64,000 nucleotides of DNA from Ruegeria denitrificans (GTDB taxonomy: Bacteria; Pseudomonadota; Alphaproteobacteria; Rhodobacterales; Rhodobacteraceae), in the NCBI RefSeq assembly GCF_001458295.1, contig NZ_CYUD01000004.1, positions 62,001 to 126,000 of the forward strand, written 5' to 3'. The position numbers and the translations under genes are program-made. Below, piece by piece: positions 1 through 64,000 of the stretch (position 1 is its first letter; the number at the start of each line of letters is the position of its first letter). The notes under the pieces were generated by a model. That model did no database searches, was not told the DNA's origin, and saw only the letters and a program-made list of their open reading frames with translations.

Positions 1-1
1 G

Positions 2-211
2 CGGGTAAAGTGGTTCGACAAGGGCAAGGGCTTTGGTTTTGCCAATGTTTTTGGCCGGGGCGAGGACGTGTTCCTGCATATCGAAGTTCTGCGTCGATCA
101 GGTCTGGCCGATCTGCAACCAGGTGAGGCGCTGGCGATGCGTGTCATCAGTGGTAAACGCGGGCGCATGGCAGCTCAGGTTATGGCCTGGGAAGCGGCAC
201 TGGACGAATAA
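2..211 (+). CDS. Cold-shock domain protein, C-terminal part (cut by window edge)
   Basis: The reading frame is open from the window edge to a TAA at 209-211 and encodes 69 residues. It begins in the RNP1-like core of a cold-shock domain (WFDKGKGFGF) and continues with the RNP2-like DVFLHI. Proteins of this family are small OB-fold binders of single-stranded RNA or DNA. The remaining length fits the second domain of the two-domain cold-shock proteins common in Rhodobacteraceae, but the N-terminal half lies outside, so single- versus double-domain form cannot be decided. The next gene starts 6 bases downstream and may be co-transcribed. Confidence 0.85.
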   Translation, partial: RVKWFDKGKGFGFANVFGRGEDVFLHIEVLRRSGLADLQPGEALAMRVISGKRGRMAAQVMAWEAALDE

Positions 212-217
212 TTTCCA

Positions 218-685
218 ATGATCAGATTGTTAGCGGTTCTTGCAAGTGTAACAATGCTGTGGGCCGGTGACGTGCTGGCCGCGTGCCAGATGGACCGAGT
301 CGGGCTGCGGAACGACAAGACACAGATCAGTTTTAACGTCGAACTTGCAATCAGCCCGCAAGACAGGGCGCGCGGATTGATGTTTCGCGAGTCACTGCCA
401 CAGCGGTCCGGAATGCTGTTCGTGTTCGACCCGCCGCAACCAGTTGCCTTCTGGATGAAAAACACACTGATTCCCCTGGATATCATTTTTGTGGACCGCA
501 CTGGTACTGTCGTGAGTGTGCATGAGAACGCAATTCCCGGAGATGAATCGGTGATCGAAGGCGGGGACTCGGTCTTTGCAGTACTGGAAATCAACGCCGG
601 ATTGGCGGCCCGTTACCTGATCACACCGGGAACACAGATGCAGCACGAAATTTTTTCGCAAGGTCCTGCAATTTGGGCCTGTTAG
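218..685 (+). CDS. DUF192 family protein with N-terminal signal peptide
   Basis: This 155-residue protein begins with a hydrophobic export signal of about 20 residues ending near VLAA, so the mature protein is probably periplasmic. The rest matches the DUF192 fold: an early ARGLMFRESLP segment, then GMLFVFD, and the signature FWMKNTLIPLDIIFVD around residues 84-99. The biochemical role of DUF192 is not established. The gene follows the cold-shock gene with a 6-base gap, a pairing I believe is common in this bacterial group, and it ends about 45 bases before tRNA-Pro. Confidence 0.85.
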   Translation: MIRLLAVLASVTMLWAGDVLAACQMDRVGLRNDKTQISFNVELAISPQDRARGLMFRESLPQRSGMLFVFDPPQPVAFWMKNTLIPLDIIFVDRTGTVVSVHENAIPGDESVIEGGDSVFAVLEINAGLAARYLITPGTQMQHEIFSQGPAIWAC

Positions 686-728
686 GGCTTTTCAAATCAG
701 AACGGCGACGTTAGGAAGGCGCACGGTC

Positions 729-805
729 CGGGGCGTGGCGCAGTCTGGTAGCGCACCTGTTTTGGGTACAGGGGGTCGTAGGTTCGAATCCTGCCGCCCC
801 GACCA
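729..805 (+). tRNA. tRNA-Pro (anticodon TGG)
   Basis: The 77-base cloverleaf has a seven-pair acceptor stem (CGGGGCG with CGCCCCG), D-arm GCGCAGTCTGGTAGCGC, anticodon stem CCTGT/ACAGG with loop TTTGGGT giving anticodon TGG, T-arm with GGTTCGAATCC, and an encoded CCA at 803-805. Confidence 0.96.
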
Positions 806-815
806 CTTCTTTCAC

Positions 816-1250
816 TTATGTTGGTGAACCACCCATTTGCTGGAACAGCGCGCCTAGCGCCTGATCCAGTGTCTTGCTTTCTACGGGAACTTTCACATCA
901 GGGCCGTTTTTTCGCGGTACATTAAAAAACAATTCGGCATCCACGCGATACCCGGACGTGGTCTTTGTCGATGTCATACGCATGACGCTTTTCGGCAGAT
1001 CCTGTGGATAGCCGTCGTAATTTAGAATCAGGAACGCTGTCGTATCCGGAGGCAGAAACTCCTGGCACTCGAAAATCCGATTCGCCGTTTTCTCAAAGTT
1101 TTCGCCTGGCCCTGCGCACTGTGTCTCGAACGTGTCGAACAGTCGTTCGGGGTAGGTTTCGAACTGCGCGCTTCGGGTAGGCAGGGGCACATCTTGTGGT
1201 GTGCAGGCCACGATCAGGGCCAATAATGGCAGAAATCGAAACGCCGTCAT
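816..1250 (-). CDS. Hypothetical lipoprotein
   Basis: The protein has 144 residues when started at the ATG at 1250, which places a normal lipoprotein signal (hydrophobic LLALIVA, lipobox cysteine in IVAC) at the N-terminus. An upstream in-frame start would add 11 charged residues before the signal. I do not recognise the mature domain. It contains a conserved-looking two-cysteine pair (TQCAGP and FECQEF), suggestive of a disulfide. It is convergent with tRNA-Pro, ending 11 bases from it, and appears monocistronic. Confidence 0.7.
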   Translation of the reverse strand: MTAFRFLPLLALIVACTPQDVPLPTRSAQFETYPERLFDTFETQCAGPGENFEKTANRIFECQEFLPPDTTAFLILNYDGYPQDLPKSVMRMTSTKTTSGYRVDAELFFNVPRKNGPDVKVPVESKTLDQALGALFQQMGGSPT

Positions 1251-1781
1251 CACCTTTGACCCTCTCGATTTTCCATTTTGCACGTGAAGCCTCCTGTCTG
1301 GTCCCGCAATCTGCGGTGATCTGATTCTTGGTCAACCTAGCCATCTTACTGCGGGATTATCAAATGCCGGTAACTCTGCTGAGAAAAACAGTTAATTCAG
1401 ATGAGCGAATTTCAACACCAGTGACATGATCCGTGGATGAAACTGTGGAGGAATCGGACTCTGCCACCCAGAGGGCGCTCAGATCGGTTCGGTCAACAGA
1501 AAAGATTTCAAAAATGACTGAAAATGCCGTTGACGATCTATGGGCGAATACGCCAAGTTGTATGGGCCGAAAGACATGCCACTAAATCTGGTAGCATAAC
1601 CAGAATAAGGCATAGGGCGAGGGTCGGAAAGCACATCCATTAAACGTGCAACCGTTTAGGCGGTTTCGCGCTGTAAACAGCAGCGCCCGGTCATTTGCGT
1701 CCAATTTTCAGGCATGGCGTTCGGATCGTTGAACAGCATCTGACGCAAACGGACAAGTTGATTGAATCTAGGGCTGCGGAC
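1251..1781. other. Gene-free 530-base region upstream of nrdJ
   Basis: No convincing gene is present. The only short ATG frame with any length (23 codons from 1514) lacks a ribosome-binding site. The 3' half contains three inverted repeats, listed separately. No NrdR-box pair of the usual kind was found by eye. The region presumably holds divergent promoters for the lipoprotein gene and nrdJ. Confidence 0.6.
1587..1681 (+). promoter_or_regulatory. Three inverted repeats upstream of nrdJ
   Basis: Two dyads share a 6-6-6 architecture: TCTGGT-N6-ACCAGA at 1587-1604 and TAAACG-N6-CGTTTA at 1641-1658, with centres exactly 54 bases apart. A shorter hairpin GCTGT-AA-ACAGC lies at 1670-1681, about 100 bases before the nrdJ start. 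They could be operators or stem-loops of a structured leader. Function is inferred from symmetry and position only. Confidence 0.4.
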
Positions 1782-4700
1782 ATGAAGATTGACAGGAAAT
1801 TCACCAAATCGGGGCAAGACGCATACGCAGATCTGGACTTTGTCTCTGCGACATCTGAGATCCGGAACCCGGATGGCACCATCGTTTTCCGTCTGGACGA
1901 AATCGAAGTCCCCGCAAAGTGGAGCCAGGTTGCCAGCGACGTCATCGCGCAGAAATACTTTCGTAAGGCCGGTATCCCGTCCGCTCTGAAAAAGGTGAAG
2001 GAGAAGGACGTACCTGAGTTCCTGTGGCGCTCGGTCCCTGCGGAAGGTGCTGAATTTGGGGGTGAATCCTCGTCAAAGCAGGTGTTTGACCGACTGGCTG
2101 GCGCTTGGGCGTACTGGGGCTGGAAGGGTGGTTATTTCTCGACCGAAGAAGACGCGCGCGCCTATTTCGACGAGATGCGCTATATGTTGGCGACCCAGCG
2201 TGCTGCACCGAACAGCCCGCAATGGTTCAACACCGGTCTACACTGGGCTTATGGAATCGACGGTCCGGCGCAGGGGCACCACTATGTCGACTACAAAACC
2301 GGCAAGCTGACCAAATCGAAATCCGCTTACGAGCATCCGCAGCCGCATGCGTGTTTCATCCAGTCCGTCGATGATGACCTGGTGAACGAAGGTGGCATCA
2401 TGGATCTTTGGGTGCGCGAAGCGCGCCTGTTCAAATACGGCTCAGGTACCGGGACCAACTTCAGTCATCTGCGTGCGGAAGGCGAAGCGCTGTCGGGTGG
2501 CGGCAAGTCCTCGGGGCTTATGGGCTTTCTCAAGATCGGCGACCGCGCCGCTGGCGCGATCAAATCAGGCGGGACAACCCGTCGGGCAGCAAAGATGGTA
2601 ATCGTCGATGCAGATCACCCCGACATCGAGAAGTTCATCGAATGGAAGGTGATCGAAGAGCAAAAGGTGGCCTCGATCGTTGCCGGATCTAAGATGCACG
2701 AGAAGATGCTGAACGGCATTTTCGAGGCCATCCGCAGTTGGGACGGCACGCAAGACGATGCGTATGATCCCAACAAGAATGACGGTCTGAAGAAGGCGGT
2801 TCGCGAGGCGAAAAACGTTGCGATTCCAGAAACTTACATCAAACGCGTGTTGGATTATGCCAAGCAGGGTCACGACAGCATCGAGTTCCCGACCTATGAT
2901 ACTGACTGGGATTCGGAAGCCTATAGTTCGGTCTCAGGTCAGAACTCGAACAACTCGATCCGTGTGACCAATGCCTTCCTGACCGCTGTCAAAAAAGACG
3001 CGGATTGGGAGTTGATCAACCGGACCGATGGCAAGGTCGCCCGCACCGTCAAGGCGCGCGATCTGTGGGAAAAGGTTGGCCACGCCGCCTGGGCCTGTGC
3101 CGATCCGGGCATTCAGTTCCACGACACGGTCAACGAATGGCACACATGCCCGTCGGATGGCGAAATTCGCGGCTCGAACCCGTGCTCGGAATACATGTTC
3201 CTCGATGACACGGCCTGTAACCTGGCGTCGATGAACCTGCTGACCTTCCTAAAGGATGGTGAATTCCAGGCGGCGGATTACATGCACGCCTCGCGTCTGT
3301 GGACCCTGACACTGGAAATTTCGGTGACAATGGCGCAGTTCCCGTCGAAGGAAATCGCGCAACTGTCTTATGACTTCCGCACACTGGGTCTAGGTTATGC
3401 GAACATCGGCGGCCTGCTGATGAACATGGGCTACAGCTATGACTCGGATGAAGGCCGGGCTATCTGCGGCGCGCTGACCGCGATCATGACAGGTGTGGCT
3501 TACGCGACTTCGGCTGAGATCGCCGGTGAGCTTGGTTCGTTCAAAGGTTATGAGCGTAACGCCGATCACATGCTGCGTGTCATCCGCAACCACCGCCGCG
3601 CGGCGCAGGGAGTGACCGAGGGTTATGAGAAACTGGCGGTCAAACCAGTGCCTCTGGACCACGGCAACTGCCCGGACAAACGTCTGATCGATCTGGCCAT
3701 GTCGGCCTGGGACGAGGCGCTGAGCCTGGGTGAGAAAAACGGTTACCGCAATGCGCAGGCCACTGTGATCGCGCCCACCGGCACCATCGGTCTGGTGATG
3801 GATTGCGACACCACAGGGATCGAGCCGGACTTTGCGCTGGTAAAGTTCAAGAAGCTGGCCGGTGGCGGTTACTTCAAGATCATCAACCGTTCGGTGCCTT
3901 CCGCGTTGGAAAAGCTGGGCTATTCCTCGTCGCAGATCGAAGAAATCGTGGGCTACGCAGTTGGCCACGGTACTATCGGAAACGCCCCGGGGATCAACCA
4001 CACCTCTTTGACCGGTCACGGCTTTGGTCCAAATGAGCTGGCCAAGGTGGATGCCGCGCTGGAAAGCGCATTTGATATCCGGTTCGTGTTCAATCAGTGG
4101 ACACTGGGTGAGGATTTCTGCACCGGCGTTTTGGGCATCCCGGCGACCAAGCTGAATGACCCGACTTTCGATCTGCTTCGCCATCTGGGCTTTACCAAGG
4201 CGGATATCGACGCGGCCAACGACCACGTTTGCGGAACCATGACGCTGGAAGGCGCGCCGCATCTGAAGGAAGAGCATTACGCGATCTTTGACTGCGCCAA
4301 CCCGTGCGGCAAGAAAGGCAAGCGTTTCCTTGGGGTTGATAGCCACATCACCATGATGGCAGCGGCGCAAAGCTTCATCTCGGGAGCGATCAGTAAAACG
4401 ATCAACATGCCGAATGACGCGACCATCGAGGACTGCCAGAAGGCCTACGAACTTTCGTGGTCGCTGGGTGTAAAGGCAAACGCGCTCTATCGCGACGGCT
4501 CAAAACTGTCGCAGCCTCTGGCGGCGGCGCTGGTCGAGGATGATGACGAGGCGGCCGAAGTGTTGGAAAGCGGTTCGGCGCAGGAAAAAGCCGTCGTTCT
4601 GGCCGAGAAGGTCATCGAGAAGGTTGTGGTCAAGGAAATGATCCGCAGCCACCGCGAGAAACTGCCGCATCGACGCAAGGGGTATACCCAAAAGGCGATC

Positions 4701-5402
4701 GTGGGTGGCCACAAGGTCTACCTGCGGACGGGTGAGTTCGAAGACGGCAAGCTGGGCGAGATCTTCATCGACATGCATAAGGAAGGTGCTGGCTTCCGGG
4801 CAATGATGAACAATTTCGCAATCGCAGTCTCGGTTGGCCTGCAATATGGTGTGCCGCTGGAGGAATTCGTCGACGCCTTCACCTTCACCAAGTTCGAACC
4901 GGCGGGAATGGTGCAGGGCAACGACTCGATCAAGAACGCAACGTCGATCCTGGACTACATCTTCCGCGAACTGGCGGTGTCTTATCTGGATCGCACCGAT
5001 CTGGCCCATGTGAAACCCGAAGGCGCAAGCTTTGACGATCTGGGCCGTGGCGAGGAAGACGGTTTGTCCAATGTCTCAGAAATCAGCGACAGCGCAGCAT
5101 CCAAGTCTCTGGAAGTGCTGAAACAAATCAGCTCAACCGGTTATCTTCGCAAACGTCTTCCGCAGGATCTGGCGGTGTTCAATGGCGGTCAGGTCGAGGT
5201 GAACGGTATGTCTGAAACTGCTGCGTCGTTCGAGGCTCCGGTCGCGGAAACCGCAGTTGCAACCGGTATGGATGCACGCACCAAAGCCAAGATGCAGGGG
5301 TATGAAGGTGACCCGTGCGGTGAATGCGGAAACTACACGCTGGTGCGGAACGGCACCTGCATGAAATGCAACACTTGCGGTTCGACCAGCGGGTGTAGCT
5401 AA
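1782..5402 (+). CDS. nrdJ: Adenosylcobalamin-dependent (class II) ribonucleotide reductase
   Basis: This 1206-residue protein is a vitamin B12-dependent reductase that makes deoxyribonucleotides independently of oxygen. The ATG at 1782 is preferred because the family N-terminus [15 protein letters not shown] begins there; the frame is open 29 codons further upstream without support. Catalytic-domain signatures include NTGLHWAYG and [10 protein letters not shown] early on, the NPCSE active-site motif near residue 466 followed by CNLASMNL, and [19 protein letters not shown] near residue 665. A TSCPD-type region lies about residues 950-1070. The C-terminus carries a dense cysteine cluster ([14 protein letters not shown], final GCS) that fits the redox-active tail reduced by thioredoxin. 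The gene is monocistronic, and a structured 3' region with a terminator follows. Confidence 0.96.
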
Positions 5403-5429
5403 GGCAAACGCCCCGCCACGCGGGGTGTA

Positions 5430-5705
5430 GGGACCTTGGATTTCCCCCCGGATTTCCGGTCCCGACGAATACGGAACAAGGCAAAGCCTGAGACTTACCA
5501 CTAGGCGTCTTGTTCCACTCGGCCGACATGCCCGTGTTGGCCGGGAACAGGGTGGGGCGGAATATTTGCTCTTTCCCACTCTTTCACGGGGCGGGTGCGC
5601 TCGCCCCATGCGCAGTCCAGGCCGCAGGCAAAAAAATACCGGGCGGTCAACGAAATGAGCCTGGAAGGCGAAACTGACAGGGGGCTTCGGCCCCCTTTCT
5701 TTTTT
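5430..5705 (+). ncRNA. Candidate structured RNA or structured 3' UTR downstream of nrdJ
   Basis: After a small hairpin just past the nrdJ stop (CCCCG/CGGGG, 5411-5425) come further consecutive stems. GGGACC (5430-5435) pairs with GGTCCC (5458-5463). GGAACAAG (5473-5480) pairs with CTTGTTCC (5509-5516), enclosing GCCT/AGGC (5486-5489 with 5503-5506). CGGCCGACA (5520-5528) pairs with TGTTGGCCG (5535-5543). GGGGCG (5588-5593) pairs with CGCCCC (5602-5607). The stretch ends in a strong intrinsic terminator at 5680-5705. Reading frames crossing it have no family features. I do not see hallmarks of RNase P, tmRNA or SRP RNA. It may be an independent sRNA or the nrdJ 3' UTR. Confidence 0.45.
5680..5705 (+). 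terminator. Intrinsic terminator after the nrdJ 3' region
   Basis: GGGGGC, a TTCG tetraloop and GCCCCC form a six-pair stem (5680-5695), followed directly by TTTCTTTTTT (5696-5705). This is a textbook Rho-independent terminator on the + strand. Confidence 0.9.
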
Positions 5706-5950
5706 CAGACGCGATCGGGAATCTGAGCAGGGTTTTGCCGGATTGTGCATTCCCTATCGGGCAAACCCCGCCGAGCCAGCTTGCGGGAATTTTGCCCAGC
5801 GGCTGACCGCAGATGCGACTCGGAAAAACACGCAAAGATTGGCGCGAAAGTGAGTTTTTCCCGCAACGCGGGTGACAGCAGCTTGGGTTGCGGTGTTTGT
5901 GATGCTTGTCCGGACGCAAACACTTAAAAACTCAATCAGGAGGCATCACA

Positions 5951-6196
5951 ATGAAACCGCAAACTCTGGCCGCTATTTCCGCCATTGCCCTTGGACTGCC
6001 GGCGCTGGCCGTCGCACAATCCTCGGCAGATGCAAATGGGGATGGCGTGCTGACCATCGAAGAAGTGCAGGCAGTTGTGCCTGGTGTTGACGCAGATGTT
6101 TTCTCGGCAATGGATGCCAACGGCGACGGAGCGCTGGATGAGGCCGAGATTGCCGTGGCACAGGAAGCAGGCCTACTGCCGGCGACTGACGGCTAA
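5951..6196 (+). CDS. Exported EF-hand calcium-binding protein
   Basis: The protein has 81 residues, with an N-terminal signal peptide of about 22 residues ending at AVAQ. The mature part carries two EF-hand loops with the Dx(D/N)xDG pattern: DANGDGVLTIEE and DANGDGALDEAE. A perfect AGGAGG Shine-Dalgarno lies 5 bases upstream of the ATG at 5951, which fixes the start. It is a single-gene unit between the terminator at 5705 and a bidirectional terminator at 6206-6236. A periplasmic calcium-binding or calcium-sensing role is a family inference, and the partner is unknown. Confidence 0.88.
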   Translation: MKPQTLAAISAIALGLPALAVAQSSADANGDGVLTIEEVQAVVPGVDADVFSAMDANGDGALDEAEIAVAQEAGLLPATDG

Positions 6197-6205
6197 CGCA
6201 TTTAA

Positions 6206-6236
6206 GAAAGCGGCCAGATAGTTTCTGGCCGCTTTT
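6206..6236. terminator. Bidirectional intrinsic terminator
   Basis: A twelve-pair stem AAAGCGGCCAGA/TCTGGCCGCTTT with a 5-base loop is flanked by A and T runs. It sits between the convergent EF-hand and MttB-family genes and can serve both strands. Confidence 0.9.
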
Positions 6237-6243
6237 CAGTGCT

Positions 6244-7788
6244 TTACAAGGGTAAGTGAATTTTGAAGTTGGCCCGGAGTTCCGCGTCGAGCAACGGATC
6301 GAAACGGGCTGGCGACGGGGTCGACAAGATTTCTTCCTTCCGCTTGATCGCTTTTTCGATCAGACCGGGTTTACCAAGCTCGACCCATTCCTTGGGCGAC
6401 GTGCGGTCGCCGAAAACGGGATACACATAATCCGCCTGCATTCGGCTGAGCGTTGCATCGGTGCCCAGATAATGACCCGGCCCGCCCATACAGACCTCGG
6501 CGATCTGGTCCAGAGCCAGCGTTTCGTCAGTAACCTCGATCCCGCGCACGCAGCGTTGCGCCTGACCGATCAGGTCGTCACTGAGGATCAAGCTCTCATG
6601 GCAGAAGCCCAGCAGCGACGCATGCATGCCCGCCGCTTCGTATACCATGTTCAGACCGGACAGACCCGCCATGACGTTCGAGCACATTTGCTCCCATCCG
6701 GCTTGCATGTCGGGCAGTTTCGAATCCGATGCGCCAGCGGCAGCACCGCCTGGCAGGTCATAAAAGCGATGCATCTGAGCGCAGCCCGCCGTTAGCAGGG
6801 CTTGTTCGCCCGAACCGATGGACATTGCTCCTGTGCGCAGGTCCAGACCAAACGGCCAGGTGCCAAAAACTGCCGGGGCGCCAGGACTTACGGCGTTTAC
6901 GTAAACCAGTCCGGCCAGACATTCCGCAGTGGCCTGTGTGATCGCACCGGCGATGGTCGAGGGCGCGGTTGCACCAGCCATCCCGGCGGACAGCAGCAGA
7001 ACCGGCATACCTGCCTTGATGCACTCTTCCATCACTTCGCAGCTTTCCGTTGCGAATTTCATTGGCGGAACGACAAAACAGTTCGAGTTCGAAACGAAGG
7101 GACGCTCACGGTATTTGTCCTCACCGCCAGCGATCATATAGATCATCTCCATCGCGGGGGCGACATGGCTTGGTTCGGTGAAGGACGTACCGATATGTTT
7201 GAACGTGCCCGAACAGGCGGCGTAAATCGTGTTAAGGTCCATTTCCAAATTGTCCACGATATCGCGGCACACCATGGGACGTTGGACAAAATGTATGTTT
7301 TCCAGCTGCTGACAGATGCGTGCCGCGTCGTGCAGATCCTGAACAGTCGAGTCGCGATATTCCTGCCCGTGCACGTCAACCATGCTGACGGCGGCCCCGG
7401 CGGTTCCATAGTGAACTTTGGTGCCCGACAGCTCCAAATCGGTTTTTCCATCGCGGCTGTGTAAGGTGATCGAGCGGTTGGCCTTGGCAATTGTATCTTC
7501 GACTAAGGCGCGCGGAAACCGAATGCGGCCATCGTCGCCCAGGATGCAACCGGCACCGACCAGATAGTCGATGCCGCTTTGCGGGGCATCGGCCAGACCG
7601 ATGGTTTCCAATGCTGTCAGGGCGGCTTGATGGATGCGCTCGATCTGGGCTTGAGTCAGCACATTGAGAACGCCACCTTCCATGCCGGGGCGGACAGGGC
7701 GCAGATGTTCGGGCAGGGCAGTGGCACGGGCGGCGCGACGGGCTGCGCGACCGCCGGTACGGGAAGAGGTGCGGGATTGATCGTTCAT
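6244..7788 (-). CDS. MttB-family (COG5598) corrinoid-dependent methyltransferase, non-pyrrolysine type
   Basis: The 514-residue protein belongs to the trimethylamine/glycine-betaine methyltransferase superfamily, which moves a methyl group from a methylated amine to a cognate corrinoid protein. Recognisable segments are GVLNVLTQAQIERIHQAAL near residue 40, HYGTAGAAVSMVDVHG near 128, and GGAAAGASDSKLPDMQAGWE near 350. The frame is continuous with no in-frame amber, so it is not the pyrrolysine-containing MttB of methanogens; such homologues act on betaines or remain uncharacterised. The first 25 residues are Arg/Gly/Ala-rich and precede the catalytic domain. A 30-codon ORF and a hairpin lie immediately upstream. 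No corrinoid protein is adjacent, so the substrate cannot be named. Confidence 0.9.
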   Translation of the reverse strand: MNDQSRTSSRTGGRAARRAARATALPEHLRPVRPGMEGGVLNVLTQAQIERIHQAALTALETIGLADAPQSGIDYLVGAGCILGDDGRIRFPRALVEDTIAKANRSITLHSRDGKTDLELSGTKVHYGTAGAAVSMVDVHGQEYRDSTVQDLHDAARICQQLENIHFVQRPMVCRDIVDNLEMDLNTIYAACSGTFKHIGTSFTEPSHVAPAMEMIYMIAGGEDKYRERPFVSNSNCFVVPPMKFATESCEVMEECIKAGMPVLLLSAGMAGATAPSTIAGAITQATAECLAGLVYVNAVSPGAPAVFGTWPFGLDLRTGAMSIGSGEQALLTAGCAQMHRFYDLPGGAAAGASDSKLPDMQAGWEQMCSNVMAGLSGLNMVYEAAGMHASLLGFCHESLILSDDLIGQAQRCVRGIEVTDETLALDQIAEVCMGGPGHYLGTDATLSRMQADYVYPVFGDRTSPKEWVELGKPGLIEKAIKRKEEILSTPSPARFDPLLDAELRANFKIHLPL

Positions 7789-7815
7789 AATTCGGATTCC
7801 GGTCGTTAAGGGGGT

Positions 7816-7843
7816 GTCAGAGTGATTGTTTTAAACCTCTGAC
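7816..7843 (-). promoter_or_regulatory. Hairpin between leader ORF and mttB-family gene
   Basis: GTCAGAG and CTCTGAC form a perfect seven-pair stem with a 14-base loop. On the minus strand the loop contains the stop codon of the upstream 30-codon ORF, and the stem ends 27 bases before the methyltransferase ATG. The position suggests an attenuator or translational-coupling element. There is no T run, so it is not a plain terminator. Confidence 0.5.
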
Positions 7844-7923
7844 GGCCGCCCACGCGCCGCACGACCGCGATCCGCACCGATGGTGCGGCTGACCAGCCGA
7901 ATCTTCCAAACGTCGTCTTGCAT
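7831..7923 (-). CDS. Small 30-residue leader ORF upstream of the MttB-family gene
   Basis: The ORF runs from an ATG at 7923 to a TAA at 7831 and encodes 30 residues beginning MQDDVWKIRLVSRT, with six arginines in its last 18 residues. A strong Shine-Dalgarno (AAGGTGAGG, GAGG core 6 bases from ATG) supports translation, better than the weak site of the methyltransferase itself. Its stop codon lies in the loop of the hairpin at 7816-7843, 42 bases before the downstream gene. I recognise no domain. It may be a regulatory leader peptide or a free small protein. Confidence 0.5.
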   Translation of the reverse strand: MQDDVWKIRLVSRTIGADRGRAARGRPSEV

Positions 7924-8205
7924 TCAGGTCCTCACCTTATGAAACGAATTATCCAGATGTGTCCTGCGGCAATCTGTTCTGTTTGCGACCTGAGGGTCTA
8001 AAAGCGAAGTATACATGAAGATGTCACACTCGTAATTTGTCTGCTCAAGTTTTTTTCTGAGGCAAATAAAATTCTGTTATAGTTCCTTCACTTATTTAAG
8101 AGTGGTTCGTGATCTCAATTGAATTTTAATGGTCGTGAACCAAGTTTTTGAGTTAGCATGACTTAACCCAACGTCGCTGCGACGAAAGGTGTTTAGGAGA
8201 GATTT
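7924..8205. other. AT-rich divergent intergenic region
   Basis: The region separates the leader ORF from the beta-barrel gene. It is far more AT-rich than its surroundings between about 8000 and 8160 and presumably contains both promoters. A TATAGT hexamer at 8078-8083 has only a poor -35 partner. An inverted repeat TGGTTC/GAACCA lies at about 8103-8142. No gene is visible. Confidence 0.45.
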
Positions 8206-8724
8206 ATGAATGCCCTTAAGGCCCTCAGTCTCACTTTGATGGTGTCATTCGTGACCCCGTTATGGGCTGAAGATTGGACCGGGGCTTATGCAGGCTTCAG
8301 CTTTGGCTACGCGGATGCGGACGGTCCGAACGGCGGCAGCGGTGATGATCTGACCTTTGGCCCGCATATTGGCTATGATCGCGACTTCGGAAATTTTGTT
8401 CTGGGCGGTGAACTTGAATACAACAGCCTGTCATTGGATTTGGGTCAGAGCGAGGGATCACTGGACAGCATGACCCGTCTGAAGCTGCGCGGTGGATACG
8501 ATTTCGGTCCGGCCCTGGGCTATGTCGTTATCGGTGCGTCGCGGGTGGATAGCTCGGTCGATAATGATACTGCCGCAGTGTATGGAATTGGCGTGGCCTA
8601 TCCCATAGGTGATCGCTTTGTCATCAGCGGCGAGGCGTTGCGGCAGGAATTCGACGACGTCACCCGATCAGATGGGTCGCTGGATTCGAACGTCTTCAAC
8701 CTGCGCACGTCCTTCCGGTTCTGA
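8206..8724 (+). CDS. Outer-membrane beta-barrel protein (opacity/OmpA-like porin fold)
   Basis: The protein has 172 residues with a signal peptide cut near LWAE (residue 22). The mature part alternates short amphipathic strands rich in Gly, Tyr and Phe (WTGAYAGFSFGY, FVLGGELEYN, MTRLKLRGGYDFG, RFVISGEALRQEF) and ends in a terminal Phe (FRF), the outer-membrane insertion signal. This fits an eight-stranded barrel. GGAGAG lies 6 bases before the ATG. It is a stand-alone gene; ligand or function cannot be inferred. Confidence 0.85.
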   Translation: MNALKALSLTLMVSFVTPLWAEDWTGAYAGFSFGYADADGPNGGSGDDLTFGPHIGYDRDFGNFVLGGELEYNSLSLDLGQSEGSLDSMTRLKLRGGYDFGPALGYVVIGASRVDSSVDNDTAAVYGIGVAYPIGDRFVISGEALRQEFDDVTRSDGSLDSNVFNLRTSFRF

Positions 8725-8730
8725 CTTCCC

Positions 8731-9921
8731 CTAACTTGCAACAGCAGGACGGTTCGCCAGATCAGTTGCGAACTCGCAGATCGTCGACAAGGCCGCTGCG
8801 AACCGTTCGTCGTCAATGGTCATGGCCACGCGGATATGACCGGCAGCTGCTGACCCAAAACTCTCACCCGGCATCACGGCAATGGCGTGTGTATCCAACA
8901 GGGCGTTGGCGAAATCCTCACCGCCGAGACCCGTGGCGCGGATGTCTAGCATCAGGTACATGGCTCCTTGCGCCGGAACCAGACCAACCGTGTTCTGGGC
9001 TTTCAAAATATCCACGGCAAGCTCACGTCGCCTGCGGAAGGGCGCGGCGATCTGCTCCTCCAGCGCGCTGCCTGCGTTCAGAGCGAAACTGGCGGCATCC
9101 TGAATAAACCCGGGAACCCCGTAGGTGGTGTGCGTGGCGAGGTTTATCAGATGCGAAATTACCTCTTCCGGTCCAACAATCCAACCGCAGCGCGAACCGG
9201 TCATGGCGTGCGACTTGGACATCGATCCGACGACCAATGTACGTTCGGCCATTTCCGGCAGGGTGCGCGGCGAAATATGTGAGCCTTCCCAAACCTGTGT
9301 ATCGTAAACCTCATCTGAAATTAGCCAAAGATCACGTCTGCGACAAACTTCGGCGATCCCTTCGAGCGTCCGACGGGAATAGACGACTCCGGTGGGGTTG
9401 TTTGGAGTGTTAATCAATAGAGATACCGCACCCTCTGCAGCGGCGTCGATTTGCTCGGCACGCGGTTGGAACGCATCTTTGGAGGTCGTCTCAATCGCCC
9501 GTGCCACCGCGCCAGCGCCGCGGATCGTACCGGGATAAGTGGCATAGTAAGGGTCCAGATAAAGACCAACATCACCCGGATCGCAAACCGCAAAATGCGC
9601 AGCGAACAAGGCCGATTGCCCACCGGGGGTGATCAGCACGTTGTGGCGGATGGTGGGTACACCGGTGCGCGCTTGCAGCCGGGCGGCCACAGTATCGCGA
9701 AGCAAATCCGTGCCGGGCACCATTGCATAGCCGGTGTGGCCCTGACGTGCCGAAAGGTCCATGGCCTCAAGAATCGCAGAATCGGTGCGGACGTCATGTT
9801 CGCCAATAGTCAGTTCAGTTACAGCATAGCCGTCGCTGATCATCCGCCGGGCACGATAGAACACATCCCAGCCGTCACTGCCGCCGCCGGTCAGATGAGT
9901 AATACGCTGCGACAATTTCAT
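8731..9921 (-). CDS. Class I/II pyridoxal-phosphate aminotransferase
   Basis: The 396-residue protein has the aspartate-aminotransferase fold (type I). Visible signatures are ITPGGQSALF for cofactor phosphate contacts, NTPNNPTG at about residue 170, SDEVYD for the PLP-nitrogen aspartate and tyrosine, and SMSKSHAMTGSRCGW with the Schiff-base lysine and phosphate-binding arginine near residue 235. The C-terminal HIRVAM supplies the carboxylate-binding arginine. Overall look is closest to arginine:pyruvate-type or general amino-acid transaminases, but substrate cannot be set from sequence. It is a single gene, divergent from cysS. Confidence 0.88.
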   Translation of the reverse strand: MKLSQRITHLTGGGSDGWDVFYRARRMISDGYAVTELTIGEHDVRTDSAILEAMDLSARQGHTGYAMVPGTDLLRDTVAARLQARTGVPTIRHNVLITPGGQSALFAAHFAVCDPGDVGLYLDPYYATYPGTIRGAGAVARAIETTSKDAFQPRAEQIDAAAEGAVSLLINTPNNPTGVVYSRRTLEGIAEVCRRRDLWLISDEVYDTQVWEGSHISPRTLPEMAERTLVVGSMSKSHAMTGSRCGWIVGPEEVISHLINLATHTTYGVPGFIQDAASFALNAGSALEEQIAAPFRRRRELAVDILKAQNTVGLVPAQGAMYLMLDIRATGLGGEDFANALLDTHAIAVMPGESFGSAAAGHIRVAMTIDDERFAAALSTICEFATDLANRPAVAS

Positions 9922-10186
9922 GACCTGCCTCCGTCTGGTGTTCTTCGCAGAATGGGCCAGAGCCGTTGGTTAATGTCAATCGGCGAAACAGGTGGACAGA
10001 ACTCAAGGCTTGGCGCAGGGCGGTCCACGTGATATTGGGGCAATATGAACCCGATGACCTGCATCATTATTTGCTGCATTTCCTGCTGATACTTCAAGCG
10101 GGCCGGTTTCTTTCGTTTTCATCCCTGAGACAAGTTGCTAAGCCCGCGTCAACGCGACCAGCCATGCTGTCTTTAGGAGCCGACCG

Positions 10187-11584
10187 ATGACGACGATCAA
10201 ACTGCACAACACCCGGACGCGGACGAAAGAGGATTTCGTGCCGATCAGCGCCGACAATGTGCGGATGTATGTCTGTGGGCCTACCGTTTACGACCGTGCC
10301 CATCTGGGCAACGCACGGCCTGTCGTAGTGTTCGACGTGCTCTACCGGTTATTGCGGCACGCTTATGGCGGGGGTCACGTGACCTATGTGCGCAATTTCA
10401 CCGACGTAGATGATAAGATCAACGCGACCGCTTTGGCACGGCAACAGGCCGGGGCCAAGGGCACGTTGGAGCAGTTGGTGCAGGAGCGGTCGGACGAAAC
10501 CATAGGTTGGTATCTGCACGATATGGGCGCGCTTGGGGCGTTGGAGCCCAATGAAATGCCGCGCGCTACGCAATACGTTGCGCAGATGATTGCGATGATC
10601 GAAGACCTAATCGCCAAGGGCCATGCTTACGCGGCCGAGGGGCACGTACTGTTCGCAGTCGACAGTTGGAAAGAACATTACGGCGAATTATCGGGCCGGT
10701 CCGTCGACGACATGATCGCGGGCGCTCGGGTCGAGGTTGCGCCTTACAAGAAAAACCCGATGGATTTCGTGCTGTGGAAGCCATCGACCGATGAATTGCC
10801 GGGGTGGGACTCCCCTTGGGGCCGGGGGCGCCCGGGCTGGCACATCGAATGCTCGGCGATGAGTTACGAGCTGTTGGGCGAGAGTTTTGACATCCATGGC
10901 GGCGGCAATGACTTGATGTTCCCGCATCATGAGAATGAGATCGCACAGAGCAAGTGTGCCCATCCGCATGGTGAGTTCGCAAAGGTCTGGCTGCACAATG
11001 AGATGCTGCAGGTGGAAGGCAAGAAGATGTCCAAATCCCTGGGCAATTTCTTCACCGTGCATGATCTGCTGGAACAGGGCGTGCCGGGTGAGGTTATCCG
11101 CTTTGTCTTCCTGCAGACCCATTATCGCAAGCCGATGGACTGGACCGAGAAGAAGGCGCGTGAGGCTGAGGCAACGCTGCGCAAGTGGCGGGCGCTGACA
11201 ACGGGCATCGAGCCCGCCGCTAGCGCTGCACCCGCAGTCGTCGCTGCGCTGAGTGACGACCTGAACACTGCGGGCGCTTTGGCTGAACTCTACCGCCTGG
11301 CTGCGGATGGGAATGCTGCAGGCTTGTTGGCCAGCGCGCAATTGCTGGGTCTCTTGATCCCAGAGATGGGGGAGTGGGCGGATACCACATCGGCGGATTT
11401 GTCTTTACATGCGGACCGGTTGGCAGACGCGCGAGCCATTGCGATGCAAAGCAAGGATTTCTCGGAAGTGGATCGTCTGAAAGCCGCCTATTTGGCCGCT
11501 GGGTTGGAAGTTCGTATGAGCAAAGATGGGGTTGAACTGGTGCCTGGTGCCGGATTTGACCCAGCCAAGCTGGAGGAGGTGTGA
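10187..11584 (+). CDS. cysS: Cysteinyl-tRNA synthetase
   Basis: The 465-residue enzyme charges tRNA-Cys in the cytoplasm. Motifs in order are YVCGPTVYD with the first zinc cysteine, the HIGH variant HLGN at about residue 37, WHIECSAM with a zinc cysteine, [15 protein letters not shown], and KMSKS at about residue 280. Length is normal. AGGAG is 6 bases before the ATG at 10187. The stop overlaps the cimA start (TGATG), so translation is coupled to it. Confidence 0.97.
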
Positions 11585-13218
11585 TGACCAAGGAACGCCT
11601 CTATCTCTACGACACCACCCTGCGCGATGGGCAGCAGACTCAGGGCGTGCAGTTTTCGACCTCTGAGAAAGTGCAGATCGCGCAGGCGCTGGACGCGTTG
11701 GGGGTCGACTATATCGAAGGCGGTTGGCCGGGCGCGAACCCAACCGACAGCGCGTTTTTCGATGTTGCGCCCAAGACCTCGGCCCGTCTGACCGCGTTTG
11801 GCATGACCAAACGAGCAGGGCGGTCGGCCGAGAATGACGATGTTCTGGCCGCTGTAATGAACGCGGGCACGCAGACGGTCTGTCTGGTTGGCAAATCGCA
11901 TGATTACCATGTGACGCACGCGCTGGGTATCTCGCTGGAGGAGAATGTCGAGAACGTCCGTGCCTCGGTTGCGCATATCGTGGCGCAGGGGCGTGAAGCG
12001 CTTTTCGATGCTGAGCATTTCTTTGACGGGTACAAGGACAACCCCGGCTATGCGGTTCAGGTGTGTCAGGCGGCCTTGGACGCCGGTGCGCGCTGGGTTG
12101 TGCTGTGCGACACCAATGGCGGCGCACTGCCCGCCGAGGTGACGCGGATCGTGACCGAAGTGATTGCCGCCGGATTGCCCGGTGACCGCTTGGGCATTCA
12201 CACCCACAACGATACCGAAAACGCGGTGGCTTGCTCTCTGGCCGCTGTCGATGCGGGCGCGCGGCAGATACAAGGCACGCTGAACGGGTTGGGTGAGCGA
12301 TGCGGCAATGCGAACCTGACCGCTCTGATCCCGACTTTGCTGTTAAAGGAGCCCTATGCGTCAGGTTTTGATATTGGTGTTAGCGAACAGGCCTTGGCCG
12401 GCTTGACGCGGGTCAGTCGGATGCTGGACGATATCCTGAACCGGGTGCCCAGCAAGCAATCGGCCTATGTCGGCGCCTCGGCCTTTGCGCACAAGGCGGG
12501 GCTGCACGCCAGCGCGATCCTCAAGGACCCGTCGACTTATGAACATGTCGACCCGGCCTCGGTCGGGAATGCGCGGATCATCCCGATGTCGAACCAGGCG
12601 GGGCAGTCGAACCTGCGCAAACGCCTTACTGAGGCCGGTCTGTCCGTGGAAAAAGACAACCCGGCGCTGGGGAGCATTCTGGATCGGATCAAGCAGCGCG
12701 AGGCCGAGGGGTATTCCTATGACACCGCGCAGGCCAGTTTTGAGCTGCTGGCGCGTGATGAGTTGGGGCAGCTGCCCGAGTTCTTTGAGGTCAAGCGCTA
12801 TAAGGTGACCGTTGAGCGGCGCAAGAACAAGTACAACAAGATGGTCAGCCTATCCGAAGCCGTCGTTGTTGTGAAAGTCGACGGGGAAAAGAAACTGTCG
12901 GTTAGCGAGTCTTTGGACGAGGACGGCAGTGACCGGGGGCCGGTGAACGCGCTGGCCAAAGCGCTGGCCAAGGATCTGGGGCAGTATTCGCAGATTTTGT
13001 CCGACATGCGTCTGGTCGACTTCAAGGTCCGCATCACGCAGGGCGGCACCGAGGCGGTGACCCGCGTGATAATCGACAGCGAAGACGGGCAGGGGCGGCG
13101 TTGGTCTACCGTGGGCGTAAGCGCGAACATAGTCGATGCCTCGTTCGAAGCGCTGTTGGACGCGATACAGTGGAAACTGGTGCGCGATTGCGGGTCACAG
13201 ACGGCGGTGGCCGAGTGA
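11584..13218 (+). CDS. cimA: (R)-citramalate synthase
   Basis: The 544-residue protein belongs to the isopropylmalate/citramalate/homocitrate synthase family and condenses acetyl-CoA with pyruvate, giving a threonine-independent route to 2-oxobutyrate and isoleucine. The catalytic barrel opens with LYDTTLRDGQQTQGVQFS, has HTHNDTENAVA for metal-binding histidines, and GTLNGLGERCGNANL. The last 140 residues form the LeuA-type regulatory domain. GGAGGAGG just before the ATG at 11584 supports that start; an in-frame GTG lies one codon earlier. It overlaps cysS upstream and the next gene downstream. The TIGR00977-like architecture favours citramalate over isopropylmalate synthase. Confidence 0.92.
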   Translation: MTKERLYLYDTTLRDGQQTQGVQFSTSEKVQIAQALDALGVDYIEGGWPGANPTDSAFFDVAPKTSARLTAFGMTKRAGRSAENDDVLAAVMNAGTQTVCLVGKSHDYHVTHALGISLEENVENVRASVAHIVAQGREALFDAEHFFDGYKDNPGYAVQVCQAALDAGARWVVLCDTNGGALPAEVTRIVTEVIAAGLPGDRLGIHTHNDTENAVACSLAAVDAGARQIQGTLNGLGERCGNANLTALIPTLLLKEPYASGFDIGVSEQALAGLTRVSRMLDDILNRVPSKQSAYVGASAFAHKAGLHASAILKDPSTYEHVDPASVGNARIIPMSNQAGQSNLRKRLTEAGLSVEKDNPALGSILDRIKQREAEGYSYDTAQASFELLARDELGQLPEFFEVKRYKVTVERRKNKYNKMVSLSEAVVVVKVDGEKKLSVSESLDEDGSDRGPVNALAKALAKDLGQYSQILSDMRLVDFKVRITQGGTEAVTRVIIDSEDGQGRRWSTVGVSANIVDASFEALLDAIQWKLVRDCGSQTAVAE

Positions 13219-13997
13219 GCGTAGATTTTGATGATGACGTTAAGGCCTGCGCAGCATTGGTGCATCGCGCCGATCCTGATCGGTTTATGGCGGTCATGGC
13301 GGCACCCGTTGCCGTACGGCCTAAACTGTTCCCGCTCTATGCGCTGAATGTCGAGGTTGCTCGGGCCCCTTGGGTCACGCAAGAGACAATGATCGCTGAG
13401 ATGCGCCTGCAATGGTGGCGCGATGCGCTGCAAGAGATCGCCGACGGTAAAGCGGTGCGTCGGCATGAGGTCGTGACGCCTCTGTCCCAGGTTCTGTCAC
13501 CCGATCTGGCCGCCATGTTGGATGAGTATGTGGCCGTAAGGCGTTGGGATATTTACCGTGATCCGTTTGAGGACGAAGCGCATTTCGACGCCTATATCAA
13601 CCATAGCGCCGGATCCTTGATGGTCGCAGCCGCGCAGGTTCTGGGTGAAGCGGACGAAGCTGTGCTGCGCGATTTCGGCTATGGCGTAGGGGTTGCGAAC
13701 TGGTTTCGGGCGATACCTGATCTTGAGGCGCGTGGTCGTATTCCTTTGCTTGACGGCACGCCTGAAAGCGTACGGGCGTTGGCGCAAAAAGCCTTGGACA
13801 GGCTTCAGCGCGCACGGTCAAACGCTGCGGGGATTTCAAGTGATGCCCGTCCAGCTTTATTTGCGGGGTGGCAGGCGGAATGGGTTTTGCGACAGGTCGT
13901 GGCGCGCCCGGACCGTGTTGCGGCTGGGGATCTGGCCCAGGGTGAAATTCGCCGCAGAGCGTCCTTGATGTGGTCCGTCGCCAGCGGGCGCTGGTAG
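13215..13997 (+). CDS. Squalene/phytoene-synthase family protein (NDUFAF6-like)
   Basis: The protein has 260 residues starting at a GTG (13215) that overlaps the cimA stop; the longer upstream frame lies wholly inside cimA. It shows the isoprenoid-synthase helical fold of COG1562: LFPLYALNVEVARAP, MRLQWWRDAL, and YINHSAGSLMVAAAQ. The first aspartate-rich motif normally needed to bind prenyl diphosphate is not evident (NVEVAR occupies that place). This suggests a non-catalytic member like the complex I assembly factor NDUFAF6 rather than a carotenoid enzyme. No carotenoid genes are nearby. Confidence 0.78.
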   Translation: MSVDFDDDVKACAALVHRADPDRFMAVMAAPVAVRPKLFPLYALNVEVARAPWVTQETMIAEMRLQWWRDALQEIADGKAVRRHEVVTPLSQVLSPDLAAMLDEYVAVRRWDIYRDPFEDEAHFDAYINHSAGSLMVAAAQVLGEADEAVLRDFGYGVGVANWFRAIPDLEARGRIPLLDGTPESVRALAQKALDRLQRARSNAAGISSDARPALFAGWQAEWVLRQVVARPDRVAAGDLAQGEIRRRASLMWSVASGRW

Positions 13998-14000
13998 GTG

Positions 14001-15227
14001 TCAGACCGTTTCCGGTTCAGAGGGTTTCAGAACCAACCACAGCAGCGCACCGCCTGCCAGTGTCAACAGCGGGATCATGGCTAGGTTCACGGCGGTCCAT
14101 CCCTCGACTGGTGACCCGCCCGAGCAGTTCATCAACCCGCCCGAAGCGAGCGATGCAAGCGTCACTCCGCCAAACACCAGCAGGTCGTTCAGCCCCTGCA
14201 TCCGTCCGCGTTCGTTCACGTCGTGCGACGCGGCCAGCATGGTGGTGGCGCCGATAAAGCCAAAGTTCCAGCCAATGCCCAGCAGGATCAAAGCGACGAA
14301 GAAATTGCCCAGCTCGACCCCTTGCAGCGCGACCACCCCGGCCCCAGCCAGAATGGCAAGGCCAAAGGCCACGATCTTTTCCACTCCGAAACGCGCGATC
14401 AATTGGCCAGTGAAAAAGCTGGGCACATACATGGCCAGAACATGTGTGGTAACGACATCGGCGGCGTCATTGGCGCTGAAACCGCAGCCCACAACAGCAA
14501 GTGGGGTTGAGGTCATAACAAGGTTCATCAATGCGTAAGACACCATTGCGCAGATGATCGCCACGGCGATGCGCGGAGTCTTCAGCATTTCAAGCCGGGT
14601 CCGTCCTTTGGGGGCATCTTCCCTGGGCTTTTCGGGCGTCGGGATATCGAGGAAGAAAAACAGCCCCGAGCCAAGGAGGTTCATCGCGATCACGGCCAGA
14701 TAAGTGCCAAAGAACGGGATTACATAGGCAGTCGAGGTCAATTTGACGATCTGCGGACCGATGATGGCCGCCGCCAACCCTCCTGCCATGACATAGGAAA
14801 TAGCCTTGGGTCGAAATGCGTCAGACGCGGTATCAGCTGCTGCAAAGCGGTAAAAACCGTGCGCGCTCATGTAGATACCGGTCAGCAGGCTTCCCAAGAG
14901 GAAGATTGGGAACGAGCCCAAAAATAGACCGTACGCGCCGACCGCGCCGCCGCAGGCCCCAGCCGTGGCGCCGACCAGAAAACCCACGCGCCGTCCCCAG
15001 CGTTGCATGATCGCGGAAATTGGCGTGGCCGCCAGCATCGACCCCAAAACGATCAGCGAAATGGGCAGGGTGGCGAGGCAGGGGTTGGATGCCAGCGATT
15101 GCCCCGCCAAGCCGCCGACAATAAAGATCATCGGCATCTGAGCGCCCAGCACAGCTTGTGCCGCCACCAATACCGCGACGTTGCGTTTGGCCTGGCTGTT
15201 GTCTGGGGTTGATGCAGTCAGTGTCAT
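14001..15227 (-). CDS. Major facilitator superfamily transporter
   Basis: The 408-residue inner-membrane protein has about 12 hydrophobic segments and the MFS loop 2-3 signature as MQRWGRRVGFLVGA (residues about 74-87). A short acidic-free cytoplasmic loop with KPREDAPKGRTR sits in the middle. It ends 4 bases from the convergent squalene-synthase-like gene and is a single gene. Substrate cannot be deduced. Confidence 0.88.
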   Translation of the reverse strand: MTLTASTPDNSQAKRNVAVLVAAQAVLGAQMPMIFIVGGLAGQSLASNPCLATLPISLIVLGSMLAATPISAIMQRWGRRVGFLVGATAGACGGAVGAYGLFLGSFPIFLLGSLLTGIYMSAHGFYRFAAADTASDAFRPKAISYVMAGGLAAAIIGPQIVKLTSTAYVIPFFGTYLAVIAMNLLGSGLFFFLDIPTPEKPREDAPKGRTRLEMLKTPRIAVAIICAMVSYALMNLVMTSTPLAVVGCGFSANDAADVVTTHVLAMYVPSFFTGQLIARFGVEKIVAFGLAILAGAGVVALQGVELGNFFVALILLGIGWNFGFIGATTMLAASHDVNERGRMQGLNDLLVFGGVTLASLASGGLMNCSGGSPVEGWTAVNLAMIPLLTLAGGALLWLVLKPSEPETV

Positions 15228-15325
15228 GTGCTCATGCGTATCTTTGAAAAGTCAGTCATACAAGCGGGTTGCATCTGCGACAAAGCAACCTACCGTGATC
15301 GCAACATCAACTTGCCGGAGGGCCC

Positions 15326-15958
15326 ATGTCGGTCGGACGCATCATTGAAACTCCCGACTGTGTTGCAGAAGGGGCTGAATGGTTGGCCGGGAAATGCCCG
15401 CGCATGGCTTGGGCGATGGAACAGACCGGGCCTTTACCCCTGCGTCGTCGCCCAGACGGGTTTGCTCAGCTTCTCAGCGCCATAATCAGTCAGCAAGTCA
15501 GTGTTGCCTCGGCCAGCGCTATTTGGAAACGCATGCAGGATGCGAAACTGACCGGGCCGCGCAAGATCATGTGGGCCACCGATGACGATCTGAGGGCCGC
15601 CGGGTTGAGCCGGCAAAAGATACGTTATGCTCGTGCGCTGGCTGATGCGCGTATTGATTACAAAGCATTACGTGATGCTCCTAATTCAGACATCATAGCA
15701 ACGTTGACCGAAATACCGGGGATTGGCGTCTGGACCGCAGAGATATATGCCATGTTCTCTTTAGGCCGTGCTGACGTCATCGCGCCGGGCGATCTGGCGC
15801 TGCAAGAGGCGGCGCGTATCCTTTATGATCTGCCCAAACGCCCGACAGACAAAGAGCTGCGCCAGATGGCCGAAGCCTGGTCGCCCTGGCGGTCGGTTGC
15901 GGCGCGTGTGTTGTGGGCCTATTACCGGGTGGCCAAAGAACGAGAAGGGATCAGATGA
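15326..15958 (+). CDS. DNA-3-methyladenine glycosylase (AlkA/HhH-GPD superfamily)
   Basis: The 210-residue base-excision enzyme removes alkylated purines. The helix-hairpin-helix is LTEIPGIGVWTAEIYAM at about residues 127-143, followed by the GPD loop with the catalytic aspartate in APGDLALQ. LLSAIISQQVSVASA near residue 50 is typical of AlkA-type enzymes. It is shorter than E. coli AlkA because it lacks the N-terminal beta domain, as in many alphaproteobacterial members. The stop overlaps the start of the next gene (ATGA). Confidence 0.9.
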   Translation: MSVGRIIETPDCVAEGAEWLAGKCPRMAWAMEQTGPLPLRRRPDGFAQLLSAIISQQVSVASASAIWKRMQDAKLTGPRKIMWATDDDLRAAGLSRQKIRYARALADARIDYKALRDAPNSDIIATLTEIPGIGVWTAEIYAMFSLGRADVIAPGDLALQEAARILYDLPKRPTDKELRQMAEAWSPWRSVAARVLWAYYRVAKEREGIR

Positions 15959-16620
15959 CACGGGTATTGAATGCGCTCCGAAAAGAGCCGGTTTCGGGCG
16001 ATACACGCTCGGTCGTGGTGTTCGTGCACGGCTATGGGGCCAATGGCGCTGACCTGTTGGGTCTGGCCGATCCGTTGGGCGAACACTTGCCAGACACACT
16101 GTTTGTCGCCCCCGACGCGCCCGAGCAGATCCCCGGGATGCCAAATGGTTTCCAATGGTTTCCGATCCCATGGATTGACGGCTCGTCCGAAGAAGAGGCG
16201 CGCCGCGGTATGGAAATGGCGGTTGAGGATTTTAATGCCTTCCTCGACGCCCTGATGGTGGACGAAGATGTTTTGCCGGAACAGGTTGTGCTGTTCGGGT
16301 TTTCGCAAGGCACAATGATGAGCCTACACGTCGCCCCGCGCCGCGAGGACCCTGTGGCTGGTATTGTTGCCTTTTCGGGCCGGTTGCTGGAACCTGATCT
16401 GCTGCCGGACGAGACGGTCAGCCGGATGCCGATCCTTCTGGTTCATGGCGATGTTGATGATGTGGTGCCGCCACAATCGCTGCCCGAGGCCGCCGAAGCG
16501 CTGCAAGAGGCTGGGTTCAAAGAGGTCTACGCGCATGTGATGAAGGGCACCGGTCATGGTATCGCGCCGGATGGCCTGAGTGTCGCGCTGGCCTTCATGC
16601 GTGACAAGCTGAGCCTGTAA
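15955..16620 (+). CDS. Alpha/beta-hydrolase, carboxylesterase/phospholipase family (COG0400)
   Basis: The protein has 221 residues from the ATG at 15955 overlapping the glycosylase stop. It shows VVFVHGYGANG for the oxyanion region, nucleophile elbow GFSQG near residue 117, LLVHGDVDDVVP with the catalytic aspartate near 168, and GTGHGI with the histidine near 201. It resembles cytoplasmic esterases acting on acyl or lysophospholipid substrates. It forms a run with the glycosylase and the following acetyltransferase. Confidence 0.9.
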   Translation: MTRVLNALRKEPVSGDTRSVVVFVHGYGANGADLLGLADPLGEHLPDTLFVAPDAPEQIPGMPNGFQWFPIPWIDGSSEEEARRGMEMAVEDFNAFLDALMVDEDVLPEQVVLFGFSQGTMMSLHVAPRREDPVAGIVAFSGRLLEPDLLPDETVSRMPILLVHGDVDDVVPPQSLPEAAEALQEAGFKEVYAHVMKGTGHGIAPDGLSVALAFMRDKLSL

Positions 16621-16622
16621 GG

Positions 16623-17126
16623 ATGATCGCGGTCCGCCCCATGATGCCCGAGGACGTGGCAACAGCCTGCCGCGTCCTCAATGACATCATCGAAATCGGG
16701 GGCAGTACCGCGTTTGAAATCCCGTTTTCTGAATCGCTGTTTGTACAAAGCTACCTGGATGGCGTCGATAAGATCTGCAGCCACGTCGTGTTAGGTGATC
16801 AGGGTGAGGTGGCTGGTTTTCAGTGGTTAGGGACGTATGACACCTTGCCACAGGACTGTGCTGATATTGCGACCTTTACACGCCGCCAGCCCGTGTTGAA
16901 GGGGGCAGGTCGGGCCTTGTTCGCGGAAACGTCTAAAATCGCGGCGGCAATGGGGTTTACTGCGATCAATGCAACCATCCGTGCCGATAACCGGATGGGT
17001 CTGAGTTACTACGACAAGATGGGGTTTCGCGACTACTCGGTCGCCTATAGCGTGCCTCTGCGGGATGGCACTCCGGTCGACAGAATCTCCAAACGGTTTG
17101 ATTTGGTGGCGGGCCCGGCGCTCTGA
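16623..17126 (+). CDS. GNAT family N-acetyltransferase
   Basis: The 167-residue protein begins IAVRPMMPEDV, the usual first strand of GNAT folds. It has the acetyl-CoA-binding QPVLKGAGRALF near residue 90 (a variant of Q/RxxGxG/A) and NATIRADNRMGLSYYDKMGF for motif B. It starts 2 bases after the hydrolase stop and probably shares its mRNA. The overall pattern resembles phosphinothricin-acetyltransferase-like members, but the substrate is unknown. Confidence 0.85.
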   Translation: MIAVRPMMPEDVATACRVLNDIIEIGGSTAFEIPFSESLFVQSYLDGVDKICSHVVLGDQGEVAGFQWLGTYDTLPQDCADIATFTRRQPVLKGAGRALFAETSKIAAAMGFTAINATIRADNRMGLSYYDKMGFRDYSVAYSVPLRDGTPVDRISKRFDLVAGPAL

Positions 17127-17130
17127 GCGG

Positions 17131-17556
17131 TCAGCCCCACAGATGCCCCTCGGCAAACTCGACCGAATTGCCTGACGGGTCGCGCACGTAAAGCGAACGC
17201 GCGCCGTTGGGCCAGTCGAATTCGGCATCTACAGGAATGTTCCAATCCAGCAGATGTTTGCGCATCGTGTCGATCTGCGTGCGTGACAGGACCAGACACA
17301 CATGACCGGGCCCTTGTGCACCATGGGGCGGAACGGGCAGGTCGGGATTGCCCGGCGGTTTTTGGGTTTCTTCCGCGTTGAATAGCAACAAAACCGAGCT
17401 GCCGACTCGAAAGAACACGTGCCGATCCGTCACGCGCTGGATTTTCTCTAACGCCAGTATCTCTCCATAAAACCGCTCGGCCGCATCCAGATCGTCGACA
17501 TAAAGCGCGGCTTCAAGGATGCCACTTGGTGCTGGGATATCTGGTGTGACTTTCAT
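17131..17556 (-). CDS. VOC superfamily protein (glyoxalase/bleomycin-resistance fold)
   Basis: The 141-residue protein has paired beta-alpha-beta-beta-beta modules. The first starts ILEAALYVDDLDAAERFYGEIL, and the second contains GPGHVCLVLS and ends RSLYVRDPSGNSVEFAEGHLWG. The final glutamate in VEFAE is a usual metal ligand. The family includes glyoxalases, dioxygenases and resistance proteins; nothing here fixes which. It is convergent with the GNAT gene. Confidence 0.85.
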   Translation of the reverse strand: MKVTPDIPAPSGILEAALYVDDLDAAERFYGEILALEKIQRVTDRHVFFRVGSSVLLLFNAEETQKPPGNPDLPVPPHGAQGPGHVCLVLSRTQIDTMRKHLLDWNIPVDAEFDWPNGARSLYVRDPSGNSVEFAEGHLWG

Positions 17557-17587
17557 GTTGTAAGTCTATCACAACACGCGGTTTTTG

Positions 17588-18193
17588 TCACCGGCGCGGG
17601 CGGCGATCCCGTTTGCGCTGCGGAGTAGCGTTCAATGTTGGCATAGCTAGGCTATCCCATTGGCCCGGTTCCAGCCCATCCAGCGACCAGTCGCCGATCC
17701 GGGCGCGGATCAGCCGCAGGGTCGGATGGCCCACGGCTGCCGTCATCCGCCGCACTTGTCGGTTTCGCCCCTCGCGGATAGTCAGTTCGATCCAGCAATC
17801 GGGCACCGACTGGCGCACCCGTATCGGCGGATTGCGGGGCCATAATCCCTGCGGTTCATTCATCGGGTGTGCCTTGGCGGGGCGGGTTAGGCCGTCTTTT
17901 AGCTCGACCCCGTCACGTAGGGCGTTCAAGGCAGCAGTATCGGGCAGACCTTCCACCTGAACCCAATAGGTTTTGGCCATTTTGTGCTTGGGATCGGAAA
18001 TCTGTGCCTGTAACCGCCCATTATCGGTCAGCAGCATCAAACCTTCGCTGTCCCGGTCCAGCCGTCCGGCCGGGTATACGCCGGGCAGGTTGATATAGTC
18101 CGACAACGTGCTGCGTGGCGAATCCGCATTGGCGCGGTCGGTAAACTGCGGCAACACGTCGAAAGGTTTGTTGAAGCGAATGAACCAGGACAT
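17588..18193 (-). CDS. RsuA/RluE-type pseudouridine synthase
   Basis: About 201 residues from the ATG at 18193, which gives [14 protein letters not shown]; an ATG four codons upstream is equally possible, and longer frames have no support. The catalytic aspartate is in [16 protein letters not shown], and the C-terminal signature is [20 protein letters not shown]. There is no S4 RNA-binding domain, as in RluE, which modifies uridine 2457 of 23S rRNA. The tail is basic (RKRDRRPRR). It is a single gene. Confidence 0.87.
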
Positions 18194-18231
18194 GGCAAAC
18201 GCCATAGCCCGCAGGCCACATCTGTGCAACC

Positions 18232-18240
18232 TGTGGATAA
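18232..18240 (-). promoter_or_regulatory. Perfect DnaA-box sequence
   Basis: TGTGGATAA is the reverse complement of the consensus TTATCCACA. It lies in the divergent region between the pseudouridine synthase and HNH genes. A weaker 7-of-9 match (TGTGGAAAC) occurs near 18297. One box of nine bases can occur by chance; a regulatory role for DnaA is only possible. Confidence 0.4.
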
Positions 18241-18302
18241 CTGTCACATAACCGTTACTGCGGCAGCTTAGCAATGCCCGAGATATTGTGGAAACTCAGG
18301 GC

Positions 18303-18330
18303 TTGTCAGAGTTTTAACACGATATATAGT
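18303..18330 (+). promoter_or_regulatory. Predicted sigma-70-type promoter for the HNH gene
   Basis: TTGTCA (18303-18308) and TATAGT (18325-18330) are separated by 16 bases in a locally AT-rich segment, about 75 bases before the HNH start. The -10 hexamer overlaps an inverted repeat TTAAC-N10-GTTAA (18314-18333), a possible operator. Confidence 0.45.
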
Positions 18331-18404
18331 TAAGTTAAGGCCGGGGCGGGTGTTCCCCGCTCTGATGTCAAAAAGGGCAGAGCAGAGCGAGGAGCGATTC
18401 TGAT

Positions 18405-18992
18405 ATGGACGGAGACTTCAGGACCGAATTTGTCAGGGAACCCGGTGCGCTCAGGCATCATCCGGCATTGGTTTTGAACGCCGATTATCGCCCCTTATCT
18501 TACTACCCGTTATCCCTGTGGCCCTGGCAAGAGGCGATCAAGGCGGCCTGGCTGGACAGGGTGGACATCGTGGCCGAGTACGACGAGGTCGTACGAAGCC
18601 CCAGTACCGAGATACGAATACCCTCGGTCGTTGTTCTGAAAGATTATGTAAAACCCAGAAAGCGCGTGGCCTTCACGCGCTTTAATTTATTTTTGCGGGA
18701 CGAATTCCGATGTCAGTATTGCGGCAGCAAGGGTGATCTAACGTTTGATCACGTGGTGCCGCGGGCAGCGGGGGGCGTGACAAGCTGGCAGAACGTGGTT
18801 GCGGCATGCAGCCCGTGCAACCTTAAGAAAGGGTCCAAGTCTCTGCGTCAGGCGAGAATGACTTTGCGCAAGCCTCCGCGCCAACCGGACGCCGAGGCGC
18901 TGCGCAATGTCGGGCGAAAGTTCCCGCCGAACCACCTGCATGACAGCTGGATCGACTTTCTCTATTGGGATGCGGAACTGGACGAACTTTAA
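18405..18992 (+). CDS. HNH endonuclease family protein
   Basis: The 195-residue protein contains an HNH/zinc module at about residues 103-145: CQYCGSKGDLTFDHVVPR, then ACSPCNLKKGSKS, giving two CxxC zinc knuckles, the catalytic DH and a late N. The N-terminal half (VLNADYRPLSYYPLSLWPW) is conserved in stand-alone HNH proteins of many alphaproteobacteria, whose physiological role is not defined. Nothing nearby suggests a restriction or mobile element. Confidence 0.88.
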   Translation: MDGDFRTEFVREPGALRHHPALVLNADYRPLSYYPLSLWPWQEAIKAAWLDRVDIVAEYDEVVRSPSTEIRIPSVVVLKDYVKPRKRVAFTRFNLFLRDEFRCQYCGSKGDLTFDHVVPRAAGGVTSWQNVVAACSPCNLKKGSKSLRQARMTLRKPPRQPDAEALRNVGRKFPPNHLHDSWIDFLYWDAELDEL

Positions 18993-19453
18993 CGAGCGTG
19001 CCAGGCGGCAATCCAAACCAGCACCAAAACCCCCGACAAAACGGCGTTCCAACCTGCCATGGATAGGCCAAGCATTTCCCACGGGATATCGTCGCAGCGC
19101 ACCAACGGCGCGGACATGATCTGATCCATCAATTGCTCGGTGGACAGGCCGCCGATATCACCGGACGTGCAACTTGTCGGACCTTCCCACCATTTCTGCT
19201 CAACCCCTGCGTGGAACACACCGATTGCTGCCGTGGTCAAAGCCGCGAGCGCGCCCAACAATGGAAGCAGTGTTGCCCGAGGCAGGATCAATGCCAAGGC
19301 TCCCACAAGAACGGCGGCACCATGCGGATACCGTTGCCAGATACACATTTTGCAAGGCGCCAGCCCGCCGATGTACTGAAATCCCCACGCGCCAAGCAGA
19401 AGTGCGGCAGAACCAGCCGTTGCGATCAGGACCAGAGTGTTTTTGCGTGTCAT
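18989..19453 (-). CDS. dsbB: Disulfide bond formation protein B family
   Basis: The 154-residue membrane protein has four predicted transmembrane helices. The first periplasmic cysteine pair is CKMC near residue 34, and the second loop has SCTSG and LVRCDD, matching the four-cysteine DsbB scheme that reoxidises DsbA using quinone. The start ATG overlaps the stop of the upstream YqaA gene by 4 bases, so the two are co-translated. It is convergent and overlaps the HNH stop by 4 bases. Confidence 0.9.
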   Translation of the reverse strand: MTRKNTLVLIATAGSAALLLGAWGFQYIGGLAPCKMCIWQRYPHGAAVLVGALALILPRATLLPLLGALAALTTAAIGVFHAGVEQKWWEGPTSCTSGDIGGLSTEQLMDQIMSAPLVRCDDIPWEMLGLSMAGWNAVLSGVLVLVWIAAWHAR

Positions 19454-20028
19454 AGATATTTTACCACGAAGAATCCGCCGAACAGCAGGATGATGAACAG
19501 CGTGAACATAAGGCCCAGGCGTTTTTCGATGAAGTCCCGGATCGGTTCGCCAAAGCCCCAGAGAAGTCCGGCAACCATGAAAAACCGCAAAGCTCGGGCC
19601 AGAATGGACGTAGCGATGAAGGTGCCCAGCGGCATGCCGGTCCAGCCGGACATGATGGTGATGACCTTATAGGGGAAAGGTGTAACGCCAGCGGCCAGTA
19701 CGGCCCAGAAACCGAAATCGTTGAAACGGGTGTTGAACTCTTCCATAGCATGCGCCTTGCCCATCGCTTCGAGGATGGGTTGGCCTAGGCTTTCGTAAAA
19801 GAATGCACCGATGGCATAGCCGAGCAAGCCCCCTAATACCGAAGAGACCAATGCCACCGTTGCGATCAGCCATGCTCGCGAAGGGCGCGCCAGGATCATT
19901 GGAATCATCAGTACGTCGGGCGGAATTGGAAAGACCGAGCTTTCGATAAAGGCCACAAAGGCCAATGCCCACAATGCATGGGGATGTTCCGCCAGACGAA
20001 TGGTCCAGTCATAAAGCGATCGCAACAT
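19450..20028 (-). CDS. YqaA/DedA-like (VTT/SNARE-associated) membrane protein
   Basis: The 192-residue integral membrane protein contains FIESSVFPIPPDVLMIPM near residue 28 and GVTPFPYKVITIMSG near residue 115, typical of the YqaA branch of the DedA/VTT superfamily. These proteins are implicated in lipid transport or membrane homeostasis, largely by analogy to DedA flippases. It is the upstream gene of a two-gene unit with dsbB. Confidence 0.87.
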   Translation of the reverse strand: MLRSLYDWTIRLAEHPHALWALAFVAFIESSVFPIPPDVLMIPMILARPSRAWLIATVALVSSVLGGLLGYAIGAFFYESLGQPILEAMGKAHAMEEFNTRFNDFGFWAVLAAGVTPFPYKVITIMSGWTGMPLGTFIATSILARALRFFMVAGLLWGFGEPIRDFIEKRLGLMFTLFIILLFGGFFVVKYL

Positions 20029-20173
20029 AAGATGCTAAAATCCTGTTTTAACGTTGCGCAAGCCAAACCACGCACCCAGCAAGGCGTCAACCATTGCTGC
20101 GCAAACAAACTGGATTTTGGTTGCTTTTTGCCTCTGGACCTTCCCGATTAGGAGCGCTAATCCAATGGTCGTG

Positions 20174-20259
20174 GCCCAAGTGGCGGAATGGTAGACGCAG
20201 GGGATTCAAAATCCCCCGGTAGTGATACCGTGCCGGTTCGAGTCCGGCCTTGGGTACCA
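20174..20259 (+). tRNA. tRNA-Leu (anticodon CAA)
   Basis: The 86-base class II tRNA has acceptor GCCCAAG/CTTGGGT, anticodon stem GGGGA/TCCCC with loop TTCAAAA giving CAA, a long variable arm (CGGTAGTGATACCG), T-arm GGTTCGAGTCC and an encoded CCA. Confidence 0.96.
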
Positions 20260-20263
20260 AAGT

Positions 20264-20303
20264 AAAAACAGAGGGTTAGGTAATCCTGCTCTCTGTTTTT
20301 TCT
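20264..20303 (+). terminator. Intrinsic terminator of tRNA-Leu
   Basis: AAAAACAGAG (20264-20273) pairs with CTCTGTTTTT (20291-20300) and runs into a T-rich tail. It lies 4 bases after the tRNA CCA. Read on the other strand it could also end the BCCT operon. Confidence 0.8.
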
Positions 20304-20334
20304 TTTCCGGCATTGTGTTTGCTTCGCTGCCCTC

Positions 20335-20481
20335 TCACTTTTTCTCTTTCAGGACTTGCTTTGTCTCAGTCTCGACGGGTTTGGGCGGCCTTGGAAAGCC
20401 TGTGAGGATCAACCAGATCAGGAACCCGATATAGGCGAAAACGACGACATTCAGTATGGTATCGACGAATTGTCCGCTCAT
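20335..20481 (-). CDS. Small single-pass membrane protein overlapping the BCCT gene
   Basis: A 48-residue ORF starts at an ATG (20481) that overlaps the BCCT stop codon (ATGA) and ends at TGA 20335. Residues 8-29 form one hydrophobic helix (NVVVFAYIGFLIWLILTGF), followed by a proline-rich linker and a charged tail ending KEKK. The arrangement resembles the tiny MetS-like subunits coupled to NSS methionine transporters, but here the partner is a BCCT carrier. The overlap and membrane character make it a likely accessory subunit. This is inference. Confidence 0.75.
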   Translation of the reverse strand: MSGQFVDTILNVVVFAYIGFLIWLILTGFPRPPKPVETETKQVLKEKK

Positions 20482-21971
20482 GGCTGGTCCTCACGTGCAA
20501 GGCTTTTGAAAAGGCAGATCACAAGGATCGGCACGATAAACACGAATGCCATGGCCGACAGCGCGATGATAGACCGGACCACAGTGATATCGCCCACCAG
20601 AATCATCGCCAGCCCTAAGGCTCCCAGAATAATGCCCCAGATCGTGCGGATGCGGGGCGACGGGTTTTCGTCGCCGCCGGAGCCAATCATTGCAAGCGTA
20701 AACCCGGCGCTGACGACACTAGTGACAACAAACAGAAACGCGGCCAGAACCGTAGCGATCTGGGTGACGCCGCCCAATGGGAACTTGGCAAGCAGTGCAA
20801 AGGTTGTCGCGTCCAGATTCTCGGCGTTGACAGCCGAAAGGGCGCCGTCCTGACGCAATGCGTCATAAAACCCCAGCCCTCCAAAAATGCCGAACCACAA
20901 GATCGAGAACAGGGTGGGGGCGACGATGACACCGATCAGAAACTCTCGGATCGTGCGCCCGCGTGAGATCCGAGCGATGAAGATGCCAACAAAAGGCGAC
21001 CAGGCCAGCCACCAGATCATATAGTTCAGCGTCCAGCCGTGAAACCAATCGACGATGATGTCATCGAAGAACTCGGCCGTAGAGAACCCGGCAGGAAGAA
21101 CTCCGAACAGATAGCGCCCGAACCCGGATACGATGCCATCCATAATGTAGGACGTGGGGCCGAGGACCAGCAGATAGATCATCATCCCAACGGCGATCAG
21201 CATCGCCGTGTTGGACAGCAGGGACATCCCTTCGCCAAGGTCACGGCGTAGCGGGATGATATAGGCCACGCATAGCAAGGCAAAGACGGGAAGGGTCAGC
21301 GAGCCTGGTGAGTCGACTCCGATCAGACCCGCCAGCCCGGTCTGGATCTGGAAAACGCCCATTGCCAGCGACCCGGCCAGCCCCACGGCAATCGCGACAA
21401 TCGAGAGTAAATCGAACACCCATCCCATCGCCTTGCTCCAGCGGGCCGGGCCCAGTGCCTCGGCTACGGGGGCGCTCAGCAACAGGGCGCGCTGTCGGCG
21501 ATAGGCAAAATAGGCAATGATCAATCCAACGATCGCATAAATGGCCCAGGCATGAAATCCCCAGTTCAGATAGGTAATGAAAAGGGCGTGGCCAGCGGCC
21601 ATGGGGGCAGGATCGTATTGGCGCAAAACCTCGAAATGAGTCAGGGGTTCGGCCGCTCCGTAAAACAGCAAACCGACACCCATGCCCGCTGCGAACAGCA
21701 TGGCGATCCAGGCCGGTGTCGAAAACTCGGGCGTGGCATCGTCAGGGCCAAGGCGGATGCTGCCAAACCGGGACAGGGCCAGATACAGCGTGACGAACAG
21801 CAGGCCGCTGACTTCCAGCATTATGAACCAACCACGGCTGTTGAACTGCGTGGCCACCGCTGCGGATGCCAGTTGCCCCAGTCCTTCCGGGTCGACAATA
21901 CCCCAAGCCGCAATCGCCGCGCTGATGATCAGTGCGATAACAAGCAACGGGCTGGGGGTTGTGGGCTTCAT
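20478..21971 (-). CDS. BCCT family (betaine/carnitine/choline) transporter
   Basis: The 497-residue carrier has 12 predicted transmembrane segments. Family hallmarks are the glycine stretch AAGMGVGLLFYGAAEP near residue 95, and the signature WWLAWSPFVGIFIARISRGRTIREF near residue 320. It probably imports a quaternary ammonium compound such as glycine betaine or choline by sodium or proton symport. Substrate-box tryptophans were not verified individually. It has short termini without the long osmosensing C-terminal extension of BetP. The 48-residue microprotein follows by ATGA overlap. Confidence 0.93.
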   Translation of the reverse strand: MKPTTPSPLLVIALIISAAIAAWGIVDPEGLGQLASAAVATQFNSRGWFIMLEVSGLLFVTLYLALSRFGSIRLGPDDATPEFSTPAWIAMLFAAGMGVGLLFYGAAEPLTHFEVLRQYDPAPMAAGHALFITYLNWGFHAWAIYAIVGLIIAYFAYRRQRALLLSAPVAEALGPARWSKAMGWVFDLLSIVAIAVGLAGSLAMGVFQIQTGLAGLIGVDSPGSLTLPVFALLCVAYIIPLRRDLGEGMSLLSNTAMLIAVGMMIYLLVLGPTSYIMDGIVSGFGRYLFGVLPAGFSTAEFFDDIIVDWFHGWTLNYMIWWLAWSPFVGIFIARISRGRTIREFLIGVIVAPTLFSILWFGIFGGLGFYDALRQDGALSAVNAENLDATTFALLAKFPLGGVTQIATVLAAFLFVVTSVVSAGFTLAMIGSGGDENPSPRIRTIWGIILGALGLAMILVGDITVVRSIIALSAMAFVFIVPILVICLFKSLAREDQP

Positions 21972-22354
21972 TTAAAAGGCCTTTCTCGGCAGGTGCAGAA
22001 CAAATTCCTTTCCAGCCCTGCGCTTACAGATGTCTGTGAATGTCGTTCTGACACTAAAGATCGCCATACAGAGTTTCAAAAGAATTGTTCCCAATAACCG
22101 GAAAGACCTCGGATTTGCGCATTCAAGGGGGGAAAGTTCAGAAAAAACCCTCAGATATGCGGCGTGGGCGTTTCGCGCCGTGCACGGGGGTTGACAAGTG
22201 GAGTGTCTGAATGAAACGTCGAATATGTTGGGAGATTTTGGAAATTCAGTCGCTTGCGCCTGTTGCAAGACAGGTGCGGTTGGCGTACCGGCAGGTCCCA
22301 GGATGGGACCGCTAACAGTCTCCCATCCACAAAAAGAATTGGGAGTTCTCTAAA
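21972..22354. other. Divergent intergenic region between BCCT and TAXI genes
   Basis: About 380 bases with no convincing gene. The last 60 bases hold two small hairpins (listed separately). A TTGACA at 22191 lacks a matching -10. Antisense frames here are shadows. Confidence 0.5.
22294..22345 (+). promoter_or_regulatory. Leader hairpins, one covering the TAXI gene Shine-Dalgarno
   Basis: GGTCCC-AGGAT-GGGACC forms a hairpin at 22294-22310. Then CTCCCA (22320-22325) can pair with TGGGAG (22340-22345), and the latter contains the GGGAG Shine-Dalgarno located 9 bases before the ATG at 22355. Sequestration of the ribosome-binding site is therefore possible. Confidence 0.4.
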
Positions 22355-23323
22355 ATGAAAAACAGCAGCAAGCTCAGCCTCGGCGCGGTCGTCACCGCGG
22401 CCCTTATGGCTCCGGCCGCGTATGCAGAAGAATTCATCACAATCGGCACCGGTGGTGTGACCGGTGTGTATTACCCGACAGGTGGCGCGATCTGTCGTCT
22501 GGTCAACAAAGGCCGCAAAGAGCACGGCGTGCGCTGCTCGGTCGAATCGACCGGTGGGTCGGTTTACAACATCAACACCATCCGTGAAGGCGAGCTGGAG
22601 TTCGGTGTGGCGCAGTCCGACTGGCAGTACCATGCTTTCAACGGCACCTCGAAATTCGAAGAGGCTGGTCCCTTCGAAAACCTGCGCGCCGTCTTCTCGG
22701 TTCACCCCGAGCCGTTCACCGTTGTGGCCCGTGCCGATTCCGGCATCACCAACTTCGAGGACATGAAGGGCAAGCGCGTCAACATCGGCAACCCCGGTTC
22801 CGGTCAGCGCGGCACCATGGAGGTTCTGCTGGGTGAAATGGGTTGGACCACTGACGATTTCGAACTGGCGACCGAGCTTAAGGCGGCGGAACAGTCTGCC
22901 GCTCTGTGCGACAACCAGATCGATGCGATGGTCTATACCGTTGGTCACCCCTCGGGTTCGATCCAGGAAGCCACCACTGCGTGTGATTCCGTGCTGGTGA
23001 ATGTCAGCGGTGATGCCGTGGACAAGCTGGTCGGCGACAACTCGTTCTACCGTACCGCAACTATTCCCGGTGGAATGTATCGCGGTTCGGATGGCGACAC
23101 GGCGACCTTTGGTGTAGGTGCGACCTTCGTAACCTCGGCAGACGTGTCGGACGATGCGGTTTATGCGGTTGTCAGCTCGGTCTTCGAAAACTTCGATGAC
23201 TTCAAAAAGTTGCACCCGGCATTTGCCAATCTCAAGCCCGAAGAGATGATCGCGGACGGTCTGTCGGCTCCGCTGCATCCGGGTGCCGAGAAGTACTACA
23301 AAGAAAAAGGCTGGGTTCAGTAA
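22355..23323 (+). CDS. TAXI family TRAP transporter solute-binding protein
   Basis: The 322-residue periplasmic protein has a signal peptide of about 24 residues (to AYAEE). The TAXI signature is [21 protein letters not shown] right after it; [21 protein letters not shown] follows near residue 140. It captures the substrate and delivers it to the fused permease encoded next. Ligands for TAXI proteins include glutamate-like and other organic acids, unresolved here. An intercistronic hairpin after the stop probably stabilises its mRNA relative to the permease message. Confidence 0.95.
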
Positions 23324-23334
23324 GCCAGACCTGA

Positions 23335-23360
23335 TGCAGGGTGCCCACGGGCGCCCTGCA
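23335..23360 (+). promoter_or_regulatory. Intercistronic stem-loop between binding protein and permease genes
   Basis: Eleven pairs (TGCAGGGTGCC with GGCGCCCTGCA, one G-T wobble) close a CACG loop. No T run follows, so it is more likely an mRNA-stabilising or processing hairpin than a full terminator, as often seen after binding-protein genes. Confidence 0.7.
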
Positions 23361-23427
23361 ACTCAAGCCCGTAGAATAACGGGTGGTTTAAAGGCCAAAA
23401 AACAGGCCGCGACGGGGAGACATTTGC

Positions 23428-26037
23428 ATGAGTTCCGACACACAATCCAATCGCCCGCTATCCGAAGAAGAGCTACAGGATCTTGTAGCCTCGTCCGATG
23501 CGGGAGGGCGTAATCCGTTCGGTAATGTCGGGATTTTTTTGGCCGTTGTGGCGGCAATCTGGTCGATTTTTCAGGTGCTTTTGGCCTCACCTATTGCCAA
23601 CTATGTGTTGCCGGGCAGTGTGGTGAATAATGCGCGCCAGTTTCATTTGGCCTTTGCCATGTTTCTGGCCTTTGCAGCCTATCCAGCACTGAAAAGTAGC
23701 CCGCGTGACTATATTCCGGTTCAGGATTGGATCATGGGGGTCGCAGGCGCGTTTTTGGCGTTGTACGGCTACTTTTTCTACGAAAAGATCGTCGACGCGG
23801 GTGGCCTTGCGGACGATACCGACAAATGGGTCGCTTTGGTTGGCCTGCTGCTGCTGTTCGAGGCCGCACGTCGCGCGCTTGGCCCTGCCATGGCCATTAT
23901 CGCGACGATCTTTCTAGCTTACGTGTTCTTCGGCTCATCCGAATGGGTTCCCGAAGTTATCCGCTGGAAAGGCGCAAGCCTGAAAAAGGCCATGAGCCAC
24001 ATGTGGATCACGTCCGAGGGCGTGTTCGGCATCGCCTTGGGTGTTTCTACGAAATTCGTGTTCCTGTTTGTGCTGTTCGGCGCTTTGCTCGATAAGGCCG
24101 GGGCAGGGAACTACTTTATCAAGATGGCCTTTGGTGCCCTCGGCCATCTGCGCGGTGGTCCGGCCAAGGCGGCGGTTGTCGGCTCAGCTGCGACCGGCCT
24201 GATCTCGGGCTCGTCCATCGCCAACGTGGTCACCACCGGTACGTTTACCATCCCGCTGATGAAACGTGTGGGCTTTAGCAGTGAACAGGCCGGATCGGTC
24301 GAGGTTGCCTCATCCGTGAATGGTCAGATCATGCCGCCCGTTATGGGTGCTGCGGCTTTCCTGATGGTGGAATATGTGGGCATTTCCTATGTCGAGGTGA
24401 TCACCCACGCCTTCCTGCCCGCGGCGATTTCCTACATCGCGCTGGTCTATATCGTGCACCTCGAAGCGGTGAAGCGGAACATGCCTACGCTGGGTGATCG
24501 CGATGTACATTTGGCACGCACTGTCGTCGGAATGTTGATGTTCTTCCTTGTATTTGCAGGGCTTTGCTATGGCTCGCAATTCCCCGTCGATGCGGTCACC
24601 AGCTGGGTGCCTTCGGCGGCAGGGTTGGTCCTGAGCCTGATCGTCTGCGCGATCTATGTCGTGCTGCTGTATCTGGCGGCGCAGGTGCCGGATCTGGAAC
24701 CCGATGATCCGAACGCCAAGGAAGTTACACTGCCGGTCATTGCCGATATCTACAAGGCCGGGCTGCACTACCTACTGCCGATCATCGTTCTGGTCTATTT
24801 CCTGATGATCGAACAGAAATCGCCGGGTCTGTCGGCATTCTGGGCCACCGCGTTGCTGTTCGTGATCCTGCTCACGCAAAAACCACTCAAGGCGATGTTC
24901 CGAGGGCAGAGCAACCTTTATAACAGCTTTATCGATGGCGTGGCCGACCTGTGGCAGGGTCTGATTGACGGCGCGCGCAACATGATCGGTATCGCCCTTG
25001 CGACCGCCACTGCGGGCGTGATCGTCGGCACCGTGACACTGACTGGTGTTGGGCAGGTGATGGCCGACCTGGTCGAATTCTTGTCGGGTGGCAACCTGAT
25101 CCTGATGCTGGTGATGGTCGGTATCCTTAGCCTGATCTTGGGCATGGGCCTACCGACCACAGCGAACTACATCGTTGTTAGCTCGCTGATGGCCGGTGTC
25201 GTGGTGGAATTGGGCGCGCAAAGTGGCCTGATCGTACCGTTGATCGCCGTGCACCTGTTCGTGTTCTATTTCGGGATCATGGCGGACGTAACGCCTCCGG
25301 TGGGTTTGGCGAGTTTCGCTGCGGCAGCCGTTTCGGGCGGCGATGCAATCAAGACCGGTTTCACTGCGTTCTTCTACAGCCTGCGCACCGTGGCACTTCC
25401 GTTTGTGTTCATCTTCAACACAGACCTGCTTTTGATCGACGTCACCTGGGTTGAGGGGATAACCGTCGCGATATTCGCGACCATAGCCATCCTTGTCTTT
25501 ACCGCAGGCACGATGGGCTATTTCGTGACGCACAGCCGGATTTACGAGAGCGTTGCGCTGATCTTCGTGGCCTTCGCGTTGTTCCGGCCTGACTTCTTCA
25601 TGGATCGGTTGTCACCGCCCTATGCATCTGTCGAACCGGCTGCTTTCGTCGAAACGATAGGACAAACGCCACCGGGAACCGAGGTGCGCCTTGTTGTCAG
25701 TGGCCCTGATTTTGACACTCTGGAAATGACGGACACCACGGTTGTAGTGGCCGTAGGCAACGAAGAGGGCGGTGCCGCACGTGTGGACGCCATGGGCCTG
25801 ATGCTGATCGAAGAGGACGGCCTGGTCAAACTGGACGAGCCGTTGTTCGGCACTCCGGTCGCGGATGAGTTGGACAACTTCGACTATTACGCTGACGACG
25901 CGGTGCGTCTGAGTTCGGTAAGCCTGCCGTCCAGCCAGCCACCGAAGCAATTGATCTATATCCCCGCGATGATCTTGCTGGGGCTGATCGCCTTCCTTCA
26001 ACGCGGCCGCGCCGCCAGACAAGAGGTGCTCGCATGA
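23428..26037 (+). CDS. TRAP transporter permease, fused 4TM/12TM (TAXI type) with DUF3394-like tail
   Basis: The 869-residue protein combines the small and large membrane subunits of TAXI-type TRAP systems. Hydrophobic segments fill most of residues 30-715; the large-subunit region includes GSAATGLISGSSIANVVTTG near residue 253 and LGMGLPTTANYIVVS near residue 570. The last 130 residues form a soluble domain (VRLVVSGPDFDTLEM) resembling DUF3394. It should drive sodium-coupled import of the TAXI ligand. The stop overlaps the UspA start (ATGA). Confidence 0.94.
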   Translation: MSSDTQSNRPLSEEELQDLVASSDAGGRNPFGNVGIFLAVVAAIWSIFQVLLASPIANYVLPGSVVNNARQFHLAFAMFLAFAAYPALKSSPRDYIPVQDWIMGVAGAFLALYGYFFYEKIVDAGGLADDTDKWVALVGLLLLFEAARRALGPAMAIIATIFLAYVFFGSSEWVPEVIRWKGASLKKAMSHMWITSEGVFGIALGVSTKFVFLFVLFGALLDKAGAGNYFIKMAFGALGHLRGGPAKAAVVGSAATGLISGSSIANVVTTGTFTIPLMKRVGFSSEQAGSVEVASSVNGQIMPPVMGAAAFLMVEYVGISYVEVITHAFLPAAISYIALVYIVHLEAVKRNMPTLGDRDVHLARTVVGMLMFFLVFAGLCYGSQFPVDAVTSWVPSAAGLVLSLIVCAIYVVLLYLAAQVPDLEPDDPNAKEVTLPVIADIYKAGLHYLLPIIVLVYFLMIEQKSPGLSAFWATALLFVILLTQKPLKAMFRGQSNLYNSFIDGVADLWQGLIDGARNMIGIALATATAGVIVGTVTLTGVGQVMADLVEFLSGGNLILMLVMVGILSLILGMGLPTTANYIVVSSLMAGVVVELGAQSGLIVPLIAVHLFVFYFGIMADVTPPVGLASFAAAAVSGGDAIKTGFTAFFYSLRTVALPFVFIFNTDLLLIDVTWVEGITVAIFATIAILVFTAGTMGYFVTHSRIYESVALIFVAFALFRPDFFMDRLSPPYASVEPAAFVETIGQTPPGTEVRLVVSGPDFDTLEMTDTTVVVAVGNEEGGAARVDAMGLMLIEEDGLVKLDEPLFGTPVADELDNFDYYADDAVRLSSVSLPSSQPPKQLIYIPAMILLGLIAFLQRGRAARQEVLA

Positions 26038-26465
26038 CAAATTCAGTTCTTTGTGCCGTGGATATCAGCAATGGGGATCTGGACGTGCACGTGCTGAAGA
26101 CCGCGGCGTCCTTGGCCGATCAGGACGGCGCGCAGTTGGACGTGGTAACCGTTTTGCCGGACTTTGGAGAAAGCTGGGTATCCGGCTTTTTCCACCCGGA
26201 TTTCCACGAAAAGGCACTGGATGAGGCGCATGCCAAGCTGACGGATATGTGCACGGCAACCCTGGGCGCAGAGCGGAACGAGAAAGTCCGCCATGTCGTC
26301 GCCACCGGCACCGCTTATCAGGAGATACTGAAAACCGCCGAAAGTGCGAATAGCGATCTGATCGTGATCGGCGCACATAAGCCGGACCTTAAGGACTATC
26401 TTTTGGGTCCGAACGCGGCGCGGGTCGTGCGGCATTCCACGGTCTCGGTTTACGTGGTTCGCTAG
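26034..26465 (+). CDS. Universal stress protein A family
   Basis: The 143-residue protein has the UspA fold: an initial strand SVLCAVDISNGD, and DLIVIGAHKPDLKDYLLGPNAARVVRHSTVSVYVV at the end, which contains the G-x2-x9-G-(S/N) type ATP-binding loop in variant form. It is translationally coupled to the TRAP permease, as with TeaD-like proteins that modulate TRAP transporter activity. That role is inferred from position. Confidence 0.92.
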   Translation: MTNSVLCAVDISNGDLDVHVLKTAASLADQDGAQLDVVTVLPDFGESWVSGFFHPDFHEKALDEAHAKLTDMCTATLGAERNEKVRHVVATGTAYQEILKTAESANSDLIVIGAHKPDLKDYLLGPNAARVVRHSTVSVYVVR

Positions 26466-26472
26466 GGTTCCA

Positions 26473-27513
26473 CTAGTAGCCGGTCATCTCAAGGTAGCCG
26501 CGCCCAGAGTGGCTGCCTGACACCGAGACTGGGCCTTCCCAATATTCGAACCGTGTCGCCATCCAGGCGTTCGGTGTGATTGCCGACACTTCGACTTCAA
26601 TGTCGCGTTCGGGCAATGTCACACGCCATTGGACGGGTACGTCCCGTCCGGCAACGGGTGCCGTGTCCAAAGGAGCGAACGAAACGGACCCGTCGGGTAG
26701 GGGTTTCGCTGTGCCATCCGGGTCGATCCAAGTGGCCGCCGTGAAATCCCCGCGCCCGCCGCGCAGGCGAAAAGCCATCAGCTTGTTGCCGTCATCGAAA
26801 CTGAGCGAAAACCAATCCCACCCGCTTTGATCCGCGGCAAGCGGCTGCGAAGACCATTCGCGATCCAACCAACCCTGACCGGTCACCGCGACATCCCCGT
26901 CGGGCAAGCGCAGCGCGCCCTCAACGTCATAGAAAGGTTGCGAATAGTAATAGCTGGCCTGCCCATCAGCGGACTTGACCGAATACCCATCCTCTCCGTG
27001 AAACACCAACGGGCCTTGGGCTGTCAGAGACAGGTCATAGGAAAACTCAGCACCGCTGGCAGACAGAGATAACGAGTTGAGATCAAGCCCGCGCATATGC
27101 CATTCGTCGATCCATGCTTCGAACGGTTCGGCAGTTACCCCGGCCTGACCAATGCCGCCGCGCGACAGGCGTTCGGCAAAATAGTGTGTTTTCGGTGTCG
27201 TCACAGCAGCATGGCCCAACCATAGCTGCGGACTTTGCCAACCTTCAGCCTCGGTCGGTTTCAGGGCGGATCGGAACAGGGTCCATTGAATGCCGTAATC
27301 GCGGCCGTCTTCTCCGGTCAGGTTGGCGGTCAGATACCACCATTCAATTCGGAAGGTTGGGTGTGGTCCGTGATCGCGTGGAAATTCGAACTGGTAGATG
27401 GGCTGCGGAACGTCAAAACCTTCGGCAGACCCACCCAGCCCGGCATAGCCTTGCCCATATAAGGCCGAAGGCAGCAACAGGATCAGGGCACACAGCCAAG
27501 CTCTAACGTTCAT
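26473..27513 (-). CDS. AttH-like lipocalin-domain protein (COG5621)
   Basis: The protein has 346 residues from the ATG at 27513, inside the end of the upstream permease gene; a TTG two codons earlier is possible. A signal peptide (LCALILLLPSALYGQ) implies a periplasmic location. The mature part matches the AttH/CrtC-like lipocalin pair: FRIEWWYLTANLTGEDG near residue 55 and GWLDREWSSQPL near residue 215. Many annotations call it a carotenoid 1,2-hydratase homologue, but the ABC transporter context indicates the AttH role, probably handling a lipid or hydrophobic ligand. Confidence 0.85.
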   Translation of the reverse strand: MNVRAWLCALILLLPSALYGQGYAGLGGSAEGFDVPQPIYQFEFPRDHGPHPTFRIEWWYLTANLTGEDGRDYGIQWTLFRSALKPTEAEGWQSPQLWLGHAAVTTPKTHYFAERLSRGGIGQAGVTAEPFEAWIDEWHMRGLDLNSLSLSASGAEFSYDLSLTAQGPLVFHGEDGYSVKSADGQASYYYSQPFYDVEGALRLPDGDVAVTGQGWLDREWSSQPLAADQSGWDWFSLSFDDGNKLMAFRLRGGRGDFTAATWIDPDGTAKPLPDGSVSFAPLDTAPVAGRDVPVQWRVTLPERDIEVEVSAITPNAWMATRFEYWEGPVSVSGSHSGRGYLEMTGY

Positions 27514-29917
27514 TAGCAAATACCTTCAACAGGTCAGCAGGCGGCAGGCGCATCAGACGCAACGCGGGCAAGGCAGCCGCGACAAAAGCGGCTAGCAAGG
27601 TCAACAAGAACAGATATGCCCAATCAACGGGAAACAAAAACATCGGCAACCGCCAGCCGAAGGCCTGCACATTGATTACCGCCAGCAGCGCCCAGGCCAG
27701 AACAAGCCCAAGTGGCAGGGCCATAACTGCCGTAAAGGCGGCAAGCAGCACACTGCGCAGCAACTCCAACCGCGCCAACTGTGCGCGTGTCAGTCCCAGC
27801 GCCCAAACCGGGGTAACCTGCGGCAGTCGCTGGGTCCACAAGGTCAGCAGGCTGGTCAGGATGGCAAACCCCGCCACCCCCAGTGTCAATACGTTCAGCG
27901 CCGAAGTCACCACAAAGGTATTATCGAAGATCGCCAGCGATTGCGCCTTCATGGCAGCCTGTTGCACCACGGCTTGTCGGGGCAGGTCAAACTGCTGTCG
28001 TAACGCCTGAGTGATTTCGGTCGCGCGCTCGGGTGCAAGGCGGATGCCGAACCGGCGTGTGTCAGCCCCGGGTGCGATCTGGTCAAGCTGCGGCATAGAC
28101 ACGATCGCCTGACCGGTTGGGTTGCCATAGTCGGAATAGACGCCCGCCACAGTCAGAGTATGGTCCGCTTTCAGGGTCAACGTATCGCCCGGCCACAAGC
28201 CTGCCCGGCGGGCAAGTTGTTCGTTGATCAGAACAGCCTTACCCGCCATGACCCGATCCCATTCGCCTGCCGACGTAGCGATCAGCGGCCAATGATCGCG
28301 GTAGGTTTGATGATCTTCGACCCCGTACAAAAACAGCGGACCAATCTCGTGGGTCAGTTCAACGCTGCGGATTGGCAGAACGGCGTCCACCTGTGGGTCC
28401 AGCCATTCGGCGATCTGCCGGCCCTGTTGGTTGTCGATGGCGGTCACATAAACCTCGGACGTCAGGCGTTGATCTAGCCAGCCTACAAAGGTGAGGCGAA
28501 AGCTGGAAACCATTGTTCCAACGCCAATATTTGCGGCCAGTGCCAACAACAGCGCCATCAGTGCCAGAGACAAGCCGGGCAATTGCGCCCGCATATCGGC
28601 CCAGACCCATTGGGCGACCGGTCCCCGGGCGCGCCGCTGGAACATCGACAGGGCGAGGGACAGAAGAAACGGCAACGTCAGCGCCGCTCCGGTGAGGATG
28701 CCGCCAACCATCGCAAATCCGGCAACCAGCCCGTCAATGGCGAACCCGATGGCGAATCCGCCCGCAATCAGGATCAGCCCGATCAGACCTGTGCGGTGTT
28801 GTCCCGCGGCAGCGCCGCGCCAAGCGTGTAGCCCGGCTCCGGTCAGCAAGGGCATACGCGCCAGTCGATACAGGGCATGGCCACTGGCCAGCAATGTCCC
28901 CGCCAAAGCCATCGCCAGCCCCGCCAGTGCCCATTGAGGTTGTAAAGACATCTGCCCATCGACCGGCGCGCCATATAACCCGCGCAAAGTGGCTGCGACG
29001 TCGGGCAACAGGGCTCCGGCCAGGAAGAATCCAAGGATCAGGCCCAGCGTGCCGCCGATCAGGGCCAAGATCGTTAGTTCGGCCATGATCATCCAGATCA
29101 AGCGGCGCATTGAAACGCCCAAAGCCCGTAGAGTGCGGATCATTGCCCTCCGCTGTGCAAAGGCCAGTCCGACTGTGCCGTGAACGATAAACAAACCAAC
29201 GGCAAAGGACAGCAGGCCAAAGGCGGTCAGGTTCAGGTGGAAGCTGTCCGTCAGGCTGGCCGCGTCAAGTCGCGCCGAGGCCGTGACACGTTCGAGTTCA
29301 GGCGCGATTTCGGACAACGGTGGCACGCCAACAGGCTGGTCGGGCAGAACTATCAACCGCGAGATTTGTCCGGATTTTTCTAAAAGGGTCTCGGCAACTC
29401 CGATATCGGTCAGGATCAAATCTGGCGGGATTGAGTCAGAGGTTAGAACCGGTGGCAACCCGCTTTGCGTGCGCAGCATCTGCGCAAGATCCGGTGCAGC
29501 CAGCAAACGGCCCGGTGCGGTCAGCATGTCAGCCGGGTCGGGGGGTGTTTCGCTTTGCTCGATTTGAGTTACGGCGGGCAAGGCCGGGTAAGCGACCATG
29601 TCGACCCCCATGACCTGAACTGTGCGCCCGGCGACCCGTAAAGAGCCTTCCAGAACCGCTGCTACCTGCCAGCCAGTTCGGCGCAAAACGACATAACGTT
29701 CGATCGGGATCGGACCAGAAGGGTCGCGCAGTTCATCAAACAGGCCCAAGGCTAGCTGATCACTGGCTTGTTGATAGCTGGCGCGCGCTTCGGCATTTAT
29801 GGCTTGCACCGCCGACCACAACCCGGTCGCCAGCGCAATGCCGATCAGCAGGGTTGCGAGTTGCAACCAATGACGCCGCCAATGGGACATCAAGGCCTGT
29901 ATGACGGCCCCAGTCAT
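27503..29917 (-). CDS. ABC transporter permease, FtsX/MacB-like (AttF/AttG-type)
   Basis: The 804-residue inner-membrane protein has an N-terminal helix, a large periplasmic domain, three helices near residues 235-360, a further central set, a second periplasmic domain, and three C-terminal helices, the duplicated FtsX layout seen in lipoprotein-release-type exporters. AFAQRRAMIRTLRALGVS near residue 253 is the usual coupling segment. It overlaps the ATPase stop upstream by 4 bases and the lipocalin start downstream. Confidence 0.9.
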   Translation of the reverse strand: MTGAVIQALMSHWRRHWLQLATLLIGIALATGLWSAVQAINAEARASYQQASDQLALGLFDELRDPSGPIPIERYVVLRRTGWQVAAVLEGSLRVAGRTVQVMGVDMVAYPALPAVTQIEQSETPPDPADMLTAPGRLLAAPDLAQMLRTQSGLPPVLTSDSIPPDLILTDIGVAETLLEKSGQISRLIVLPDQPVGVPPLSEIAPELERVTASARLDAASLTDSFHLNLTAFGLLSFAVGLFIVHGTVGLAFAQRRAMIRTLRALGVSMRRLIWMIMAELTILALIGGTLGLILGFFLAGALLPDVAATLRGLYGAPVDGQMSLQPQWALAGLAMALAGTLLASGHALYRLARMPLLTGAGLHAWRGAAAGQHRTGLIGLILIAGGFAIGFAIDGLVAGFAMVGGILTGAALTLPFLLSLALSMFQRRARGPVAQWVWADMRAQLPGLSLALMALLLALAANIGVGTMVSSFRLTFVGWLDQRLTSEVYVTAIDNQQGRQIAEWLDPQVDAVLPIRSVELTHEIGPLFLYGVEDHQTYRDHWPLIATSAGEWDRVMAGKAVLINEQLARRAGLWPGDTLTLKADHTLTVAGVYSDYGNPTGQAIVSMPQLDQIAPGADTRRFGIRLAPERATEITQALRQQFDLPRQAVVQQAAMKAQSLAIFDNTFVVTSALNVLTLGVAGFAILTSLLTLWTQRLPQVTPVWALGLTRAQLARLELLRSVLLAAFTAVMALPLGLVLAWALLAVINVQAFGWRLPMFLFPVDWAYLFLLTLLAAFVAAALPALRLMRLPPADLLKVFANER

Positions 29918-30561
29918 GCGATATGGCCACCAGTCAGATGCGCGCGCCGATCCAGACGCGCCGCGATGTCTAGCGAGTGTGTAACCAGCAACAAGGCAGT
30001 TCCGGCCTCAGCAACCAGTGAAAGCATCAGGTCCAGTACTGTTGCGCTGGCGGTTTCGTCCAGATTGCCGGTTGGCTCATCCGCCAGCAACAGCTTTGGC
30101 CGGGGGGCCATGGCGCGTCCGATGGCTACGCGCTGTTGCTGCCCACCCGACAGGTTCTCGGGATAGCGCGCCAACAGGTCGGACAACCCAAGCCGTTCAG
30201 CCAGTTGCGCGGTCCATTCGGTGTCTTCCCGGTTCGCCAGCCGGGCGTGAAATGACAGGTTCTGAGCAACCGTCAGCGATGGGATCAGATTGAATTGCTG
30301 AAATACCAGAGATACGCTTTGTCGGCGCAAGGCGGCGCGGCCACGGTCATCCAGCGTTGACAAGGCGGTACCGTCCAGCGTGATCTCGCCCCCGTCAAAG
30401 CTGTCTAATGCGGCTGCAAGGTTCAACAACGTGCTTTTGCCGCTGCCGCTTTCACCAGTTAGGGCCAGCGTCTGCCCGTGATCCAGGGTCAACGACACAT
30501 CCCGCAACACGGGCCGCCCGCCGGGATAGGATTTTTGTACCTTTTCGATATTCAGCAGCAT
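29914..30561 (-). CDS. ABC transporter ATP-binding protein (LolD/MacB class)
   Basis: The 215-residue ATPase starts at the ATG 30561, preceded by AAGGGG. Walker A is GESGSGKST near residue 38, the Q-loop follows in VFQQFNL, the signature is LSGGQQQR, Walker B is LLLADEPTGNLD, and the switch histidine is in VTHS. It energises the FtsX-like permease with which it overlaps by 4 bases. The operon order ATPase-permease-lipocalin resembles the AttEFGH system. Confidence 0.94.
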   Translation of the reverse strand: MLLNIEKVQKSYPGGRPVLRDVSLTLDHGQTLALTGESGSGKSTLLNLAAALDSFDGGEITLDGTALSTLDDRGRAALRRQSVSLVFQQFNLIPSLTVAQNLSFHARLANREDTEWTAQLAERLGLSDLLARYPENLSGGQQQRVAIGRAMAPRPKLLLADEPTGNLDETASATVLDLMLSLVAEAGTALLLVTHSLDIAARLDRRAHLTGGHIA

Positions 30562-30712
30562 GAAAACCCCTTGGACAATGCCAGCCACAATGTGCAACGC
30601 CATGGCTGAGAGTCCAGCGTCCAAACACAATCTTTTCTAATTGTCACAGCCTTGTTCTTCTTTGGTTAAGTCGCCATTGTGTCAGAACTTCTCCGGGCCG
30701 GGATACGAGTTG

Positions 30713-31147
30713 ATGACACTAGCGCAGCAGATTATTTGGGGCAGTATCTATCTGGGGATTTGTTTTCTGATCGAGATCATCCTTCTGACGTGGTGCACGC
30801 AATTCATCCGGCACATGGCACCACGGCTTGAGAACACAAAACGGTTCCTTGCGATTGCCGGACCGATTTGCATCGCCCTTGCGTTCATCGTTTTCATTCA
30901 CACGATTCAGGTTTGGCTGTGGGCGATTGTCTGGATGATGGGGGATGTTCTGCCAGACTGGAACTCGGCCCTGTATTTCTCGTTGGTGACATTCACCACA
31001 CTGGGCTACGGCGATATTGTGCTGGGTGAACCGCTGCGCATTTTTGGAGCGTTCGCTTCGGTCACCGGGCTGTTGGCCTTTGGCTTGTCGACCGCCTTTA
31101 TGGTCGCGCTGATGACCCAGGTCTTTAAAGAGGAATTAATGTCCTAG
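30713..31147 (+). CDS. Two-helix potassium-channel-like protein (Ion_trans_2)
   Basis: The protein has 144 residues from the ATG at 30713; an upstream TTG would add a hydrophilic stretch. Hydrophobic segments near residues 8-28 and 45-75 precede a pore helix and the selectivity filter TTLGYGD near residue 104, followed by a last helix (GLLAFGLSTAFMVALM). It lacks a cytoplasmic ligand-binding domain. It overlaps the convergent cardiolipin synthase stop by 4 bases. Confidence 0.88.
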   Translation: MTLAQQIIWGSIYLGICFLIEIILLTWCTQFIRHMAPRLENTKRFLAIAGPICIALAFIVFIHTIQVWLWAIVWMMGDVLPDWNSALYFSLVTFTTLGYGDIVLGEPLRIFGAFASVTGLLAFGLSTAFMVALMTQVFKEELMS

Positions 31148-32556
31148 AGGATCGGCGCGAACAGCCGGGCCAGGGGCGAGCCGAACCGGATATAGGCCGG
31201 TTGTTCGGGTAGATTATGTGTCAGTTCATAGCTGTTTTCGAAATCAGCGCGCAGCATTTTGTCCACGGCCTCAGCCGCGCGTTGGTCGAAAAACAGCGCC
31301 ATGGCTTCAAAATTCAGCCGGAATGAGCGGTTGTCCAGATTGGTCGTTCCCACGGCGGCCAGCGTGTCATCGACCACGAATGCCTTTTGATGCATGAACC
31401 CTTCAGTATACCGAAATACGCGCGCGCCACAGTCGCGGATCTCGTCAAAATAGGCGAAGGCGGCCAGCCAGGGTAGGCGGTGGTCGATCACTTCGGGCAC
31501 CAAGATGCGTACATCGACGCCCCGCAAGGCGGCGTGCTGCAGGGCCGTCATGACGTCGATATCGGGCACAAAATAGGGCGAGGCGATCCAAATGCGTTCC
31601 TTGGCCGCGGTGATGGCCGAAAAAAACATCATCGCGCCGGTTTCCGTGTCATCCCCCGGTCCAGTTGCGACCAGAAGGGCATTCATATCCTGTTCGGATT
31701 CCGAACCGGCCCAGTTAAGCTGGTCAATCAGGTCTTCTTCGTGGGCCCAATGCCAGTCTTCGACAAAGATCAACTGTAGTTGCCGGACGATGTGGCCGGT
31801 CATTTTTAGATGCGTGTCACGCCAATGGCCGAAATGTTTGTCCTCGCCCAGATACTCGACACCCACATTATGACCGCCGATAAAGCCTGTTTCACCATCA
31901 ATGATCACGGTTTTACGGTGATTACGATAGTTGAGCTGAAAGCGATATTGCGGCCCCCGCCGATCACGTGGGTTGGCAATTTCAATTCCGGCGGTGCGTA
32001 GTGTTTCCAGATAGGCGGTCGGTAACCCATAGCTGCCCACGGAATCCGTCATGAACCGGACCTGGACACCGCGCCGGGCCGCCGCGATCAGCTTGGACTG
32101 CAACTGTTGGCCCAGTTGGTCGTCGCGGACTATATAGAACTGGATCAGGACATAATTCTGCGCAGCATCTATGGCGTCGAAAATAGCGTCGAACGTGGCT
32201 TTGCCGTCGATTAACAACTCGGCCCCATTGCCGCGAGACACTGGCAGATGCGCCAGCGCCTCAAAAGGGCGGGGATTGATCGACATCTTGGCAAGGTCGG
32301 GTATCGAGAAATCGGCAAAGCTTTTGATGCCTTCGACGACCCGTTCGCTGTGCTTGCGGGCGATGCGATAGCCGCGAAATCTGTGGTGTCCCAGAAACAG
32401 GTATAACGGTACGCCAAAAATCGGGGCCGAGATCAGAAACACCACCCAGCCAACCGCGCCCTGCGGTGTTCGGGCGGTCTGCGCCGCCCGTATCGCAAAG
32501 ACCACAGCCGTCACGTACAGGACGAGGACGGCAGCGGAAACAAGCAATGTCCACAT
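31144..32556 (-). CDS. cls: Cardiolipin synthase (phospholipase D superfamily)
   Basis: The 470-residue protein has two N-terminal membrane helices and two PLD catalytic motifs: HRKTVIIDGETGFIGG near residue 213 and HQKAFVVDDTLAAVGTTN near residue 390, both HxKx4D. It joins two phosphatidylglycerol molecules to form cardiolipin in the inner membrane. Length and layout match bacterial ClsA. It is a single gene. Confidence 0.93.
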   Translation of the reverse strand: MWTLLVSAAVLVLYVTAVVFAIRAAQTARTPQGAVGWVVFLISAPIFGVPLYLFLGHHRFRGYRIARKHSERVVEGIKSFADFSIPDLAKMSINPRPFEALAHLPVSRGNGAELLIDGKATFDAIFDAIDAAQNYVLIQFYIVRDDQLGQQLQSKLIAAARRGVQVRFMTDSVGSYGLPTAYLETLRTAGIEIANPRDRRGPQYRFQLNYRNHRKTVIIDGETGFIGGHNVGVEYLGEDKHFGHWRDTHLKMTGHIVRQLQLIFVEDWHWAHEEDLIDQLNWAGSESEQDMNALLVATGPGDDTETGAMMFFSAITAAKERIWIASPYFVPDIDVMTALQHAALRGVDVRILVPEVIDHRLPWLAAFAYFDEIRDCGARVFRYTEGFMHQKAFVVDDTLAAVGTTNLDNRSFRLNFEAMALFFDQRAAEAVDKMLRADFENSYELTHNLPEQPAYIRFGSPLARLFAPIL

Positions 32557-32579
32557 GAGGTTATCGTTCTCTGAGTGCT

Positions 32580-33554
32580 TTATTCCGACCCAGTGTAGAT
32601 GCGATTCCAGTCTTGCGCCATATCCACGATGACCCAGCCCATATCAGGGCCTTTGTTCAACCCGTCGACCAGTTTCCCGATCGGGCTTTCGCGGTCATAG
32701 GCCCATTCTCTTTCTGCATCGGTATGGTGGATCAGGATGCCCAGACGCGGCCCATGACCGGCGGTGGTCCATTCAAGCATGGCGAAATCCCCGTCCGAAT
32801 TGCCACCGGCCAGAATGGGACGCCTGCCAAGTGTGCGTTCGATGTTGATCGGCTTACCTTCCTTGTCGTCCACAAAGGCAATTCCGGGGGCCTTGATGAT
32901 GGTGGGTGTGCCGTCGGCTGTTTCATAGGTAGTGCCAGTGTAGGTGCCCAGAACCTGTTCCGGTGGAACACCATATGCATCTTCGGCAAAAACGCGCATG
33001 AAATGCAGACCTCCACCCGATACGATATAGGTGCGGAACCCTTCATCCCTGAGATAACGCAGCAGCTCGACCATTGGCTGATAGGTCATCTGGTCATAGG
33101 GCAGCCCGGTATCGGGGTGGCGCGCGGTGTCCAGCCACTTGGTCACCGACGCCTGAAACTCTTCGACACTGATCCCGGAATGCGAGGCGTTCAGAACTTC
33201 AATCAAGGCCTCATGGCCGCCTTCGGCGATGGTTTGTAATTCTCCTTTTGCCGCCGCCTCCAGCGTTGGGCTGGTCAGGATCGAAGGGTTAGCCGCTGCC
33301 AATTCGGCAAGGCGATCCATGGCGAAGGTCAGTTGGAAATAAACCGGTTGTTCCGCCCAAAGTGTCCCGTCATTGTCGAACACTGCAATCCGGTCTGACG
33401 GTGTCACGTAGTCTGGGTTATCCGGATCAGTGACGGCATCGACAAAGGCAACAATCCTGTCTTTCGACTGAGACGTGCCCCAACTGGGCAGCGGATCGGC
33501 AAGCGTAATGCACGGAGCCATGAAAACAGCAGTGGCAAACAAGGCAGCCTTCAT
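32580..33554 (-). CDS. Exported HAD-family phosphatase
   Basis: The protein has 324 residues from the ATG at 33554, which has AAAGGA 8 bases upstream; an earlier TTG start adds seven residues. The N-terminus is a signal peptide (ALFATAVFMAPCITLAD). The HAD motif I is FDNDGTLW near residue 58 with both aspartates; IVSGGG supplies motif II; GNSDGDFAML supplies motif IV. It resembles periplasmic HAD phosphatases. It lies 69 bases downstream of the sulfatase and probably belongs to the same transcript. Confidence 0.87.
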   Translation of the reverse strand: MKAALFATAVFMAPCITLADPLPSWGTSQSKDRIVAFVDAVTDPDNPDYVTPSDRIAVFDNDGTLWAEQPVYFQLTFAMDRLAELAAANPSILTSPTLEAAAKGELQTIAEGGHEALIEVLNASHSGISVEEFQASVTKWLDTARHPDTGLPYDQMTYQPMVELLRYLRDEGFRTYIVSGGGLHFMRVFAEDAYGVPPEQVLGTYTGTTYETADGTPTIIKAPGIAFVDDKEGKPINIERTLGRRPILAGGNSDGDFAMLEWTTAGHGPRLGILIHHTDAEREWAYDRESPIGKLVDGLNKGPDMGWVIVDMAQDWNRIYTGSE

Positions 33555-33623
33555 GAGGAAATCCTTTTGTTTCAATGTGAAAAGGGCCGCCGTTGAACCG
33601 GCGACCCGTGGTTTGCGAGGGGG

Positions 33624-35234
33624 TTAATTGTTGGTCGGTGTGACCAGTTTCTCCATCACTTGATCCAGGTTGAAACTGGCTGCCTTTTGGCGCGGCGGGA
33701 ATTCCTGGAAGGTTTCAAGGAAATCTCCGACATATGCCTGCGCAGGGACCAGGAAATAGGCACGGTCCAACAGCCAGTCGTAATAGGTGTTGGAGGTCCG
33801 ATACGCGCGTTCATAAGGATCACGGCGCAGGTTCACGATCAGCGGAATACGCAGTTCAGTCCAGGGTTCGATCCAAGCGCGGAGGGTGGCCCATGCTTTC
33901 TGCTCAAGGAAGATCAGCTTCCAGTCCTCAAAACGCAGCGCAGTCAAGTCACCGTCATCCGAGAAGTAGAATATCTCTTTCCGTGGGCTTTCCGTGGCTT
34001 CGCCAGTCAACAGCGGCAGGATGTTATAGCCGTCCAAATGTACTTTATAGTCGCGGCCCATGCCGGAGGAACTATAGCCAACTTTCAGCTTTTCCTTGAT
34101 CTCCGGGTCACCAGCGACCGCCAGATAAGTCGGCAGCCAGTCCATGTGATGCACGATCTCATTTGTGACCGATCCCGCCTCGATCTGACCGGGCCAGCGC
34201 ACCATCGATGGAACGCGCCATCCGCCTTCCCAGTTGGTGTTCTTTTCGCCCCAGAACGGTGTCATGGCAGCATCCGGCCATGTATTCATGTGCGGCCCGT
34301 TGTCGGTGGAATAGTGGACGATCGTGTTGTCTGCGATTCCAAGCTCATCCAGCAGGTCCAGCAACTGCCCCACATGCATGTCATGTTCGATCATGCCCGC
34401 TGTGTATTCGTCTGCAACGCCACCAATGATATCGTTCGCTTGCGCGCGTATCTCATCCTTGACGTGGGTGCGGAAATGCATCCGAGTGCCGTTCCACCAG
34501 ACATAGAAGGGCTGGCCTTGCTCATGGGCTCGCTTGATGAAGTCAATTGCAGCAGCAACCGTCTCTTCGTCTACCGTCTCCATGCGCTTGCGGGTCAGGG
34601 GGCCGGTGTCTTCGATGGTTCCATCCGCCTTGGACTTGATCACACCGCGCGGTCCGTATGCTTCGCGGAAGGTGCGACCATCGGCCAGAATTGCGTCACC
34701 GGGATAGTCTTCATTTTCCGGTTCTTCCTCGGCATTTAGGTGATACAAATTGCCGAAAAATTCATCAAATCCATGGTTTGTCGGAAGATGTTCATCCTTG
34801 TCACCCAGGTGATTTTTACCAAATTGACCAGTGGCATAGCCGTGATCCTTCAGCAGGCCCGCAATGGTTGGATCCTCGACCTGCATGCCCAGATCCGCAC
34901 CGGGTAAACCCACTTTGGACAGGCCGGTCCGGAACACTGATTGCCCCATGATATAGGACGACCGGCCCGCGGTGCAGGATTGCTCTCCATAATAGTCGGT
35001 GAATATCATCCCTTCCTTGGCGACCCGGTCAATGTTCGGCGTTTGATACCCCATCAAACCCATCGTGTAGGCGGAGATATTGGATTGTCCGATATCGTCC
35101 CCCCAGATGACCAGAATGTTGGGTTTCTGTTCCTGGGCCCAGGCGGGAATTGCCAGCGCAACGGCGAAAGTAGCCACAGCAACCCGACGTAGGCCAGAGC
35201 GCCAACTATATGCAATCGAACGTGGTGGTGACAT
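33624..35234 (-). CDS. Exported arylsulfatase (type I, formylglycine-dependent)
   Basis: The 536-residue protein has an N-terminal signal peptide cut after AWAQ, possibly twin-arginine-like through LRRVAVATF though not a strict motif. The sulfatase active-site motif is CTAGR with Cys87 as the formylglycine precursor. Metal ligands appear in IWGDDIG and in STDNGPHMN near residue 315. It hydrolyses sulfate esters in the periplasm. A maturation enzyme is not encoded next to it. It is divergent from a Crp-type regulator and followed by an exported phosphatase. Confidence 0.94.
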   Translation of the reverse strand: MSPPRSIAYSWRSGLRRVAVATFAVALAIPAWAQEQKPNILVIWGDDIGQSNISAYTMGLMGYQTPNIDRVAKEGMIFTDYYGEQSCTAGRSSYIMGQSVFRTGLSKVGLPGADLGMQVEDPTIAGLLKDHGYATGQFGKNHLGDKDEHLPTNHGFDEFFGNLYHLNAEEEPENEDYPGDAILADGRTFREAYGPRGVIKSKADGTIEDTGPLTRKRMETVDEETVAAAIDFIKRAHEQGQPFYVWWNGTRMHFRTHVKDEIRAQANDIIGGVADEYTAGMIEHDMHVGQLLDLLDELGIADNTIVHYSTDNGPHMNTWPDAAMTPFWGEKNTNWEGGWRVPSMVRWPGQIEAGSVTNEIVHHMDWLPTYLAVAGDPEIKEKLKVGYSSSGMGRDYKVHLDGYNILPLLTGEATESPRKEIFYFSDDGDLTALRFEDWKLIFLEQKAWATLRAWIEPWTELRIPLIVNLRRDPYERAYRTSNTYYDWLLDRAYFLVPAQAYVGDFLETFQEFPPRQKAASFNLDQVMEKLVTPTNN

Positions 35235-35401
35235 GATGTGCTCCTGATTTGAAAGGGTCGAAAAACCCAGAAGTGAAAATTAGTTGGAGGCAGGCTTTTC
35301 AGCCAATAAGCTGCCAGGAAATGGTCGATTTCTGAACGGCGTTACATCACCCGTAGGGGAATCGAGCGTGCTCAGGTTAGGCGATCATTTGGATTGAAAA
35401 C

Positions 35402-35415
35402 TCATCATATGATGA
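35402..35415. promoter_or_regulatory. 14-bp perfect palindrome, probable operator
   Basis: TCATCATATGATGA is fully self-complementary and ends 15 bases before the ATG of the Crp-type regulator. It is flanked on both sides by ATTGAAAA (35393-35400 and 35417-35424), 24 bases apart. Position and symmetry suggest an autoregulatory or sulfatase-control site. Confidence 0.6.
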
Positions 35416-35430
35416 TATTGAAAAATTCTA

Positions 35431-36111
35431 ATGTTTGACAAAGCGAATAATTTGAAACTCTTGCAGGTCGGCGGCTGGTTCAGCAAACGCCCGGCCGCTT
35501 TTCAGCGCGATTTGCAAGAGTGCGGAGTTCCCAGAACCTATGAAGCCTGGGAAACGCTGTATCACCATGGAGACCCGTCCAACGGGGTGTTTGTGGTTCT
35601 CAGCGGCGGTGTGCAGATTACCGCGCCGGCGGATGATGGGCAGGAGTTTGTTTTGCATCGCGAAGGCGCAGGGTTCTGGGTGGGGGATTTGGCGCTGTTT
35701 GCAGGTGAGCCTCGGTTGGTCAGCGTCGTGACCACGCAAGAGACACACGTACTGTTCTTTCCGACCAGTCGCATTACCAAGCTGGTCCAATCCAAACCGG
35801 ATTACATCCGGGACTTTTATGCGCTGACCCATGAAAACATGCAGACCGCCCTTCGCATCATGGCAAACTTGGCGGTAACGGGCAGTGAAAAGAGGCTTGT
35901 TCTAAGGCTGCTGCATCTGGATGAGGGCACCTCAAAATGCGACGGCTGGATCGTAGTCTCGCAGGAGGAACTGGCAGAGATGATCGCCGTTTCACAGCCC
36001 ACGCTTCATCGCAGTCTGCATCGCCTTGCAGACTTAAATCTCATTGAACTGGGGTACGGCCGGGTGCGGTTGAAAAACAGGCAGGCGCTGATCGCGAGCT
36101 GCCAAACATAG
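35431..36111 (+). CDS. Crp/Fnr family transcriptional regulator
   Basis: The 226-residue protein has an N-terminal cyclic-nucleotide-binding-type beta roll (residues about 35-120, with GVFVVLSGGVQI and FWVGDLALF), a dimer helix, and a C-terminal winged helix with VVSQEELAEMIAVSQPTLHRSLHRL as the helix-turn-helix near residue 175. It has no N-terminal cysteine cluster, so it is not an oxygen-sensing Fnr. The canonical cAMP-contact residues are not evident. It is divergent from the sulfatase gene and is its most likely regulator. Confidence 0.9.
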   Translation: MFDKANNLKLLQVGGWFSKRPAAFQRDLQECGVPRTYEAWETLYHHGDPSNGVFVVLSGGVQITAPADDGQEFVLHREGAGFWVGDLALFAGEPRLVSVVTTQETHVLFFPTSRITKLVQSKPDYIRDFYALTHENMQTALRIMANLAVTGSEKRLVLRLLHLDEGTSKCDGWIVVSQEELAEMIAVSQPTLHRSLHRLADLNLIELGYGRVRLKNRQALIASCQT

Positions 36112-36114
36112 CTG

Positions 36115-37344
36115 TCAGGGGTTCAGTGGTGGAAGGGGCTGTGTTCGATCTTGGTGTGCTCCTTTTAGTCCGTTTAAGGTCGAAATTGCTGCTGACCAAT
36201 CCGAAGTTACCTGAATGGTTTCAGATGAGTAGCGTGCAGCGCCAATCCTTTCCAACTGTTCCTCAAGTGCTTTGTATCCTTGTGGATCACTGCATCGAAG
36301 CTTCCAGATTTCCAGTGCAGAGTATGTCCCGGACAGATCGTGCGCTTGCAGCGCATGGCGCAATTGCGTCAGAGCATATTCCGGCGATGCCTGAAAAGCC
36401 TGCCGCCGTGCGTCTTTCCATTGCCGAAAGCGCGGCGTACCCCAGCGCATAAATGCCCAGGTCACAAAGGCTGCAAGTCCGGCCCAAAATGCATACTCAA
36501 TCAGTTTATCTGTCGTCAAAGGATCCGTTTTGGGCGCGGTCAGCGCCAAATCCACCCCCGGGACTTCCACGGTTTCGACCGCATTGGTCGTTAGGTTGTA
36601 CCACTGAATTGAAACTGGTGGCAGTTGGGTTTGGCCCCCACCTTGGGCGAGATAGACAACCTCGTCGGTGCGTTGACCAGACAAGGTTCCTCGATCCTCG
36701 GTCTCGGTCAGGCGCGGTTCTTTTGGATAAGAACGCAGCAGAGTATCTTGATTTTCAGGAATAAGTTCTGGAACCAAAATCGGACTGGTGCCAGTGATGC
36801 GCGCGGTTAACCGACGTGTGATCGCATCTCCGGCCTGCATCTCGGTCGCGCCTTCAATTTCCTGATCCAATTCGAAACCTGTCGCGATGATCAGAGGGTT
36901 CAGGCTGGCCGCGCCTTCGGGGACAACCGCGTTGATCGTGATTGGTGAAAGCTGGGCCGATACTTGGGTAGGTGTATTTGTTTCAGGATCGGCAAACGTT
37001 ACTGTCATGTCTGCAATGCCAAGGTCGATTTGTCCGGCGACCAATGGATAGACGCGGTAACTGCGCTGAACGCCAGACCAGGTCTCACCGCTCACAGATT
37101 CGCTGACAGGTCCTGACGCGCGTTCGGGAAGACGGACCAGCAGATTTTCCTGTTCCAGTGAAGGAAACACAGGAGGAGACGGCATGAATGTCGGAACCAG
37201 CACTTTGATCCGGACCATGGCCGATTGCCCAACGATCACATCTTCGGTCGGCGCTTCCACCGTGATTTGAGGTTGGATGGTAGCGGTTCCTTGCGACAAC
37301 GCCGCGCAGGGCAACAACAAGAGCAGGGTCAGAAGGCGTCTCAT
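36115..37344 (-). CDS. BatD-like protein (oxygen tolerance/aerotolerance family)
   Basis: The protein has 409 residues from the ATG at 37344 overlapping the stop of the upstream gene. It has a signal peptide (LLTLLLLLPCAALSQG), repeated beta-sandwich segments (TVEAPTEDVIVGQSAMVRI) and one transmembrane helix near residue 295 (LIEYAFWAGLAAFVTWAFM), then a cytoplasmic tail. It matches BatD/DUF7939-type proteins, the last member of Bat operons. It presumably forms a membrane complex with the VWA proteins. Confidence 0.85.
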   Translation of the reverse strand: MRRLLTLLLLLPCAALSQGTATIQPQITVEAPTEDVIVGQSAMVRIKVLVPTFMPSPPVFPSLEQENLLVRLPERASGPVSESVSGETWSGVQRSYRVYPLVAGQIDLGIADMTVTFADPETNTPTQVSAQLSPITINAVVPEGAASLNPLIIATGFELDQEIEGATEMQAGDAITRRLTARITGTSPILVPELIPENQDTLLRSYPKEPRLTETEDRGTLSGQRTDEVVYLAQGGGQTQLPPVSIQWYNLTTNAVETVEVPGVDLALTAPKTDPLTTDKLIEYAFWAGLAAFVTWAFMRWGTPRFRQWKDARRQAFQASPEYALTQLRHALQAHDLSGTYSALEIWKLRCSDPQGYKALEEQLERIGAARYSSETIQVTSDWSAAISTLNGLKGAHQDRTQPLPPLNP

Positions 37345-38846
37345 TGAGATCGCTCCTGATTTTCCAGCAAGAACCGGTTGCGCAGAAAGTCTTGCATGTC
37401 CGTGTCGATGGCGCTGATCCACTGATCTGCAGACAAAGGCCGAGTGCCGTCAATCTGAGCTTGGATGGTCGTATTCTCGCCCTTGCCGGTTTCGTTGTCG
37501 AATACCGTGTCATCCGCGCCAATTCCGGCTTCCTCACCGGTGTCGGACTGTTCGCGCGTGGTTTCAACATAGTCCAGAACAGCAGTGGCGACTTCCAAAT
37601 TATGTTGCGCTTCCGGCCAGTTGGGGCGACGATTCAAAGCTGTTTCAAAGGCTGCTATGGCAGGTCGGTATTCCCGGTTTCGGATGCGTGCCATACCTTC
37701 GGCAAAGGCAGCTTCCGCGGTGTTAAGCTCCGCAAAGATCGCTGCGGCCTCAGGGTATTGGCCTGCCTTCAGGCGGGCGTATCCTTCGTAATAGGGGTTT
37801 TCGAATAACTCTGCCGCGTCGGCAAAGCGCTTTTGGTTCATGGCGATCTGACCTTGTTGATCCGCTGTCAGAAACCAATCACGCCATCCGTCAGCTTTGG
37901 CCGGACCAGACGGTTGCACCAGGAACAGCCCCAGTAGGGCCCACCGGATGACCCAACCTCGCCGAAACCAAAGAAGGGACAACAGCGCCGCAGGCCACGC
38001 TAAAACCCATCCGTGATCCTGCCAATCAAGCCGGTCCTCGTCATCCAGCGCATCGACATACGCCGATTGTATTTGCCTCAGCAACTGTGTGACATCGCGG
38101 TCATCATTTGAAAACGGGACGGCGGTTGCATTTTTCAACGTGTTCAACTGAACAATTTGTTTGCTGTCAGGCAGCATTGTCAGAAAGAACACCTGCGATG
38201 ACGCGGTCTGGAGCTCTGGAATTTGCGAAGGGTCGAGATCGTCCAGAGCAAACAGAACGGCACCCGGTGTCTCACTGTCATCCAATATACTTTGCGCCAG
38301 CGTCAATGCGTCGCCTGCGGCATCTCCGGACGTTGGCATGACGGCTGGGCTCAGGCCCTCGAGCAGCGGGCGAAGGATGTTTGCATCTTCGGTCAATGGG
38401 GCTACCCGGTGGGGAGAGCCAGCATAGGCAACCAAAGCGGTCGGGGCTCCGGACCGTGCGTTGATAATATCCGTGATCTTGAATTTCGCTCGTTGCAGCC
38501 GTGACGGGGTCAGGTCAGTACTTTCCATGCTATCGGTGACCTTCAAAGCGATCACTAAGGGTGCCGTGTCAGCAACCAGAGGATTGGTCGCCCGCGTCCA
38601 GGTCGGACCAGCAGCGGCGATGGTGATCAACGCTGCGACGAACATGGCGACGTCTATCGGATAAATTTGGCGTTTTTCATCCGTACCCAGCGTAAGTGCC
38701 CGGGCAAGATGAGGCGCGATACCCGCAGGCAAGTCAGCTTGGCCCTTACGTTTTGGGATGACCAGCCACCACAGTCCGACAATTGGAATTAGAAATAAGA
38801 GATAACTTATTCTGATAAAATGAAATTCTGTTACCGCCTCGATCAT
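37341..38846 (-). CDS. BatB/BatC-like VWA-TPR membrane protein with degenerate MIDAS
   Basis: The protein has 501 residues from the ATG at 38846, preceded by AGGAGAG. Two N-terminal helices are followed by a VWA domain (residues about 95-270), a further helix pair, and TPR-like repeats near residues 340-430 (FAEGMARIRNREYRPAIAAFE). The MIDAS position that should read DxSxS reads K102-V-T-D-S, so the metal-binding aspartate is replaced by lysine. It ends with a polar, acidic stretch. It overlaps BatA upstream and BatD downstream by 4 bases each. Confidence 0.87.
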   Translation of the reverse strand: MIEAVTEFHFIRISYLLFLIPIVGLWWLVIPKRKGQADLPAGIAPHLARALTLGTDEKRQIYPIDVAMFVAALITIAAAGPTWTRATNPLVADTAPLVIALKVTDSMESTDLTPSRLQRAKFKITDIINARSGAPTALVAYAGSPHRVAPLTEDANILRPLLEGLSPAVMPTSGDAAGDALTLAQSILDDSETPGAVLFALDDLDPSQIPELQTASSQVFFLTMLPDSKQIVQLNTLKNATAVPFSNDDRDVTQLLRQIQSAYVDALDDEDRLDWQDHGWVLAWPAALLSLLWFRRGWVIRWALLGLFLVQPSGPAKADGWRDWFLTADQQGQIAMNQKRFADAAELFENPYYEGYARLKAGQYPEAAAIFAELNTAEAAFAEGMARIRNREYRPAIAAFETALNRRPNWPEAQHNLEVATAVLDYVETTREQSDTGEEAGIGADDTVFDNETGKGENTTIQAQIDGTRPLSADQWISAIDTDMQDFLRNRFLLENQERSQ

Positions 38847-39826
38847 GTCGCTCTCCTGCGACGTTGTTCGATATGGAAGCCTGCCGAACTGCAAAGGAAA
38901 ACGATCAGAGCGATCAGCAATGGGTAATGCGTCAGACTTTCGCGTGGGCGATAGCTTTGGGTTTCGACAATTCTGGGGTTCTGCTCATCGATGCGCTGGT
39001 AGGTGTCGCTGAGCACGGTCTGATCATTAGCAAAGAAATATTGACCACCGGTGCGATCTGCGATGGCTTGCAGCGCCTCCAGATCCACGCGATCTTCGCC
39101 CGAGGCATTGGGATCTCCAACACCGATGGTATAAATAACCACACCTTTATCCGCAGCGATGGCGGCCGCATTTGTGGGCGTCATACGGCTGGACGTATCC
39201 GCTCCGTCGCTGAGCACGATCATCAAGCGCTGATCTACCTCGCTTGTATCGAAGATACGTATACCCAGTCCGATGGCGTCGCCCAAAGCCGTGTTCGGTC
39301 CAGCCATGCCAACCTGAGTTTGGTCCAGGAACCCATTCAAACTATTCAAGTCTTCGGTAAATGGAGCTTGTACGAAAGCGCGGGTGCCAAAGATAATCAG
39401 CGCCATACGGTCACCCTGACGTTCGGCTATGAAAGTGCGCAGAACGTCCTTTACCGCTGCCAACCGTTGCGTGGGCGTTCCATCCGTGGATTGGAAATCG
39501 CGTTGATCCATCGAACCCGAGATATCGAGGGCCAGAACAACGTCTCGGGCGGATTTCTCAATGACGATCGGATCCGCCAGCTTTTCGGGGCGGGCAAGCG
39601 CTGTGACCAGCAGCAACCAGATTAAGATTGCCACAAAGCTCTGCAGCATCGACCGCTGTGGGATCGCTGACCCGGATTGTGGTTCAGCCCCGGCTGCCTT
39701 AGCGACATGGCGGAAAAAAGGGATGCGGATTGCGTTTGTTTGTTCGCGATGAGGCGGCACAAACCAGTAGACCAACAGCGGTAACGGCAAAAGCAGAAAA
39801 GCCCAGGGTGCAGCGAATGAAATCAT
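38843..39826 (-). CDS. BatA-like VWA domain membrane protein
   Basis: The 327-residue protein has two N-terminal transmembrane helices, a cytoplasm/periplasm-exposed VWA domain and a C-terminal helix. The MIDAS is intact: D101-I-S-G-S, a threonine in NTALGDAIGLG, and IVLSDGADTSS. It is the canonical metal-dependent VWA member of the operon, in contrast with its degenerate partner downstream. It overlaps DUF4381 upstream by 4 bases. Confidence 0.91.
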   Translation of the reverse strand: MISFAAPWAFLLLPLPLLVYWFVPPHREQTNAIRIPFFRHVAKAAGAEPQSGSAIPQRSMLQSFVAILIWLLLVTALARPEKLADPIVIEKSARDVVLALDISGSMDQRDFQSTDGTPTQRLAAVKDVLRTFIAERQGDRMALIIFGTRAFVQAPFTEDLNSLNGFLDQTQVGMAGPNTALGDAIGLGIRIFDTSEVDQRLMIVLSDGADTSSRMTPTNAAAIAADKGVVIYTIGVGDPNASGEDRVDLEALQAIADRTGGQYFFANDQTVLSDTYQRIDEQNPRIVETQSYRPRESLTHYPLLIALIVFLCSSAGFHIEQRRRRAT

Positions 39827-40299
39827 CTGCGCCCCCTTTTCACTTTGTGGGTTTTAATCCAGGCGCGTGCCATATGTGAAACTTCTCCGCTTGGCGGGCA
39901 TATTCTATAAGGAGCCTCGAGCAGCAAGCGAGAGGCTGACTGTGAAATTGATACTTTATCAGAAGTTTGCTGAAGAAATTTAATCCAGTCCTCCCCATGT
40001 AGGCCAGCGACTTGCGCGCGTGGATAGGCGGCAAGTGCGGTACGTCGTAGAACCTCTGCTATTTTTGCGGGGTCGTCGCCTGCGACCTGCAGATCGGTCA
40101 GGGCAGCCCGTCGATAGGCGTTGGCTTGGCGATGTCGTTGGAACAGGTAAATTTCAATAAATATGGCCAGAAACAATATGACGGCAAGACCGAGCCAACC
40201 CCAGGTCTGCGGTGTCATTGGTATTGGTTCGGGTGGCGGTGCAGGGACAAGCATGTCCAGCAGCTCGACCAGGGATTTACCTTCCACATCAACGCTCAT
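39823..40299 (-). CDS. DUF4381 family membrane protein
   Basis: The 158-residue protein has one transmembrane helix near residues 30-50 (WGWLGLAVILFLAIFIEIYLF) after a proline-rich PAPPPEPIPMTPQ segment, and a helical cytoplasmic domain with LRRTALAAYPRAQVAGLHGEDWIKFL. This is the usual DUF4381 layout. These proteins always sit between DUF58 and BatA genes in such operons. It overlaps both neighbours by 4 bases. Confidence 0.87.
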   Translation of the reverse strand: MSVDVEGKSLVELLDMLVPAPPPEPIPMTPQTWGWLGLAVILFLAIFIEIYLFQRHRQANAYRRAALTDLQVAGDDPAKIAEVLRRTALAAYPRAQVAGLHGEDWIKFLQQTSDKVSISQSASRLLLEAPYRICPPSGEVSHMARAWIKTHKVKRGRR

Positions 40300-41243
40300 G
40301 CCCGTCCTCCGGGATGACCGAACAGTTTCAGCAATTGATCCAGGGTCGGTTCTGACGTTGTGAGTGGGACAATCGGAAAGCCATAGCGCCGTGACCAGAG
40401 GCGTAATTGCGCCAACCGGTCATCCATTGCCGCTTTGATGCGGCTGGCCAGGTCAGGTTTGAAGCTGTCGAGTTGGATTTGTTTCGTTCCGTCCGAGACG
40501 GTTACTTTCAACCCAGAGGTCAGCTGATGAGCGCTGGGATCGGAAATATTGAAAAGAATAAGGTCGTTTGACTGCGCCAATCGGCTCAACAAGCGTTCTG
40601 ATGCTTCGTCCAGACCATCGAAATCGGAAAATACACAGATCAGCGCGTTGGTATGTGCAATACTGACGGCCTGCTTGAGAACGTCGTTCAGATTGATAGT
40701 TGGTTCTGGGCGCAAGGATGCGTTTAAGCCGCTGTTCATGGCCGCGACCGAGGAAATGAACCTCGTCAAGGCAGAAGCGCGGCGTTGAGGGCAATGTTCG
40801 GCAAGATCTGTATCACCAAAGACAATCCCACCGACACGGTCGCCTTGGGAAAGGACTCGATGAGCCGCAATTGCAGCGGCTTCGGCCGCGATGACCGATT
40901 TCATGTACACTTCGGTGCCAAAAAACATGGAAACACGTTGATCAACCAGCAATAGGGCAGGGCGATCCCGTTCTTCGGTGTAGACCCTAACATGAGGTTT
41001 TCCGGTGCGCGCTGTTACTTTCCAGTCGATTGTTCGAATGTCGTCGCCGGGTAGATAGCCGCGCAGTTCCTCAAAATTCAGACCACGCCCCCGCAGGCGC
41101 GATGCATGACGCCCGTTCAGGATCGAGCGCGCGGGTTGTTTCGGCAAAAGGCTGAGGGCGCGCGATTTTGCACCAAGACGCAACAGATGTTGGGCATCCA
41201 CGTGTATGCGTGGGTCATTGGGATATGTGGCTGTTTTGGCCAC
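40296..41243 (-). CDS. DUF58 domain protein of the Bat operon
   Basis: The protein has about 315 residues from a GTG at 41243 with GGAGAG 6 bases upstream; a TTG at 41261 is an alternative with no better ribosome site. DUF58 hallmarks are RGRGLNFEELRGYLPGDDIRTIDWKVTARTG near residue 48 and RPALLLVDQRVSMFFGT near residue 90, a VWA-like strand. It partners with MoxR ATPases. It begins 18 bases after the MoxR stop. Confidence 0.88.
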   Translation of the reverse strand: MAKTATYPNDPRIHVDAQHLLRLGAKSRALSLLPKQPARSILNGRHASRLRGRGLNFEELRGYLPGDDIRTIDWKVTARTGKPHVRVYTEERDRPALLLVDQRVSMFFGTEVYMKSVIAAEAAAIAAHRVLSQGDRVGGIVFGDTDLAEHCPQRRASALTRFISSVAAMNSGLNASLRPEPTINLNDVLKQAVSIAHTNALICVFSDFDGLDEASERLLSRLAQSNDLILFNISDPSAHQLTSGLKVTVSDGTKQIQLDSFKPDLASRIKAAMDDRLAQLRLWSRRYGFPIVPLTTSEPTLDQLLKLFGHPGGRA

Positions 41244-41261
41244 GGGCCTCTCTCCGATCAA

Positions 41262-42239
41262 TCAGGGCAGCGCCACAAGGCGCAGAATTTCCGTAATTAC
41301 GTCGTCCGGTGTCTTGGCACTTCCTTGGGCCTCGAAGCTCAGCGTGATACGATGGCGAAACACGTCATGCGCAATGGAACGAATGTCGGCGGGGTCGACA
41401 TAGTCCCGCTCCTTCATCCAGGCGTGCGCGCGCCCGCATTTGTCCAGTGCAAGCGAGGCACGTGGACTGGCACCAATCTCGATCCAGCTGGCCAGCTCTT
41501 CGCTGTATTTCTCGGGGGTTCGAGTCGCCTGAACCAGATCGGCCATGTAGCGCTCCATAGCTTCGGACACGTGGACCTGGCCGATCTCGGACCTTGCTTG
41601 AAAAACGGCGTCTTGTGGGATCGGGGGTTGAGGTTTCTTGAACATGCCGGACCCGGCAACAATTTCTTCGCTGCGGACCAGCCGAATGACCTCTACCTCG
41701 TCTTCAACCGGGGGGTAGCTGATCTGGACGTGCATCAGAAACCTGTCCATCTGCGCTTCGGGCAGGGGGTAGGTGCCTTCCTGCTCGATCGGGTTTTGCG
41801 TGGCCATCACAATGAATAACGGCTCCATCTTGTGCGTAGTACCCGAGACGGTGACCTGTCGTTCCTCCATCGCCTCCAACAGTGCGGCTTGTACTTTGGC
41901 GGGTGCGCGGTTGATCTCATCGGCCAGAACGATATTGGCAAAGATTGGGCCGGGATCGAACCGAAAGGTGCCGCCATCACTGGTTTGCTGGAATACTTCG
42001 GTGCCGGTTACGTCGGATGGCAGCAGGTCGGGCGTGAATTGTATCCGGCTGAACCTGGCATCAAGATTGCGCGCCATAGCTTTGACCGCTCGGGTTTTTG
42101 CCAGGCCGGGCAGACCTTCGATCAACAGATTTCCGTTAGCCAGCAAACCGATGAGCAGCCGGTCTATCACCTCGACCTGCCCGATAATTGACTGCCCCAT
42201 ACGAGCTTTGAGATCATTTATCTGATTAAGTGCATTCAT
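41262..42239 (-). CDS. moxR: MoxR-family AAA+ ATPase
   Basis: The 325-residue AAA+ protein has Walker A GLPGLAKT near residue 42, Walker B as ANIVLADEINRAP near residue 107, sensor 1 FIVMATQNPIEQEGTYPLPEAQ, and an arginine-finger region in DRFLMHVQ. MoxR ATPases act as chaperone-like remodelers for VWA proteins. It is the first gene of the six-gene unit moxR-DUF58-DUF4381-batA-batB/C-batD. Two dyads lie just upstream. Confidence 0.94.
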   Translation of the reverse strand: MNALNQINDLKARMGQSIIGQVEVIDRLLIGLLANGNLLIEGLPGLAKTRAVKAMARNLDARFSRIQFTPDLLPSDVTGTEVFQQTSDGGTFRFDPGPIFANIVLADEINRAPAKVQAALLEAMEERQVTVSGTTHKMEPLFIVMATQNPIEQEGTYPLPEAQMDRFLMHVQISYPPVEDEVEVIRLVRSEEIVAGSGMFKKPQPPIPQDAVFQARSEIGQVHVSEAMERYMADLVQATRTPEKYSEELASWIEIGASPRASLALDKCGRAHAWMKERDYVDPADIRSIAHDVFRHRITLSFEAQGSAKTPDDVITEILRLVALP

Positions 42240-42262
42240 TTATTTGGTCCAATCATGGCCAG

Positions 42263-42300
42263 ATGTCAGGAAATGACATGTCAGAGCAACGCTGCAGCGT
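42263..42300. promoter_or_regulatory. Two dyads upstream of the moxR/bat operon
   Basis: ATGTCA-N5-TGACAT occupies 42263-42279, and the 12-base palindrome ACGCTGCAGCGT occupies 42289-42300. They lie 24 and 50 bases before the moxR start, in the expected promoter. Candidate operators by symmetry alone. Confidence 0.45.
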
Positions 42301-42358
42301 AATAGTCAGGAATATTTAGCAATGATCGAAGGTTAGCAGCGTTATCCTCACCGATCCA

Positions 42359-43468
42359 CTATGAAATCCGATCCGCCAGATGTTGCAGGTCAGCTCGAAG
42401 TTCGGGGCGAATTTCGCCGTGGTTTGGCGTGTCGCGCAATGTCTCGAACCAGTATCGTGGGGGGCATTTGCCGGCGGCGCGACTCCAGGTCAGATCACCC
42501 AGCACTGATTGTGCCTTAGAGTTCAAAGCATCAGGTATTTCGATCCCATTCAGGGTTGCCCAGACGCCGCTCCACAGCCGCGCAACGGACCAGGGATTGT
42601 ATCCGCCGCCGCCCAACACAAGCAACCGCGGCGCTATATCTCGCAGGCTGGCAACCGCGCGCCAATGGGCGTTGTTCGAAAGCGCCAGGCGCGATAGCGG
42701 GTCCTCGGCCACCGCGTCCGCGCCGCATTGCAGGACAATGGCCTGAGGATTGAACGAGGCAGTCCCAGGCAGGATGAGCTGATCGAGAATGGCATAGAAT
42801 TCATCATCATTCAGATTGCGCCCAACGGGGAGGTTGAACGCGGCCTCGCCTGCGTCGTAGGTCAATGTGCCGCTGAACGGCCAGCGGCGCGCCTCATGAA
42901 CCGAGATCATGCGAACTTTGGTTGAACCGTGAAAAGCAGCCTCGACCCCATCGCTGTGGTGCGCGTCGATATCGACATAGACGATCCGGTCGAGGCCATT
43001 TTTCAGCAAGGTCAGGATCGCAAGAACCGGATCGTTTAGATAGCAAAAACCATTGGCGCGGTTTGCAAGTCCGTGATGCGTGCCGCCCGCCGGGCTATAG
43101 ACGATACCACCGTCTCGGATCAGTTCCGCCCCCAGAATTGACCCACCAGCAGCGGTGGCCGGACGTCGGTACATTTCGGCGAATACCGGGTTTGACAGTG
43201 TGCCCAGAGCATATTTTTCCCGCGTCTCGTCCGACACGGCCTGATCCCGCTCAGCCCTTTGCAGGGCGGCGATATAGTCCGGCGTGTGAAACGCATGAAG
43301 CGCAGCGGGTTTTGCGCAGGGGCTGACGCGATAGTTTGATGTCGTCAACCAACCTTGGGCTCGGCACAGATCAATGACGGTGGATACGCGCGGAATGGCC
43401 AGCGGGTGTTTTGAGCCATAGGTCGAACTACGATAGATCTCCGATCCGATGAACAGAGGCGCGTGCAT
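42359..43468 (-). CDS. Histone deacetylase family protein (class II/AcuC-like)
   Basis: The 369-residue protein has the arginase-deacetylase fold. Zinc-site and charge-relay features are visible: SPAGGTHHGLANRANGFCYLNDP near residue 128, YVDIDAHHSDGVEAAF near residue 165 with Asp/His ligands, and QCGADAVAEDPLSRL near residue 245. Bacterial members remove acetyl groups from polyamines, small molecules or acetyl-lysine. The substrate here is open. It lies on its own between the Bat operon and an AI-2E-type gene. Confidence 0.91.
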   Translation of the reverse strand: MHAPLFIGSEIYRSSTYGSKHPLAIPRVSTVIDLCRAQGWLTTSNYRVSPCAKPAALHAFHTPDYIAALQRAERDQAVSDETREKYALGTLSNPVFAEMYRRPATAAGGSILGAELIRDGGIVYSPAGGTHHGLANRANGFCYLNDPVLAILTLLKNGLDRIVYVDIDAHHSDGVEAAFHGSTKVRMISVHEARRWPFSGTLTYDAGEAAFNLPVGRNLNDDEFYAILDQLILPGTASFNPQAIVLQCGADAVAEDPLSRLALSNNAHWRAVASLRDIAPRLLVLGGGGYNPWSVARLWSGVWATLNGIEIPDALNSKAQSVLGDLTWSRAAGKCPPRYWFETLRDTPNHGEIRPELRADLQHLADRIS

Positions 43469-43471
43469 CGC

Positions 43472-44551
43472 TTAGCTTGCGTTTCCGGGGCGGATATCTT
43501 CACCCAGTTTTCCATCCAGAGACATCAGGATGGCCACAGGACGCAGAGCCGGAATATGGCTGAATACGATAAGGATACAGACGGTCAACGGCACGCTGAG
43601 GAATGCGCCGATCAGGCCCCAGATCGTGGTCCAGAACATTAGCGCCAGGATGACCAGAAAGGTGGACATGTTCAGCGAACGCCCCAAAAAAGCGGGGTCA
43701 AGGAAGTTGCCAATCAGGAATTGAATCGTACCACAGCCCAAAATGATCACCAAAAATGGCCCAATGCTTTCGAACTGCACCAGTGCAATCAGGGATGGGA
43801 AGATCACCGCGATGATCGAACCGATGGACGGGATGAAGTTCAGCGCGAAGGTCAGCACCGCCCAGGTTTCGGCAAATTCCAGCCCGAGTATCTTGAAGAC
43901 AGAGTAGCTGATACTTGCCGTAATCAGGCTGATCAGGGTTTTCACCCCGACATAGCGCTGCAGGCTGAACGAGATCGCATCCAGAATGGCGGCGAATTCG
44001 ATACCCGTTTTGGGATCGCCCGCAGCCAGTTGGATTTTTTTGCGAAAGGCCAGACGCTCGGCCATCAGGAAGGCGACATAGAGGCTAATCAGGAAGAACT
44101 GATTCAACAGCGATGTGGCGCTGCCCAAAAGAACACGCGCAATAAAGGACATGTCGATATTGATCAGGTTGTCGCGGATAAACGCGGTCACGTCATTGCC
44201 CACTAAACCGGTGACGCGGTTGACCGTCTCGTCGAACTGGTTTTCGTAAGTCCCAATCGTACGGGCAAATTGGGTGGCTTGGCTGCCCAGAATATACATG
44301 ATCACGAACAAACCGGCCAAAACGACTGTGACACCGGCAAGATTGGCCAGCCAGACGGGCATGCGGGTCAGGGCGATGATCCGGTCGCTGAGCGCGATGA
44401 TCAGGACATTGACCAGCAAGGCCATCGTCAGCGGGATCAGAAATGCCGAACCTGCGTATAACCCCAGCACCACCAGAGTCGCCACAATCGACACGTCGCG
44501 CACAACCGACAGTTTCAACTTTGTCTGTGTCTCGTCTTTCTCCGGTGTCAT
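43472..44551 (-). CDS. AI-2E family (PerM-like) transporter
   Basis: About 359 residues from the ATG at 44551; a GTG at 44602 would add 17 polar residues. It has eight predicted helices with a large loop between the third and fourth. FALNFIPSIGSIIAVIFPSLIAL near residue 240 is the family signature, and VQFLIGNFLDPAFLGRSLNM-like text follows. Members export small molecules or act as cation/proton antiporters. The autoinducer name is historical. It ends 4 bases from the deacetylase gene start. Confidence 0.88.
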   Translation of the reverse strand: MTPEKDETQTKLKLSVVRDVSIVATLVVLGLYAGSAFLIPLTMALLVNVLIIALSDRIIALTRMPVWLANLAGVTVVLAGLFVIMYILGSQATQFARTIGTYENQFDETVNRVTGLVGNDVTAFIRDNLINIDMSFIARVLLGSATSLLNQFFLISLYVAFLMAERLAFRKKIQLAAGDPKTGIEFAAILDAISFSLQRYVGVKTLISLITASISYSVFKILGLEFAETWAVLTFALNFIPSIGSIIAVIFPSLIALVQFESIGPFLVIILGCGTIQFLIGNFLDPAFLGRSLNMSTFLVILALMFWTTIWGLIGAFLSVPLTVCILIVFSHIPALRPVAILMSLDGKLGEDIRPGNAS

Positions 44552-44708
44552 AGCATGGCCTGTTTCGGAAACTGCGTTTGGCGCGTGTGGTTGATCCTGC
44601 ACAGCAGGGCCGGATTATGCAATGCGCCCAGACATTTGTAAGAGATTATTTGCGTATATCCTCGGATTGCCGGTTCTTTGGGTGTCGCTGCCGGGTTAGG
44701 CTTTCGGA

Positions 44709-45575
44709 ATGAATGCACGTGTGATTCCATTTTTTGGTAGGCCGGTGAAGGCCCTGTGGGTGGCCATTGTTCGCTTTGACGCCAAGAACGGCTTCGTCAT
44801 GAGCAGCCATGTTGCCATGTCTCTAATGCTGGCGCTTTTTCCATTTGCCCTGTTCACCGTGGCCTTAGCCGGGTCTTTGTCGCAGGATTACGTCACCAAT
44901 GAACTGATCGAGCTGATTTTTGGCGCTTGGCCAAAGGATGTGGCGGGACCCATCGTGGCCGAGCTGCGGTCGGTTTTGACGGAATCGGGCTCGGGCGTGA
45001 TTACCCTTGGTGGTTTGCTGGCGGTATTCTTTGCCTCGAACGGGGTGCTGGCCGTGCGCAAGGCAATGAACCAAGCCTATCACGACCATGACAGTTGGCC
45101 GTTCTGGAAAACGCGACTTTTGTGTCTGGGGCTGGTGATCGTCGGGGGTGTCACCATCATGATCATTGCCGCGGTCGAGGTGGTGGTGCCGGTCTACACG
45201 CAACTGGTGTCCGAGAAGACAGATGTGAACGTGTCCGATTGGTTGTCGGTCGATCGCCTGCGCTGGACTTTCACGGTGGCGGTTCCCGCTGGTGTGGTTC
45301 TGCTAGCGCATCTGGTCTTGCCGACTGGGCGGCACAAGCTGCGGCAGATATTACCGGGGGTTCTGCTTACGTTGGCTCTTTGGGCAGCTGGCGGTTGGGG
45401 GTTTTCAGTTTATATTGCGCAGTTTGCCTCATACAGCGCCACTTATGCTGGGTTGGCCGGGGCAATGGCGGCATTGATCTTTCTATATCTGTGTGCGGCA
45501 ATTCTGATCCTTGGTGCCGAATATAATGGTGCCTTGATGGATATGCAGAGCAATCTGGACGGGCAGGCGGTGTGA
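44709..45575 (+). CDS. YihY/BrkB family inner-membrane protein
   Basis: The 288-residue protein has six predicted membrane segments. FVMSSHVAMSLMLALFPFALF near residue 29 and YLCAAILILGAEYNGAL near residue 258 are typical of the YihY/BrkB family, formerly misassigned as ribonuclease BN. Its function is not defined. The stop overlaps the GTG start of the multihaem cytochrome gene by 4 bases, an unusual pairing. Confidence 0.9.
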   Translation: MNARVIPFFGRPVKALWVAIVRFDAKNGFVMSSHVAMSLMLALFPFALFTVALAGSLSQDYVTNELIELIFGAWPKDVAGPIVAELRSVLTESGSGVITLGGLLAVFFASNGVLAVRKAMNQAYHDHDSWPFWKTRLLCLGLVIVGGVTIMIIAAVEVVVPVYTQLVSEKTDVNVSDWLSVDRLRWTFTVAVPAGVVLLAHLVLPTGRHKLRQILPGVLLTLALWAAGGWGFSVYIAQFASYSATYAGLAGAMAALIFLYLCAAILILGAEYNGALMDMQSNLDGQAV

Positions 45576-47473
45576 AAACAGTAGCGTTTCTTCTTGGGCT
45601 GTTTGCGCCAGTATGCGCGTTTGCTCAGTCACCCGAGTATGTGGGCTCGGACCAATGTGTCGAGTGTCACACGGCCGAGGTCGAGGCTTGGTCTGAATCT
45701 CATCATGCTCTGGCTTGGACACGGGTGGAGGATTGGCATGTTGTGGCTGACTTCGACGGCACTCGGTTTGACCATGACGGCATGTTGACCGAGTTCAGTA
45801 AGACCGGCGATTCGTTGCAGGCTCGCGTGACTGAAAAGGACGGGTCGACAACCCATTATGACCTGCATTCAGTGGTCGGAATTGAACCATTGCAACAATA
45901 TCTGTTCGAAACAGAACCCGGTCGGTTACAGAGTTTCGATGTGGTTTGGGATACAGGAGAACAACGCTGGTATCACCTCTATCCCGATCAGGATCTACCG
46001 CCGGATGACGGGCTGCACTGGACCGGGCCGTATAAGAACTGGAACGCCCGCTGCGCTGAATGCCACGCGACTGGGTTTAAAAAAAACTATGACGCGCAGA
46101 CCCGCAGCTACAGCTCGGTTCAGGCTGAGATTGGGGTTGGGTGTGAGGCCTGCCATGGCCCGTCTTCGGCGCATATCGACTGGACGCGGGGCGAAGGCAT
46201 CAACACTGATCTCAGCGCGTTTGGGTTCACTATGGATTGGGGCAAAGGCCGGACCAAGGTTGAAATTCAGCAATGCGCTGGCTGCCATTCCCGGCGCGAG
46301 GCCCACGGCGACGGCAACCCGGTACCCGGAACGCCCTATCATGATGCCTACAATCTGTCGGTTCTTCGCCCCGGTCTCTATCACCCTGACGGTCAAATTT
46401 TAGATGAGGTTTATGTCTACGGCTCATTCTTGCAGTCCAAGATGTATGCGGAGGGCGTCGGTTGCATGAACTGCCATGATCCGCACAGCGTCGAGCTGAA
46501 GGCCGAGGGCAACGGTGTGTGTACCCAGTGCCATTCTCCTGCAGGAAACCCCGATTTCCCGACCCTTACGGCCAAGGAATATGACACGCCCGCGCATCAT
46601 CATCATCCGGACGAAAGCGCAGGTGCTCAGTGCGTTTCCTGCCATATGATCGAGCGTGTCTATATGGGCGTAGACTGGCGGCGCGATCATAGCTTTCGCA
46701 TTCCGCGACCCGATCTGGGGCTGGGGCAGGACGCGTGTACCGACTGCCACAAGACTGAAGATCAGGCCTGGGCAGCACAGCGGATCGAAGAGTGGTTCCC
46801 CGACTCTACCCACCGCGGCACGCATTTCGGGACGACATTTCAAGCAGCGTTGTCCGGACAGGCCAATGGCCCGGACGCTTTGCTGGAAATTGCGGCTGAT
46901 CCCAACATGGCTGGCATCGTGCGAGCCACGGCGGCGTATTTGCTGCAACCCTTCACCTCGGCTGAAGTTGCAGTGAAAACCGAGCCTTTGCTGACAGACG
47001 CAGACCCTTTGGTGCGTGCTAACGCGGTGCCGCTGCAACGTCAGGCGGCGCTGCCAGACATGGTGGCGCGACTGGAGCCGCTAATGTCCGACCCAATTCG
47101 CAACGTGCGTATTTCAACAGCTAAAGAGTTCCTGAACATTCCCCAACAGGTGCTATCGCGGGACCAACAAACGCAAGTCGCACAGAGTATGGCTGAATGG
47201 CAGGGATCAATCGCGAACCGGTTGGACTTCCCTGAAACCCATCTTGTTCTGGGCGGAATGGCTTTGACGTTCCGCAACGCTCCAGCCGCTGAACGCGCCT
47301 TTCGCGAGGTCGTTTCCTTAGACCCTCAGCGCGCCGAGGCGTGGCCAATGTTGGTGCAACTGGCGCAGATCAACCGGGGGATTGATGCAGCTCGAAACGT
47401 ATTGCAGGAGGGGCTGACAGTTCTGCCCGATGATCCGGGATTACTGCAGCTCAAGGCGCAACTAGTCCCGTAA
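45572..47473 (+). CDS. Exported octahaem cytochrome c with HEAT/TPR-like C-terminus
   Basis: The 633-residue protein begins at a GTG overlapping the upstream stop and has a signal peptide to AFAQ. Eight CxxCH haem sites are visible: CVECH, CAECH, CEACH, CAGCH, CMNCH, CTQCH, CVSCH and CTDCH, all before residue 400. The rest is helical: HEAT-like repeats (residues about 440-540) followed by TPR-like repeats. The N-terminal part resembles cytochrome c554-type modules. It would be a periplasmic electron carrier or redox enzyme. No nitrogen- or sulfur-oxide genes are adjacent, so partners are unknown. Confidence 0.9.
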   Translation: MKTVAFLLGLFAPVCAFAQSPEYVGSDQCVECHTAEVEAWSESHHALAWTRVEDWHVVADFDGTRFDHDGMLTEFSKTGDSLQARVTEKDGSTTHYDLHSVVGIEPLQQYLFETEPGRLQSFDVVWDTGEQRWYHLYPDQDLPPDDGLHWTGPYKNWNARCAECHATGFKKNYDAQTRSYSSVQAEIGVGCEACHGPSSAHIDWTRGEGINTDLSAFGFTMDWGKGRTKVEIQQCAGCHSRREAHGDGNPVPGTPYHDAYNLSVLRPGLYHPDGQILDEVYVYGSFLQSKMYAEGVGCMNCHDPHSVELKAEGNGVCTQCHSPAGNPDFPTLTAKEYDTPAHHHHPDESAGAQCVSCHMIERVYMGVDWRRDHSFRIPRPDLGLGQDACTDCHKTEDQAWAAQRIEEWFPDSTHRGTHFGTTFQAALSGQANGPDALLEIAADPNMAGIVRATAAYLLQPFTSAEVAVKTEPLLTDADPLVRANAVPLQRQAALPDMVARLEPLMSDPIRNVRISTAKEFLNIPQQVLSRDQQTQVAQSMAEWQGSIANRLDFPETHLVLGGMALTFRNAPAAERAFREVVSLDPQRAEAWPMLVQLAQINRGIDAARNVLQEGLTVLPDDPGLLQLKAQLVP

Positions 47474-47570
47474 TCCGGCATGGCGTGGCCCGGTTTTCGT
47501 CACGATCCCGGCAAATTTCTAGGTTAACTATGGGTCAGCGTAGAAACGCCGCCAGACCCGGAGGTGACCC

Positions 47571-47759
47571 ATGTCTGACAAACCGGTTCACACGTCGCAG
47601 CTGCAAAACCCGTTGCCGCTGAACCAAAGGATTGCCGAGCTGCAGGCCAGAAAGCCGGAATACATCAATCACGGCGAAGCCCTGCTGCTGCAACGCACGG
47701 CCGCGTCATCGCTGCGCGAGCAGTTCCTGACTGGTGATCGCAGCTGGCTTGAGGATTAA
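47571..47759 (+). CDS. Small hypothetical protein, 62 residues
   Basis: The protein begins MSDKPVHTSQLQNPLPLNQR, is hydrophilic and largely helical, and has no signal or membrane segment. A strong GGAGGTG Shine-Dalgarno lies 5 bases before the ATG, which strongly supports translation. I do not recognise a family. It is convergent with rlmE, whose stop is 1 base away. Confidence 0.75.
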   Translation: MSDKPVHTSQLQNPLPLNQRIAELQARKPEYINHGEALLLQRTAASSLREQFLTGDRSWLED

Positions 47760-47760
47760 C

Positions 47761-48477
47761 TCAGCCCCGGAACCCTGTGGCGACAACGAATTTTTCGGAA
47801 CTGTCTGACCGTGACGCAGGCGGTTTTACGTGTGCTACCTTTTCGAATTTCTGTTTCAGCAGCTTTTGCAGATCACCTTCGGCACCTCCGGCCAGAACCT
47901 TGGCGACAAACGTCCCGCCTTCTTCCAAAACGTCAAAGGCGAAATAGGCGGCGGTTTCGCACAAGGCCATGATCCGCAAGTGGTCGGTCTGCTTGTGCCC
48001 GGATGCCGAGGCCGCCATGTCCGACATCACCACTTCGGCCTTGCCGCCCAGCCAGTCTTTGACCTTCTGATCCGCGTCATCTTCCATGAAGTCCAGCACA
48101 TGAGTCTCTGCGCCAGCGACGGGTTCGACTTCTTGCAGGTCGACACCCAGAACAGTGCCGACGCGCTTGCCCGACCGCTCGCCCAGCGCATTGACGCGTT
48201 TGACGGCCACCTGGAGCCAACCACCAGGCGCACAGCCCAGATCAACCACCCGCGCACCGGGGACGAGAAAGCGGAACTTGTCATCAAGCTCCAGAATCTT
48301 ATAGGCCGCCCGCCCGCGATAGCCATCCGCCTGCGCGCGTTTTACATAAGGGTCGTTCAACTGCCGCTCAAGCCAGCGGGTCGAGCTAAGCTTGCGTCCG
48401 CGCGCTGTCTTGACCTTAACCTTCAGGTCGCGTTGCCCACGACCCGAGTTGTTTTTGCCACTTGGTGTCTTCGCCAT
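47761..48477 (-). CDS. rlmE: 23S rRNA (uridine-2552 2'-O)-methyltransferase
   Basis: The 238-residue FtsJ/RrmJ-type enzyme methylates U2552 of 23S rRNA using S-adenosylmethionine. Motif I is [15 protein letters not shown] near residue 79, and the K-D-K-E tetrad region includes [25 protein letters not shown] and FVAKVLAGG. The N-terminal 30 residues are basic. It overlaps the Ppx/GppA stop upstream by one base (TGATG). Confidence 0.94.
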
Positions 48478-49589
48478 CAGAATGGTCCGTCTTCCAATAC
48501 ACCGTCCGCGCTCATCTGCGCATAAAGCAGGCCTTCGCGCAGTCCACGGTCCGCCACAGAAAGGCGGTCAGTGGGCCAGCAGCGTAACAAAGCCTGCAAA
48601 ATGGCTGAGCCGGACATGATCAGGGCCTGCCGGTCATCGCCGATACGCGGATCTCGCCGCCGCCCCAGTGGGCCGAGTTCTAAGTATCCCCGTATGACTT
48701 TGTCAATCTGATCGCTGGTCATGCGCAAACCATCGACCTTGGTCCGGTCATAACGCTTCAGCCCCAGATGCGAGGCGGCCACGGTTGTCACAGTGCCACT
48801 TGTGCCGACGATCTGAAACCCTGCGCGGGCCTGTTCGTCTTTGTACGGGGCGAAATCGGCCAGATTCTCCTCAAAAAACCAGCTCATCAGCGCAAAGCGG
48901 GCCGAGTCGTCTTCGACATCGTTGAATTGGTCGCGCAGCGTGGCCACGCCCAGCGGAACGCTGATCCAATCCACCACTTTGGCTGCCGGAAAAGGGCTGT
49001 CAACCGTATGAAACCCGTGATGCAGCCGCATGATTGCGGCGGGACGATCCCGACGTGGCACAGATGAGATGTCGATCCACACCAACTCGGTCGAGCCACC
49101 GCCAATATCCACGACCAGCAACTGTTCGGTCTTGGTCGACACCAGTGGCGCGCATGAGATCACGGCCAGGCGGGCCTCTTCCTCGGGCTGAATGATTTCC
49201 AGATTCAGGCCAGTCTCGCGTTTCACCTGCCGGATAAAATCACGTGAATTCTTGGCGCGCCGACAAGCTTCGGTCGCAATCAGGCGCATCCGTTTGACCT
49301 TATTGCGTTTTAGCTTTTGCTGACAGATGCGCAGCGCTTGAATGGTGCGCGCCATCGAAGACCGAGACAGCCGTCCGGTCCGTTCCAGACCCGCGCCCAA
49401 TTGCACGGACTTGGAGAAGCTGTCCACCACATGAAACCCGCTGCCCTTGGGCTGGGCTATCAACATGCGGCAGCTATTTGTTCCCAAATCCAGCGCCGCA
49501 TATAGTGCATCTGGATCGGGTCTTGCCGGCGCGGGGCTTTCGACCGCCTTCGGGAACGCGCCCGCACCTTTGGGACGCTTGGGCGCCAT
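48477..49589 (-). CDS. Ppx/GppA exopolyphosphatase family
   Basis: The 370-residue protein has the ASKHA fold: [16 protein letters not shown] near residue 31 for phosphate-1, [15 protein letters not shown] near residue 154 for phosphate-2, and [13 protein letters not shown] near residue 258. Members hydrolyse polyphosphate or pppGpp. It is the short form, without the C-terminal HD-like domain of E. coli Ppx. GGAGG precedes the ATG. A polyphosphate kinase 2 gene lies 3 kb away. Confidence 0.92.
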
Positions 49590-49618
49590 CTTTAACGCCC
49601 TCCGATTTACGAGTTACC

Positions 49619-49633
49619 CCGACCATAGGTCGG
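49619..49633. promoter_or_regulatory. Inverted repeat upstream of ppx-type gene
   Basis: CCGACC-ATA-GGTCGG is a perfect six-pair dyad in the 241-base divergent region between the Ppx/GppA gene and the folate/corrinoid gene cluster. Role unknown; operator is possible. Confidence 0.3.
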
Positions 49634-49830
49634 CCACATGTTTCGTGCAAGACGCTCATTAAAGTGATGAGTATTTTGATGTGCGCATTTGCGCGAGAAT
49701 TCAGTACAAGCGGCGTATCCTATGGTGGACTAAAACGTCGTTTGAAAGACTGCTTGTGTCGAAAATCGACCGACCTTGGCCCATATAGAAGTCTAGAACC
49801 GATCCATCTGGTTAGGAGGAATCAACGGCA

Positions 49831-50127
49831 ATGCCTGACGTCACCATCGTATACTGGCGCGATATTCCCGCCCAAGTCATCGTCGGCAAGGGCCGCCGTG
49901 GCGCAAAGCGGCAGTTGGAGGAGCGGTTCGAGCAAGCCATCGACCGGGCTGCTATGAAGGTGAACGCCAAGGACAGTGATGCCTATCTGGCCGAATGGCG
50001 CAAAGCCGCACCCTTTGCAGTTGATGGCGACCCGTCAGAAATTGCCGAGGCCGAGGCTGTGCGTTTGGAAACGGAATACGATCAGGACCGCATCAAAGCG
50101 CTGATCGCCAATGACGGTTGGGCATGA
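49831..50127 (+). CDS. Small virulence-factor-domain protein heading the C1 cluster
   Basis: The 98-residue protein (PDVTIVYWRDIPAQVIVGKG at the N-terminus) matches the small family misleadingly named virulence factor (Pfam Virulence_fact type). It has a beta-strand start, a basic GKGRRGAKRQ segment and a helical remainder, with no signal or membrane segment. TAGGAGGA is well placed before the ATG. It starts an apparent operon with an MTHFR-like protein and a methyl-THF:corrinoid methyltransferase, so a role in C1 transfer is more plausible than virulence; this is inference. Confidence 0.75.
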   Translation: MPDVTIVYWRDIPAQVIVGKGRRGAKRQLEERFEQAIDRAAMKVNAKDSDAYLAEWRKAAPFAVDGDPSEIAEAEAVRLETEYDQDRIKALIANDGWA

Positions 50128-50153
50128 GCCCAAAATCTATATGGGAGGCCGCA

Positions 50154-51080
50154 ATGGCTTTGCTGAACTTCAAGAAACGTGACACGGTCGAAAACGGCCC
50201 AGTGAACCCGACCGTCGAAGCCTTTTTGCAGGGCTATTCGATCGAGGTGATGCCACGCACCGCCGAAAAGGTCGAAGATTTCCGCGCGCTGTTGCCCGAA
50301 GGCACCCGCGTCTACATCGCCCATATCGAGGGCACGCCCATCGAGGATATGGTTAAGACCGCTAAGCGGATCGCGGACGAAGGTTATCCAGTGATGCCGC
50401 ACTTCCCGGCGCGGATCATCAAGGATGCGGCAACGCTGGAAAACTGGATCTCGATGTATCAGGGCGAAGCGGGCGTCGATCAGGCGCTGCTGCTGGCCGG
50501 TGGTGTCACGAATCCGCACGGCGATTTCGACAGCTCGATGCAGTTGCTGGAAAGTGGTCTGTTCGACAAGGCGGGCTTCAAACGTCTGCACGTGGCGGGC
50601 CATCCCGAGGGCAACAAAGACATTGACCCAGACGGCTCGACCAAGAATGTCGACGACGCGCTGCGTTGGAAACAGCAATTCTCGGAAACCACCGATGCAG
50701 AAATGGCGCTGGCAACACAGTTTGCCTTCGACGCCAAACCGATCATCGCTTGGGCCGACGGCCTGAAAGAAGCGGGCATCGACCTGCCGATCCACATCGG
50801 GATCGCTGGTCCAGCCAAGCTGCAGACCCTGATCAAATTCGCCATCGCCTGCGGCGTTGGTCCCTCGCTGAAGGTTCTGCAGAAGCGCGCTATGGATGTC
50901 TCCAAGTTGCTGCTGCCTTACGAGCCGACCGATGTTGTCACCGAGCTGGCCAACCACAAGGCAGCTAACCCGGATTTCAACATCACCAACGTACACTTCT
51001 TTCCACTTGGCGGCATCAAGACCAACGCCAACTGGGCCATCAACAACGGCGGTGCTTCGGCGCAGCCGGCAAACTCCTAA
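50154..51080 (+). CDS. Divergent methylenetetrahydrofolate reductase-like protein
   Basis: The protein has 308 residues from the ATG at 50154 (GGGAGG upstream). It follows the MetF barrel: SIEVMPRTAEKVEDF at residues 29-43 aligns with the E. coli FEFFPPR strand and keeps the glutamate (Glu31), YPVMPHFPAR near 78 matches the APHL strand, and ATQFAFDAKP near 190 matches the ITQFFFD strand. The loop that reads RGDLPP in E. coli reads GGVTNPHG here (residues 116-123), so the catalytic aspartate appears to be valine. In this context it may oxidise methyl-THF to methylene-THF, but activity is uncertain. Confidence 0.82.
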   Translation: MALLNFKKRDTVENGPVNPTVEAFLQGYSIEVMPRTAEKVEDFRALLPEGTRVYIAHIEGTPIEDMVKTAKRIADEGYPVMPHFPARIIKDAATLENWISMYQGEAGVDQALLLAGGVTNPHGDFDSSMQLLESGLFDKAGFKRLHVAGHPEGNKDIDPDGSTKNVDDALRWKQQFSETTDAEMALATQFAFDAKPIIAWADGLKEAGIDLPIHIGIAGPAKLQTLIKFAIACGVGPSLKVLQKRAMDVSKLLLPYEPTDVVTELANHKAANPDFNITNVHFFPLGGIKTNANWAINNGGASAQPANS

Positions 51081-51089
51081 GGAACGGAC

Positions 51090-52154
51090 ATGACCCGTAC
51101 AGTCGTAGAATCAAAAACAAAAACTGCCGTTCTGGGCTTTGACGAACCGTTCTGCGTGATCGGTGAGCGGATCAACCCGACCGGCCGAAAAAAGCTGGCT
51201 GCTGAACTGGAAGCGGGCGATTTCTCGACCGTCGAGAAAGACGCTATCGCGCAGGTCGCGGCAGGGGCCACCGTTCTGGATATCAACGCGGGTGTTGTCT
51301 ACAACTCGAACCCCAACCCGAACGAGACCGAGCCGCCATTGATGCGCAAGATCGTCGAACTGGTGCAGGGGCTGGTCGAAGTGCCGCTGTGCATCGACTC
51401 GTCGGTTCCTGGTGCGCTGGAAGCTGGTCTTGCAGCGGCTGAGGGTCGTCCGCTGCTGAACTCGGTCACCGGCGAAGAAGAGCGTCTGGAACTGGTTCTG
51501 CCCCTGGTCAAAAAGTACAACGTGCCGGTCGTCGCGATCTCGAATGATGACACTGGTATTTCGGAAGACCCCGATGTGCGTTTCGAAGTGGCCCGCAAGA
51601 TCGTTGAGCGCGCCGCTGACTTCGGCATTCCGGCGCATGACATCGTCGTTGACCCGCTTGTCATGCCCATCGGTGCGATGGCAACTGCCGGTCAGCAGGT
51701 GTTTGCTCTGGTTCGTCGCCTGCGCGAGGAACTGGGCGTGAACACAACGTGCGGCGCGTCCAACGTCTCGTTCGGTCTGCCGAACCGTCACGGCATCAAC
51801 AACGCGTTCCTGCCGATGGCGATGGGTGCTGGTATGACCTCGGCGATCATGAACCCGGTGGCTCTACCGACCACCCAAAAGAAGATTGCTGAGAAGAAAG
51901 AACAAGTTGCCGCTGCTGGCATCATCTTGCCCGAAGGTATGGATGATGAAGCCTTCGTTCAGATGTTTGGTCTGGGTTCCACCAAGCCGCGCGCTGGTAA
52001 GGAAATGGAGGCCATCCGCGCCGCCAACTTGCTGACGAACAATGACCCGCATGGCGGTGAATGGATTCGATTCAACAAAGCTCCAGAAGAAGCCGGTGCT
52101 GCTGGCGCTGCTGGTGGCCGTCGCGGCGGTGGCCGTCGTCGCCGCGCTTCTTGA
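51090..52154 (+). CDS. Methyltetrahydrofolate:corrinoid methyltransferase (pterin-binding, MtgA/AcsE-like)
   Basis: The 354-residue protein is a DHPS-like barrel that moves methyl groups between a corrinoid protein and tetrahydrofolate. Signatures are VIGERINPTGRKKLAAEL near residue 17, VLDINAGVVYNSNPN near 60, ISNDDTGISEDPDV near 150, and CGASNVSFGLPNRHGINNAF near 218. The catalytic domain ends near residue 330. The last 22 residues are Ala/Gly then Arg-rich (AGGRRGGGRRRRAS), which is not part of the fold. It lies 9 bases after the MTHFR-like gene. No MetH-type corrinoid domain is fused. Confidence 0.92.
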   Translation: MTRTVVESKTKTAVLGFDEPFCVIGERINPTGRKKLAAELEAGDFSTVEKDAIAQVAAGATVLDINAGVVYNSNPNPNETEPPLMRKIVELVQGLVEVPLCIDSSVPGALEAGLAAAEGRPLLNSVTGEEERLELVLPLVKKYNVPVVAISNDDTGISEDPDVRFEVARKIVERAADFGIPAHDIVVDPLVMPIGAMATAGQQVFALVRRLREELGVNTTCGASNVSFGLPNRHGINNAFLPMAMGAGMTSAIMNPVALPTTQKKIAEKKEQVAAAGIILPEGMDDEAFVQMFGLGSTKPRAGKEMEAIRAANLLTNNDPHGGEWIRFNKAPEEAGAAGAAGGRRGGGRRRRAS

Positions 52155-52175
52155 GCCGGAACCCCAATAAATGAT

Positions 52176-52203
52176 AAGGCCGGGCCTTGTGCCCGGCCTT
52201 TTT
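52176..52203 (+). terminator. Intrinsic terminator of the C1 operon
   Basis: AAGGCCGGGC and GCCCGGCCTT form a ten-pair stem with a CTTGT loop, followed by a short T run. It ends the unit 49831-52154. Confidence 0.88.
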
Positions 52204-52283
52204 CGTTCTTGATACCGATCAAAGCCCAAGCTGGGATGATGGATCAGACTGTCTGGAACCGTTGACCAAGGACCAGCGCATTC

Positions 52284-53111
52284 ATGACCAAACATCACCC
52301 TCCTAAACTTGCAGATGCGGATCTGAGCCTGAAACTGGGCAAACAGAGCTATTTCAAGAAACTGGCGGAGTTGCAGGCCCAATTGGCCCTGATTCAACAA
52401 GCCTTTCTGTTTCATGGAACCAAGGGCGTGTTGGTTTTTGAAGGATGGGACGCGGCAGGCAAGGGCGGCACGATCCGACGGATCAGCCAAGCACTGGACC
52501 CGCGCAGTTTCAAGGTGTGGCCAATCGGGGTGCCTCGGAACTACTATCTGAACCGTCACTACCTGTTGCGGTTCTGGGAGAGGTTGCCGCCCCAAGGCGC
52601 AATCTCGGCCTTTGACCGCAGCTGGTATGGCAGGGTGCTGGTTGAACGGATCGAGAAGTTCACCCCAGAAGAGCGCTGGCGCGCTGCCTACCGCGAGATT
52701 AACGATTTCGAGCGTTTGTTGGTGGATGACGGCACCCGCATCGTGAAGCTATTTTTTCACATCTCACAGGAAGAGCAGATGGCTCGGTTCACCGAACGCC
52801 TGCGCAACCCGATGAAGCGGTGGAAACTGACCTATGAGGACTTTCGCAATCGTGAGCGATGGGCCGATGCTGAAGTCGCCGTGGATGAGATGCTGGCCCG
52901 CACCTCAACTGAGATTGCGCCGTGGCATGTAGTTCCGGCGAACAACAAGAAACTTGCAAGAATCAGTGCGATGCAGGCGATCGTTGATGCGTTTTCAGAG
53001 GATATCGACCTTAACCCGCAGCATCTGGACGAACGAACGCTGGATGCTGCTTGCGAGGTGCTGGATGTGGATCAGTCCCTGATCGACAGCTTGCGCGCCC
53101 GGACCGAGTAA
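52284..53111 (+). CDS. ppk2: Polyphosphate kinase 2 family protein
   Basis: The 275-residue P-loop kinase uses polyphosphate to phosphorylate nucleotides, or the reverse. Walker A is GWDAAGKGGTIRRI near residue 54, Walker B and lid follow in SAFDRSWYGRVLVERIEKF near residue 113, and RNPMKRWKLTYEDFRNRERW near residue 175 completes the single PPK2 domain. Substrate class cannot be set by eye. It is a single gene behind the C1 operon terminator. Confidence 0.93.
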   Translation: MTKHHPPKLADADLSLKLGKQSYFKKLAELQAQLALIQQAFLFHGTKGVLVFEGWDAAGKGGTIRRISQALDPRSFKVWPIGVPRNYYLNRHYLLRFWERLPPQGAISAFDRSWYGRVLVERIEKFTPEERWRAAYREINDFERLLVDDGTRIVKLFFHISQEEQMARFTERLRNPMKRWKLTYEDFRNRERWADAEVAVDEMLARTSTEIAPWHVVPANNKKLARISAMQAIVDAFSEDIDLNPQHLDERTLDAACEVLDVDQSLIDSLRARTE

Positions 53112-53175
53112 ACGGCCTCTGAGGCGGAAAGGCGCTTGCGGTCGATCAACCGGCGGTGCTATCCAGAGCCGCGCG

Positions 53176-53249
53176 GCGGGTATGATGTAATGGTAGCCTG
53201 TCAGCTTCCCAAGCTGAACGCGCGGGTTCGATTCCCGCTACCCGCTCCA
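53176..53249 (+). tRNA. tRNA-Gly (anticodon CCC)
   Basis: The 74-base cloverleaf has acceptor GCGGGTA/TACCCGC, anticodon stem TCAGC/GCTGA with loop TTCCCAA giving CCC, T-arm GGTTCGATTCC and an encoded CCA at 53247-53249. The convergent methyltransferase stop begins 2 bases later. Confidence 0.95.
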
Positions 53250-53250
53250 A

Positions 53251-54108
53251 TCACTTAGATTTTCGTGCCTGAAACAAGTTGATCAAAGCCGGAATTTCGA
53301 CCGTGTTTGCGGACACATACTGTTGAAACGCCTCGGCGATGGCCGCTTGGATGGCCAAAACGTCCTCGGCATCTCCTTCGAAATGGGTGATCAGGCGGGC
53401 CGCTGGGCCGATACGTGTGCACAGGGTCGCGCAATCCTCTATGGTTCCCCGAATGCGCAATGAGACTGGCACCTGTTCGACGCGAATGTCGGTCAGACCA
53501 GCTTGCTCTAGCAGGCCGGAGACTCGTTCGTGGTCATGAAAAGCCAGTGGACCGGGGGCATTTCGGTCCATCGGAGGCGGGTTGCCCAGTCGGGCGCAGG
53601 CCAAAATATGCGGCGTCTTGAACCACGGGTTCCCGTTTAGTGGACCCCAGGCGGCAAAGGTCATCTGGCCGCCCGGCTTCAACGCCCGCGTCATGTTGGC
53701 AAAGGCAGCTACCGTGTCCTCGAAGAACATAACCCCAAAGCGCGAGATCATCGCATCGCGGTCAACCGCAACAAAGGAGTGGGTCTGCACATCGGCATGT
53801 TGGAGGTCGATGTTGGCCAGTCCTTTCTCGGCAGCCCGTTGCCCAGCGCGGTCCAGAAACGGCTGCGAGAAATCCGCCGCCAGGACGTGCCCGGTTTCAC
53901 CCACGATTTCCGCAGCCCTGACTGTGCTTGCGCCAGTGCCGCAGCCGATATCCAGCACACGCATGCCGGGTTGCAGCCCGGCGCGGTCGAAGACCAGGTC
54001 AAGGACCGGGGCAAGCAACTCATCCATCTGGTCCTCAAAGGTCAACCATTTGGCACCAGAAGGGGAGTTGCTCCAGAATTCGGCCTGTTCTTCGTTTGCA
54101 GCTTGCAT
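53251..54108 (-). CDS. Class I SAM-dependent methyltransferase (UbiE-like)
   Basis: The 285-residue protein has Rossmann motif I VLDIGCGTGASTVRAAE near residue 50, motif II acidic LAADFSQPFL, and VMFFEDTVAAFANMTRALKPGG near residue 125. The substrate is unknown. It lies 24 bases downstream of the corrinoid activator gene and probably shares its mRNA. Its end abuts tRNA-Gly. Confidence 0.88.
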   Translation of the reverse strand: MQAANEEQAEFWSNSPSGAKWLTFEDQMDELLAPVLDLVFDRAGLQPGMRVLDIGCGTGASTVRAAEIVGETGHVLAADFSQPFLDRAGQRAAEKGLANIDLQHADVQTHSFVAVDRDAMISRFGVMFFEDTVAAFANMTRALKPGGQMTFAAWGPLNGNPWFKTPHILACARLGNPPPMDRNAPGPLAFHDHERVSGLLEQAGLTDIRVEQVPVSLRIRGTIEDCATLCTRIGPAARLITHFEGDAEDVLAIQAAIAEAFQQYVSANTVEIPALINLFQARKSK

Positions 54109-54132
54109 GATCGGCTCCTATCGGTGGCGCGA

Positions 54133-56178
54133 CTATGACCGGCGACGGCGACGGCGACCAGACCCTTCCTCGGCCCCGCCGCCGGAGTTGAACGAGGGTG
54201 AGGGCAGCGTAACCACTTGCGCCAGTTCCGGGAACGGATCGGTTTTGTGCGGGATGGCGTTTGCGGCGACGAAATGGTCCTGAAACTTGGGTTCAATCGC
54301 GGTTTCGACCTTGGTAATTTCGCGCACGACGCGCTCGATTTCGGAGCGTGAACTGATATTGCAAAGTGCAATCCGAGCGCCAGTGCCTGCCGCGTTGCCC
54401 GCGCTTGAGACCTTATCCAGCGGTGCGTCAGGGATCATGCCCAGAACCATCGCGTGTTTGGTCGAAATATGCGCACCGAACGCCCCGGCCAGAACAACAC
54501 GATCCACCCTGTCGACTTCCATGACATCCATCAGAAGGCGTGCACCGGCATACAGCGCGGATTTTGCCAGTTGGATGGCGCGGATATCGCCTTGGGTCAC
54601 GGTGATACGCGGGCCGCCTTCGGCGCTGGCGTCGTGGATCAGGTAGGCATGGGTGCGGCCTTCGGGCACACAACGCGCGGTGCCGGTTTGCTCGGCCGAT
54701 CCGATCAGACCGCTTTCATCCAGCAAACCAGCAATACGCATCTCGGCGACGGCCTCGATAATGCCCGAACCGCAGATGCCGGTGATGCCGGTGGTGGAGA
54801 TATCCAGTTCAAAGCCGTCCTCATCGGACCATTTTTCGGACCCAATCACCCGGAAACGAGGCTCTTTGGTGACGGGATCAATCTCGATCCGTTCAATGGC
54901 GCCGGGGGCTGCACGTTGACCGGAACTGATCTGAGCCCCCTCGAACGCCGGGCCGGTGGGTGAGGAACACGCCAGAACGCGGCTGGTGTTACCCAACAGA
55001 ATCTCGGCGTTGGTGCCGACGTCGACGATCAGCACGAGGTCTTCGGATTTGCCCGGCTCTTCCGACAGGGCAACGGCGGCGCAGTCGGCACCGACATGGC
55101 CCGCGATGCAGGGCAGGATATAGACTTGCGCGCGGCGGTTCATATTCGTCAGGTCCATTTCACGCGCGGGCAGGGACATGCTTTCGGATGTGGCCAGCGC
55201 AAACGGAGCCTGACCCAACTCGACCGGGTCCAGGCCCAGCAGTAGGTGGTGCATAACGGGGTTGCAGACGAACACGGTTTCGACGATCAGGTCGCCATCA
55301 ATCCCGGCTTCATCCGCGATCGAGGTGGTCAGGTCATTGATCGCCTCGCGCACTGCTTTGGTCATTTCCTTATCGCCGTCGGGGTTCATCATCGAATATG
55401 ACACGCGGCTCATCAGGTCTTCGCCAAAGCGGATTTGCGGATTCATCAGGCCCGAGGACGCTTTGACTTCACCGGTTTCCAGATCGGTCAGGTGGGCCGC
55501 AATCGTGGTCGAACCAAGGTCGATGGCTAGGCCATACAGCCCGCTTTCATGCAGGCCGGGCCAGATTTCGACGACCTGCGCCACCGAGTCCTTGTGGCCC
55601 TTGTGAACGGCAACCGTGACCTCCCATTTGCCTTTGCGCAGCACCGGTTGCAGCTTGGACATCAGCGACAAATCAGCGGTGACCGCGTCGATATGCCATT
55701 GCTCACGCAGGGCGCGCTCCAGCCGTTCCAGATCACCGGTGGGTGAGTGCATGTCGGGTTCCTCAACCACCACGAAATACAGCCGGGTTGCCGGGTCCAT
55801 GGTTATGGCGCGCGCGGTGGCAGCCTTGCGAACGACCTGACGGTGCACCTGGCTTTCCGGCGGAACGTCAATCACGATGTCGCCCTGAACGGTGGCCTGA
55901 CAGCCCAGACGGCGACCGGTTTTCAGCCCTCGCTTATCGTCATAGCGTTGCTCGACGGCATTCCATTCGCTCAGCGCGTTTTCGGATACGGTCACGCCAT
56001 GCTTGGGAAACTCACCATAGCTGGGCGTAATCTGGCATTTCGAACAGATCCCACGCCCGCCACAGACTGAATCCAGATCTACGCCCAACTGCCGGGCGGC
56101 GGTCAGAACCGGGGTGCCTACGGGGAAATGCCCACGTTTGCCCGAGGGGGTAAAGACAACAAGGGGGTCGGTGGTCAT
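54133..56178 (-). CDS. Reductive activator of corrinoid-dependent methyltransferases (2Fe-2S plus ASKHA, DUF4445 family)
   Basis: The protein has 681 residues from the ATG at 56178; 31 upstream codons lack support. An N-terminal plant-type ferredoxin domain has cysteines 39, 45, 48 and 93 (CGGRGICSKC, then LGCQ). The ASKHA part has AIDLGSTTIAAHL near residue 235, LIVDVGTNAEILLGN near 400, GICGSGIIEAV near 490 and VVLAGAFGAHI near 600. Such proteins use ATP and a low-potential electron to return Co(II) corrinoids to active Co(I). The C-terminus ends EEGSGRRRRRRS, an arginine-rich tail like that of the nearby methyltransferase. Confidence 0.92.
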   Translation of the reverse strand: MTTDPLVVFTPSGKRGHFPVGTPVLTAARQLGVDLDSVCGGRGICSKCQITPSYGEFPKHGVTVSENALSEWNAVEQRYDDKRGLKTGRRLGCQATVQGDIVIDVPPESQVHRQVVRKAATARAITMDPATRLYFVVVEEPDMHSPTGDLERLERALREQWHIDAVTADLSLMSKLQPVLRKGKWEVTVAVHKGHKDSVAQVVEIWPGLHESGLYGLAIDLGSTTIAAHLTDLETGEVKASSGLMNPQIRFGEDLMSRVSYSMMNPDGDKEMTKAVREAINDLTTSIADEAGIDGDLIVETVFVCNPVMHHLLLGLDPVELGQAPFALATSESMSLPAREMDLTNMNRRAQVYILPCIAGHVGADCAAVALSEEPGKSEDLVLIVDVGTNAEILLGNTSRVLACSSPTGPAFEGAQISSGQRAAPGAIERIEIDPVTKEPRFRVIGSEKWSDEDGFELDISTTGITGICGSGIIEAVAEMRIAGLLDESGLIGSAEQTGTARCVPEGRTHAYLIHDASAEGGPRITVTQGDIRAIQLAKSALYAGARLLMDVMEVDRVDRVVLAGAFGAHISTKHAMVLGMIPDAPLDKVSSAGNAAGTGARIALCNISSRSEIERVVREITKVETAIEPKFQDHFVAANAIPHKTDPFPELAQVVTLPSPSFNSGGGAEEGSGRRRRRRS

Positions 56179-56393
56179 ATCTGGCCTGCCTTTTTGTATT
56201 CGCGCGTATGCCGGGCAAGATATGAGTTTGTGCGCAAAGGGAAAGGGCAATCCGCGGCAGGTTTTGGGCAAGGAACGTCGTTTTTTACCGCGGCAACGGC
56301 CCGCAGGGGAAAACTAGTTTAGGTCAGGGGCTTTTCCTTAGCACAAATCCATGTAATAGGGTCACCGCCAAACGGGCTTTTGCATGAGGTTAG

Positions 56394-57845
<1,452 letters not shown>

Positions 57846-57864
57846 TTGCAGCCGTTGTGTAATG

Positions 57865-57890
57865 CGGCGCCCGGATCAGGGCGCCGTTTT
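57865..57890 (+). terminator. Intrinsic terminator of guaB
   Basis: CGGCGCCC, loop GGATCA, and GGGCGCCG form an eight-pair stem, followed by TTTT. Confidence 0.85.
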
Positions 57891-57940
57891 GCGTTCGTGG
57901 CGCGCCTGTCCGGGCCACGCCAACAGTATCGGAAAACGCC

Positions 57941-59098
57941 ATGACCCCGGCCGCTCGAATTCAGGCTTCGATAGAAATTCTTGAACAGATTCTCTCTGGC
58001 ACACCCGTCGAAAAATCGCTGACCAATTGGGCGCGCCGCAGCCGGTTTGCCGGGTCCAAGGATCGAGCAGCGGTTCGGGATCATGTGTTTGAAGCGTTAC
58101 GGTGCAAGCGGTCTTTTGCGGCGCTTGGTGGCGCGGAAACCGGACGCGGCTTGATGATCGGAGCGGTGCGTGGGTCGGGCGAAGAATTGGCGGATCTGTT
58201 TTCGGGTGCACGCCATGCGCCTGCGGTATTGTCCCAGGATGAGAACGGACGAGAATTCCTAACGGATGCCGAGCGCTATGACATTCCAGAATGGCTTTGG
58301 CCAAGATTCCAGTCTTCGCTGGGGGATCAGACTGTTGCGGTCGCACGGGCATTGCAACACCGCGCGCCAGTGCATCTGCGGGTCAATTTGATCAAAACGG
58401 ACGTACCAGACGCGATTGCCGCGTTGGCGGTGGAAGATATCAAAGCGGTCGCGCATCCGGCCTGCGAAACTGCCCTGGAAGTGGCAGAAGGGGCTCGTAA
58501 GATCGCGCAAAGCCGAGCTTACACAGAAGGATTGGTCGAGCTTCAGGATGCCGCCAGCCAGGCCGTTGTGGCCGCCTTGGAATTGCGCCCAGAGATGCGA
58601 GTTCTGGATTTTTGCGCGGGTGGCGGTGGCAAATCGCTGGCTCTGGCCGCGCATCAGGGGGTGAAGGTGATTGCCCATGACGTGAACGCATCTCGGATGC
58701 GCGATCTGCCAGCGCGAGCGGAACGGGCGGGGGTGCAAGTTCAGATCGTGTCGACGGATGAGCTCCCACAACAGGACCCTTTCGACGTGGTTCTGGCCGA
58801 CGCTCCATGTTCGGGCAGCGGGTCATGGCGGCGAGCACCGGCAGGTAAGTGGGCACTGACCGAAGACCGGTTACAAGAACTAACGGGGATTCAATCTTGC
58901 ATATTGGATCAGTTGAAGACTTTGGTCGCGCCGGGCGGAGTTCTGGCTTATGCGACGTGTTCCATGCTGGATGATGAAAACGGTAATATCGTCGATGCAT
59001 TCCTGCGCGCGAACCCTCAATGGTCCGAGACTTTTCGCAAAACGTGGCTGGTTTCGCACGGTGCTGACGGTTTCTTTACTGCACACTTGACGCGGTAG
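57941..59098 (+). CDS. RsmB/Sun-type rRNA cytosine-5 methyltransferase
   Basis: The 385-residue protein has an N-terminal NusB-like helical region and a C-terminal methyltransferase domain. Motif I is LDFCAGGGGKSLALAA near residue 223; the motif IV cysteine is in DAPCSGSGSWRRAP near residue 286; the motif VI catalytic cysteine is in ATCSMLDDENG near residue 345. It methylates a cytosine in 16S rRNA by family analogy. A terminator-like dyad and then cckA follow. Confidence 0.9.
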   Translation: MTPAARIQASIEILEQILSGTPVEKSLTNWARRSRFAGSKDRAAVRDHVFEALRCKRSFAALGGAETGRGLMIGAVRGSGEELADLFSGARHAPAVLSQDENGREFLTDAERYDIPEWLWPRFQSSLGDQTVAVARALQHRAPVHLRVNLIKTDVPDAIAALAVEDIKAVAHPACETALEVAEGARKIAQSRAYTEGLVELQDAASQAVVAALELRPEMRVLDFCAGGGGKSLALAAHQGVKVIAHDVNASRMRDLPARAERAGVQVQIVSTDELPQQDPFDVVLADAPCSGSGSWRRAPAGKWALTEDRLQELTGIQSCILDQLKTLVAPGGVLAYATCSMLDDENGNIVDAFLRANPQWSETFRKTWLVSHGADGFFTAHLTR

Positions 59099-59141
59099 TG
59101 CGTCAAGGCATAGCAACTTTAGGAAGAGTGTCCGCCTTCGC

Positions 59142-59157
59142 TTAAGCGGACATTAAC
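59142..59157 (+). promoter_or_regulatory. CtrA-type binding site upstream of cckA
   Basis: TTAA-GCGGACA-TTAAC is an exact match to the TTAA-N7-TTAAC consensus of the alphaproteobacterial cell-cycle regulator CtrA, 45 bases before the cckA start. The same segment overlaps an inverted repeat TGTCCGC/GCGGACA at about 59130-59152, which could instead belong to a weak terminator of the upstream gene. Confidence 0.65.
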
Positions 59158-59202
59158 CTTATTTGGGCTGACTACCCGAAAGCCCATCGACTTGAGTTGT
59201 TT

Positions 59203-61494
59203 ATGACTGACATTACAGACGTTTTTTCTGATCCGTCTTCACAGAAAACCCCCTCTGGCTTGCGACTTGTCGCTTTGGTTGTCATGGGCGCGCTGATAAG
59301 CCTAACGCCCGTTGTGGGGGTGTTACCCAAGATCTGGAATACCGGTTTCTTTGTGGCCGGTGTATCACTGCTGGCCGCATCGGCTTTGGTGGTGCTGCGA
59401 GGTAAGATCGTCGATTACACGGCGCGGCAATCGGTGAAAGCTATGGCCGTGTTTGCCGAGCAGGATCTTTTCCCCTGCGTGATTGCGAATGCTCAGGGTG
59501 ATATTCTGACCTCCAATCCTGAAGCACGCTCTCACTTTCAGGCTTTTCCCGGCAAACGGTTGGAGCAATGCCTGAAATCCGTGTTCGCGAACCCTCCGGC
59601 CATACTGCTGAGGTTGCAATCCTCGGCTGAAATCTATGGTAAAGCGCGCGAAGATGTTGTGACCGTTGGATCGACGATCCCTGTTTCCGTGTTCAATGTC
59701 GGCCAAGGTCGGTTTTGCTGGCGATTTCATCTGGAAACGCCTGGGCAGTGGGATGACGTCAACATTCCGGTTCTGACCGAAGGGCGAAACGGCACATTGT
59801 TGCGTATGAATGACGCGGCCGCGCACCTGTTGGGGCAGAGACCGGATATGTTGCATGAGGTCTTGACCAGCGAACCGCGAGGGCAGGGCGATATCGTGCA
59901 GGTTCAGACGTCAGGCGGCGCTATTCCCGCGGTTGTATGTGAACTCGGTCGGTCAGGCACCGTTCGGAACTTGCTTGTTTTGCCGATGGAAGATGCAGGG
60001 CAGGCAAGTAGCGGCGCGTCCTTTGCCGAACTGCCAGTTCCGATCATGCGTCTTGCGCCAGATGGTCGTATTCTCGAGGCCAACCGGCTGGCCGTGAAGC
60101 TGATCGGAGACGTTGAGCCCGGTGAAACCAATGTCGATCAAATCATGAAAGGATTGGGGCATCCGATTCTGGATTGGCTGGGCAGAATGGCAGCTCAGGA
60201 GCCGACCATGCGATCCGAGTTTCTGCGCCTGACCAGACAGGATAAAGAAATCTTTCTCCAGGTCACCCTAAACCGTGTGGTGAGTAACGGTCAGGTCTGT
60301 CTGATAGCGGTTCTGAATGATGCTACCGAACTCAAAACGCTTGAAGCGCAGTTCGTGCAAGGACAAAAAATGCAGGCAGTAGGGCAGTTGGCTGGTGGTG
60401 TTGCCCATGATTTCAATAACCTTCTAACCGCCATATCCGGGCATTGCGACCTGTTGTTGTTGCGACACGATCAGAATGACCCGAACTACGGAGATCTTGT
60501 GCAGATTAACCAGAATGCCAATCGGGCAGCTGCTTTGGTCAGCCAGCTGTTGGCGTTTTCACGCAAGCAAACATTGCAACCCGAAGTGCTGGACCTGAGG
60601 GATACGATCTCGGACCTGATCCATTTGCTGAACCGGTTGGTGGGTGAAAAAGTGCGGCTGATCCTCAGCCATGATCCTGTTCTCAAACCCGTTCGGGCGG
60701 ATAAACGTCAGCTGGAACAGGTGTTCATGAACCTTGTTGTAAACGCGCGCGATGCGATGCCGGATGGCGGCGAGATTCGGATTGAGACCGAGGTGATCGT
60801 GCTGAACCAGCCTTTCACGCGTGACCGTGCAACGGTTCAACCGGGTGAATACGTGACCGTCAAGGTGATCGACAGTGGGACGGGTATACCCGCCGACAAG
60901 CTGCAAAAGGTATTTGAACCGTTCTATACAACGAAACGCACCGGCGAAGGCACGGGATTGGGCTTGTCCACTGTGTATGGGATCGTCAAGCAAACCGGCG
61001 GTTTCATCTTTGTCGATAGTCTTCCGGGCCATGGTACGGAGTTCATTGTCTATCTTCCGGTCTCTACTGCTCTGCAGGTGGTACAGGAAGAGACGATGCC
61101 AGCCGCCGACACTCAAAACACCCGACAGGGTGAAGGCGTGGTGCTGCTGGTCGAGGACGAAGCCCCGGTACGTGCCTTTGCAACCCGCGCGCTGCGGTTG
61201 AAGGGCTATACCGTGCTCGAGGCAGACTCAGCCGAGGAGGCGCTGCGCTTGCTCGAGGACGGAGCGTTGAATGTCGATGTTTTCGTTACGGATGTGGTCA
61301 TGCCAGGAATGGACGGGCCAACCTGGGTATGCCAGGCAATGGAGACGCGTCCGGATGTTCGGGTGATCTTTATGTCCGGCTATACCGAAGGGGCATTCGG
61401 CGACTCTGGCCCGAAAATCGCGAATTCGACTTTCCTGCCGAAACCATTCTCATTGAATCAGCTGACCGAAGCGGTGTTTCAACAGATTAACTGA
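59203..61494 (+). CDS. cckA: Hybrid sensor histidine kinase CckA
   Basis: The protein has 763 residues from the ATG at 59203; a TTG two codons upstream is an alternative. Two transmembrane helices (residues about 20-65) are followed by PAS-like domains (about 75-370), a HisKA domain with GGVAHDFNNLLTAISGHCDLL (phosphorylated histidine near residue 404), an ATPase domain with NLVVNARDAMPDGG and GTGLGLSTVYGIVKQTGG, and a C-terminal receiver with VFVTDVVMPGMDG (phospho-aspartate near residue 701). CckA feeds phosphate through ChpT to CtrA. In Rhodobacteraceae this relay controls motility and gene transfer agents. A CtrA site upstream suggests feedback. Confidence 0.94.
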   Translation: MTDITDVFSDPSSQKTPSGLRLVALVVMGALISLTPVVGVLPKIWNTGFFVAGVSLLAASALVVLRGKIVDYTARQSVKAMAVFAEQDLFPCVIANAQGDILTSNPEARSHFQAFPGKRLEQCLKSVFANPPAILLRLQSSAEIYGKAREDVVTVGSTIPVSVFNVGQGRFCWRFHLETPGQWDDVNIPVLTEGRNGTLLRMNDAAAHLLGQRPDMLHEVLTSEPRGQGDIVQVQTSGGAIPAVVCELGRSGTVRNLLVLPMEDAGQASSGASFAELPVPIMRLAPDGRILEANRLAVKLIGDVEPGETNVDQIMKGLGHPILDWLGRMAAQEPTMRSEFLRLTRQDKEIFLQVTLNRVVSNGQVCLIAVLNDATELKTLEAQFVQGQKMQAVGQLAGGVAHDFNNLLTAISGHCDLLLLRHDQNDPNYGDLVQINQNANRAAALVSQLLAFSRKQTLQPEVLDLRDTISDLIHLLNRLVGEKVRLILSHDPVLKPVRADKRQLEQVFMNLVVNARDAMPDGGEIRIETEVIVLNQPFTRDRATVQPGEYVTVKVIDSGTGIPADKLQKVFEPFYTTKRTGEGTGLGLSTVYGIVKQTGGFIFVDSLPGHGTEFIVYLPVSTALQVVQEETMPAADTQNTRQGEGVVLLVEDEAPVRAFATRALRLKGYTVLEADSAEEALRLLEDGALNVDVFVTDVVMPGMDGPTWVCQAMETRPDVRVIFMSGYTEGAFGDSGPKIANSTFLPKPFSLNQLTEAVFQQIN

Positions 61495-61499
61495 CCACA

Positions 61500-62093
61500 T
61501 CAATGTGCGGCGTCGTGACAGATGAACTCGGCGTCGTGGCGTTTCCGAAATTTTCGCTCGGTTTCTGGTGACAAGGCAAGCTCACGTTGGGGGGAGACGT
61601 TTTCCCGCTGCAGGTTTATCTGCATGTTCAGACGATCCTGAAGGAAGTTCAAAATCTTATCCTGATTTTCATACTTGAAGACATGGCTTGCGCCAAATCC
61701 GTTGCTTCGGGTGCGAAAAAATTGGCTTTGACTGCCCACATCCGCGAAATCGGGGCGCGGAGATTTCATATAGGCCTGCACGAACTCGTCAAAGGTCATG
61801 TCTCGGGTCGAGTGTGGGTGTCCGATACGATCATCACGGCTGCGGAATCGATACCAACTGCCCAGCCAATCAATCGGTTCGCGCACGACTGCCATGATCT
61901 CCATCTCGGTGCCGTACATTTTTCGAAAAATGTTCTGGAAAAAGCGGTCATAGCGCCGAACTGGGGCATGTTTCAGATCTGGCGGGCCGGTCACGATAAA
62001 ATCGGCGCGGTCGTGCAGGGCTGAGTGGTAGGCCGTGCTTCCGGTTTTGGGAACAGCCAGAAACGCAAGGCGTTCCTTATAGAAAACAAGCAT
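61500..62093 (-). CDS. Sulfotransferase family protein
   Basis: The 197-residue protein starts with the PAPS-binding loop FLAVPKTGSTAYHSAL near residue 11 and has the 3'-phosphate motif VVREPIDWLGSWYRFRSR near residue 68. It is cytoplasmic, compact, and resembles the short sulfotransferases of Roseobacter-group genomes; acceptor unknown. It converges with cckA, ending 5 bases from its stop. Confidence 0.87.
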   Translation of the reverse strand: MLVFYKERLAFLAVPKTGSTAYHSALHDRADFIVTGPPDLKHAPVRRYDRFFQNIFRKMYGTEMEIMAVVREPIDWLGSWYRFRSRDDRIGHPHSTRDMTFDEFVQAYMKSPRPDFADVGSQSQFFRTRSNGFGASHVFKYENQDKILNFLQDRLNMQINLQRENVSPQRELALSPETERKFRKRHDAEFICHDAAH

Positions 62094-62215
62094 TTATTTG
62101 CCCTGTGCCGATCTTTGTTACGAACGCAGATTGGCGTAAACGACTCTTTAACACAATTGCCCAACAGTAAGTATTGTAAGTTTTAGTTGAAATGTTCTCT
62201 TTTTGGTCCCATAAG

Positions 62216-62230
62216 GAACAAGAGGCGAAC
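62216..62230 (-). promoter_or_regulatory. LexA (SOS) box of recA
   Basis: GAAC-AAGAGGC-GAAC is, on the minus strand, GTTC-N7-GTTC, the exact alphaproteobacterial LexA operator. It lies 55 bases before the recA start. An imperfect copy (GTTC-N7-GGTC) overlaps at about 62194-62208. Confidence 0.85.
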
Positions 62231-62285
62231 AAAGCAGCGATTGCCGCCCGTTCAAGGGTGTGACAAAAGGGAAGGTGACAGGACA

Positions 62286-63353
62286 ATGGCGGATCTTCTG
62301 ACAATGAGCGACAAGAAAAACGCAGACAAGCAAAAGGCGCTCGACAGCGCGCTGGCCCAGATTGAACGCCAGTTTGGCAAGGGCTCGATCATGAAGCTGG
62401 GCGAGGATGCCAAGCAGGACATCGACGCAAGCTCAACCGGTTCTTTGGGTCTGGATATCGCGCTGGGTATCGGTGGTTTGCCGATGGGTCGGATCGTTGA
62501 AATTTACGGGCCGGAAAGCTCGGGTAAGACAACGCTGACGCTGCACTGCATTGCCGAACAGCAAAAACGCGGCGGGGTATGTGCATTCGTGGATGCGGAA
62601 CATGCGCTGGACCCGCAATACGCGCGCAAGCTGGGTGTTGATCTGGATGAGTTGCTGATCTCGCAGCCAGACACAGGCGAGCAAGCGCTTGAGATCACCG
62701 ATACATTGGTACGCTCAGGCGCGGTGAACATGGTCGTTGTCGACTCGGTTGCGGCGCTGACGCCAAAATCCGAGTTGGAAGGCGATATGGGTGATAGCAG
62801 TGTCGGCGTTCAGGCGCGTCTGATGAGCCAGGCAATGCGCAAACTGACCGGTTCTATCAGCCGTTCGAACTGCATGGTGATCTTCATCAACCAGATTCGG
62901 ATGAAGATCGGCGTTATGTTCGGCAGCCCCGAAACCACGACCGGTGGCAATGCACTGAAATTTTACAGCTCGGTCCGTCTGGATATTCGCCGCATCGGTG
63001 CGATCAAGGACCGTGATGAGGTTGTTGGCAACCAAACCCGCGTCAAAGTCGTCAAAAACAAGGTGGCGCCGCCGTTCAAGCAAGTGGAATTCGACATCAT
63101 GTATGGCGAAGGCATCAGCAAAATGGGCGAACTGCTGGATCTGGGCGTCAAGGCCGGCGTGGTCGAAAAGTCCGGTTCGTGGTTCAGTTATGGCGACGAA
63201 CGGATCGGGCAGGGGCGTGAGAACGCCAAGCAATACCTGCGCGACAACAGCCGTGCCGCGCTTGAGATCGAAGACAAGATTCGCGCGGCGCATGGTCTGG
63301 ACTTCGACATGCCAGCCGGCGCCACCGAGGATGATGACATCCTCGAGGCTTAA
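62286..63353 (+). CDS. recA: Recombinase A
   Basis: The protein has 355 residues from the ATG at 62286; longer frames run through the SOS operator and are rejected. Walker A is [10 protein letters not shown] near residue 76, Walker B is [11 protein letters not shown] near residue 150, and loop L2 is [22 protein letters not shown] near residue 200. It mediates homologous recombination and LexA cleavage. It begins [20 protein letters not shown], as in relatives. The C-terminal tail is acidic (EDDDILEA). Confidence 0.98.
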
Positions 63354-63501
63354 ACGGTCGCTGACTGGAACAGCAGAACACCCGGCACCCTAAAGGTGCT
63401 GATGATATCAAAAACAGGGCGGTCCATCGGGGCCGCCTTGGTTCGTTCTGCGGGTCCAATGCTGTGGACTATCCGCAGGGACAGGGATAAACCCGTTTTA
63501 A

Positions 63502-64000
<499 letters not shown>

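Follow-up and report, generated by a model that had tools for sequence, protein, structure and literature searches.

Four kinds of enzyme that share one corrinoid protein, MtgC, carry Arg-rich tails at a free terminus; the tails are conserved in relatives, and MtgC itself has an acidic head. We think, with some reserve and judging from sequence, that the tails are probably disordered arms by which these unrelated enzymes dock on MtgC, an acidic hub, in place of the covalent tethers of MetH. The window analyzed here is a 64,000-nucleotide stretch (G000:C4:62001-126000) of the 4.62-Mb genome of Ruegeria denitrificans, and the features discussed are collected in Table 1.

The MtgC pathway and its tailed enzymes

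The proteins of the window and those nearby form the MtgBCDE split methionine synthase/glycine-betaine demethylase plus RamA: the genome holds MtgC, with cap and B12 domains, separate MtgD and MtgE proteins, a RamA-like activator, and a DUF1638 partner. The original prediction had placed the proteins in a corrinoid C1 pathway; a single pathway it is, now specified as this known system. The corrinoid protein, then taken to be missing, was found outside the window, and in a profile search MtgC was the one PF02607 corrinoid protein of the genome. MtgD scores 405 bits against the NF005719/PRK07535 profile (cut-off, 259), and RamA is 93 to 96% identical to the RamA of the six best named Ruegeria loci. 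Two other assignments were rejected. As the AcsV activator of CODH/ACS (NF040756), RamA reaches 400 bits, below the cut-off of 800; as a pyrrolysine trimethylamine methyltransferase (TIGR02369), the MttB-family protein reaches 361 bits, below the equivalog cut-off of 525, and its frame has no stop, whereas the gene of the pyrrolysine enzyme carries an in-frame TAG. A PPK2 gene (PF03976) adjoins MtgD in the window.

Table 1. Features of the window and of the genome around it, with the basis of each assignment
Feature	Position	Strand	Basis
MtgD, methyl-THF:corrinoid methyltransferase (pterin-binding subunit)	51090..52154	+	PRK07535/NF005719, Pfam Pterin_bind, orthologue search
MtgD Gly/Ala linker and Arg tail, EEAGAAGAAGGRRGGGRRRRAS	52086..52151	+	Translation; low pLDDT
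RamA/RACo-like corrinoid reductive activator	54133..56178	-	Pfam RACo_C_ter, Raco_middle, RACo_linker, Fer2; orthologues
RamA C-terminal tail, SFNSGGGAEEGSGRRRRRRS	54136..54195	-	Translation; comparison with 3zyy
MttB-family methyltransferase (MtgB paralogue)	6244..7788	-	Pfam MTTB, 376 bits; frame without in-frame stop
MttB-family N-terminal Arg/Ala/Gly stretch, SRTSSRTGGRAARRAARA	7723..7776	-	Translation; 37 MttB N-termini compared
MetF2-like methylene-THF reductase paralogue, directly upstream of MtgD, without Arg tail	50163..51080	+	Control
PF13769 small protein, upstream of MetF2, without Arg tail	49831..50127	+	Pfam; control
MtgC corrinoid protein	C4:41297-41989 (20 kb before the window)		PF02310 and PF02607 above cut-off
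DUF1638 gene adjoining MtgC	L013:2541-3206		PF07796, 111.6 bits
MtgE, homocysteine-binding subunit	G000:C4:283762-284775		PF02574; orthologue search

The MtgD translation ends ...PEEAGAAGAAGGRRGGGRRRRAS and that of RamA ends ...GGGAEEGSGRRRRRRS, both tails being as originally described. The MttB-family translation begins MNDQSRTSSRTGGRAARRAARA; its Arg stretch is present as well, with the arginines beginning at residues 6 to 10 and not at residue 1, as had been supposed. Sequences and domain matches agree that these are unrelated proteins of one pathway with Arg-rich tails beyond their catalytic domains, and all three proteins first named are tailed, but the set is larger. MtgE ends ...APERRTRRRRRA, including PERRTRRRRRA (among the three S-methyl_trans matches of the genome MtgE is tailed, L012 ends GRALLAAA, and the third is L011), and 6/6 intact MttB-family proteins of the genome begin Arg-rich. 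The MtgD tail (residues 331 to 354) has an AlphaFold2 pLDDT of about 50 and is predicted to be disordered.

Conservation and restriction of the tails

C-terminal tails were scored with a strict test (the last 20 residues with at least 6 Arg and a run of at least 3) and a loose one (the last 30 residues with at least 5 Arg and a run of at least 2). In the R. denitrificans genome 3/892 open reading frames (ORFs) pass the strict test, MtgD and RamA among them, leaving 1/890 others; these are mechanical calls in 1.048 Mb, some of them false, and MtgE lies outside that sample. Strict passes in the neighborhoods of relatives number 4/1128 and 2/138 ORFs, for an overall background of 0.1 to 1.4%, and the expectation that such tails would be rare at the C-termini of unrelated proteins of the same genome was borne out. 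The loose test is passed by 123/1128 and 13/138 background ORFs and is therefore informative only within orthologue sets.

MtgC orthologues, taken at identities of at least 73% (other corrinoid proteins match at 42 to 48% and MetH-type proteins at 31 to 38%), occur in 44 of 240 Alphaproteobacteria genomes, our own included, from 30 families by family labels. In these genomes the loose test is passed by MtgD in 41/41, RamA in 40/43, and MtgE in 31/34 cases, and the strict test in 34/41, 33/43, and 30/34, respectively, over 29, 29, and 24 families, so that the predicted retention of the tails in relatives holds. All three tails (loose) are found in 28 of the 33 MtgC-bearing genomes where MtgD, RamA, and MtgE could all be read. 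The counts leave out frames cut by contig ends, matches short of the C-terminal core, matches below 38% identity, and a second system in G196, which served as a control. For MtgD, G056 and G127 yielded only a MetH match and G173 none; G127 also lacks RamA, and 10/44 genomes have no MtgE orthologue readable to its end. The loose-test failures are the RamA of G015, G048, and G084 and the MtgE of G061, G084, and G088, the last being weakened. The G015 RamA has the Arg run followed by about 40 further residues, and that of G048 also ends in other sequence.

Tails were also read in two wider samples. In a sample of the phylum, 51/398 genomes have a RamA match, and 42 RamA ORFs were called from 44 fetched loci, the caller having missed 2; the orthologues among them (55 to 81% identical) are tailed in 33/33 cases by the loose test and 31/33 by the strict one, compared with 0/9 for distant relatives. 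MtgD beside these loci passes the loose test in 11/12 cases and the strict test in 9, the exception being a distant relative. From 80 named loci, nearly all of Rhodobacterales, 74 RamA ORFs were called (6 missed), of which 72 pass the loose and 50 the strict test, the ORFs next to them giving the strict rate of 4/1128 quoted above; MtgD of the named loci passes in 9/9 and 7/9, respectively. G313, a genome from another class, combines an Arg-rich MttB, an acidic-headed MtgC, and a tailed RamA within about 10 kb, as if the module moves whole; the 20 kb fetched around them holds no MtgD.

At the N-termini of MttB-family proteins, 6 or more Arg fall within the 35 residues that precede the core in 37/37 distinct copies; this 35-residue stretch may extend above the true start codon. 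By this criterion 61/892 ORFs of the R. denitrificans genome pass. The copies came from the best-scoring 30 loci, the R. denitrificans genome, and incidental finds (38 distinct, one cut copy dropped), and a single genome can have as many as 14 MttB-family matches, counting fragments. Four distant paralogues, which stand outside the 37, lie beside other corrinoid proteins: L265 and L266 have no N-terminal Arg, and L264 and L272 are Arg-rich (8 and 7 Arg, respectively, within 35 residues of the start of the longest frame). The Pfam MTTB profile reaches into the Arg stretch, since most rows match from profile position 1 to 8, and L264 to L266 match only from position 26 to 30. The solved chain 4yyc, presumably from S. 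meliloti, includes the Arg stretch, and 2qne matches only after it.

The controls MetF2, DUF1638, and PF13769 are pathway neighbors that need not touch MtgC. Strict tails are found in 0/31, 0/30, and 0/44 of them, respectively (total, 0/105), the counts being of distinct ORFs with at least 35% identity and the MetF2 set possibly including the MetF paralogue. In six paralogous corrinoid clusters (L267, L269, L270, L271, L273, and L274) the RamA-like and MtgD-like proteins fail both tests in 12/12 cases, the L267 MtgD-like C-terminus being mildly basic, and the corrinoid protein lacks an acidic head of the MtgC type. One of these tail-less clusters sits in G196, a genome that also holds the tailed set. 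Among the families tested, the tails are restricted to clients of MtgC.

The tails as a whole have 743 Arg and 56 Lys. In G062, whose fetched loci have 33% G+C, they have 19 Arg and 3 Lys, compared with 38 Arg and 59 Lys in the protein bodies, and the tail Arg is encoded largely by AGA; Arg is favored over Lys in the tails even at this G+C content. Of 135 tail reads, 129 use 2 to 4 different Arg codons (some genes were read more than once), and this mixture argues for selection on the protein and rules out a DNA repeat as the origin of the tails. A search of the R. denitrificans genome with a DNA pattern built from one Gly/Arg codon string gave no match.

The acidic head of MtgC as a candidate docking site

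The MtgC head has a mean net charge of -12.2 over about 43 residues in 45 distinct orthologues (one a fragment, and the anchoring approximate), compared with -4.6 in 19 other corrinoid proteins. Its rough consensus is EEDxDLxxLDDEELVxQMHDDLYDGL. The Pfam cap domain begins at residue 17, and sequence matches to solved homologues begin at residue 12 or later. The AlphaFold2 model of MtgC (mean pLDDT, 89.5) has most of the head as confident helix, including residues 13 to 25, with residues 1 to 3 below 50. The best fold matches are the B12 domains of MttC and MetH, and since some MetH alignments span 226 to 231 columns, MetH may contain an equivalent of part of the head helix.

Unlike enzyme families carry a like appendage at differing termini, and MtgC is the one partner common to all of them, by the pathway and by the available text of the two accounts of it (PMC12478193, PMC5764234); the simplest target of the tails would be MtgC, and most likely its acidic head. 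In the mechanism we propose, this one small corrinoid protein would visit MtgD for methyl-THF, MtgE for homocysteine, the MttB/MtgB paralogues, which would supply methyl groups from betaine and perhaps other donors, and the activator RamA. Clients each carry about 4 to 7 clustered Arg at a free terminus (N in MttB; C in MtgD, MtgE, and RamA), in a segment that would be flexible and would bind the conserved acidic head weakly and reversibly. Such binding would keep the partners locally concentrated and, as it needs no fixed interface, would leave clients free to exchange. We infer both the physical contact with MtgC and the kinetic role of the tails.

Docking draws support from the six clusters without an acidic head, whose MtgD-like and RamA-like proteins are tail-less, and from G313, which holds the headed MtgC, the Arg-rich MttB, and the tailed RamA together. 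The available text on MtaC offers a precedent, in that an extra N-terminal domain of this corrinoid protein docks on MtaB (PMC9842639). Several observations count against it. Single tails are lost from genomes that retain the head (RamA and MtgE in G084, MtgE in G061, and, weakened, MtgE in G088), the RamA of G048 and of G015 ends in other sequence, and the distant MttB paralogues L264 and L272 keep their Arg beside other corrinoid proteins. Head charge and mean tail charge are not significantly correlated across genomes (Spearman -0.28, p 0.08, n 41) or with one genome per family (Spearman -0.16, p 0.42, n 29), the association of head and tail rests on few evolutionary events, and the possible MetH counterpart of the head helix weighs in the same direction, as does the fact that Gly/Arg stretches also typify RNA-binding regions.

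RNA binding belongs to the main rival, which we hold to be unlikely: the tails would bind RNA, DNA, or another polyanion such as polyphosphate, the enzymes would be gathered on a scaffold or in condensates, and their co-localization would be indirect. The RGG/poly-Arg composition, the preference for Arg over Lys, and the predicted disorder would all fit, as would the PPK2 gene beside MtgD; low-complexity Arg-rich regions are associated with nucleic-acid binders in the available text of PMC6821194. The likeness to RGG-box RNA-binding proteins is one of composition alone, however, and this explanation would leave unaccounted for both the acidic MtgC head and the confinement of the tails to enzymes sharing MtgC, with MetF2 and DUF1638 lacking them. 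It seems quite improbable that each tail serves its own enzyme, at the active-site region or an oligomer interface or for stability, and that the tails have come to resemble one another by convergence, with no target in common. The tails do differ in the terminus and the fold that bear them, and the solved archaeal MttB is described in the available text as using N-terminal strands for oligomer contacts (PMC9842639), but convergence of this kind is hard to explain when the composition is shared by four kinds of protein in the MtgC pathway and the MtgD-like and RamA-like paralogues of other corrinoid systems are tail-less. Polybasic termini can, as a general matter, bind anionic lipid and might keep the pathway near betaine uptake; membrane association is nevertheless very improbable, the tails having no visible hydrophobic anchor and methionine synthesis and reactivation involving no membrane step. 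Many of the host genomes are G+C rich, but chance or functionless compositional drift has next to no likelihood, being contradicted by the strict background rates, the AGA-encoded tails kept at 33% G+C in G062, the mixed Arg codons, and the conservation over 24 to 29 families.

To docking on MtgC we would add, at about even chances, that the tails amount to a transferable electrostatic docking code, by which acquisition of a disordered Arg-rich terminus would turn an enzyme into a client of the acidic B12 carrier. The question addressed is what keeps a single B12 carrier near its several unrelated partners once a cobalamin enzyme is split. If true, a conserved terminal code would explain how one MtgC serves methionine synthesis, betaine demethylation, and reactivation in widespread marine bacteria; it would also allow aerobic bacteria to dismantle methionine synthase and to bring new methyl-donor enzymes to the one hub. 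An Arg tail would further predict new clients and serve as a signature by which more B12-dependent demethylases could be sought.

Comparison with known systems

Classical MetH has its B12 domain covalently tethered to the modules that it visits. The methyl-THF, B12, and homocysteine modules of MetH are homologous to MtgD, MtgC, and MtgE; they lie in one chain, whereas the split system has separate chains with charged termini. MtgC also resembles the acyl carrier protein, which is likewise a small acidic hub and whose partner enzymes dock through surfaces bearing Arg and Lys; those surfaces are generally folded patches, and the clients of MtgC have appended, probably disordered Arg tails.

The enzymes themselves are already known, and the tails are without mention in the literature searched. 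As far as the available text goes, the split methionine synthase is known from Phaeobacter inhibens (PMC5764234) and the MtgBCDE methionine synthase/betaine demethylase from Ruegeria pomeroyi (PMC12478193), where methionine synthesis and growth on betaine need MtgC and MtgD; both have the same MtgC, MtgD, MtgE, MtgB paralogues, and RamA, with DUF1638 beside MtgC. Supplements aside, the available text of these two accounts mentions neither Arg tails nor an acidic head: "arginine" and "tail" are absent from the main text of PMC12478193 and "arginine-rich" and "tail" from PMC5764234, and "arginine" is likewise absent from PMC12366255. Among the matches listed, supplements and subscription journals aside, no paper deals with Arg-rich tails in connection with corrinoid, methionine synthase, Rhodobacteraceae, or docking.

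RamA is homologous across the RACo domains to the activator of CODH/ACS (3zyy, 4c1n), and it continues for 36 residues past the match compared with 9 in the solved RACo homologue 3zyy. The solved archaeal MttB, 2qne, and 9yce match the MttB-family query only from residue 35 or 40, past the Arg stretch. In the MtaB-MtaC and MttB-MttC complexes (2I2X, 7XCN; PMC9842639, available text), a barrel methyltransferase likewise docks on a corrinoid protein with cap and B12 domains; there the partners are described as cognate, in contrast to MtgC with its several clients.

Genes around MtgD and RamA

The features described here are collected in the table. The small protein encoded ahead of MtgD, the pterin-binding methyltransferase, belongs to PF13769, for which Pfam gives the name "Virulence_fact"; 44 distinct homologues were found among the loci fetched for the pathway of the corrinoid protein MtgC, and so the name may be misleading here. 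In an alignment of MtgD sequences from MtgC systems, those of the three same-family genomes included carry some 44 additional residues inserted behind the core, a stretch that is absent from the 11 other sequences aligned.

Locations of the features discussed
Feature	Location	Remarks
PF13769 small protein	window 49831-50127	directly upstream of MetF2 and MtgD
MtgD insertion	window ~51861-51992	
Polyphosphate kinase 2 gene	window 52284-53111	PF03976; between MtgD and RamA (corrinoid reductive activator)
UbiE-like methyltransferase	window 53251-54108	adjoins polyphosphate kinase 2 gene
Broken MttB-family copy	G000:C23:17043-18004	own genome; L008, L009
Tail-less cluster	L274:5410-9225	
MttB-MtgC-RamA set	L303:2317-12297	G313

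Broken and tail-less paralogues

The MttB-family copy on C23 is in two pieces with in-frame stops, and intact paralogues are also present in the genome. A paralogous cluster at locus L274 comprises a corrinoid protein, a RamA-like activator and a pterin-binding methyltransferase, and lacks Arg-rich tails; clusters of the same kind occur in L267, L269, L270, L271 and L273.

The module outside Alphaproteobacteria

In G313, a genome that is not alphaproteobacterial, MttB with its Arg stretch, MtgC with its acidic head and RamA with its tail are found together, which suggests that the set was transferred as a unit.
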